Of a stretch of 41,162 bases of DNA, positions 1-41,162 are shown piece after piece. Origin of the DNA: Tissierellia bacterium (GTDB taxonomy: Bacteria > Bacillota > Clostridia > Tissierellales > Tissierellaceae); NCBI GenBank assembly GCA_012728125.1, contig JAAYFT010000140.1:1-41162 (forward strand), written 5' to 3'. Within the stretch, counting starts at the first letter, position 1; each line of letters opens with the position of its first letter. The notes under the pieces were generated by a model that made no database searches, was not told where the DNA came from, and was given only the letters and a program-made list of their open reading frames with translations. The position numbers and the translations under genes were made by a program.

Positions 1-12
1 ATATAATAATAT

Positions 13-40
13 ATAAAAAAATCCCACAAAAATGTGAGAT
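13..40 (-). terminator. Intrinsic terminator of the Na/Pi cotransporter gene
   Basis: On the minus strand the stop codon is followed at once by the hairpin ATCTCACA-TTTT-TGTGGGAT (one G-U pair), then six or more T residues. It ends the transporter transcript. Confidence 0.8.
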
Positions 41-1693
41 TAATTATACTTTCTTTTCTCTCCGAACAATTCGTCCTTAGTATACATACCTATCTTATAT
101 ATATGGTCTGCAATTCTCTCCAAATGACTAATGATATCTATGTATATAACTCCAGCATCTATACTACATTGACCCTTATTAAGCCTGTCTAGGTGATTTT
201 GTTGAAAACTTTCACATAATTCATCTATTTTATTTTCCAGTTTCTTAATATTAACTATGCTCTTAGGGTCTCTTTTCCTTAATGTTGAAATTGTATAATC
301 AAGCATTTCTAATATATTCTTTTCCAGTTCCTGTAATTCCTCTATGGCCATATGTGAAAAGGGTAGTCTGCCGTCTATCTTTTTATTGGTAAGGGATACA
401 ATTTCAATTATCCTATCTCCTGACCTTTCAATATTATTTATACTGCTTATCATGGCTGGTACCATTGTAGATTGGCTTTCCGTTAACTCCCGCTTTGAAA
501 TCTCCACAATATAGGTAGTAAATTCCTTTTGCATTTCATTTATTATGTACTCATTATCAGATATGGCCGCCACCTTTTTAGGATCTTCATTATAAATCAA
601 TTCCATTACATCTTTTATCATGGTTTTAAGTATTTCCATTCCCCTAATAAGTTCATTTCTAGCAGCTTCTAAAGAAGCCACAGGCTTATCTAAAAGTAAT
701 TTGTTTAGTAGGGCTTTTCCATTTACCTTTTCTGACTTGCTCCTTACAATCTTATAGAGGAAATCGACATAGTATCTTGTAATAGGTAAAAATAATACTG
801 CACTTAGTAGATTAAAAATAGTGTGTGAATTTGCTATGTATACAGATATATCAGGGTCAGCGTGGAAGTATTCTGTCACAAATACTACTATTTTCAAAAA
901 TAGTGGTATTACTAACCAGGTTAATAAAACACCAAATACATTATATAGGGTATGGCCCCAAGCTGTTCTTCTTGCATTGGCATTCCCTGTCAAACTAGCC
1001 ATCTGAGCAGTAACACAAGTACCTATATTGTCCCCAAGCATCAAATATATGGCAGACCTTAAATCTATTAGGCCTGCTTGGCCTAAAATCATTACCAGGC
1101 CAACTGTAGCAGCACTACTGTGGACCAAGGCAGTTGCAACTATACCTAATAAAACTCCTACTATTGGAATAGAAGCATATTCAGTAAAAAAATGCCTTAA
1201 GGTTTCACTTTGTTGCAAATAGGGAATTCCACCGTTTAGGATTTTAAGACCTAAAAACATCATACCAAAGCCCATTAGGGCTTGACCTATATTTTTTATC
1301 TTTTTATTCTTAGCAATATAGTTTATTCCAAAGCCTATGCCTAGTACTGGAAGAGCGATATCAGTTAGCTTAAATTTAAAGCTAAAGGCCATAAGTTGTG
1401 CTGTTATCGTAGTTCCTATATTAGCACCGTAGATAATCCCCATGGCTTGGGAAAGATTCATTAAACCTGAATTTACAAAACCTACAGTTAAGACTGTAAT
1501 AGCTGTACTGCTTTGGACAATTGCTGTAACTAAGGTTCCAACAAAAAAAGCACTCAAAGTATTGCCAGTTAAAGCTGTGAGGATTTTCTTCATTGTCTCT
1601 CCTGAGGCTTTTTCTAGCCCTTCTCCCATCATGTCAACCCCATACATTAAGAGAGCAGTTCCCCCAATAAGACCAAATATTAACTCTTCCATT
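40..1693 (-). CDS. Na/Pi cotransporter family protein with C-terminal PhoU-like domain
   Basis: Predicted membrane protein of 550 residues in the NptA/YjbB-type Na+/phosphate cotransporter family. The N-terminal ~330 residues hold two related hydrophobic repeats, each with the family signature: QSSTA near residue 60 and HSSAA near 191. The C-terminal ~210 residues are charged and helical, like PhoU, which in this family is thought to couple transport to phosphate status. An upstream ATG at 1755 would add 21 residues. The ATG ending at 1693 was chosen because GGGGG lies 7 nt before it and the extra leader is uncharacteristic. It is a single gene with its own terminator, downstream of the tRNA operon's terminator. 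Phosphate as substrate is inferred from the family. Confidence 0.88.
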
Positions 1694-1791
1694 TTAATAC
1701 CCCCGGTATAAAATTTTAGAAATCCTCTATTAATAAATAATCCTTTCGCTTTCATTTTATCAATAAGTTAAATTAAAAACAATAATAGTTA

Positions 1792-1805
1792 GTTTGTTAA
1801 CAAAC
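1792..1805. promoter_or_regulatory. 14-bp perfect palindrome upstream of the Na/Pi cotransporter gene
   Basis: GTTTGTTAACAAAC is a perfect palindrome about 100 bp upstream of the chosen start codon, in the short gap between the tRNA terminator and the transporter gene. A TTGACC and a TATTAT lie around it, but 21 bp apart, so no promoter is assigned. It could be an operator; the regulator is unknown. Confidence 0.4.
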
Positions 1806-1831
1806 ACTGGTCAAATCCCCCTTTTTTGCAT

Positions 1832-1864
1832 TAAAAAAAGACCTACAGAAATCTCTATAAGTCT
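1832..1864 (-). terminator. Intrinsic terminator of the tRNA operon
   Basis: On the minus strand, just after tRNA-Arg(UCG), AGACTTATAGA pairs with TCTGTAGGTCT (with G-U pairs) and is followed by seven T residues. Confidence 0.85.
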
Positions 1865-1878
1865 TGAATTTACTATAA

Positions 1879-1952
1879 CACACCCGAGAGGATTCGAACC
1901 CCCAACCCTCTGATCCGAAGTCAGATGCTCTATCCAGTTGAGCTACGGGTGC
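1879..1952 (-). tRNA. tRNA-Arg (anticodon UCG)
   Basis: 74-nt cloverleaf. The acceptor stem starts GCACCCG, the anticodon loop is CTTCGGA (UCG, reading CGA), and the T arm has GGTTCGAATCC. Discriminator G; CCA is not encoded. It is the last tRNA of the operon, followed by the terminator. Confidence 0.95.
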
Positions 1953-1984
1953 AAATAAAAAAATTGGCCTAGGCCAATTTAATA

Positions 1985-2068
1985 TGGTGCGGGAGAGAGG
2001 ACTTGAACCCCCACGTCAATGACACTAGATCCTAAGTCTAGCGCGTCTGCCAGTTCCGCCACTCCCGC
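1985..2068 (-). tRNA. tRNA-Leu (anticodon UAG)
   Basis: 84-nt class II tRNA with a long variable arm. The acceptor stem is GCGGGAG/CTCCCGC, the anticodon loop is CTTAGGA (UAG, reading CUA), and the 3' CCA is encoded. Confidence 0.96.
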
Positions 2069-2098
2069 ATATTGTAATGGCCCAAAGGGCATTACTTA

Positions 2099-2174
2099 TG
2101 GTGACCCATCCGCGACTCGAACGCGGGACACCCTGATTAAAAGTCAGGTGCTCTGCCGACTGAGCTAATGGGTC
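2099..2174 (-). tRNA. tRNA-Lys (anticodon UUU)
   Basis: 76 nt. The acceptor stem is GACCCAT/ATGGGTC with discriminator A, the anticodon loop is CTTTTAA (UUU), and the 3' CCA is encoded. Confidence 0.96.
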
Positions 2175-2187
2175 ATATTAAATAAAA

Positions 2188-2265
2188 TGGGGTGGATGAT
2201 GGGATTCGAACCCACGACCTCCAGAGCCACAATCTGGCGCCCTAACCAACTAGGCCACACCCACC
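2188..2265 (-). tRNA. tRNA-His (anticodon GUG)
   Basis: The anticodon loop is TTGTGGC (GUG). The acceptor stem is GTGGGTG/CATCCAC, with an extra 5' G (position -1) opposite discriminator C, the identity element of histidine tRNA. The 3' CCA is encoded. Confidence 0.96.
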
Positions 2266-2278
2266 ATAACTTTTCAAG

Positions 2279-2352
<74 letters not shown>

Positions 2353-2404
2353 ATGTTTTTAAGCTCTTTTCATTATGCAAAGCGTATATGAAAAATAAGG
2401 GCAA

Positions 2405-2475
2405 AGCGGGTAAAGGGGATCGAACCCTCGCAGCTGGCTTGGGAAGCCAGTGCTCTACCACTGAGCTATACCCGC
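2405..2475 (-). tRNA. tRNA-Gly (anticodon CCC)
   Basis: 71 nt. The acceptor stem is GCGGGTA/TACCCGC, the anticodon loop is TTCCCAA (CCC, reading GGG), and the discriminator is T. CCA is not encoded. It is the first gene of the tRNA operon. Confidence 0.95.
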
Positions 2476-2529
2476 AGGATAAAATACTCAGTGACATTTT
2501 GTACGTGCTTTATTTGCTAACAATTTAAA

Positions 2530-2558
2530 ATTATAACAGCTTCTCAAAACTTTGTCAA
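2530..2558 (-). promoter_or_regulatory. Consensus sigma-A promoter of the tRNA operon
   Basis: TTGACA (2553-2558) and TATAAT (2530-2535) are both perfect matches with 17-bp spacing. The promoter lies just after the yfcE-like stop codon and about 50 bp before tRNA-Gly, as expected for a strongly expressed stable-RNA operon. Confidence 0.9.
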
Positions 2559-2573
2559 GGGAATTTTTTTGTT

Positions 2574-3053
2574 TTATTTTATTTCAATTATTTTTCCTTC
2601 TACTAAACTGTTTATAGTTAATATACCAATGGTGTTTTTCCTATTATATCCCCTTGGATAAGTTGGGCTACCTGGATTCATGATAGTAATTCCATCTACT
2701 GCTTCCACCATTGGCACATGGGTATGTCCAAACAAGACTACGTCTGCCTCTAGTTCTAATGCCTTGTAGTATAAGTTTGTAATGCCATATTTTACGTTAT
2801 ATCTATGTCCATGGGTTAAGAAAATCTTTTTTCCCTTAACATCTACTACTTCATCAAACTTATAACCAGTTTTTAGAAAATCTCCATTTCCTCTTACAGT
2901 TATTGTAGGAATTTCAAATATTTTACTTATTTTGATGGCATCTTCAACATAGTCTCCTAGATGAAATATCATGTCAAACTTTGCCATGTCTATCATATTT
3001 TGTACAAGATTGTTTATATTACCATGGGTATCCGATACTACTAATATCTTCAT
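2574..3053 (-). CDS. YfcE/MJ0936-family metallophosphoesterase
   Basis: 159-residue calcineurin-like phosphodiesterase, the usual length for this family (B. subtilis YsnB, E. coli YfcE). All metal-binding motifs are visible: DTH (D8, H10), GDY (D34), GNGD (N56), THGH (H81, H83) and the final GHTH (H110, H112). The family hydrolyses phosphodiesters in vitro; the natural substrate is not established. The ATG lies 2 nt after the rdgB stop, and its GAGGAA ribosome site is inside the last codons of rdgB, so the two are translationally coupled. No terminator separates its stop from the tRNA promoter. Confidence 0.9.
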   Translation of the reverse strand: MKILVVSDTHGNINNLVQNMIDMAKFDMIFHLGDYVEDAIKISKIFEIPTITVRGNGDFLKTGYKFDEVVDVKGKKIFLTHGHRYNVKYGITNLYYKALELEADVVLFGHTHVPMVEAVDGITIMNPGSPTYPRGYNRKNTIGILTINSLVEGKIIEIK

Positions 3054-3055
3054 TA

Positions 3056-3664
3056 CTATTCCTCTAATAATTGTAATATTTTTTCTCTTAAATTTTCTAA
3101 GGCTTTTGCTCTATGAGATATTTTGTTTTTTATGTTTTCCCCCAGTTCAGCAAAGGTCTGTGTATATCCATCTGGAACAAACAAAGGATCATAGCCAAAT
3201 CCATTAGATCCTTTAGGTTCAAATCCAATCGTACCTCTACACTCTCCCTTTACTACTTGGATTTCCTTATCCTCAGTTATCAATGCCATTACGGTCATGA
3301 ACTTGGCCTTTCTTTTCTCCAGTGGAATATCCTTTAACTCTTTTAGAAGCTTCTCTATATTTTTCTTATCATTTCCCTCTTCTCCACCATACCTTGAGGA
3401 ATAAACTCCAGGCTGGCCATTTAAGGCATCTACAAACAAGCCTGAATCGTCGGCTAAGACCATATAATCTAACTTGTCAGCTAGGCCTTTAGCCTTTTTT
3501 ATGCTATTTTCCTCTAAGGTACTACCATCTTCCACTATATCTAAACTACCTAGGCCTACATCTTTTTTAGATAAGACCTCTATAGGTAGGCCCTGTAAGA
3601 TTTTTCTAATTTCATCTATTTTATGTTCATTACCAGTAGAAACTACAAGTTTTCTATGTTTCAT
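3056..3664 (-). CDS. rdgB: XTP/dITP diphosphatase (RdgB/HAM1 family)
   Basis: Cytosolic house-cleaning pyrophosphatase of 202 residues that hydrolyses dITP, XTP and ITP to monophosphates, keeping deaminated purines out of DNA and RNA. Family motifs seen: STGNEHKIDEI at the N-terminus, LADDSGLFVDAL, PGVYSSRYGG, GFGYDPLF and KNKISHRAKAL near the C-terminus. AAAGGAG lies 8 nt before the ATG, and a TATAAT-like -10 is at 3691-3696. It pairs with the downstream phosphodiesterase as ysnA-ysnB does in B. subtilis. The rph gene that sits between gerM and ysnA there is missing here. Confidence 0.95.
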   Translation of the reverse strand: MKHRKLVVSTGNEHKIDEIRKILQGLPIEVLSKKDVGLGSLDIVEDGSTLEENSIKKAKGLADKLDYMVLADDSGLFVDALNGQPGVYSSRYGGEEGNDKKNIEKLLKELKDIPLEKRKAKFMTVMALITEDKEIQVVKGECRGTIGFEPKGSNGFGYDPLFVPDGYTQTFAELGENIKNKISHRAKALENLREKILQLLEE

Positions 3665-3771
3665 CTTTTGCTCTCCTTTAAATTCCTTCTATTATATTTT
3701 AACAAAAAACATCTATTTTATCTACAAAAAATATGATTTTTTGCTCTTAGTAAATGATAAAACTAGGCCAT

Positions 3772-3797
3772 AAAAAAATAGGCGAGTAAGCTCGCCC
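3772..3797 (-). terminator. Intrinsic terminator downstream of the GerM-like gene
   Basis: On the minus strand GGGCGAG-CTTA-CTCGCC is followed by TATTTTTTT. It separates the GerM-like gene from rdgB. Confidence 0.88.
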
Positions 3798-3845
3798 ATT
3801 AGTTAATGCCTATATTTCATTACCTATTATTAATTATCCATTGAC

Positions 3846-4841
3846 CTAGTATTCATTAGCGAATACTGGTATTGCTGAATTTATTACTTCTCCATCAATA
3901 AGTAGTTCTACATTGTCTATTTCCTCAAATTGACTTAAGGTCAGACCAATATTTTTAATTATGTCGCTTATGATTCCATCTTCTATATTATCAGAATAGC
4001 TATCGTAGGAAATATCTACATAGGCAGTACCATCCTTTACCTCAACCCCATGTAACATTATGCCACCTGGAATATCTGAATATAGGCCTGAATCTGTTGG
4101 TGGCCCTTCAAACAATAAGTCTAATGCAGAAAATACATTAGCTACTGGTGCCAAGGTTGGTATGGTTACTGGCACATAGTATTCATAATCTTCAGTATCC
4201 ATGCTCTTGTAGTAAACAACTACCTTGGAGTTACCATCTCCAGGATTGCCTATTAAATTGATATCTTCTCTTGCTAGAGGCTTGCTAATATCATAGCCAT
4301 AAGTAGTTGATGGGAGGGCCTTACCACCTACTAGGATTTGTACTTCATTAATGGTTGGGAATTCAGTTAAGGTATATACTACACCCTTAATGAAGTTTTC
4401 CTCATCCTTTTCTGATTGACTGCTTAATGCAGCTTCTGAAAAGTCTACTTTACACAAGCCAGTGTCGTTATTAACTGATATTCCTAAAATCTCTGTCCCT
4501 GCTGGTATTACTGGCAAGAGTCCAGTAGGAGCTAGGTTCTCCCTTAGTTCAGCTGAATCTATCATATTCATTAATGTTGCCCTTGCAATTCCTTCTTCCC
4601 AAGGTATTTTTCGCATAACAGGTACTAAAAACCCATCGCTGTTTTTAAAATACATCACTGTTTTTCTCATACCTTCATCGTCTTCTACCACTGTAAATTC
4701 TTCATCGGATCTAATTATTTGGATTTCATCATCTTCTGCTCCTAACCTATTATCAATCAGGTTCTTCCCCAATTTCAAAACTGCTAATCCCACGACTATT
4801 ATTAGTCCAAACAAGATTATCCTTCTATTTACCATTACCAA
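3846..4841 (-). CDS. GerM-like protein with two GerMN domains
   Basis: 331-residue membrane-anchored protein. Residues ~8-25 form one hydrophobic segment after a short basic start. There is no lipobox cysteine, unlike B. subtilis GerM, which is a lipoprotein. Two similar GerMN domains follow, at about residues 70-190 and 205-325. Each contains a V-D-(F/I)-S stretch (CKVDFSEAALSS; AYVDISYDSYSD) and a late (V)-Q/E-(I/L)-L segment. GerM is needed for sporulation and germination in Bacillus and binds at the division or engulfing septum. A role at the spore envelope is inferred from this and the amidase nearby. AGGAGGG stands 6 nt before the first of two in-frame ATGs. Confidence 0.85.
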   Translation of the reverse strand: MVMVNRRIILFGLIIVVGLAVLKLGKNLIDNRLGAEDDEIQIIRSDEEFTVVEDDEGMRKTVMYFKNSDGFLVPVMRKIPWEEGIARATLMNMIDSAELRENLAPTGLLPVIPAGTEILGISVNNDTGLCKVDFSEAALSSQSEKDEENFIKGVVYTLTEFPTINEVQILVGGKALPSTTYGYDISKPLAREDINLIGNPGDGNSKVVVYYKSMDTEDYEYYVPVTIPTLAPVANVFSALDLLFEGPPTDSGLYSDIPGGIMLHGVEVKDGTAYVDISYDSYSDNIEDGIISDIIKNIGLTLSQFEEIDNVELLIDGEVINSAIPVFANEY

Positions 4842-4904
4842 CCCTCCTAGTTTTTACTATTACATTATATTAGGAGAGTTGTCAGACTATGATTAATTTA
4901 TATT

Positions 4905-5426
4905 TTACTTTTTTACAGATGCAAAAAATCCACCACTAATAGGATTTATACTGTTCACTGTAATAAAGGCTTTTTCGTCATATTCATATACCTTCTTCTT
5001 TAGGGTCTCTAAATCTTTCCTCTTAATTGCCACATTTAATATTTCCCTAGTTCCTTCAAGACCCTGTCCCTCAGTAACAGTGACTCCAAATCCTTTCTCT
5101 CTTAGTTCCTTAATCAATTGGTCTTTATCTGAGATCTTCAATATAATTTGTACTGCTAAATTTCCAAGGGCTATTTTATTTTCTACAGTAATACCTAAAT
5201 ATGTGCCGCAAGCAAACCCTAAGGCATAACTAAATAAATTCAATGGATTATCCAGATTGCTAACTACTTTACTCAATGCAGTAACATAAATGCTGATTTC
5301 AAAAAAACCAATTAAAGCAGCTTGTAGCTTTCGCCCTTGTACTACCATCAAGGTCCTTATAGTGGCAAGGGTTACGTCTATGACCCTAGCAAAGAAGATA
5401 AATAAATATCCAGAGATATATTCCAC
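4905..5426 (-). CDS. UPF0316 family membrane protein (DUF5698 + DUF2179)
   Basis: 173 residues. The first ~85 hold about three hydrophobic helices (FARVIDVTLATIRTL is the recognisable family start), followed by a soluble C-terminal DUF2179 domain (residues ~95-170). B. subtilis YebE belongs to the same family; its function is unknown. Translation starts at GTG with GGAGGTGA just upstream. It sits between the amidase and the GerM-like gene, all on one strand. Confidence 0.85.
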   Translation of the reverse strand: MEYISGYLFIFFARVIDVTLATIRTLMVVQGRKLQAALIGFFEISIYVTALSKVVSNLDNPLNLFSYALGFACGTYLGITVENKIALGNLAVQIILKISDKDQLIKELREKGFGVTVTEGQGLEGTREILNVAIKRKDLETLKKKVYEYDEKAFITVNSINPISGGFFASVKK

Positions 5427-5444
5427 AAATTCACCTCCAAAATA

Positions 5445-5472
5445 ATAATAAGCAAGGTTGCCCTTGCTTATT
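5445..5472 (-). terminator. Hairpin after the amidase gene
   Basis: On the minus strand AATAAGCAAGG-GCAA-CCTTGCTTATT is an 11-bp perfect stem directly after the amidase stop. The tail ATTATTATTTT is only moderately T-rich, so termination may be partial. Confidence 0.65.
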
Positions 5473-5475
5473 ATA

Positions 5476-7536
5476 TTAATTCATTTCTAAATAATTTTCT
5501 ATACCTTTTACTATGGAATCAACAATTATATCTTGGTATTTTTCTGTAAATAAGAGTTCTTCCTCTTCTGGATTAGACATAAATCCTGTTTCTACCAATA
5601 CTGCAGGCATTTTAGTTTCCCTAAGGACTACTAAATTAGGTCTTTGGATTATGCCCTTATCAACTGCTCCAGTTCCTGCAAGTAAGGCATCCATCATGGC
5701 CTTGGCAAATGGAAATTGGTCCCCTTCTTTTATACTAGATTTGGTAGCAGGGCAATATAGGACCTGTATACCCTTATGAACACTATTGATATGGGAATTT
5801 CCATGTATACTTACAAATAAATCAGCATCGCTGTCATTTGCTATTCTAGCTCTTTCGTATAAGTCTATATCCACATCTGTGTCCCTAGTCATTATGATAT
5901 TATAGCCTAGGCTCTCTAGTTTATCCCTTAGTTTTAAGGAAATACTTAGGTTTAAATCCTTTTCATATCTCTTTCTAACTGAGATTGCTCCAGGCTTATT
6001 TCCACCATGGCCAGGGTCAATAACTATAGTCTTATTATATTTATCTGGGTTTATCTTTCTCTCTAAGGATAAAATGATTTCATCATCTTCTGCCTCAGAA
6101 AGCAAAGTATATTCTATAGGCCTCATAAATTTAATGGACAATTTGGTTTCTACATCATCTTTTTCCACATTTACCCTATCTATAAAGCCATCTCTTATAA
6201 GGATTGTACCTTCATTTAAATCCGTATTTTCACTTGGAATTGTTACAACTAAGTTTTTAGATGTATCGTCTAATTCCACTGTATATTCTGTATCTATAAT
6301 ATTGTTTATGGTAAATAGCTTTGTATCATCTTGGTCAATATAGGAAATATTGTCCCATAAAGATTCTTCTGGATAAATTATTATTTTATCTTCAAGAGTG
6401 TCAATTTTTACATTTGGGTCACTTATGCCCTCTTTTATGTCTAACACTATCCTAACTATTTGGTCTGTAGGATCATAATTATTATCTGCTAAGAATTGAG
6501 AAACCCTAATTCTTTGAATAAAGCCTAGCTCAAAGTCATAATTGTAATAAGGTTCGCCTACTAAAGTTGAGTCTAATAGGTCTATAACGAATCTTTCTGG
6601 GTTTTTCAGGCTCATAAAGTTCATCTCAGCATGGCCAGCACCATCTACTACTATGACCTGTTTCCCATTAATAATTTCCTGTGATATGGCTCCTATTTTA
6701 TTGCCACCAAAGGAAATAATTAAGCCTGTCCCATCATTAGAGCTTGTTATATTATAATTTTCATACTCCTTCAAGGTAACTACAATTCTCGCAACATCTG
6801 GTTCATATGAAAACTGTGAATATTGTACCCTTTCTATTATCTCATCATCTACATCAATGGAACCAGGTCTGTCTATAGTATCAGGTAGAGATAGTCTTGC
6901 ATTATCTATATCTATTACCAGCTTCTTAGAGTTTTCTAAATACATAGTAGTATATTCAAGTTTACCAGTGCTATTAACAAGAATCTTATTCTTTGTACTA
7001 GCCTTATGTATGGAAATATGGTCAATAACACTTGTTTCAACTTGCTCTTGATTAGAATTTATAAATGGTAATTGCTTTTCACTATCCCAACCTACTTCAT
7101 AACCAAAGATTTCAGTTACAAATCTTAAGGGAACCATAGTCCTAGCGCTTTCATTATCAATAGAAGCTAGTCTTGGTATGGCATATTTATCTAGTAGCTT
7201 CTTTTCACCGTTGATAATGGCCACATTGCTATCTATAGTAAATCTAGCTTCCTTATCTCCGTAGGTTACGATGGCTGTATTAGTAGTCTCATCCCAGCCT
7301 ACTTCTGCGCCATAGTTTTCAGCTACAAACCTAATAGGGACTAAAGTCCTATCAACATAGACAAAAGAGGGGAACTCTGTATTTATTTCTTTTCCATCCA
7401 TAATAATCGGTACTTGCCTTACACTTACCTTGGTTCCGCCCATACTAACTAATATGCTACTGTCAGCAGCATGTCCAATTTGACTAAATATAAATAACAT
7501 AGCAAGCATTATAAGAAAAACTCTTTTAAACTTCAT
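5476..7536 (-). CDS. Secreted N-acetylmuramoyl-L-alanine amidase with copper-amine-oxidase-fold and AMIN domains
   Basis: 686-residue peptidoglycan hydrolase that cleaves the bond between MurNAc and L-Ala. In order: signal peptide (residues 1-23, cut after GHA), two copper amine oxidase N-terminal-like repeats (~30-92 and ~93-160, each with R-x-(L/M)-VP-(I/L)-RFV and EVGWD), two AMIN-type beta domains (~170-280 and ~285-390), a linker domain, and amidase_3 (~502-686). The zinc site and catalytic residues are present: PGHGG (H510), E525, SIHGN (H578) and VETGFMSN (E649). The first two domain types are common wall-anchoring parts of clostridial amidases. AAGGGGG precedes the ATG. Confidence 0.93.
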   Translation of the reverse strand: MKFKRVFLIMLAMLFIFSQIGHAADSSILVSMGGTKVSVRQVPIIMDGKEINTEFPSFVYVDRTLVPIRFVAENYGAEVGWDETTNTAIVTYGDKEARFTIDSNVAIINGEKKLLDKYAIPRLASIDNESARTMVPLRFVTEIFGYEVGWDSEKQLPFINSNQEQVETSVIDHISIHKASTKNKILVNSTGKLEYTTMYLENSKKLVIDIDNARLSLPDTIDRPGSIDVDDEIIERVQYSQFSYEPDVARIVVTLKEYENYNITSSNDGTGLIISFGGNKIGAISQEIINGKQVIVVDGAGHAEMNFMSLKNPERFVIDLLDSTLVGEPYYNYDFELGFIQRIRVSQFLADNNYDPTDQIVRIVLDIKEGISDPNVKIDTLEDKIIIYPEESLWDNISYIDQDDTKLFTINNIIDTEYTVELDDTSKNLVVTIPSENTDLNEGTILIRDGFIDRVNVEKDDVETKLSIKFMRPIEYTLLSEAEDDEIILSLERKINPDKYNKTIVIDPGHGGNKPGAISVRKRYEKDLNLSISLKLRDKLESLGYNIIMTRDTDVDIDLYERARIANDSDADLFVSIHGNSHINSVHKGIQVLYCPATKSSIKEGDQFPFAKAMMDALLAGTGAVDKGIIQRPNLVVLRETKMPAVLVETGFMSNPEEEELLFTEKYQDIIVDSIVKGIENYLEMN

Positions 7537-7580
7537 GTTTTTACCCCCTTATGTCTTGTCCGAGAAACTAGTCTAAGTTA

Positions 7581-7610
7581 TTTATATCATTTTATCAATA
7601 ATTATGTCAA
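7581..7610 (-). promoter_or_regulatory. Sigma-A promoter of the amidase gene
   Basis: TTGACA (7605-7610) and TATAAA (7581-7586) with 18-bp spacing, about 45 bp before the start codon. Confidence 0.75.
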
Positions 7611-7660
7611 CGGATTCCGAATTTTGTAATCATATTGTAACGGTACTGTAATATGTTTTT

Positions 7661-8650
7661 TTAAAAGTCTAATACTTTGTACAACTCATCACTGGTAGGG
7701 GGCTCTATTTCAACCATATTTCCATCTTTTTCCAATATTACATTAGATTCTATAATTTCTCCAATAACTGTAGAATTAATACCATTTTTATATAATTCTA
7801 CAGTTATTTCACCAGCCTTTTTCTCATCTGCAATTATTAGCATAGACCCACTAGATATTAACCTATATATATCTATATCTAATAAGGCTCCAAGCTTCCT
7901 TGTAACATCTTTTACCGGTATCAGGTCTTCCTTAATCTTTATACCCTTATTAATGGCTTTAGAAGCTTCCCAAACTGCACCAAAAACTCCACCTTCTGTA
8001 ATATCATGCATATATTTTACACCTATTTTCCCACAGATAATACCTTCCTTAACAACGCTAATCATATGGCCTAGGTTTTGCGCCTCTTTTAGGCCTTCTT
8101 CCCCAATCTTATCCCTTAGTTTATCTTCCAATTCTTTAGCTATTATAGATGTCCCTTCAATGCCTACATATTTTGTAACAAGAACCTTATCTCCTACCTT
8201 TATATCTTCTACACTTGGTATCTTACTCTTTTTTTGCTTTCCAATAACTGTGGTGCTTATTATTATTCTATTTACCCCATCTGTTATTTCCGTATGACCA
8301 CCGATTATTTCTACATTGATTTCCTTGGCTGCCCTGGAAGCATCTATCATTATACTTTCTATTTCATCTTCTGTAGTTTCTGGTGGTGCTAGTATGGTAA
8401 GGAGTACTCCAATTGGCTCGGCTCCACTAGTAGCCACATCATTACAAGAAATATGAATTGCTAGGCTTCCCAAATCCTTTGTTGCCCCTGTAATAGGATC
8501 TGTACTCATTACACAGACATCTTCACCAAAATCCACTATGGCACTGTCTTTTCCAATGGCTGCCCCGACTAAGACTTCTTCCCTTTTAGTTTTTATATTT
8601 GAAATAACTATTTTTTCTAAAATATCATTAGGTAGTTTACCGATTTCCAT
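7661..8650 (-). CDS. AIR synthase-related protein, HypE-like paralogue
   Basis: 329 residues with the PurM/HypE/SelD ATP-binding fold. The N-terminal half has STDPITG, HISCNDVATSGAEPIGVLLTI and GGHTEITDGVNR; the C-terminal half has the glycine-rich HDITEGGVFGAVWEA. The overall layout resembles HypE of hydrogenase maturation. HypE proteins end in a conserved Pro-Arg-Ile-Cys tail whose cysteine carries the thiocyanate. This protein ends YKVLDF with no cysteine, so it cannot do that chemistry and is a paralogue of unknown substrate. No other hyp or hydrogenase gene is in the window. AAGGAGGA precedes the ATG. Confidence 0.85.
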   Translation of the reverse strand: MEIGKLPNDILEKIVISNIKTKREEVLVGAAIGKDSAIVDFGEDVCVMSTDPITGATKDLGSLAIHISCNDVATSGAEPIGVLLTILAPPETTEDEIESIMIDASRAAKEINVEIIGGHTEITDGVNRIIISTTVIGKQKKSKIPSVEDIKVGDKVLVTKYVGIEGTSIIAKELEDKLRDKIGEEGLKEAQNLGHMISVVKEGIICGKIGVKYMHDITEGGVFGAVWEASKAINKGIKIKEDLIPVKDVTRKLGALLDIDIYRLISSGSMLIIADEKKAGEITVELYKNGINSTVIGEIIESNVILEKDGNMVEIEPPTSDELYKVLDF

Positions 8651-8665
8651 GATGCTGTCCTCCTT

Positions 8666-8699
8666 GATATGGTAATTAGTAAATATATTGTACCATATC
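8666..8699 (-). promoter_or_regulatory. Inverted repeat between the promoter and RBS of the HypE-like gene
   Basis: GATATGGTA (8666-8674) and TACCATATC (8691-8699) are perfect 9-bp arms 16 bp apart. A TACAAT -10-like box on the minus strand overlaps the distal arm. It could be an operator with half-sites about two helical turns apart, or a 5' UTR stem. Confidence 0.5.
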
Positions 8700-8800
8700 T
8701 ATAACACTTTTTACACTCTTAGATACACTTTCAGAACACTTTAAATTTAATAATAAGAATTATTTTGGATAAACTACTTATGGGAGTAGTCAATAAATAA

Positions 8801-8818
8801 TTTGTACAGTGGTACAAA
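8801..8818 (+). promoter_or_regulatory. Inverted repeat TTTGTAC-AGTG-GTACAAA upstream of the 43-codon gene
   Basis: Perfect 7-bp arms with a 4-bp centre, 7 bp before the ribosome site of the small plus-strand gene. It looks like an operator for a dimeric repressor; the regulator is not known. A second short repeat, ACTACT...AGTAGT, lies at ~8773-8790. Confidence 0.45.
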
Positions 8819-8837
8819 CAGAATGGGAGGGTTAACC

Positions 8838-8969
8838 TTGTTGATTCCATGTTCAGAAAATTGCATTCATGCAGAGGAGGGCCTATGTAATTTAAAAACA
8901 GTTACCCCTCCATCAAATACTCCAACAAAAGATTGCCCATATTTTAAAGAAAAGAAGAAAAAAAAATAG
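8838..8969 (+). CDS. Small four-cysteine protein of clostridial type, 43 residues
   Basis: An open frame of 43 codons starting at TTG, with GGAGGG 6 nt upstream and stop TAG at 8967. The product has four cysteines in a C-x3-C-x7-C ... D-C-P-Y-F layout (IPCSENCIHAEEGLCNL and KDCPYF) and a lysine-rich tail. From memory, similar tiny proteins ending in CPYF-K are widespread in Clostridia and are sometimes mislabelled 'hydroxymyristoyl-ACP dehydratase'. The spacing suggests a small metal site. It is the only plus-strand gene in the first 37 kb and has its own ribosome site and a terminator at its stop. Function unknown. Confidence 0.72.
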   Translation: MLIPCSENCIHAEEGLCNLKTVTPPSNTPTKDCPYFKEKKKKK

Positions 8970-8993
8970 GGGTCCCATTTTGACCCCTTTATT
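8963..8993. terminator. Bidirectional terminator between the 43-codon gene and the symporter gene
   Basis: GGGGTC-CCATTTT-GACCCC (8969-8987) is followed by TTTATTTTTATTT on the plus strand and by TATTTTTTTTT on the minus strand. It serves both convergent genes. Confidence 0.88.
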
Positions 8994-8994
8994 T

Positions 8995-10251
8995 TTATTT
9001 AGATTCGGCTAATTCTAAATTAAGTTCTCCCTCCTGTTTTGCAACTACAGTAGTACATACAGCATCTCCTGTAACATTTATGGCAGTTCTAGCCATATCA
9101 ACTAATCTATCTATACCCATAATTAAGCCTATACCTTCTATGGGCAGGCCTACAGATTGCAACACCATAGATAGCATTATGGTACCTGCTCCTGGCACTC
9201 CGGCAGTACCTATGGACGCTAGAGTAGCTGTAAGGATAACTGTTAGCATCATGCTGAAGGTTAATTCATATCCATAAACCTGTGCTATGAAGAATACTGC
9301 TATCCCTTGCATTATGGCAGTACCATCCATGTTAATAGTAGCTCCTAAGGGAATTGTAAAGGATGCAATATTCTTTGATACTCCTAGTTCCTTCTCTACG
9401 ATCTCCAATGAAACTGGTACTGTGGCATTACTACTGGCAGTGGAAAAGGCAACAGACATGGCAGGTAAAAACTTCTTATAGAATTTCAACGGAGACATCT
9501 TGGTAAACCCTTTTAATAAGCCTCCATAAACCACAACGGCATGAATTATTAGGCCTACATATACTAACAGTATATATTTCATCAATGGAATCATCAATGA
9601 ATATCCAACAGTTGCAAAGGTCCTTGCAATAAGGCCAAAGACTCCTATAGGAGCAAATAGCATTACTATTTCAACTAATTTCATTATAAGGTCATTTAAG
9701 CCTACAAATAGTTTTTGTATAAGTTCAGCCTTTGGTCCTAGTATGGATATACCTATACCTGTTAAAATGGCAAAGACAATGATTTGAAGCATATTGCCTC
9801 CAGCCATGGCTGCTATAGGATTAGTAGGTATCATTTCATATAAGATTTGAACAAGGGGCAGTCTAGGATTAATTGTTGGTTCAACTACCTCTATAGCTGA
9901 CAGATCTACACCTACACCTGGTTTCACAAAATAACCTAATACTAAAGCCAGTATTATGGCAATGGCAGTAGTAGCCAAGTAAAATCCTATGGTCTTTACC
10001 CCTACTCTTCCAAGTTTCTTCACATCACCTATGCTAGCTGTACCATTTACCAATGAAATAAACACCAATGGAACAACTAACATCATAATTCCTCTAAGGA
10101 AAATTTGGCCTAATAATTGAAATATTCCGTTTATCAAGATAGTGTCCTTAAGTACTCCACTAGGTAAACTATAAACTATGATTCCAGTAATTAATCCAAT
10201 TAATAGCCCAATAAGAACCTTAGTTGTAATACCCATTTTTTTCTTAGACAT
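8995..10251 (-). CDS. Dicarboxylate/amino acid:cation symporter (DAACS, GltP/DctA family)
   Basis: 418-residue inner-membrane carrier, normal length for the glutamate/C4-dicarboxylate symporter family. Family landmarks: serine-rich hairpin 1 SSNATVP (283-289), TM7 NMDGT (307-311), hairpin 2 GVPGAG (361-366) and TM8 DRLVDMARTAINVTGD (381-396). The Arg (R388), Asn and Asp of TM8 that contact substrate and Na+ in GltPh are present. An acidic amino acid or dicarboxylate is likely; the exact substrate cannot be read. The start is ATG with GAGGGGGAT upstream. It has its own promoter with a palindrome at the start site and a terminator. Confidence 0.92.
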   Translation of the reverse strand: MSKKKMGITTKVLIGLLIGLITGIIVYSLPSGVLKDTILINGIFQLLGQIFLRGIMMLVVPLVFISLVNGTASIGDVKKLGRVGVKTIGFYLATTAIAIILALVLGYFVKPGVGVDLSAIEVVEPTINPRLPLVQILYEMIPTNPIAAMAGGNMLQIIVFAILTGIGISILGPKAELIQKLFVGLNDLIMKLVEIVMLFAPIGVFGLIARTFATVGYSLMIPLMKYILLVYVGLIIHAVVVYGGLLKGFTKMSPLKFYKKFLPAMSVAFSTASSNATVPVSLEIVEKELGVSKNIASFTIPLGATINMDGTAIMQGIAVFFIAQVYGYELTFSMMLTVILTATLASIGTAGVPGAGTIMLSMVLQSVGLPIEGIGLIMGIDRLVDMARTAINVTGDAVCTTVVAKQEGELNLELAESK

Positions 10252-10280
10252 TAATATCCCCCTCTACATAAAATATCGGT

Positions 10281-10294
10281 AACTGTATACAGTT
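10281..10294. promoter_or_regulatory. 14-bp palindromic operator candidate at the symporter transcription start
   Basis: AACTGTATACAGTT is a perfect palindrome just downstream of the -10 box, covering the expected start site. The TGTATACA core is the kind bound by GntR-family dimers. It implies local repression; no regulator gene adjoins. Confidence 0.6.
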
Positions 10295-10297
10295 ATA

Positions 10298-10326
10298 ATT
10301 GTAGCTTAGGGTGAATTGTTTTTCAA
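10298..10326 (-). promoter_or_regulatory. Sigma-A promoter of the symporter gene
   Basis: TTGAAA (10321-10326) and TACAAT (10298-10303), 17-bp spacing. Confidence 0.75.
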
Positions 10327-10350
10327 GTGTGAATTATCTGAATATTTTTT

Positions 10351-10384
10351 AACAAAGTAATAGGTCCCATAAGGGACCTATTAC
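10351..10384 (-). terminator. Hairpin terminator after gatB
   Basis: On the minus strand GTAATAGGTCCC-TTAT-GGGACCTATTAC is a 12-bp perfect stem that begins at the gatB stop codon, followed by TTTGTT. The tail is short. Confidence 0.72.
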
Positions 10385-11811
10385 ATTTTACTTATTAAAT
10401 CTAAGATCATTTTATTTACTAGTTGTGGATTAGCCTTCCCTTTAGAAGCCTTCATAACTTGCCCTACTAAAAATCCTAGAGCCCTATCTTTGCCATTCTT
10501 ATAGTCTATAATAGATTGTTGGTTTTCACTTAGTACCCTTTCAACTATTTCCAAGATTTGAGACTCATCGCTAATTTGGATTAGACCCTTTTCTTTTACT
10601 ATTACTTCAGGGTCTTTACCTGTTTCAAAGACTTCTCTTAGGACTTTCTTTCCAGTATTATTGTTTATCTTTCCAGACTTAACTAATGATATTAATTGTC
10701 CCAGGGCCTTAGGAGTAAGCTTAGAATCCTCAATTTCCATTTCTTCATCTTTCAACCTTCTTAAGACATCTCCCATAACCCAATTGCTGACAAGTTTCGC
10801 ATCATCAATATATTTAACCGTTTCTTCATAGAAGGAGGCTAGCTCCTTTGAAGCAGTTAAAACGCCTGCATCGTATTCTGAAAGATTGTATTCTTTTATA
10901 AACCTTTCCTTTTTATCATGGGGCAGTTCAGGAAGCTTATCTTTTATCTCCTCTATCCAGGCCTGTGATATTTCTATTGGGGCGAAGTCTCCATCTACAG
11001 CATATCTATAGTCATCAGTTCCACCCTTTTCCCTCATGGTTATGGTTTCATTTTTTACTTCATCCCATCTTCTAGTTTCCTTAACTGTATTCTTGCCTTC
11101 CTTTAGAAGTTGGATATGTCGTTTTTCTTCAAATTCCATGGCCTTTACTGCACCCTTAAAGGAGTTTAGATTTTTAATCTCTGTAATATTGGTTTTAGCA
11201 CCAGTTTCAGTATCTATTACATTGATATTTATATCACATCTAAGGGAACCTTCCTCCATTTTACAGTCTGATACTTCAATATATTTCAAAGTTGATCTTA
11301 ACTTTTCTAAAAATAGCCTAGCTTCTTCTGGAGTGTTCATATCTGGCTTAGTTACTATTTCGATTAAGGGTACTCCCGCCCTATTATAATCTATTAAAGT
11401 ATCTCCATCTAATGTATGGGTCAATTTGCCAGTATCCTCTTCTATATGAATTCTTTGAAGATTGATCTTCTTCGCTCCATCTTCTAGCTCTATTTCAACA
11501 TAGCCACCTTCACATAGGGGTATGTCGTCTTGAGATATTTGATATCCCTTAGGTAGGTCTGCATAGTAATAGTTTTTCCTATCCATTTTAGTCTCAGTAT
11601 TGATTTTACAATTAAAGGCTATTCCTGCCTTAATTGCATATTCCAGTGCTGTTTTGTTGATGACAGGTAAGGAGCCTGGCAAACCTAAGCAAACTGGGCA
11701 GCAATGGGTATTAGCCTCTCCACCGAAGCTATTGGCACAGCCACAAAACATCTTAGTCTTAGTGGCTAATTCTACGTGGATTTCAAGACCTATTAAAGTT
11801 TTATATGCCAT
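10381..11811 (-). CDS. gatB: Asp-tRNA(Asn)/Glu-tRNA(Gln) amidotransferase subunit B
   Basis: 476 residues, full length. GatB binds the mischarged tRNA, activates its side chain with ATP and transfers ammonia delivered through a tunnel from GatA. The N-terminus has the diagnostic GLEIHVELATKTKMFCGC, THCCPVCLGLPG (zinc cysteines) and KNYYYADLPKGYQISQ; the C-terminal ~150 residues are the GatB/YqeY tail domain. It is the last gene of gatC-gatA-gatB, and its first 11 nt overlap the end of gatA. Its presence implies that Gln-tRNA and/or Asn-tRNA is made by the indirect route. Confidence 0.97.
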   Translation of the reverse strand: MAYKTLIGLEIHVELATKTKMFCGCANSFGGEANTHCCPVCLGLPGSLPVINKTALEYAIKAGIAFNCKINTETKMDRKNYYYADLPKGYQISQDDIPLCEGGYVEIELEDGAKKINLQRIHIEEDTGKLTHTLDGDTLIDYNRAGVPLIEIVTKPDMNTPEEARLFLEKLRSTLKYIEVSDCKMEEGSLRCDININVIDTETGAKTNITEIKNLNSFKGAVKAMEFEEKRHIQLLKEGKNTVKETRRWDEVKNETITMREKGGTDDYRYAVDGDFAPIEISQAWIEEIKDKLPELPHDKKERFIKEYNLSEYDAGVLTASKELASFYEETVKYIDDAKLVSNWVMGDVLRRLKDEEMEIEDSKLTPKALGQLISLVKSGKINNNTGKKVLREVFETGKDPEVIVKEKGLIQISDESQILEIVERVLSENQQSIIDYKNGKDRALGFLVGQVMKASKGKANPQLVNKMILDLISKM

Positions 11812-13252
11812 TTTTCATCCCTCCTTCAAATCCTAGACCAGCTTTTATGATATTAATTTCCTTAAATCTGCCTCCAATTATTTGCAGTCCCACTGGAAGT
11901 CCATCTACATATCCACAGGGAATACTCATGGCACATAGTCCTGCTAGGTTTACTGGCGCTGTAAAGATACTTGTTAAGTCCTTAGTCAAAGGTTCACCCT
12001 TAAGCTTGCCAAGTTTAAAGGGTAGTATTGGACTTGTAGGAGTTAAGATAACATCAAAGTCTTTAAATGCCTTGTTGAAATCATCAATTATTAAGGTTCT
12101 CATCTTCAAAGCCTTTTCATAGTATTCCCTTCCAAGGCCTTGACTCAAATAATAGGTCCCCATGAGTATCCTTCTTTTAACTTCATCTCCAAAGGCTTCA
12201 GTTCTTGAGTTTATATATAATTCATCTAAGTTTGAATATTCTTTTGCCCTATAACCATATCTAAGACCATCGAATCTAGCTAAGGTAGAGCTAATCTCCG
12301 CCGTAGATATGACATGATAGGTAGATAGTCCATATTCTAAATGGGATAAGGAAATTTCTTCTACACTAGCTCCTAAGGATTCAAATACCTTTATTGCCTT
12401 ATCAAATTGTTCTATTAACCTCTTATCCATTTCATCTAGATATATTTCCTTAGGAATTCCAATCTTCATTCCTTTAATATAGTCTGTTGGTTCTAATTCT
12501 TTTTCAAATGCCAGGTCTATTGGATTTTCATAAGAGGTGGAATCCTTTTCATCGTAACCCATAATAGCTGAAAGCATAAGGCTTGCATCTGAAACATCCC
12601 TGCCAAAAACTCCTACTGTGTCTAAGCTACCTGCCAAGGAAACAACACCGTACCTTGAAACTAAGCCATAGGAAGGTTTAATACCTACTAGATCACAATA
12701 GGCTGCAGGTTGTCTAGTAGACCCTCCTGTATCTGTACCTAAGGATAAGGCAACTTCATTAGCCTTCACTGCTGCAGCAGACCCTCCTGAGGAACCGCCA
12801 GGTACTAGACTATTATTTACAGGATTCTTAGTTGGACCAAAATATGACCTTTCATTTGATGAACCCATGGCAAATTCATCCATGTTAGTCTTACCTATGA
12901 TTATTCCATCTTGGTCCTTAATTCTTTCTACTACCGTCCCATCGTAGGGTGGGTTGAAATTTTCCAACATCTTAGACCCACAGGTAGTTTTAAGTCCTTT
13001 AGTTACGATATTATCTTTTAACCCTATGGGGATACCTGCTAGGCTTCCTAATTCTTCACCGTTTTTGATTTTTTCATCTACTCTTTCTGCAGCTTTCAAG
13101 GCACCTTCCTTATCTATAGAGATGAAGGCATTAATATCCTTTTCTACTTCTTCTATCCTATTTAAATAAGCCTTTACTACTTCAGTAGCAGATAATTCTT
13201 TGTTAATTATCTTCTTCTTTATTTCTAAGGCTGATAAGTTTACAATATCCAT
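11801..13252 (-). CDS. gatA: Asp-tRNA(Asn)/Glu-tRNA(Gln) amidotransferase subunit A
   Basis: 483-residue amidase-signature enzyme that hydrolyses glutamine to supply ammonia to GatB. The catalytic triad is intact: K79 in GIPIGLKDN, S154 in the PGGSSGGS loop and S178 in TDTGGSTRQPA. The position numbers agree with those known for the S. aureus enzyme. It starts 12 nt after gatC and overlaps gatB by 11 nt. This working glutaminase is worth noting, because the purine-pathway glutaminase domains in the same window look inactive. Confidence 0.97.
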   Translation of the reverse strand: MDIVNLSALEIKKKIINKELSATEVVKAYLNRIEEVEKDINAFISIDKEGALKAAERVDEKIKNGEELGSLAGIPIGLKDNIVTKGLKTTCGSKMLENFNPPYDGTVVERIKDQDGIIIGKTNMDEFAMGSSNERSYFGPTKNPVNNSLVPGGSSGGSAAAVKANEVALSLGTDTGGSTRQPAAYCDLVGIKPSYGLVSRYGVVSLAGSLDTVGVFGRDVSDASLMLSAIMGYDEKDSTSYENPIDLAFEKELEPTDYIKGMKIGIPKEIYLDEMDKRLIEQFDKAIKVFESLGASVEEISLSHLEYGLSTYHVISTAEISSTLARFDGLRYGYRAKEYSNLDELYINSRTEAFGDEVKRRILMGTYYLSQGLGREYYEKALKMRTLIIDDFNKAFKDFDVILTPTSPILPFKLGKLKGEPLTKDLTSIFTAPVNLAGLCAMSIPCGYVDGLPVGLQIIGGRFKEINIIKAGLGFEGGMKNGI

Positions 13253-13264
13253 GGTCTCACTCCC

Positions 13265-13549
13265 TTACTCTACAATCTTTAGTAGCTTAAAATATCCGTA
13301 TTGTTGTTCTACAGTATTTTCCAATACTTCTTCCTTAGTTAAGCTCTCCGTTACAACATCCTCCCTAAGCCTTTGAATATGTTGGTTTATACTTAATGTT
13401 GGCTCTACATTTTCTAAGTCTACCTTATTTAAAGTCTCTAAGTCTTTTAAAGTTACATTAAATTCATTAACTATTTTTTCTTTTTCTTCTTCTGAAAACT
13501 TTAATTTGCATAGATTAGCAATATGTTCTATTTGTTCTTTAGTAACCAT
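13265..13549 (-). CDS. gatC: Asp-tRNA(Asn)/Glu-tRNA(Gln) amidotransferase subunit C
   Basis: 94 residues, normal length. GatC is a small belt-like subunit that stabilises the GatA-GatB interface. It begins VTKEQIEHIANLCKLKFSEEE and has the conserved LRED...VTESLTKEEVLEN region near its C-terminus. GGGAGG precedes the ATG. It follows a 129-bp gap after ligA that is filled by a repeat element. Confidence 0.95.
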   Translation of the reverse strand: MVTKEQIEHIANLCKLKFSEEEKEKIVNEFNVTLKDLETLNKVDLENVEPTLSINQHIQRLREDVVTESLTKEEVLENTVEQQYGYFKLLKIVE

Positions 13550-13570
13550 TTATTAACCTCCCTCTTTTTA

Positions 13571-17876
<4,306 letters not shown>

Positions 17877-17912
17877 TAATTCACACCTTTCTAAACATTT
17901 GTTTCAAACTTT

Positions 17913-17941
17913 ATTATATAATAAATGAATAATTATTCCAA
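17913..17941 (-). promoter_or_regulatory. Sigma-A promoter of pcrA, inside repeat copy A
   Basis: TTGGAA (17936-17941) and TATAAT (17913-17918), 17-bp spacing. All of it lies within the repeated 36 bp. Confidence 0.78.
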
Positions 17942-17948
17942 TAAAAAA
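17913..17948. repeat. 36-bp direct repeat, copy A
   Basis: Identical over 36 bp, in the same orientation, to 20699-20734. It contains the pcrA promoter and the T-run of the preceding terminator. Together the two copies bracket the coiled-coil gene and the type III restriction-modification remnant. Confidence 0.9.
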
Positions 17949-17967
17949 GAACTCAAATTTGAGTTCT
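17942..17967 (-). terminator. Intrinsic terminator of the coiled-coil gene
   Basis: On the minus strand AGAACTCAAATTTGAGTTCT is a 20-bp perfect palindrome followed by a T-run. Its tail is part of repeat copy A and runs directly into the pcrA promoter. Confidence 0.8.
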
Positions 17968-17976
17968 ATAATCCAG

Positions 17977-18384
17977 TTATAAATGTCTTATTGCTTTTAA
18001 TCTTGCTATGTCACTCCAATTATCGGCAGTAGCTATTTCTATTCTTGAAATATTTGCTTTTATATCTGCTAATTCTTGTTTCACTTCATACCTAAACTCC
18101 AATAAATCAGCTGTTTGTTCTACAACTCCTTTAAGTTCTTTTATAATTTGCTCCTGGCCTAGTTCTAGTTGCCTATATCCTTCTTCAAGCGTTCCTAGTC
18201 TTTCCTCTAAATTCCTCTGTCCCCTTTCTAAGTTTCTCTGTCCCCTTTCTAAGTTTCTCTGTCCTTCTTCTAAACTCTTCTGTCTTTTCTCTAAATTCTT
18301 CTGCCCTTCTTCTAATACACCCATTCTCTCATCCAGTTTGTCTAGCTTTTCCAGTACAAGTCTTTGGAACTCCTCATTGGTCAT
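17977..18384 (-). CDS. Coiled-coil protein with exact heptad repeats
   Basis: 135 residues, almost entirely predicted coiled coil and very rich in Glu, Gln, Leu and Arg. Residues ~12-75 are consecutive heptads, including perfect copies of RNLERGQ, followed by a less regular helical end (ELADIKANISRIEIATADNWSDIARLKAIRHL). There is no signal peptide or membrane segment. The chosen ATG has GGAGGAATTGAT before it; an upstream in-frame ATG at 18414 has no such site. It lies within the repeat-bounded segment beside restriction-modification remnants. Comparable short heptad proteins are common and mostly uncharacterised; function unknown. Confidence 0.7.
   Translation of the reverse strand: MTNEEFQRLVLEKLDKLDERMGVLEEGQKNLEKRQKSLEEGQRNLERGQRNLERGQRNLEERLGTLEEGYRQLELGQEQIIKELKGVVEQTADLLEFRYEVKQELADIKANISRIEIATADNWSDIARLKAIRHL
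18207..18311 (-). repeat. Five tandem 21-bp units inside the coiled-coil gene
   Basis: Five consecutive 21-bp units, each coding one heptad of the (N/S)LE-x-x-Q-(R/K) kind. Two neighbouring units differ at only a few bases, which suggests recent slippage. Whole-unit changes would keep the reading frame. Confidence 0.85.
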
Positions 18385-18415
18385 ATCAATTCCTCCTTTG
18401 ATATTCCATAGCATA

Positions 18416-18444
18416 ATTATATAATAAAGCTAGATCTTATACAA
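18416..18444 (-). promoter_or_regulatory. Sigma-A promoter of the coiled-coil gene
   Basis: TTGTAT (18439-18444) and TATAAT (18416-18421), 17-bp spacing, about 30 bp before the start codon. Confidence 0.7.
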
Positions 18445-18561
18445 TAGGAGTAGCCATGGAAAACTAGTATAGATAAGCCTCTGATAAATATTCGCAACTC
18501 ACATTTTTAGTAACTATATTCTAAGATGTTTTTATAAAGTTTTATTGCTTTCTTAACATTT

Positions 18562-18957
18562 CTACACTAATTTCCTTATCATATTAACTATATCATCATC
18601 GTTAAGTTGTTCTTCGAAAACTATATTCAATCCATCCTCTTTCATTCTTTGAAAAAACACTTTTGCAGACTCTATCTTTAAATCTTCTTTTCTTCTCTTA
18701 TCGCTTGCTTCATCTACACCTTTTGTTTCCACTACAAAATTAACAATGTGTTCACCGTTTTTCTTTTTTAATACATACATAAAGTCTGGACTAGTTGTTC
18801 CACCGAAATATAATGGCACTTTTATGCTATTCCTAGGTATCTTACCAAAAACTATTATCTCATCTATTATACTCCTGCTTATGGTTTCTCGTTCTTTATC
18901 AGAATCATATACAAAACTATCATACAAAAAAATTGTCTGGTACTTTTGCGTCTTCAT
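18562..18957 (-). pseudogene. C-terminal end of type III restriction enzyme Res, frameshifted
   Basis: This frame continues the Res protein after a one-base shift. Removing one base from the run of seven T residues on the minus strand (18926-18932) joins VPDNF directly to LYDSFVYDSDKERE. The 131-residue open frame holds the PD-(D/E)xK nuclease core: TSPDFMYVL with the metal-binding Asp and FVVETKG with Glu and Lys. The catalytic motif is therefore preserved but cut off from the rest of Res. It could be a true lesion, a slippage-switched site or a sequencing error in the homopolymer. Confidence 0.82.
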
Positions 18958-20212
18958 CTCTCATCATACCAATATTTCCTTGTACAACATACTCTTTCAC
19001 ATTGCCATTAATATCTGTTAAAGCTGTTTCCTTAGGCTCTATCCCAACTTTTTTATAACTAAAACGATGTAAAAAGGCTTCTTCCATCCATCTTTGAAAT
19101 TTGATGATAAAGTTTTTTAACGTGGCCACATTAAAAAAGTCTTTCGGTATAGTTTTCTCACTATTATATAATACCAATGCTTCATGAACAATTTTTATTG
19201 GAATTCCTGTATTTTTATTTATTCTCTTTAAAAATTCGTTATAAGGTATTTTATTTTCAACTACATATACATCATCAATGCTCTCTCTTATCTTTATATG
19301 GTCATCAGCACTTTCAGTTCTTTTTGTATCTATATACAAAAATTCTCTTTTATATATGTCGCTTTTTAAAATGTTTAAAGAGACTTCCAATAATTCTTCT
19401 TCAGAAACTTCATCTAGTTTTAGATAGTATTTTTGATTTATGCTATTCCATAGATCTTTTATTTCCTCAAATCGTTCTTGTCTAATTCTTATTTTATATT
19501 TTTTATTTTTGTTTAAATCTATAACTTTATCAGTACTGAGACCTCTATTAAATTCAGGATATTCTTCCACTAAAGTCTCATATTTGCCTTCTTTAATATT
19601 CTTGTCAGTATCTACATAACCCTTTTGCAAAAGTTCTATGAACAATTCTTCTTCTTTCATATTTCTTGATTTTGCCACTTTATTTAGGATTCCTTTTATA
19701 CTTCTAGGTATGTTTGCTTCACTATTGATTTCTCCAACTAATTTTTGCGCAAAATCTTTCTCTGAAAAATCTATTAAATACCTTAAATAAAACTGTTCAT
19801 CTGATAGTCTATTCCCTAATTCATCTACAGGTAATCTCAGTCCTCTTCCGACCTCTTGTAATTTACTTATCTCACTTCCACTAGATCTTAGCTTTACAAT
19901 TTGAAAAACATTAGGATTATCCCATCCTTCCCTAAGCGTCCATTTTGAAAATATAAACCGCATTGTACTCCAATTATTATTTTCATCTTTAAATGACAGC
20001 AATGAATTTTTATCTCTCAGTATTTTATTAACTTCAGCATTTAATTGCAAAGTAGCATGGGCTGTAGTAGCAGATCCAGAAAAGAAATCTAGAATAATAT
20101 CATTCTCTGATGAGCCTATTTGTATTAATCTTTTTATGAGCTTTGTTGGTTTCGGATAAGAAAATATTTTTTCTTTACCAAATAATTCTTTGACTTCATT
20201 ATTACCAAACAT
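18920..20212 (-). pseudogene. In-frame chimera: C-terminus of type III methyltransferase Mod fused to C-terminal half of Res
   Basis: 430-codon open frame. The first ~60 residues are the end of a type III DNA methyltransferase (FSYPKPTKLIKRLIQIGSSENDI, then AdoMet motif I DFFSGSATTAHATLQLNAE). From about residue 60 on it is type III Res: FIFSKWTLREGWDNPNVFQ and SSGSEISKLQEVGRGLRLPVDE are helicase motifs V and VI, followed by the linker to the endonuclease domain. The end of Mod and the front of Res (Walker A and DEAD-like motifs) are deleted without breaking the frame. No complete activity is expected. The frame ends at the T7 frameshift. It is called a pseudogene, though a stable chimeric product is possible. 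Confidence 0.85.
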
Positions 20213-20265
20213 ATTATCACCGGCAAATTCTCTATCAAATAAAGTTACAGGAACTAATCCGTCTG

Positions 20266-20616
20266 CTACTTCCGATATAAGTGCTTTATGGCATCAATAT
20301 TGTCTCCTATTATATAAAGATTTTTCGAATTGATATTTTCTTCTTTAGAATTATGTTCTAAATCAGGTACTATAACTGTTTCAGTTACTGTTGAAGTTTC
20401 TAGTTTAGCATAATTCTTACCTAAAAATCTAAGTTCATATCCCTCTTTTTCAAATTCTATATCTTCATGAACTAGCATTTCATGGAATTTATTAATTAAA
20501 AACTTTCCATCTTTATCAAAATATTGTGGGAAAATCTTTTTTAGCTTTTCTAATTCATAACTATTAGGTTTTTTATTCTCGTTTTCTTTAATCTGTTCTC
20601 TAATCATATTTCGCAC
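20266..20616 (-). pseudogene. N-terminal fragment of type III methyltransferase Mod
   Basis: 116 codons matching the start of type III/beta-class site-specific DNA methyltransferases: YELRFLGKNYAKLE, then VIVPDLEHNSKEENINSKNLYIIGDNIDAIKHL. It stops at TAG just where the next region should lead to the DPPY catalytic motif. After the stop, another frame continues as ISEVADGLVPVTLFDREFAGDN and runs into the following chimera, so DPPY motif IV and the target-recognition region are deleted. The start is either GTG at 20616 or, better placed after GGGG, the ATG at 20607. Confidence 0.85.
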
Positions 20617-20698
20617 CCCATTATAATTTATTATCTAATAGTTTGATAAAATCCTATATCTTAGCCTCTATCTAGGTTAAAATACTAATTTCATCCTC

Positions 20699-20734
20699 AT
20701 TATATAATAAATGAATAATTATTCCAATAAAAAA
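20699..20734. repeat. 36-bp direct repeat, copy B
   Basis: Identical to 17913-17948. It lies directly after the cheX terminator and carries the same TTGGAA-17-TATAAT promoter (20699-20727), here pointing into the restriction-modification remnant. Confidence 0.9.
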
Positions 20735-20760
20735 ACAACTAGAATCTGGTTCTAGTTGTT
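20728..20760 (-). terminator. Intrinsic terminator of hemerythrin-cheX
   Basis: On the minus strand AACAACTAGAA-CCAGA-TTCTAGTTGTT (11-bp stem) is followed by TTTTTT, 6 nt after the cheX stop. Confidence 0.88.
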
Positions 20761-20766
20761 TGTAGA

Positions 20767-21231
20767 TTATTGACTTTCTGATAAAAATATATTGATATCA
20801 AATTCTCCAATATGGGTTCTTAAAGGTATGAGTAAGGCTTTTTTATTGGCCATAGATAAAGACTGGTATTCACCTATGATAACTTGTGGAGGCACGATAT
20901 CACAAATATAGTTGTGATTAGTTAAATTAGTTACCGCATTCCCTCCAATAATATTTGCCACTTCTCCTAAGGCAGAAGAAACAAAGCTATCTATTGTCTT
21001 CATCTCTAGTCCTGACATTATACGAACCATTTCTAATGTCATGTCTTGAGTGAAGCTAAAAAGTATAGACCCTTTTAAATCTCCTGTCACTCCTAAGACT
21101 ACATTTGCATTTCTACTGCTGACTAAGCCTTCTACTACTTTAATGTCCCCTCTTTCAACTCTTAAATCAAGCATTAAATTGAATACATCTTGGGTAGCGC
21201 TATAAAAGGCATTTATGCATTCAGCTTTCAT
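20767..21231 (-). CDS. cheX: CheX-like chemotaxis phosphatase
   Basis: 154 residues, the usual size for CheX, which dephosphorylates CheY-P and returns the flagellar motor to its default state. The family's catalytic E-x2-N is seen in ALGEVANIIGGNAV (E90, N93). The rest fits the CheX/CheC fold (GVTGDLKGSILFSF in the middle, VPPQVIIGE later). It overlaps the hemerythrin gene by 11 nt, so the two are made together. There are no other chemotaxis or flagellar genes in the window. Its target could be CheY or another response regulator. Confidence 0.85.
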   Translation of the reverse strand: MKAECINAFYSATQDVFNLMLDLRVERGDIKVVEGLVSSRNANVVLGVTGDLKGSILFSFTQDMTLEMVRIMSGLEMKTIDSFVSSALGEVANIIGGNAVTNLTNHNYICDIVPPQVIIGEYQSLSMANKKALLIPLRTHIGEFDINIFLSESQ

Positions 21232-21649
21232 TATGCCTTACCCCCTTTTCTTTAACATATTCTCCGATTTTTTGGTCCATCTTTCCTACATGCATAATTA
21301 GCCATGCCATTAATTTGGCAGCAAATTCTTTTATCTTTTCTTCATTGAATTCACCTTGGTCAAAAATTCTGACATAATCATTTATGCCTTCCCTAAACTT
21401 AGCATGTGCTTCCCTATGTACTTCCAAATCCGGATAGTTGATCTCCTCTTGATACCTTTCTTCATCATTGAAGTGGTAAATAACATAGTCCTTCATAAAA
21501 TCTAGGGTTTCCTTTACATCATCCATCTTATCTTCCCAGTTGGTCTCGCTTTGTACTATCTGGATAAAATGGGATAGTCGTTTAAAAAGCTCCTTATGTT
21601 GATTGTCTATTAGCTCAACCCCTATACTATATCTTTCTTTCCACATCAT
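21221..21649 (-). CDS. Bacteriohemerythrin
   Basis: 142-residue four-helix O2-binding protein with a non-heme di-iron site. All seven expected iron ligands are present with hemerythrin spacing: H18 (DNQHKEL), H59 and E63 (HFNDEE), H78 and H82 (HREAH), H120 and D125 (HVGKMD). In anaerobes such proteins sense, store or scavenge O2. The coupled CheX suggests a link from oxygen or redox to motility, which is inference. GGGGG lies ~8 nt before the first of two adjacent ATGs. Confidence 0.93.
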   Translation of the reverse strand: MMWKERYSIGVELIDNQHKELFKRLSHFIQIVQSETNWEDKMDDVKETLDFMKDYVIYHFNDEERYQEEINYPDLEVHREAHAKFREGINDYVRIFDQGEFNEEKIKEFAAKLMAWLIMHVGKMDQKIGEYVKEKGVRHNES

Positions 21650-21698
21650 AAATTTCGCCCCCTTTTTGTTTTATTTTATATACCCTAATATCAGGCCT

Positions 21699-22913
21699 CT
21701 AATTATTTATTTCTAGGGCAAGTTTCTTTTCTTCATCTAATTCCACATCTCCATGTTTCACAAAGGTCATACAGAATAAGGCTATTGCAAATGCAATTAC
21801 AGAATAGAAGAATAATATGCCATAGCTGCCTATAATATCCTTAATAAATCCAAATAAAATTGGACTTAATACTGCAGAACTTGCAGAGAAGAAGTAGTAG
21901 TATCCTGTATAGGCCCCAACTCCATTTTTAGGCGCAATTTCCACTACCATAGGATAGGAGTTTATGTTGATTAAGGCCCAGAAAAATCCTCCTAGGACAA
22001 ATAACACCGATATTAAAGGTACTGTCTTTATGAATATTAAAGGTGTAAAGGTTAAAAATACTCCTGTTACGCCCGTTAAAATAGTCTTTCTTCTTCCAAA
22101 TTTCGTTCCAATATAGCCCGATGGAATAGCAAATACTAAGAAAGAAGCTGAAAAAATTGATAGTAGAATACTTGCATTAGATGGGTCTATATTTAGTACA
22201 TATTGGGCATAAAGTGAGAAAAAGGTTTCAACTGCATTATAGCCTGAAAACCAAAAGAAGACTGCTAATAATAAAAAGACTAGACTCCTTGTTTTCCCTA
22301 CATCCTTATTCTTTTCTTTTGTTTTCTTCTTTTCTACGGTAAAATCAGTATTTTCTTTAATAAAGACAAATAAAATAAATAATGCCATTAACATAACAAC
22401 AGTAGATAGATGAAATGGATAACTTGGATTAGTCCTGTATAATAGACCTCCAAATAGGTATGCAATAACAGCAGCTAGTCCACCCATGAAGTTGATAATT
22501 CCATTGGCCTTTGACCTCAATGGACTTGGAGTAATATCTGGCATCAAGGCCACTGTAGGTGCCCTATAAACACTCATCATAAAGTTCATTATTATTATTG
22601 TTATCATTAAAGTTGCCAAGCTATTGGTATAGGGTATAAGGGAGAACAACAGAGCAGAAATAGGCATACCAATTAATATATAAGGCATCCTTCTGCCAAA
22701 CCTACTCTTTGTCCTATCGCTCATGGCACCGAAAATGGGTTGAAAGATAACTGCAAATAGGTTATCTATGGTCATTATCAGACCTATGAGGGTTGCTTTT
22801 GTTGTATATTGTTCCAGCATAATTGGAACAAAAGCATTATAAACTGGCCATAGTAGATTTATCCCAAAAAAACCTAGACCTAAAATAAACGTTTTTTTCA
22901 TATCTAGTTTCAT
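21699..22913 (-). CDS. MFS transporter, SLC45/GPH-like
   Basis: 404-residue membrane protein with ~12 hydrophobic helices. Between TM2 and TM3 is the MFS motif A variant FGAMSDRTKSRFGRRMPYI, and a second copy (GYIGTKFGRRK) lies between TM8 and TM9. The motif variant with D-R-T-x-S-R-x-GRR-(R/M)-P-Y resembles the sugar carriers of the GPH/SLC45 group. The substrate is unknown. A TTG at 22919 is in frame, but GGGGG is too close to it; the ATG at 22913 has proper 8-nt spacing. It is downstream of yerC on the same strand, with only a weak hairpin between. Confidence 0.85.
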   Translation of the reverse strand: MKLDMKKTFILGLGFFGINLLWPVYNAFVPIMLEQYTTKATLIGLIMTIDNLFAVIFQPIFGAMSDRTKSRFGRRMPYILIGMPISALLFSLIPYTNSLATLMITIIIMNFMMSVYRAPTVALMPDITPSPLRSKANGIINFMGGLAAVIAYLFGGLLYRTNPSYPFHLSTVVMLMALFILFVFIKENTDFTVEKKKTKEKNKDVGKTRSLVFLLLAVFFWFSGYNAVETFFSLYAQYVLNIDPSNASILLSIFSASFLVFAIPSGYIGTKFGRRKTILTGVTGVFLTFTPLIFIKTVPLISVLFVLGGFFWALININSYPMVVEIAPKNGVGAYTGYYYFFSASSAVLSPILFGFIKDIIGSYGILFFYSVIAFAIALFCMTFVKHGDVELDEEKKLALEINN

Positions 22914-22935
22914 AATCAATTCCCCCTATAAAAGG

Positions 22936-22956
22936 AATAGGGACTTAAGAGTCCCC
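22936..22956 (-). terminator. Weak hairpin between yerC-like gene and MFS gene
   Basis: GGGACT-CTTA-AGTCCC on the minus strand, followed by TATTCCTTTTATAG. The poor T-tail suggests a partial terminator or an mRNA end-stabilising stem. Confidence 0.45.
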
Positions 22957-22958
22957 TT

Positions 22959-23258
22959 TTACTCTATTATACCTAATTTTCTTAATACTATATTATAGCC
23001 ATCTGCACCATAGTTTAAGGCCCTATTGATCCTACTTATGGTTGCAGTGCTGGCTCCTGTTTCTTCTTCTATTTCATTATATGTTTTGTTGGCTTTAAGG
23101 AGTTTGGCTACTTCCAACCTTTGAGCGATAGCTTGTATCTCTTTTATGGTGCAAATATCTTCAAAGAACCTATAACACTCCTCTATGTTCTCTAAGACTA
23201 AAACCGCCTCAAAGAATTCATCTACAGCCTTTGATTTTATTCTTGAATTATAATCCAT
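22959..23258 (-). CDS. YerC/YecD-family TrpR-related DNA-binding protein
   Basis: 99 residues, of normal length for the small TrpR-like YerC family of Firmicutes. The helix-turn-helix is clear at ~58-80 (KTYNEIEEETGASTATISRINRAL), preceded by the family's EIQAIAQRLEVAKLL. Members are presumed transcription regulators; the ligand is not known. AGGAGG stands before the ATG. Its own promoter is upstream, and the gene sits between fhs and the MFS gene. Confidence 0.9.
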   Translation of the reverse strand: MDYNSRIKSKAVDEFFEAVLVLENIEECYRFFEDICTIKEIQAIAQRLEVAKLLKANKTYNEIEEETGASTATISRINRALNYGADGYNIVLRKLGIIE

Positions 23259-23272
23259 TTTGACCTCCTAAA

Positions 23273-23301
23273 ATTATACATTATTATATTAGTGTATTCA
23301 A
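23273..23301 (-). promoter_or_regulatory. Sigma-A promoter of the yerC-like gene
   Basis: TTGAAT (23296-23301) and TATAAT (23273-23278), 17-bp spacing, 14 bp before the start codon. Confidence 0.75.
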
Positions 23302-23312
23302 GTAGGATTTGA

Positions 23313-23344
23313 TAATAATAGCTGGGTTTCCCCAGCCATTATTA
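23313..23344 (-). terminator. Hairpin at the end of fhs
   Basis: TAATAATGGCTGGG-GAAA-CCCAGCTATTATTA on the minus strand is a 14-bp stem (one G-U pair) with a stable GAAA loop; it starts at the stop codon. There is no T-run after it, so it may stabilise the mRNA end rather than terminate. Confidence 0.55.
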
Positions 23345-25012
23345 GAATAATCCTACTATTTCTCCACTTGGTAATATATCGATTTTGTTGGCAGCTGGAA
23401 CTTTTGGTAATCCTGGCATTGTCATTATGTCCCCAGTCAATGCTACTAAGAAACCTGCTCCATTTGATACCTTAACTTCTCTAACGGTTATAGTAAATCC
23501 TGTAGGTCTTCCTAATAGGTTTGGATCATCTGATAAGGAGTATTGGGTTTTAGCCATACAAATTGGCATTTTATCTAAACCTAATTTTTCAAGTTCTGCT
23601 ATTTGTTTTTCACAAGCCTTAGTATATTCTACTCCGTCTGCACCGTAAACTTCTTTAGCTATCTTTCCTATCTTATCCTTAATGGATTCTTCTACATCAT
23701 AAATTGGTGCAAAGTTGGATTCTTTAGTTTCACATACTCTTACAACTGCTTCTGCTAATTCAATTCCACCTTCGCCACCCTTAGCCCATACTTCTGAAAG
23801 GACAGCTTCAGCACCTAATGACCTACATCTTTCAAGTACATAGTTTAATTCAGCTTCAGTGTCTGTTGGGAATTTGTTTATAGCCACTACAGCTGGAACA
23901 CCAAACTTATTAACATTTTCTATGTGTTTCTCTAAGTTTGCAAATCCTTTTGCTAATGCATCAAGGTTTTCTTGACCTAGTTCATCTTTCTTAACTCCAC
24001 CATTGTATTTTAGAGCTCTTACAGTAGCTACTATTACTGCAGCATCTGGTTTAAGTCCTGCAAATCTAGCCTTAATGTCGAAGAATTTCTCAGCACCTAA
24101 GTCTGCTCCGAAGCCTGCCTCTGTAACTGTATATTCAGCTAGTTTTAAAGCTAATTTTGTAGCTAATATGGAGTTACATCCGTGGGCAATGTTAGCAAAT
24201 GGTCCACCATGGATGAAGGCTGGAGTATTTTCTAATGTTTGAACAAGGTTAGGATGAATTGCATCCTTCATAAGTACTGCCACTGCACCTTGTGCATTTA
24301 AATCTCTAGCATATACTGGCTCTCCATCATAGGTATATGCTACGATAATATTTCCTACTCTTTCCTTTAAGTCTTCTAAATCCTTAGATAGACAGAAAAT
24401 AGCCATTATTTCAGACGCTACTGTAATATCAAAACCATCTTGTCTAGGTACTCCTTGGGATTTTCCGCCTAAGCCTATAACTATATTTCTTAAAGCCCTA
24501 TCGTTCATATCCAATACTCTTTTCCAAACGATTCTTCTTGGGTCAATGTTTAATTCATTTCCTCTATGGATATGGTTATCTAATAGAGCTGCAATTAGGT
24601 TGTGAGCTGTAGTTATGGCGTGGAAGTCTCCTGTGAAGTGTAGATTTATATCTTCCATTGGAACTACTTGAGAGTATCCTCCACCAGCTGCTCCACCTTT
24701 AACTCCAAAACTTGGTCCTAAGGATGGCTCTCTTAAAGCTGTTATAGCTGTTTTGCCTATCTTATTTAATCCCATTGACAGACCTATATTGGTAGTAGTT
24801 TTACCTTCTCCTGCAGGAGTTGGGTTAATGGCAGTAACTAAAACTAGTTTTCCGTCTGGCTTATCCTTTAACTCTTCTAAAAGATCTAAGGACACTTTTG
24901 CCTTGTACTTACCATAATGAATTAGTTTGTCTTCCTTTATACCTAGTTTGCTTGCTACCTCAGTAATAGGTAACATCTTTGCCTCTTGAGCAATTTGCAC
25001 GTCTGTTTTCAT
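23342..25012 (-). CDS. fhs: Formate--tetrahydrofolate ligase
   Basis: 556 residues, full length. It joins formate to tetrahydrofolate with ATP, giving 10-formyl-THF. The P-loop TPAGEGKT is at 65-72, followed by signature stretches [21 protein letters not shown] and [16 protein letters not shown], and [13 protein letters not shown] at the C-terminus. 10-formyl-THF is the one-carbon donor for PurN and PurH, whose genes lie just upstream on the same strand, though fhs is separated from purD by a terminator. GGAGGAATCTAG precedes the ATG. Confidence 0.98.
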
Positions 25013-25272
25013 CTAGATTCCTCCCTTGTTCTTATTATATACTTATTATTATTTAAAATAATTTAATAATTATACTGAATTCATTAAGGCCAAACTTAAT
25101 GCTCAATTTTATATATACCCAGATAATATAATTTAATCCTTTAATTATTTATCAATAAGCTTTATTATATAACAAGTGGTTTTGACAAAATTTTATCAAA
25201 CTTCTCGCTTTAAATCAAGAGCACTCTATTGTATTATAACAAAAGCTGAGATATTTTGGAAATGTTTTTCAA
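25013..25272 (-). promoter_or_regulatory. AT-rich leader/promoter region of fhs with a 20-bp near-palindrome
   Basis: About 260 bp without a gene. It holds several promoter-like pairs on the minus strand, for example TTGATT and TAAAAT 17 bp apart. A near-perfect 20-bp palindrome at 25181-25200 (TTTGACAAAA/TTTTATCAAA, one mismatch) overlaps the latter. No folate (THF) riboswitch consensus was recognised. Confidence 0.4.
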
Positions 25273-25298
25273 TAAAAAAAGCAGGTTTTATCCTGCTT
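25273..25298 (-). terminator. Intrinsic terminator of the purine operon
   Basis: On the minus strand AAGCAGG-ATAAAA-CCTGCTT is followed by TTTTT, just after the purD stop. Confidence 0.9.
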
Positions 25299-25305
25299 CC
25301 TGTAA

Positions 25306-26574
25306 TTATTCCTTTTCTATATTAGTTTTACCTATATCACTTCTATAATACATGCCATTAAAACTAATCTTTTCTATATTAGCATATACCTTTTTTCTAG
25401 CATCTTCAAGCCGAGGACCTAAGCCTGTAACAGATAAGACCCTTCCACCATTGGTAAGTAAGGTTCTTCCTTCAAGCCTTGTTCCGTTGTGGAATAGAAT
25501 AATATCTTCATCTAATTCTTCTATGCCACTTATCTCAAATCCTTTTTCGAATTCACCAGGATAACCTTTAGATGTAATGATAACTGCTAAGCTGGCTTCT
25601 TCCTTCCATTTTAGATCTGCTTCTTTTAATGATCCATCTATTGTCTTCTCAAACAAGTCTATAATATCCACATCTAACCTAGGCATAAGAACCTCTGTCT
25701 CTGGGTCTCCAAACCGCACATTGAATTCTAAGACCTTTGGTTCTCCCTTAACTATCATAAGGCCAATAAATAATATGCCTCGGAAATCCATCTTTTCCTT
25801 ATTCAATCCATTTTTTATATTTTCCAATATATCTTCTTTTATTTTCTTCTTTAATTCATCTGTAAATAGTGGACTTGGGGAAAAGCATCCTACTCCTCCA
25901 GTATTTGGTCCTAAGTCATTTTCAAATATCTTTTTATAATCCTTAGCCGATTCCATGGGAATTATTTTATCCTTAGTTACGAAACAAAGGAGGGAGGCTT
26001 CTATGCCATCTAAAAATTCTTCTATAACTACCTTATCTCCTTCTTTGCCAAAGACCTTTTTCTCTAGTATATCTTCTAATGCAGCCATGGCTTCCTTTTT
26101 ATCATTACATATGACTACTCCCTTGCCAGCACATAGGCCATCGGCCTTAATGACTAGAGGATAGGAAAAGTCTTCTAGGCCTTCCATAGCCTCATTTAGA
26201 TCTGTATAAGTCCTATATTTAGCAGTAGGTATATTATACTTTTCCATGAACTTTTTAGAAAAGTCTTTGCTGCCTTCCAACCTGGCACAATCCTTGTTGA
26301 CTCCAAAGATTTTTAGGCCCTTTTCTTGAAACCTATCGACTATACCCAAAACTAAGGGTAGCTCTGGCCCTACTACAGTTAAGTCTATCCTATTATTTAA
26401 AGCAAAATCCAATAACCTATCTATATCATCTGCTTTTATATCTACGTTTTCAGCTATTGCTGCCGTTCCACCATTTCCAGGGGCACAGTAGATCTTACTT
26501 ACCCTAGGACTCTTGCTTATTTTCCAGCACAAAGCATGTTCCCTGCCGCCACTACCTATTACTAGTACCTTCAT
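25306..26574 (-). CDS. purD: Phosphoribosylamine--glycine ligase (GAR synthetase)
   Basis: 422-residue ATP-grasp enzyme making GAR from phosphoribosylamine, glycine and ATP. Seen: N-terminal VIGSGGREHALCWKI, central ADGLCAGKGVVI (ATP-grasp), GPNTGGVGCFSP, then EFNVRFGDPETEVLMPRL. It is the last gene of the purine operon, 16 nt after purH, with TTTGGAGGG before the ATG. In a pathway run on ammonia, PurD would take the very unstable phosphoribosylamine from PurF as usual. Confidence 0.98.
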   Translation of the reverse strand: MKVLVIGSGGREHALCWKISKSPRVSKIYCAPGNGGTAAIAENVDIKADDIDRLLDFALNNRIDLTVVGPELPLVLGIVDRFQEKGLKIFGVNKDCARLEGSKDFSKKFMEKYNIPTAKYRTYTDLNEAMEGLEDFSYPLVIKADGLCAGKGVVICNDKKEAMAALEDILEKKVFGKEGDKVVIEEFLDGIEASLLCFVTKDKIIPMESAKDYKKIFENDLGPNTGGVGCFSPSPLFTDELKKKIKEDILENIKNGLNKEKMDFRGILFIGLMIVKGEPKVLEFNVRFGDPETEVLMPRLDVDIIDLFEKTIDGSLKEADLKWKEEASLAVIITSKGYPGEFEKGFEISGIEELDEDIILFHNGTRLEGRTLLTNGGRVLSVTGLGPRLEDARKKVYANIEKISFNGMYYRSDIGKTNIEKE

Positions 26575-26590
26575 CTTATCCCTCCAAACA

Positions 26591-28123
26591 TCAATGTTTG
26601 AAATGCCTAATTCCAGTAAATATCATAGCAATGTTGTTTTTATTAGCCTCTTCTATGACTTCTTTGTCCTTTACAGAGCCACCTGGTTGAATTATGGCTG
26701 TAACTCCTGCCTTTGCCAAAAGTTCTATGGAATCAGTAAAGGGGAAGAAACCATCTGAAGCAAGTACTGCTCCTTTTACCTTGTCTCCTGCCCTGCTTAT
26801 GGCATTTTCCACTGCCCATACCCTATTTACTTCACCTAGGCCAATGCCGATGGTTGCCCTGTCCTTTGCTATGATTACTCCGTTGGACTTCACATTTTTA
26901 GCTGCCTTCCAGGCAAATAATAAATCTTCCAATTCCTTTTCTGTAGGCTTTCTATTGGTTACTACTTGGAAATCATCCTTTAATAAAACCGAATCCCTGT
27001 CTTGGACTAGTATTCCACCTAATACCTTCTTCACATCTAATTCCTTATATTCTTTATCCATTATATTTTCCAATTTCAAAATCCTAATATTCTTCTTTTG
27101 AGTAAGTACTTCTATAGCTTCATCAGTAAAGGAAGGGGCTATGATTATCTCTATGAATATTTCATTTATCCTCTCTGCCACATCCTTGTCTACTTTCCTA
27201 TTGGCAGCAATTATTCCGCCAAAAATAGATACCTTGTCGCATTCATAGGCCTTGTTATAGGCTTCCAGTAGATTTTCCCCACTTCCAATGCCACAAGGAT
27301 TTGTATGCTTTACAGCTACTACTGTAGGCTCATCGAATTCTTTTAAGATTTCAATACAGCCATTGGCATCATTTATATTGTTAAAGGAAAGTTCCTTGCC
27401 ATGTAGTTGGACTGCACCTGCAAGGGTACCTTCTTTCTTACCTACTTCCTTGTAAAATGCAGCTTTTTGATGGGGGTTTTCTCCATACCTTAGTTCTTCC
27501 TTAGACTTATATGCCAAAGTCAACTTGTCTGGGAATATTACCCCCTCTATGTCATTAAAATAATTGGATATTAAGGTGTCATAATAGGCTGTATAGTTGA
27601 AAACCTTCCTAGCCAGGTACCTTCTAGTTTCTAACTTAGTTTCACCCTTTTCCCTTAACTCATTTAATACTAAATCATAATCCTTTGGATCAACTATTAC
27701 CGTAACATCCTTATAGTTTTTAGCAGCTGCCCTAATCATAGATGGGCCACCTATATCTATATTTTCGATGACTTCTTCATGGCTTACACCTTGTTTCTTT
27801 ATAGTTTCTTCAAAGGGATATAGGTTATTTACCACCATATGGATGGGTTTTATGTTCATGTCTTCTACAGTCTTAACATGGGATGGATCATCTCTTCTAT
27901 ATAATAAGCCACCATGTATATATGGGTTTAAAGTCTTTACCCTGCCATCAAGTATCTCTGGGAAATTAGTTACATCTTCTACTTCAATGATATCTATACC
28001 TGCTTCTTTTAATATCTTTGATGTGCCTCCTGTTGAAATTATTTCCCAGCCTAATTTCTTTAGTTCCCTAGCAAATTCCACTACACCTTCCTTGTGGAAA
28101 ACGCTAATCAATGCCCTTTTCAT
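26591..28123 (-). CDS. purH: Bifunctional AICAR formyltransferase / IMP cyclohydrolase
   Basis: 510 residues. It carries out the last two steps to IMP. The N-terminal ~195 residues are the MGS-like cyclohydrolase ([37 protein letters not shown]). The rest is the transformylase, with the catalytic Lys-His pair in [10 protein letters not shown] (K272, H273) and [18 protein letters not shown] near the end. It uses 10-formyl-THF. It lies 10 nt after purN. Confidence 0.98.
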
Positions 28124-28133
28124 TCTCTCACTC

Positions 28134-28757
28134 CTATTTTATTATGACTTTTCTTCCCCTAATAGCTAACCTGTTTTCGCAGTACAGCTTAACTGCTTGT
28201 ACTAAGATTTTATGTTCTACATTTAAGACCTTTTCCTTCAATGTATCTAAAGTATCACTATCTTCAACTCTCACTGGTTCTTGTAATATTATGGGGCCTG
28301 TATCAGTGCCTTCATCTACAAAGTGGACTGTAGCACCTGTTATTTTCACCCCATAGTCTAAGACTGCCTTATGGACCCTTTCTCCATAATAGCCCTTGCC
28401 ACAAAAACTTGGTATTAAGGAGGGATGGATATTTATTATTCGACCACTGAATTCCTCAATGAAATCCTTAGATAGGACTCTTAAATATCCTGCCAAAATA
28501 ATTAATTCTACCTTTCTAGCTTTAAAGCTTTTAATTAGTTCTAGATTATATTCTTCTTCGCTATTATACTGTTTCCTATCTAAGTATAGGGTTTCAATAT
28601 TTTCTTTTTGCCCTCTTACTAGGCCATAGGCATCTTCTTTATTAGATATTATTAACTCTATCTTTCCATTAATATTCCCATTATTAATATTATCGATTAT
28701 AGCCTGTAAATTTGTGCCTCCACCGGAAATCAAGACTCCTATTTTTACAGGTTCCAT
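28134..28757 (-). CDS. purN: Phosphoribosylglycinamide formyltransferase (GART)
   Basis: 207 residues. It transfers the formyl group of 10-formyl-THF to GAR. The N-terminus has [11 protein letters not shown]; the catalytic set is visible as N109 and H111 in [11 protein letters not shown] and D152 in DEGTDTGPI. The first 13 nt overlap the end of purM, so translation is coupled. Confidence 0.97.
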
Positions 28758-29779
28758 AAAACTACTCCTTCATTGCCCTTTTTAATCTCTCCAAGGATAG
28801 TAAACTCTTCCCCTAATTCTACTAAATAATTTGTAATCTTAGCTAACTCTTCCTTATCTACTGCCATAACCATACCGATTCCCATATTGAAGGTGCCGTA
28901 CATTTCCTTCGTTTCGATATTGCCCCACTCTTGCAATAGTTTAAATATAGTTGGTGTTTTTATCTTTGAAACATCTACATGGGCAGTTAGGCCTTCTGGT
29001 AACATCCTTGGAATGTTTTCGTAGAAGCCACCACCGGTTATGTGGCTTAGGCCTTTAATATCGAATTTTTCTATTAGGTCGTATACTGGATTGGTATAGA
29101 TCCTGGTAGGCTTTATTAGTTCCTCACCAATGGTCATACCTAGTTCATCGATATAGTCATTGACATCCATCTTCTGTTTATCAAATACTATTTTTCTTAC
29201 TAAAGAAAATCCATTGCTATGGACTCCACTGGAAGGTAGGCCTAAGATATAGTCTCCTTCCTCTATTTTTGAGCCATCTATTATCTTTTTCTTATCTACT
29301 ACTCCTACACAAAAACCAGCTATATCGTATTCATCCTCTTTATAGAAGCCTGGCATCTCAGCAGTTTCTCCACCGATCAGGGCACAGCCTGCCTTGATAC
29401 ATCCATTGGATACTCCTTCTACTATGGAGGCCATCTTTTCTGGTATTAGCTTACCTGTGGCTATATAGTCTAAGAAAAACAAGGGTTTTGCTCCCTGGCA
29501 GAGGATGTCATTGGCACACATGGCTACACAGTCTTCACCTACGGTATTGTGCTTATCCATCATGAAGGCTATTCTTAGCTTGGTACCTACTCCGTCGGTA
29601 CCTGATACTAAAACCGGTTCTTCATAGGCCTTTGTATCCAGTTGAAAAAGTCCCGCAAAACCACCAATATCTGATAAAACTCCAGGAATATGGGTCTTCT
29701 TTATCATGCCCTTAATCATTTGCACTTGCTTATATCCCGCTTCCTTATCTACACCTGCATCTTTATAAGTTAAACTCAA
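28745..29779 (-). CDS. purM: Phosphoribosylformylglycinamidine cyclo-ligase (AIR synthetase)
   Basis: 344 residues, normal length. It closes the imidazole ring of AIR using ATP. Motifs: GVLSDIGGFAGLF, VSGTDGVGTKLRIA, CANDILCQGAKPLFFLDY, IGGETAEMPGFY, GLPSSGVHSNGFSL and HITGGGFYENIPRML. It starts at TTG with GGGAGGGATAAAG before it. A ~240-bp repeat-filled gap separates it from purF, so purM-N-H-D could be expressed at a different level from purL-E-F. Confidence 0.97.
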   Translation of the reverse strand: MSLTYKDAGVDKEAGYKQVQMIKGMIKKTHIPGVLSDIGGFAGLFQLDTKAYEEPVLVSGTDGVGTKLRIAFMMDKHNTVGEDCVAMCANDILCQGAKPLFFLDYIATGKLIPEKMASIVEGVSNGCIKAGCALIGGETAEMPGFYKEDEYDIAGFCVGVVDKKKIIDGSKIEEGDYILGLPSSGVHSNGFSLVRKIVFDKQKMDVNDYIDELGMTIGEELIKPTRIYTNPVYDLIEKFDIKGLSHITGGGFYENIPRMLPEGLTAHVDVSKIKTPTIFKLLQEWGNIETKEMYGTFNMGIGMVMAVDKEELAKITNYLVELGEEFTILGEIKKGNEGVVLWNL

Positions 29780-29802
29780 CTTTATCCCTCCCTTTACTTT
29801 AG

Positions 29803-30016
29803 TGAATAGTTAATAGTTAATAGTGAATAGACTTTTTAGTGAATAACTAATAGTGAATAGTTGTTAAGGTCGAACTCTCAGGTCGAAGATCCTTCGCTGG
29901 CGCTCAGGATGACAATTTGTCATTCCGAGCGAATGGGAGGAATCTTTTGACATCGAAGGCTCGACACAAAAAACTCTCCACTTTTCACAATTCACTTTTC
30001 ACTATTCACTATTTAC
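29803..30016. repeat. Intergenic repeat element inside the purine operon (long form)
   Basis: Starts with degenerate TAGTGAATAG(T) heptamers and ends with the complementary CACTTTTCAC/CACTATTCACTA series, forming inverted ends. The core is itself an imperfect inverted repeat: GATCCTTCGCTGGCGCTCAGGATGACAA faces TGTCATTCCGAGCGAATGGGAGGAATC. The 'GTCATTCTGAGCG...AAGAATC' type of sequence is a dispersed intergenic repeat I recall from many bacterial genomes. It can fold into a long stem in the purF-purM mRNA. Confidence 0.75.
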
Positions 30017-30018
30017 TT

Positions 30019-31359
30019 CTAACTTCTCCTACTTATCGGATAATGTCCATTTAGGCATCCTGTGCAAAAATCATTGCCTCCTGCTGCCTTTAATATGCCT
30101 TCTAAGGACAAATACACTAAGGAATCAGCCTTAATTAATTCCTTAATTTCCTCCACTTCCATCTGGGCAGCTAATAAGTTCTTCCTAGTTGGCGTATCCA
30201 TACCTAAATGACAAGAATGTAATACTGGTGGCGAAGCAATCCTTACATGGACTTCCTTTGCACCTGCATTTCTTATCATTTCAATAGTCCTTTTAATAGT
30301 AGTTCCCCTTACTATGGAATCGTCTACTAGGATTACCCTTTTACCTTCAACATTTTCTTTCAGTACATTTAACTTTATCCTAACTCCCTGCTCCCTTAGC
30401 TCCTGGGTAGGTTCTATAAAGGTTCTACCTACATACCTGTTTTTAATCAAGCCTTCTGCATAGGGAATTTTTGCCTCTTCAGCATAGCCTATGGCTGGTA
30501 TGGTTCCAGAGTCAGGAGCTCCTATTACTATGTCACCTTCTACGTAGGCTTCCCTTGCCAATTGTTTACCAGCTTCTATTCTAGAAAGATAAATACTTTT
30601 ACTGTCCAGCCTACTATCAGGCCTTGCAAAATAAATTATTTCAAATAGGCAAAGCCTTTTGTCAGTCTTTTCTTTTCTAATGGATTTTATGCCTTCGTCC
30701 CTTATAAAAACAATCTCTCCTGGTTCAATATCCCTTATAAACTCAGCTCCTATGGTGTCAAAGGCACAGGTTTCAGAAGCCAATATATAATCTTGGCCAA
30801 GTTTACCTAGGGAAAGGGGTTTCACTCCAAAGGGGTCCCTGGCCCCAATTAACATATCTGTTGTCATCATAATAAGGCCATAGGTTCCCTTTATATCCTC
30901 TAATGTCCTAACGATAGCATCTTCTATATTATCCTTATGGTGCCTAGCTATTAAATTGGCTATAACCTCTGTATCTAGCTCTGTCTGGAATATGACCCCA
31001 TCATCTTCCAACCTGTCCCTTAGGCTTTTGAAGTTTACTACTGCCCCATCATGAGCTAAGGCCAGGGCACCTCTTTTATAGCCCACAACTAAGGGTTGGG
31101 CATTTTGGATAGTTGGGTCTCCAGTAGTTGCATACCTAACATGGCCTATGGCTATATTTCCCCTAAGCCTATCCATGGTTTCCTGAGGAAACACTTCATG
31201 GACTAAGCCCCTATCCTTAAAATAATCTATAAAGCCATTGTTATTTACTGCAATACCTGTACTTACTTGGCCCCTATGTTGTAGTGCATATAGGCCATAG
31301 TAGACTATCTTCGACACATGATTATTAGACTTACTGTAAATACCTACTAGTCCACTCAA
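30019..31359 (-). CDS. purF: Amidophosphoribosyltransferase with altered glutaminase site
   Basis: 446 residues. PurF makes phosphoribosylamine from PRPP and an amino donor, the committed step. The C-terminal half is intact: PRPP motif VILVDDSIVRGTT, and the [4Fe-4S] cysteines RLCLFEI, HSCHLG and FCTGC. The N-terminal Ntn-glutaminase domain is abnormal. The nucleophile expected right after Met is Ser2 (MSGLVGIY) rather than Cys, and the oxyanion-hole Asn is Asp104 (AHDGAVVN). R75 and D129 are kept. The TTG start at 31357-31359 is firm: an in-frame TAG (the purE stop) lies five codons upstream and no Cys codon intervenes. It is 15 nt after purE. It probably uses NH3, or a serine Ntn nucleophile. 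Confidence 0.93.
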   Translation of the reverse strand: MSGLVGIYSKSNNHVSKIVYYGLYALQHRGQVSTGIAVNNNGFIDYFKDRGLVHEVFPQETMDRLRGNIAIGHVRYATTGDPTIQNAQPLVVGYKRGALALAHDGAVVNFKSLRDRLEDDGVIFQTELDTEVIANLIARHHKDNIEDAIVRTLEDIKGTYGLIMMTTDMLIGARDPFGVKPLSLGKLGQDYILASETCAFDTIGAEFIRDIEPGEIVFIRDEGIKSIRKEKTDKRLCLFEIIYFARPDSRLDSKSIYLSRIEAGKQLAREAYVEGDIVIGAPDSGTIPAIGYAEEAKIPYAEGLIKNRYVGRTFIEPTQELREQGVRIKLNVLKENVEGKRVILVDDSIVRGTTIKRTIEMIRNAGAKEVHVRIASPPVLHSCHLGMDTPTRKNLLAAQMEVEEIKELIKADSLVYLSLEGILKAAGGNDFCTGCLNGHYPISRRS

Positions 31360-31374
31360 AACTACACCTTCTTT

Positions 31375-31857
31375 CTAATTGGAGCCTAACTCAGAATTCA
31401 TCTTCTCCACTTCTCTTGCCATTTCCTCCTTATACTCCTTAAAGGTCTCCCTTAGCTCAGGATATTTTACAGATAGGATTTGGACTGCTAAAAGTCCACC
31501 GTTTTCTCCACCGTCTATGGCTACTGTAGCTACGGGAACTCCTTTAGGCATTTGTACCACAGAAAGAAGGGAGTCTAGTCCATCCATGGTAGAGGATTTA
31601 GCAGGAATTCCAATTACAGGAATTGGAGTTACTCCTGCCAATACCCCTGCTAGATGGGCTGCCTTACCAGCTATGGCAATGATCACTTCAATACCATTTT
31701 CCTCCGCCTTTTCTGCATATTCTATGGCCTTATAGGGAGTCCTGTGGGCTGATATTACTTTCATTTCATATTCAACTTGAAACTTATCTAATATTTTGGC
31801 AACTCTTTCGGCTATACTTTTATCCGATATGCTTCCCATTACAATACTTACCTTCAT
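31375..31857 (-). CDS. purE: 5-(carboxyamino)imidazole ribonucleotide mutase / AIR carboxylase
   Basis: 160 residues, normal for PurE. It has GSISDKSIAE, the catalytic ISAHRTP, IAGKAAHLAGVLAG and SLLSVVQMPKGVPVATVAID. The sequence is closer to the class I type. Class I enzymes usually work with PurK, which is not in this operon. Whether PurK is elsewhere or PurE takes CO2 directly cannot be told here. It starts 11 nt after purL. Confidence 0.95.
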   Translation of the reverse strand: MKVSIVMGSISDKSIAERVAKILDKFQVEYEMKVISAHRTPYKAIEYAEKAEENGIEVIIAIAGKAAHLAGVLAGVTPIPVIGIPAKSSTMDGLDSLLSVVQMPKGVPVATVAIDGGENGGLLAVQILSVKYPELRETFKEYKEEMAREVEKMNSELGSN

Positions 31858-31868
31858 CTTACTTCCCC

Positions 31869-34800
31869 CTAATCAAAGTATTTTATCCCTGATTGGAAAA
31901 TCTTGTGTTGGCCTAGGATATTAATGTTTTTATATAAGTCTTTTCCCACCCTATCGATTGATGAGATAGTACCTAAAACTCTACCGTCTAAGCTAGTCAT
32001 GGCTTCTATGCCAAAGGCTGAACCAGTTGGATTTTCACCAACAAACTGGGTAGCTATTTGACCATTATCCATTGGCTTATCTAATATGATTTTTCCTTCC
32101 TTGCTAGCCAATGGCACTGAATAAACATCTCCTACCTTCATCTGGCTAAACCAAGGAGATAGGTTGGAACTAACCCTTACATTGACCATGGTGGATATGA
32201 ATTCACCACTGTCATTGCCTGTTATATAGGCTGATGGGCTAATGTAGCCAAGTTTTATTAAGGCTGTAAAACCTGCCCCAATACCTAATATGAGCCCATC
32301 ATCATTATTTATGTGATTATCTAGGGCTTCCTTCACATAAGGGTTATTAAATAATAGTTTTAGTAGCTTGCCACCAGTCTCCGGTTCATCACCTAATAAG
32401 GCACCATTTGCCAGTCCTAGTATTTGACATTCTTTTATTTTCTCAGCCAAAACCTTATATGAATCCTCCATATCCTTTAAGGACAAGGTCTTAAATACAA
32501 GAGTCTCTACATTGGCTCCAGCTCCCCTAAAGGACTCTTCCATAGTGTATTCACCATGGCTGCCTGTAAATATTGGAATTAAAACCTTTGGTTTTGCTAT
32601 TTTTATTTTTCTTGTAATCCTACTACCCTTAGTGTAATCAATATTTTCAAAATTATCCTTGCTCTTACATACTGGGAAAACTTCATCTAAGGGCTTTTCA
32701 TAGGCCTCAATTAAAGTATCTAACTCTATAACTTCTCCACCTATTAATATTTCTTCTTTATCTATGGTTGTTCCCAGCTCTATTACAGAACTTAAGGCTT
32801 TTTCTTTTAGTTTGCTTGGTACTTGACCATTAAACTCTACTACTAAAGACCCTGGTAATGGCCTAAATAGTTCTTCCTTGCTGATTTCATTGAACTTAAA
32901 GCCAATTTTATTGCCCAAAGCCATTTCTCCTATAGCTCTAGCAAGTCCACCATATTTTACTGTAGTAGCTGATATTATCTTGCCTTCATCTACTAGTTCT
33001 TTTACTAAAGCATAGTTGGACTTCAACTGTTCAAAATCCACCATTCCCTTTTCATCTATATCTAGTTTTATTAAGGCCACAGTGGAGTTAGGCTTTTTAA
33101 ACTCTGATGATATGATATTTTGAACCTTTTCTGTTGTGACAGCAAAGCTAACTAGGGTTGGTGGTACATCAATATCTTCAAAGGTACCACTCATGCTGTC
33201 CTTGCCACCTATACTTGGAATATCTAAGTTCTTTTGTACTAGAAATGCTCCCAATAAGGCTGCAAAAGGTTTGCCCCATTTACTTTCATCTTGTCCCAGT
33301 CTTTCAAAATACTCTTGGAAAGTTAACCTGATGTTTTTATAGCTACCACCCATGGCTACGATTTTGCCTATAGATTCTATAACTGCATAATAACCACCAT
33401 GGAAGGGACTCCATTTTGAAAGCTTAGGCTCAAAACCATAAGTCATTAAGGAACAAGTATTAGTTTCACCTTCTAGTACAGGAATCTTAGCTGCCATACC
33501 TTCTGCAGGTGTTAATTTATATTTTCCGCCAAGTGGCATTAAAACTGTACTTCCCCCTACACTATGGTCAAAGCCTTCTATTAAGCCTTTTTGGCTAGCT
33601 ATATTTATATCCTTTAAGTTTTCTATAAAGGCCTCTTTAATATCCTTGTCTTTAATATGGGATGGTATTTCATCTAAATAGGACCCATCCATAGGCATAG
33701 TTACATTTACCTTGGATTTTTTCCTTATGCCGTTAGTATCAAGGAAGTCCCTTTTAATATTGACTATGGTCTTGCCCTTCCAAACCATCTTTAGATTTCT
33801 TTCTTCTGTCACCTTGGCAACTACTGTGGCTTCCACATCTTCATCTCTACAATGTGATAAGAATTTGTCTAAATCCTTTGAGTCTATAACTACTGCCATT
33901 CTCTCCTGAGACTCAGATAAGGCTATTTCTGTACCATCAAGGCCTGGATACTTTAAAGGTACCTTGTCTAATTCAATAAACAGGCCATCTGCCAACTCTC
34001 CAATGGCAACAGATACTCCCCCAGCACCAAAGTCGTTGCATTTCTTGATCATCTTGGAAACCTCTGGCTTCCTAAAGAGGCGAACTATCTTCCTCTCTAT
34101 GGCTGGATTTCCTTTTTGCACTTCTGCTGCAGATGTGTGTAGGGATTCTTCTGTATGTTCCTTTGATGAGCCTACTGCACCACCTAGGCCATCCCTTCCA
34201 GTCCTGCCACCTACTAAGATAACTAAGTCTCCCGCTTCTGCCTTGCCCCTATATACTGCTTCCCTTGGAGCAGCTGCCACTAGGGCACCTAATTCCATCC
34301 TCTTAGCCACATAGCCTTCATCATAGATTTCCCTTGCATAGCCTGTTGCAGCACCAATTTCGTATCCATAGGAGCTATATCCATCCTTGGCCAGCTTTGT
34401 GATTTTTCTTTGTGGCAATTTGCCAGGCAAGGTATCTTCATAGCTTTGTCTTGGGTCACTGGCACCTGTAATCCTCATGGCTTGATACACATAGGCCCTT
34501 CCAGATAAGGGATCCCTTATGGCTCCACCAAGGCAAGTAGATGCTCCACCGAAGGGTTCCATTTCCGTAGGATGGTTGTGGGTTTCATTTTTAAACATCA
34601 ATAGCCACTTTTCATTTCTACCGTCTATGTCCACATCTATTTCTACGCTACAAGCATTTACTTCGTCAGTCTCTTCCTTATCATCTAATAGGCCCTTTTT
34701 CCTTATTTCCTTCATGTTAATTGTGGCTAAGTCCATTAAGGAAATTGGTCTTTGCCTATTTTCATAAACATACTCTCTAGATTTTATATATTCCTCTATG

Positions 34801-35549
34801 GCTTTTTGGAATACTTCCTTATACTTGCCTTCTTCTATGGCAATATCTGTTATTTCAGTCATAAAGGTAGTATGTCTACAATGGTCTGACCAGTAGGTGT
34901 CTATTAGCTTTAATTCTGTAATGGTTGGGTTTCTCTTTTCATCATTTTTGAAATATTCTTGACAAAACTTTAAGTCATCTAAGTCCATGGCTATTCCATA
35001 TTGGGACTTAAAGCCTTTTAATTCTTCTTCATTGAAATCTATAAATCCATCTATTACTTCAACATCTCCTCTTGCTTCCTCTTCTACTATAAACTCAAAA
35101 CTATCTATGGGGACTTCCTTCATTTCGATTGGGTTTATATAATAGGCCTTTATTTTTTCCAAGTCCTCATCTGAGATGTTTTCTAAAAGGATTACCTTTG
35201 AATTTTGAACCAAAATATCCTCTTTATTAGTTAAAATTCTAATTAATTGATTTGCAGCATCTTCTCTTTGATTATATTGGCCCTTGTGATATTCAACTCT
35301 AAATAGCTTTTCATTTTCCTTAATGGGAAGCTTGTTCTCATATAAATTATCCAAAACTTCTTCGTAGAGTATTTCTTCAACTATCCTTTCCTTGTCTTCC
35401 TCCGATACATTGATTAAATCATATAGGTTTACAACCCTTACCTTCCTTAAGCTCTCTATACCTAAGTAATCCCTAAACTCTTTTAGCAAATTCTTTCCTT
35501 CCGTGTTGTAGTCTTCCTTCTTCTCTATGAAGATCCTCTTGTAATTCAC
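31869..35549 (-). CDS. purL: Phosphoribosylformylglycinamidine synthase, single-chain, with degenerate glutaminase domain
   Basis: 1226 residues, the long PurL form (N-terminal PurS-like part, two AIR-synthase-like halves, C-terminal class I glutaminase). The synthase part has the expected HNHPTEMEPFGGASTCLGG, GGRTGRDGLGGAVGSS and IGGKDSMSGTF. In the glutaminase domain (~980-1226) the catalytic residues are gone. The nucleophile motif reads LGIGAGF where LG(V/I)CNG is expected, so Cys is Gly1091. The motif for PHPER reads SSIDR, so His is Ser1197 and Glu is Asp1199. SHGEGR reads ASKEGK. The domain fold seems kept, as PurL needs it structurally. GTG at 35549 is chosen because AGGAGGG lies 5 nt before it; the in-frame TTG at 35564 has none. 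Confidence 0.94.
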   Translation of the reverse strand: MNYKRIFIEKKEDYNTEGKNLLKEFRDYLGIESLRKVRVVNLYDLINVSEEDKERIVEEILYEEVLDNLYENKLPIKENEKLFRVEYHKGQYNQREDAANQLIRILTNKEDILVQNSKVILLENISDEDLEKIKAYYINPIEMKEVPIDSFEFIVEEEARGDVEVIDGFIDFNEEELKGFKSQYGIAMDLDDLKFCQEYFKNDEKRNPTITELKLIDTYWSDHCRHTTFMTEITDIAIEEGKYKEVFQKAIEEYIKSREYVYENRQRPISLMDLATINMKEIRKKGLLDDKEETDEVNACSVEIDVDIDGRNEKWLLMFKNETHNHPTEMEPFGGASTCLGGAIRDPLSGRAYVYQAMRITGASDPRQSYEDTLPGKLPQRKITKLAKDGYSSYGYEIGAATGYAREIYDEGYVAKRMELGALVAAAPREAVYRGKAEAGDLVILVGGRTGRDGLGGAVGSSKEHTEESLHTSAAEVQKGNPAIERKIVRLFRKPEVSKMIKKCNDFGAGGVSVAIGELADGLFIELDKVPLKYPGLDGTEIALSESQERMAVVIDSKDLDKFLSHCRDEDVEATVVAKVTEERNLKMVWKGKTIVNIKRDFLDTNGIRKKSKVNVTMPMDGSYLDEIPSHIKDKDIKEAFIENLKDINIASQKGLIEGFDHSVGGSTVLMPLGGKYKLTPAEGMAAKIPVLEGETNTCSLMTYGFEPKLSKWSPFHGGYYAVIESIGKIVAMGGSYKNIRLTFQEYFERLGQDESKWGKPFAALLGAFLVQKNLDIPSIGGKDSMSGTFEDIDVPPTLVSFAVTTEKVQNIISSEFKKPNSTVALIKLDIDEKGMVDFEQLKSNYALVKELVDEGKIISATTVKYGGLARAIGEMALGNKIGFKFNEISKEELFRPLPGSLVVEFNGQVPSKLKEKALSSVIELGTTIDKEEILIGGEVIELDTLIEAYEKPLDEVFPVCKSKDNFENIDYTKGSRITRKIKIAKPKVLIPIFTGSHGEYTMEESFRGAGANVETLVFKTLSLKDMEDSYKVLAEKIKECQILGLANGALLGDEPETGGKLLKLLFNNPYVKEALDNHINNDDGLILGIGAGFTALIKLGYISPSAYITGNDSGEFISTMVNVRVSSNLSPWFSQMKVGDVYSVPLASKEGKIILDKPMDNGQIATQFVGENPTGSAFGIEAMTSLDGRVLGTISSIDRVGKDLYKNINILGQHKIFQSGIKYFD

Positions 35550-35561
35550 ATTAACCCTCCT

Positions 35562-35617
35562 CAAAAAGTTAAATTAAGCCCAGTTGGGTAGGCGAAGCGA
35601 AACCTACCCGACTGGGC
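35562..35617 (-). terminator. Regulated terminator of the tandem riboswitch
   Basis: On the minus strand GCCCAGTCGGGTAGG pairs with CCTACCCAACTGGGC (one mismatch) around a 10-nt loop, followed by TTAATTTAACTTTTT just before the purL ribosome site. Its first four bases, GCCC, are also the 3' strand of the last ykkC helix, so aptamer folding and terminator exclude each other. Confidence 0.85.
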
Positions 35618-35716
35618 TTTTATCCCTTCGGTGTAATACTTCATGCAAAAAACACATAAAGTATCTGTACCGCTCGGTCCTGCAGGAGTTTTCCTCGGAT
35701 CCCTAGGTACACTTTC
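35612..35716 (-). ncRNA. PRPP riboswitch aptamer (ykkC subtype 2b)
   Basis: Directly follows the guanine aptamer. ykkC-fold hallmarks in order on the minus strand: GTGTACCTAGGGATCCGAGG, then GGACCGAGCGGTACAG, a variable stem ATACTTTATG...CATGAAGTAT, and finally ACACC-x-AAGGGATAAAAGCCC. GTGTA and TACAC close the first helix. ykkC subclasses bind guanidine, ppGpp, PRPP or ADP-type ligands. PRPP is chosen because of the purine operon and because tandem guanine-PRPP switches are known (Breaker group). PRPP binding should hold GCCC away from the terminator and switch purL on. Confidence 0.82.
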
Positions 35717-35785
35717 ACTCATAGTTAAATGATTTTCGGTCATTTAGTAGATACGCCCCAACCATATTATGGGACTTATATGAGT
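35717..35785 (-). ncRNA. Guanine riboswitch aptamer (purine class)
   Basis: 69 nt on the minus strand with all three helices. P1 is ACTCATA/TATGAGT. P2 is GTCCCA/TTGGGGC capped by TAATATGG, P3 is TAAATGA/TCATTTA capped by CCGAAAA, and the junctions are GTATCTAC and AACTAT. The loop sequences are those that form the P2-P3 kissing contact. The base that pairs with the ligand (C74 in xpt numbering; here at 35724) is C, which specifies guanine or hypoxanthine rather than adenine. It sits directly before the ykkC-type aptamer. Confidence 0.9.
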
Positions 35786-35818
35786 TTTTTATTCATAACT
35801 CTTATTCATTTCTCTTTC

Positions 35819-35847
35819 ATATTAACAGTGTGTTTACCTTATGTCAA
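35819..35847 (-). promoter_or_regulatory. Sigma-A promoter of the purine operon
   Basis: TTGACA (35842-35847) and TAATAT (35819-35824), 17-bp spacing. It predicts a start near 35811 and a leader of about 260 nt holding both aptamers. It lies 13 bp after the encapsulin stop codon. Confidence 0.82.
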
Positions 35848-35859
35848 GGATTCTTTTTA

Positions 35860-36645
35860 TTAAAGGGTGAACTTCACTATTAGTGTAGGGTCTAAAACTC
35901 TAAATGTAAAGGATTCAGTAATAAAAAATCTTACCTTTTCACTTGTATGGTATTGATAACCAATAGAAAAATCTCTACCAATTGTAAGCTCTAGATCATC
36001 ATGGTTATAGGGTAGTAAATATGCACCATTTACCACATGACTATAGACTATTTTTCCACCAATTAGCTTTTCTATTCTTTCATCTAATGGGTAAGAAGTC
36101 TCCCTAGATAAAATCCTTTTATAGGCTTCCTCATTGACTACTAGGCTAAAGGGGCCTCCTTGGTAGTTTTCTTTAAGGAGAATTAGTCCTTGGGTTATGG
36201 CTTCCATTATGGTATTAGGGTCATTGCCAAAGGCTATAGGCTCTAACTCCACCATATTGTCAATACCCTTGATTAATCCTTCTTCTAAGCCATTGTAGAT
36301 TGCATTTTCTTCAAATAATGCAATTTCCTTAACTGCATTTTCCAATGGTTCATAATCGACATCCTTGGCTCCTCTTTCGATATTGTCTAGTTCCCACCTG
36401 TCCATTTCAAATTCTATTCTGCTTTCCATTAAGGGTAAAACATTATAATTGCTAAAGCCTACATTTCCTTCTCTTTTAACAGGGCCTAATCTACCTTCAG
36501 TGATTACGTTGAAGTCTAATCCCATTGGCCCATTGACCTTAACTACTTTTCTAGCAGATAAATAGGATTTAAATACTTCCTTTGCCCTTTCTTCTATTTC
36601 TTCCCAGGCCTTAGGTGAAACTGGGGCTAAGTCTCTATATAGCAT
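35860..36645 (-). CDS. Family 1 encapsulin nanocompartment shell protein
   Basis: 261 residues, the standard length for the linocin-M18/encapsulin family with the HK97 capsid fold. The N-terminus LYRDLAPVSPKAWEEIEERAKEVFKSYLSARKVV is diagnostic, as are the central YNGLEEGLIKGI and the C-terminal FRVLDPTLIVKF. Subunits assemble into a hollow shell (60 copies in small family 1 members) that takes up cargo through a C-terminal peptide. The cargo gene is 10 nt upstream. No clear terminator follows before the purine promoter, so some read-through is possible. Confidence 0.96.
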   Translation of the reverse strand: MLYRDLAPVSPKAWEEIEERAKEVFKSYLSARKVVKVNGPMGLDFNVITEGRLGPVKREGNVGFSNYNVLPLMESRIEFEMDRWELDNIERGAKDVDYEPLENAVKEIALFEENAIYNGLEEGLIKGIDNMVELEPIAFGNDPNTIMEAITQGLILLKENYQGGPFSLVVNEEAYKRILSRETSYPLDERIEKLIGGKIVYSHVVNGAYLLPYNHDDLELTIGRDFSIGYQYHTSEKVRFFITESFTFRVLDPTLIVKFTL

Positions 36646-36655
36646 ATTCTCCCTC

Positions 36656-36997
36656 CTATTTTAAATCTCCAATATTTAAACTTGAAGAATCATTCATTAT
36701 TTCACTGACCTTTTCCTCTAGATGAGAAATAGGCCCCTCAGTAAATAAGTAGGTTCTCAGCTCATCATCCCATTTGTCCATATTTCTTCTCAGCCATTCA
36801 ATAAGCATACAGGCATGTTCTATTTCCTCATCCCTATTATGTGCCATAATCTCCCTAAGCTCAGGGTCGTTTGATGAAACTACTCTTTGGTTATACCAGT
36901 CGACGGCCTCAATTTCCTCCTTTAGGCTGTTAAGGGCCCTAGAAATATTCATAGTCTTTTCATCTAATTTTTCCACTGGTTCATGGTATTGACTCAC
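36656..36997 (-). CDS. Encapsulated ferritin-like protein (EncFtn cargo)
   Basis: About 113 residues. EncFtn is an iron-oxidising half-ferritin whose di-iron site forms between subunits; encapsulin stores the iron. The family core is present: EEIEAVDWYNQR and DEEIEHACMLIEWLRR, supplying Glu, Glu and His ligands (E28, E58, H61), and LRTYLFTEGPI. The C-terminus SSLNIGDLK is the encapsulin-targeting peptide. Start choice: an ATG at 37018 would add seven residues but has a poor ribosome site and would be nearly leaderless from the promoter at 37027-37054. The GTG at 36997 has AAAGGAGG 8 nt upstream and gives a more usual N-terminus. Confidence 0.93.
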   Translation of the reverse strand: MSQYHEPVEKLDEKTMNISRALNSLKEEIEAVDWYNQRVVSSNDPELREIMAHNRDEEIEHACMLIEWLRRNMDKWDDELRTYLFTEGPISHLEEKVSEIMNDSSSLNIGDLK

Positions 36998-37026
36998 ATT
37001 ATCTTCCTCCTTTGACATTTTATCCC

Positions 37027-37054
37027 ATTATAAGTTTACCCCTATAAAAGTTAA
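37027..37054 (-). promoter_or_regulatory. Sigma-A promoter of the EncFtn-encapsulin operon
   Basis: TTAACT (37049-37054) and TATAAT (37027-37032), 16-bp spacing. The predicted start near 37020 leaves ~24 nt of leader for the GTG start and almost none for the ATG. Confidence 0.65.
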
Positions 37055-37149
37055 TTAAAACATTAACAATCATTATTTTATCTTTAATAATCTATTGTCT
37101 CTATCATTTATAAAATTAATCCTATTCCATATTACAAATTTCGATTTAT

Positions 37150-37167
37150 TGTAACTTTATTGTTACA
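37150..37167. promoter_or_regulatory. Inverted repeat TGTAAC-N6-GTTACA in the divergent gap
   Basis: Perfect 6-bp arms around TTTATT, lying upstream of the TATAAT (37188-37193) of the lipoprotein gene where its -35 would be. It could be an operator. The second arm plus CGTTGT 16 bp further also loosely resembles an ECF-sigma promoter. Confidence 0.4.
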
Positions 37168-37218
37168 CATGGCACCATATTTCGTTGTATAATATAATCA
37201 ACAGAAAGGAGATTACTT

Positions 37219-38790
37219 ATGATTAGAAAAACAATTAAGCTCATATTTCTAGCCCTAGCTTTAATGGTATTAACCCTAGGTTGCTCTCAAAAAGAAGCCC
37301 TACCAGAAGTTCTATCTAAAGAACAATCTATTAAAGAGATTATCCTATCTAAGGGAGAAAACTATAACTTCCTTAAGGATGAATTATATATAGAATACAT
37401 GAATAAATTGGGAAAAGACTTGGCAGTAAATAAAGAAGCCACACCAGCCCACTATGCTCTTGGCCACTTAGATGAAGATAATATACCAGAACTGGTAGTC
37501 TTTAAGGAAAGGGACCCAAATAACAAAGAAGATGAAGGTGCCTTGGAAGTTTATAAGTTCGATGGAGAAAAATACGCATTATTAGACCAAGTCCCCATGA
37601 ACTATGATAACACCAATTATGAAATAGCCATTGGAAAGATTTCAGAAGCCACCAAGGGTATCCTATTAAACAATAGTGTAGGGGCCCATTCTGGCATAAC
37701 CTATGGATTTATTTTAGAAGATAATAAGCTAAAGAGTATTTTAAATGAAAATAAAATATCCCTAATATCCATATATACAGAAAATCAGATAAAGGATATA
37801 GATAATGACGGTATATTGGAGTTTAGCATATTTACCATAGATCCAGAAACTGAAGGTAAAAATATAGAAGACTCAGATAAGATGGTTCTTTGGTACAAGT
37901 GGGACGGAAAGGATAGCGGAGACCTAGTAAAGGTAGAAAGACCTGCTTATACAGAGGAAATTACAAATGAAGAAGTATTTAATCAAGGAAAAAACTTGAT
38001 TAATGAAAACTTCAATGAAGCCTTAAAATTTATTATAGAAAACCAAGACCAATTATCTAAATATGAAAACCAAGAGCTTCTAAAGGAATATATAAATAAA
38101 TTAGATGAAGTTTCCTTTGATAAAAGCCTTGAAATCGATAATCTCTTTATTAAATATCAAGAGGGAGAAAACTTTGACCACCTATTTAAAAAATATGGTC
38201 TTTCTATGGAAAAATTAAATAGCCTAGAATACCTCAACAGGGAAAAAACCCTAAAAGATGAAGCTGACTTAAAGGAACACTTAATTGAAAATATAGGCTT
38301 AGGTTATAAGTTAACCACTTCAGAAGGAATGTACTATTATCTAATAGATTATCAAAAGTTTGTAGACCTCCTAGGTGAGAACTTGACAAACGAGTATAAA
38401 GATTATCTAAAGATCTTGGCCATGGACACCAACGAACCCCATATGATTGATGGTAGCCTTGTTATATCCATGGAAAAATTGGCTGAAAGAATACTTCAAG
38501 TAGAGAGCTTCAAGTTTGTTTACCCTTATTCTAACCTTCTAGGAGAAGTAAAGGATATATATTCAAGATATATAAACACCTATTTCTTTGGAGATTTACA
38601 TGATCCAAACTATGATAGACAAACCTTTAAAATGAAAGAGGAAGCCCTCCAAGAATTTGAAAATGCTTTAGAAAAATACCACTACACATATTTTGCTGAT
38701 ATAATACGATTCTTTGTGGATAGTCTAAAAGAAAACAACTATATAGTCGATGACTCTATTAGAAACAAACTTCAAGAACGATTAAACTAA
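37219..38790 (+). CDS. Large putative lipoprotein of unknown function
   Basis: 523 residues. Positively charged start and hydrophobic segment end in a lipobox (LTLGC, Cys at 22), so it is probably an outer-face membrane lipoprotein. The N-terminal half (~55-250) is beta-rich and has repeats of the form LDEDNIPELVVFK and DIDNDGILEFSIF. Such Asp/Asn-rich loops followed by Glu-hydrophobic strands recall FG-GAP/VCBS-type or calcium-binding propeller blades. The C-terminal half is helical and acidic. I do not recognise the family. Ribosome site GAAAGGAGAT precedes the ATG. It is the first of two plus-strand genes and is divergent from EncFtn. Confidence 0.8.
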   Translation: MIRKTIKLIFLALALMVLTLGCSQKEALPEVLSKEQSIKEIILSKGENYNFLKDELYIEYMNKLGKDLAVNKEATPAHYALGHLDEDNIPELVVFKERDPNNKEDEGALEVYKFDGEKYALLDQVPMNYDNTNYEIAIGKISEATKGILLNNSVGAHSGITYGFILEDNKLKSILNENKISLISIYTENQIKDIDNDGILEFSIFTIDPETEGKNIEDSDKMVLWYKWDGKDSGDLVKVERPAYTEEITNEEVFNQGKNLINENFNEALKFIIENQDQLSKYENQELLKEYINKLDEVSFDKSLEIDNLFIKYQEGENFDHLFKKYGLSMEKLNSLEYLNREKTLKDEADLKEHLIENIGLGYKLTTSEGMYYYLIDYQKFVDLLGENLTNEYKDYLKILAMDTNEPHMIDGSLVISMEKLAERILQVESFKFVYPYSNLLGEVKDIYSRYINTYFFGDLHDPNYDRQTFKMKEEALQEFENALEKYHYTYFADIIRFFVDSLKENNYIVDDSIRNKLQERLN

Positions 38791-38853
38791 TCACATAATC
38801 TTCCCTTCATAATATTATGTATTGAGTAATATTATTACTGAGGGGGGATTTTT

Positions 38854-39753
38854 TTGTTGTCGAGAAAAGAATTTATTCAAGTATCACTTGAGGCAAATTT
38901 ATTTTTTCAAAGGATCATGAAGGAACATTTATTTTTTATAGAGACAAACCTTCAACCTGTTGATGATGGTTTTATAGCAGAAGCCAATATATTGAAAAAA
39001 TCCTTTGAAGACCTATTAGGTGAAACAGTAGTATTTGCAAATTGTGCCATAAGAGAAAACATACTTAAATCTAATGAACTTGTGACAAGTTACACCTTAA
39101 ATGCTGAAAAGATAACATCAAAATTAACTGGAGCATCTATAAACACCAATATAACAGAAGCTGAATATGATTTAAAAGCAAAGCCTAACTTTGACTATAC
39201 TGAATGGTTAGAGACAAAAATCCACGATATAAACTGCAGGTCCTTAAACCTCCTTGAAGAAGTTATAGAATTTAAAGAGAAGCTCCTAGACTTGTTCTTA
39301 GATTGTGATATCTATGTATCACTGTACCCTGAAATGCTGGGCCATTTAATAGCAGAAGCTAAGCTATACTACAACATTCTAAAGGCCTTAGCTAAAAAGA
39401 CTTTACCAGAAATGCCTGTTTGTGATGAACTAAGATTTTGGAACCATGTAATGGAAGACCATGCAGAGTTCATCGATGGCATGTTGGACCCATCAGAAAA
39501 AGACTTAAAGAAGAAAGCAGAAGAATTTGCCAAAACCTTTGAAAAGCTAGTAGAAGAATCTATTAAGTGCCATGAAAAAGACCTGGTTGAAAAAAGCAAG
39601 GCTGCAACGGAAGAAATAAGGGATTTCAAAAAATCAGCCACAGAAGGCCTGTTAAACTGCCAAATAAAATCTATTATCCCTCCACTTTTAGCAGACCATG
39701 TCCTCAGGGAGGCAAATCACTATTTAAGAATATTGAAGGAAATAAAAATCTGA
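38854..39753 (+). CDS. DUF2935 domain protein (tandem ferritin-like bundles)
   Basis: 299 residues made of two similar four-helix units. Each has a helix with E/H pairs: LEANLFFQRIMKEHLFFIE at ~12-30 and LRFWNHVMEDHAEFIDG at ~192-208. The LGHLIAEAKLYYNIL and DHVLREANHYLRIL helices also match each other. The DUF2935 family is common in Clostridia and Bacilli; structures suggest metal binding, function unknown. The start is TTG (38854 or 38857) after GGGGGG. The stop codon lies in a hairpin shared with the convergent anti-sigma gene. Confidence 0.88.
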   Translation: MLSRKEFIQVSLEANLFFQRIMKEHLFFIETNLQPVDDGFIAEANILKKSFEDLLGETVVFANCAIRENILKSNELVTSYTLNAEKITSKLTGASINTNITEAEYDLKAKPNFDYTEWLETKIHDINCRSLNLLEEVIEFKEKLLDLFLDCDIYVSLYPEMLGHLIAEAKLYYNILKALAKKTLPEMPVCDELRFWNHVMEDHAEFIDGMLDPSEKDLKKKAEEFAKTFEKLVEESIKCHEKDLVEKSKAATEEIRDFKKSATEGLLNCQIKSIIPPLLADHVLREANHYLRILKEIKI

Positions 39754-39775
39754 TGGAAAACCATCAGATTTCCTG
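39746..39775. terminator. Bidirectional terminator containing both stop codons
   Basis: AAATCTGATGG-AAAA-CCATCAGATTT is an 11-bp perfect stem. The TGA of the DUF2935 gene is in the left arm and the TGA of the anti-sigma gene is in the right arm. The minus-strand side has the better T-tail (TTTTTATTT). Confidence 0.85.
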
Positions 39776-40651
39776 TTTTCTATTTCCCCTGTACCTTTTA
39801 TATGCCCTTATGCCTATAATTAATAAGGAGTAAATTGGAATAATCAAAAGCAAAATCCCAGAAAAGTCCCTTTGGGCTGAATAGGAAACCCCTGTAAAGC
39901 CTTTAATAAGGACATGGCTTATAATATAGGATAGGGGTAGAAGGAAGACCTTCTCCAATATATTTCTAATCCTCTCATTTTTTCTAAATATAGAGAGGAA
40001 AAATCCACTTAAAACTGTCAATAAGATGGCTAAAACAAGATAATATCCCAGGACTAACCTTGGCAAAGTCCTCTGACCACCACCAGGGTTAGGGTCAATT
40101 CCATAAATCAGTATATCCTCTCCCCCATCTGTAGTATAGTAGTAAATGGACTTGACTTCTTCCCCCTCTGGATTTAATACAATGCTCCTTTTATCATTCT
40201 TTTGAATATACTTGTTCCATAGGGAAGACCATGCAGTCAATGAATAGGAATCCCCATACCTATTAATATCATATCCAGCCACTTCTTCCCTAAAGGTAAT
40301 GATAACCTTCCCATCCTCGTATCCTTTTATAGACATTATATCTTCTGAATAAGGCAAGTATTCTGGAGCAGTTATATAAGCCATGCCTATGATGGCAAAG
40401 ACCAAGACCAATAGGCCAGTAAACACAATGGTTTGAACCTTATCTCTAAGTAATTTCCTCTCTATTTTCTTTAAGGGCCCTATAGTTGTATCCATTGGGA
40501 TTTCCTTAAATTCCTTCATAGATTCCAATTCAACTTTACAATTTGTACAGGTCTCAATATGGCCTTCTATAAGTTTCCGACTATCTTCACTGGCCAAGTC
40601 CTCTACATATAAGGGCAGCAAGTCCTTGATTACATCACAGGTTACCTTCAC
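39764..40651 (-). CDS. Anti-sigma factor with zinc-finger (ZAS-like) domain and membrane segments
   Basis: 295 residues. The N-terminal ~45 residues carry the zinc-binding anti-sigma motif: C5, then H31-x3-C35-x2-C38 in GHIETCTNC. One membrane helix follows at ~75-95, then an extracytoplasmic domain (~96-195), then further hydrophobic segments at ~195-218, ~235-255 and ~262-283. It should hold the sigma factor at the membrane until a signal arrives. Its start overlaps the sigma gene by 4 nt. Confidence 0.88.
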   Translation of the reverse strand: MKVTCDVIKDLLPLYVEDLASEDSRKLIEGHIETCTNCKVELESMKEFKEIPMDTTIGPLKKIERKLLRDKVQTIVFTGLLVLVFAIIGMAYITAPEYLPYSEDIMSIKGYEDGKVIITFREEVAGYDINRYGDSYSLTAWSSLWNKYIQKNDKRSIVLNPEGEEVKSIYYYTTDGGEDILIYGIDPNPGGGQRTLPRLVLGYYLVLAILLTVLSGFFLSIFRKNERIRNILEKVFLLPLSYIISHVLIKGFTGVSYSAQRDFSGILLLIIPIYSLLIIGIRAYKRYRGNRKQEI

Positions 40652-41133
40652 TGAAACCCCTCCATTTCCTCCTGAATTTTCTTTCTAGCCCGGTGATAAG
40701 TGACACATGCCCAGTTTTCAGTTTTCCCAAAGATACTGCCAATCTCTTTAAAACTCAACTCTGCAAATACCCTAAGGGTAAATACCTCCTTATAAGGTTC
40801 TTTAAGGTCATGTAGTATTTGGTGAATTTTCATAGCATCCTCTTTTGAAGTCAACTCCTGTTCTATATTAATATCTTTTTGCCTTTCCTCCACTATATCT
40901 ATTAATTCTATTCCTTTGTTTTTTCTTAAATAGGAAAAGTAGGTGTTCTTGGCAATTTGACATAGCCAAACCCGAATATCACAATCCCCTTTAAATGACC
41001 CTATGGACTTAATAGCCTTAATGAAGGTTTCAGAGGTTATATCTTCAGCTATATGGGCATTTCCCGATAAGGACTTTATGTAAAGATATACATCCCTGAA
41101 ATACATCTTATATAATTCTTCCAGGTCTGTCAC
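40648..41133 (-). CDS. ECF-type RNA polymerase sigma factor (sigma-70 family)
   Basis: 161 residues, typical for an extracytoplasmic-function sigma. Region 2 is at ~5-70 (YFRDVYLYIKSLSGNAHIAEDITSETF, IRVWLCQIAKNTYFSYLRK) and region 4 at ~103-155 (LKEPYKEVFTLRVFAELSFKEIGSIFGKTENWACV). It starts at GTG with AGGAGGTGATTAA before it and overlaps the anti-sigma gene, the usual sigma/anti-sigma layout. Its promoter lies at or beyond the window edge, so autoregulation cannot be judged. Confidence 0.93.
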   Translation of the reverse strand: MTDLEELYKMYFRDVYLYIKSLSGNAHIAEDITSETFIKAIKSIGSFKGDCDIRVWLCQIAKNTYFSYLRKNKGIELIDIVEERQKDINIEQELTSKEDAMKIHQILHDLKEPYKEVFTLRVFAELSFKEIGSIFGKTENWACVTYHRARKKIQEEMEGFQ

Positions 41134-41162
41134 TTAATCACCTCCTCTATATATAAGACTCA

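Follow-up and report, generated by a model that had tools for sequence, protein, structure and literature searches.

An operon for purine synthesis lies on the minus strand of a 41,162-nt stretch of DNA from a Tissierellia bacterium (below, the window means this whole stretch), and a tandem aptamer element stands 5' of it. An earlier note had read this element as guanine and PRPP riboswitches that together make a rare two-input gate. Three questions follow: which ligand each aptamer recognizes, how two aptamers could govern a single operon, and how unusual such an arrangement is.

Layout of the regulatory element and its operon

On the minus strand, a promoter, the tandem aptamers, and a terminator precede the run of purine genes in that order:

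35847-35819 (-), putative sigma-70-type promoter (TTGACA at 35847-35842, 17-nt spacer, TAATAT at 35824-35819)
35785-35717 (-), guanine-class purine aptamer (RF00167), with P1 formed by 35785-35779 and 35723-35717
35718-35717 (-), two nucleotides common to guanine P1 and PRPP P0, read from the sequence
35718-35597 (-), predicted PRPP aptamer (ykkC subtype 2b), with P0 formed by 35718-35713 and 35602-35597
35619-35576 (-), predicted terminator hairpin, arms AAGCCCAGUCGGGUAGG and CCUACCCAACUGGGCUU, loop UUUCGCUUCG, tail UUAAUUUAACUUUUU
35549-31869 (-), purL, large FGAM synthase (TIGR01857, 1556 bits), probably starting with GTG at 35549, after AGGAGGG
31857-31375 (-), purE (TIGR01162)
31359-30019 (-), purF (TIGR01134), Cys1 changed to Ser
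29779-25306 (-), purM, purN, purH, and purD, from the operon gene annotation
25012-23342 (-), fhs, formate-tetrahydrofolate ligase, the final gene of the run

The promoter matches the consensus at 10 of 12 positions. Since a consensus scan found one such site against a mean of 1.1 in shuffled sequence, the match by itself is weak, and the promoter call rests mainly on its position immediately 5' of the guanine aptamer. The Shine-Dalgarno sequence AGGAGGG lies about 15 nt 3' of the terminator hairpin, before purL. The span originally proposed for the element, 35612-35785, does cover the region from guanine P1 to G96 of the PRPP aptamer, but the functional unit is longer: it takes in the promoter at 35847-35819, the 3' strand of PRPP P0 down to 35597, and the terminator down to 35576. 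Directly upstream, on the same strand, genes for an encapsulin shell protein and an EncFtn-like ferritin cargo occupy 37018-35860 (-) of the window; no more than about 15 nt separate the encapsulin stop codon from the beginning of the tandem's promoter, with no obvious terminator between them.

The genes run purL-purE-purF-purM-purN-purH-purD-fhs. The unusual PurF and PurL to which the earlier note had drawn attention are borne out by their sequences. PurF begins M-S-G-L-V-G, where Ser takes the place of the catalytic Cys1, and PurL reads GIGAGFTAL for GICNGFQAL, its nucleophilic Cys being changed to Gly (codon 32279-32277), and TGSHGE for PGTNCE. The loss of the PurL cysteine is common to six near relatives (L002-L007), in four of which the PurF cysteine is also absent, while L002 and L006 keep it; the PurL cysteine is absent as well from L010, L041, and L045, perhaps by separate losses. 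Because the glutaminase cysteines of both enzymes are gone, the sequences suggest that purine synthesis may be fed by free ammonia. The purC gene of this genome lies outside the operon, at C147:2592-3227; in relatives, purC precedes purL.

Specificity of the first aptamer

In an Rfam search of the 41 kb, the Purine family RF00167 matched 35803-35702(-) with 85.2 bits (E = 3.8e-14), far above the gathering score of 37, in agreement with the initial description of a full guanine-class aptamer. Members of the purine aptamer class carry C at position 74 when they bind guanine and U when they bind adenine. The equivalent nucleotide in the window, which would pair with the ligand, is C35724, and the core residues U22, U47, and U51 are present; C at this position therefore indicates guanine rather than adenine. 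Judged by these residues, the first aptamer is a guanine-class purine aptamer, and adenine specificity is ruled out by C at position 74. The same position is C in 90 of 93 tandem relatives. J2/3 of the window aptamer has A in place of the usual U48, a change also seen in several other tandem relatives.

Specificity of the second aptamer

The ligand of the second aptamer is less readily assigned, as ykkC scaffolds are closely alike. When 271 nt were searched, the guanidine-I model RF00442 (ykkC) matched 35717-35607(-) with 51.4 bits (E = 1.3e-8), under its gathering score of 63, and the Rfam search of the element matched no PRPP family. This subthreshold score could not settle the subtype, which was decided by residue tests and a separate PRPP model. 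The latter was built from 17 sequences from outside the window's class or order, with the window left out; a model that included the window (R1) was excluded from the evidence on it. The earlier note had made its assignment depend on a significant match to a PRPP model, and such a match was found: the window element scored 94.7 bits (E = 2.7e-23), a value that is not wholly independent, since a model that included the window had served to find the 17 sequences in the first place.

Residue positions were numbered as in Thermoanaerobacter mathranii, transferred via the construct primers and the contact list of PMC6031431. The PRPP contact residues A5, G6, G48, C77, C78, A103, G104, and G105 are all kept. 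The equivalent of A101 is G, which is allowed, as this position is a purine in more than 75% of sequences. Position 49 is C, a pyrimidine where guanidine-I RNAs have A, and position 96 is G35612. The ykkC P1-P3 scaffold is present, together with the conserved 5' and 3' tails that form P0. P0 comprises six pairs, and in six relatives 100% of its cells are paired; for P0 and the other helices together, 98.4% of cells pair across six related sequences, with nine both-sided pair changes against a shuffled mean of 4.7. The genes downstream lead de novo purine synthesis to IMP, a context that fits PRPP as the ligand.

Could this RNA instead sense a different ykkC ligand? If it were a ppGpp aptamer (subtype 2a), a guanine-ppGpp tandem would tie the operon to the stringent response. 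A single substitution, G96A, turns PRPP into ppGpp specificity (PMC6031431), and some singlet relatives do have A, C, or U at position 96. In subtype 2a, however, position 96 is absent or is A, C, or U, whereas the window and all 99 tandem relatives have G there, and the genes 3' of the element are purine rather than amino acid genes; we regard ppGpp sensing as extremely unlikely. A guanidine-I riboswitch, to which the RF00442 match would point, deserves almost no credence: besides the low score, C replaces the conserved A46 and P0 is present. The same genome also has a genuine and separate guanidine-I riboswitch on another contig (C191:950-1055, L112), with the GAGA signature, which scores 86.3 bits in RF00442 and 44.9 bits in the PRPP model. 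The sequence evidence thus supports a PRPP aptamer of subtype 2b as the second element. All subtype-marking residues are present, in line with the subtype named by the initial reading, and its guanine and PRPP assignments pass every available sequence test, whether of residues, models, or gene context.

A single terminator under two aptamers

The aptamers had been described as adjoining with no spacer. They do adjoin, but this understates the arrangement, for guanine P1 and PRPP P0 overlap by two nucleotides, 35718-35717, so both helices cannot form completely together. In 81 of 93 tandems, the nucleotide equivalent to 35717 is able to pair in either helix, through the combinations G-C-G, G-U-A, A-U-A, G-U-G, and A-U-G. 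Downstream, the 5' arm of the terminator holds the 3' strand of PRPP P3 along with G96, and its loop holds the 3' strand of P0. No terminator was seen between the two aptamers, leaving the tandem with a single one; a consensus scan gave one terminator-like site, which lies within the 3' arm of the hairpin at 35619-35576.

Computed energies, which neglect tertiary contacts and cotranscriptional order, were -62.4 kcal/mol for the OFF form, -36.3 kcal/mol for the ON form without ligand, and -28.8 kcal/mol for the terminator alone; by this calculation the unbound full-length RNA favors termination. In ligand-free equilibrium folding of the two aptamers, neither P1 (0.05) nor P0 (0.01) was dominant, and this calculation is uninformative about the gate.

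We conclude that the element is very probably a single-terminator, two-aptamer riboswitch that would act as an IMPLY gate on transcription of the purine operon, reading guanine as an end product and PRPP as a precursor of purine synthesis. Binding of guanine would hold guanine P1 shut and withhold the two shared nucleotides from PRPP P0; the PRPP aptamer would be weakened, the terminator would form, and the operon would be off. Bound PRPP would lead to the formation of P0 and P3, with the 5' arm and loop of the terminator occupied, and RNA polymerase would be expected to read through even with guanine present. The analysis itself provides the specificity residues of both aptamers, the 2-nt overlap and covariation, the overlap of the terminator with P3 and P0, and the gene context; to these, ligand binding, termination, and the directions of response can be transferred by analogy from Bacillus megaterium codA, which was assayed, and from the T. 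mathranii crystal structure.

It is also conceivable that the aptamers are separate switches, or that they control translation, without a common transcription terminator. The U tract of the terminator is interrupted (UUAAUUUAACUUUUU), and the Shine-Dalgarno sequence and purL start lie close to the hairpin. On the other hand, the Shine-Dalgarno sequence lies outside the hairpin, no second terminator lies between the aptamers, two nucleotides are common to both, and the layout is the same as that of the assayed B. megaterium example (PMC5912903). Separate or translational control is, in our estimate, very unlikely beside the shared-terminator gate. A search of the genome for PurR found none above the curated cutoff (best partial match, 72 versus 258.7 bits), so that purine synthesis may be controlled chiefly by RNA.

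Second switches and stub hairpins in relatives

About 20 genomes carry two PRPP switches separated by 0.8 to 2.4 kb. Where the sequence was followed from one to the other (L091, L100, L105, and L088), the order is promoter, guanine-PRPP tandem, purC-like open reading frame, second PRPP switch, and purL-like open reading frame. The guanine aptamer of the second switch is degenerate in L100, is reduced to approximately the P2 hairpin in L091, L105, and L145, and is missing in L174-L176 and L184; in L088 its ligand-pairing position is U. This substitution of U for the ligand-pairing C occurs in two purL-proximal tandems, at 1438-1502 of L088 (the same place as L005) and at 1632-1700(-) of L084 (the same place as L003). 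The L088 aptamer has an otherwise unchanged core and, by its residues, would be read as an adenine type beside a PRPP aptamer. As L084 also changes U51, decay is likelier there than an adenine-PRPP tandem, and its purine aptamer may be decaying. A pattern of paired switches with degenerate guanine aptamers was not found in the literature searched, which most subscription papers lay outside.

Singlet PRPP riboswitches offered a second comparison. Of the 53 non-redundant singlets that carry G96, 17 are preceded by a short hairpin with a 3' arm that stops precisely on P0 nucleotide 2 (L151, L161, L169, L178, L180, L186, L189, and L228 among them), the criteria being a stem of at least 5 pairs with at least 2 G-C pairs and a loop of at most 8. 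Hairpins ended at each other position in zero to two singlets, except for eight that ended one nucleotide before P0 nucleotide 2. Over 200 shuffles of the upstream sequence, such stubs numbered 0.85 on average and 4 at most. The thresholds were set after examples had been seen, though the peak stayed at this position for both stem lengths and both loop limits tried; most of the stub singlets come from one family and are not independent. One example, GCTCA-TTT-TGAGC followed directly by GAAAG, resembles a guanine P1 without its core, and the GCTCAT arm of guanine P1 recurs in many stubs. No mention of an anti-P0 hairpin was found in a literature search of the same limited reach.

The exact 2-nt overlap, seen in 93 of 99 tandems, and the singlet stubs both point to competition for P0 as the switching step. 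We see about an even chance that the two P0 nucleotides which guanine P1 also uses serve as a general control point, with the stubs of singlets as a hard-wired anti-P0 hairpin, the guanine aptamer of tandems as its ligand-gated version, and the relatives with a second, purL-side switch as apparent intermediates. The comparison with relatives offers a testable account of the gate's working and evolution and hints at how one-input versions are built.

Comparison with known guanine-PRPP tandems

Rarity, as claimed for such gates by the earlier note, does not hold: 127 guanine-PRPP tandems had been published (PMC5912903) and later 192, classed as IMPLY gates (PMC9481103), and our sample, limited in size, yielded 187 non-redundant PRPP-model matches, 99 of them with a purine aptamer upstream. 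The PRPP model matched in 129 of 249 genomes of the window's order (E up to 1e-4) and in 215 of 398 genomes of a phylum sample (E threshold 1e-7), counts that come from samples of limited size and take in some other ykkC subtypes. Tandems lie 5' of purL in the close relatives L002-L006, and nearly unchanged copies occur in L083 and L093, both genomes from the window's genus.

The B. megaterium tandem is turned off by guanine and on by PRPP, with PRPP dominant (Sherlock et al. 2018, PMC5912903). Exclusion between P0 and P1 was proposed for the guanine-PRPP tandem (Knappenberger et al. 2018, PMC6031431, PDB 6CK5), while a later review still termed the switching step not established (PMC9481103). 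As in the tandem of Sherlock et al., a guanine aptamer in the window stands directly 5' of a subtype 2b ykkC RNA, with one terminator and purine genes to IMP, and nothing essential differs; here the genes start with the large purL, and purC is elsewhere in the genome. With the T. mathranii tandem (PMC6031431) the window element shares the mutual exclusivity of P0 and P1, the contact residues, and the 5' end GUGAAAGUGUACC; it differs in having G for A101 and in one P0 pair, which is U-G in the window (UUUCGC) and U-A in T. mathranii (UUUCAC, read from its primers). Compared with L268, a Thermoanaerobacter-like relative, its P1b and P2 arms also differ. The PRPP aptamer and terminator logic are the same in singlet PRPP riboswitches, which, unlike the window, have no guanine aptamer. 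The window element is thus an intact, ordinary example of the guanine-PRPP gate already described in 2018, and adds one more well-formed, all-RNA logic gate, in a Tissierella-group anaerobe without detectable PurR.
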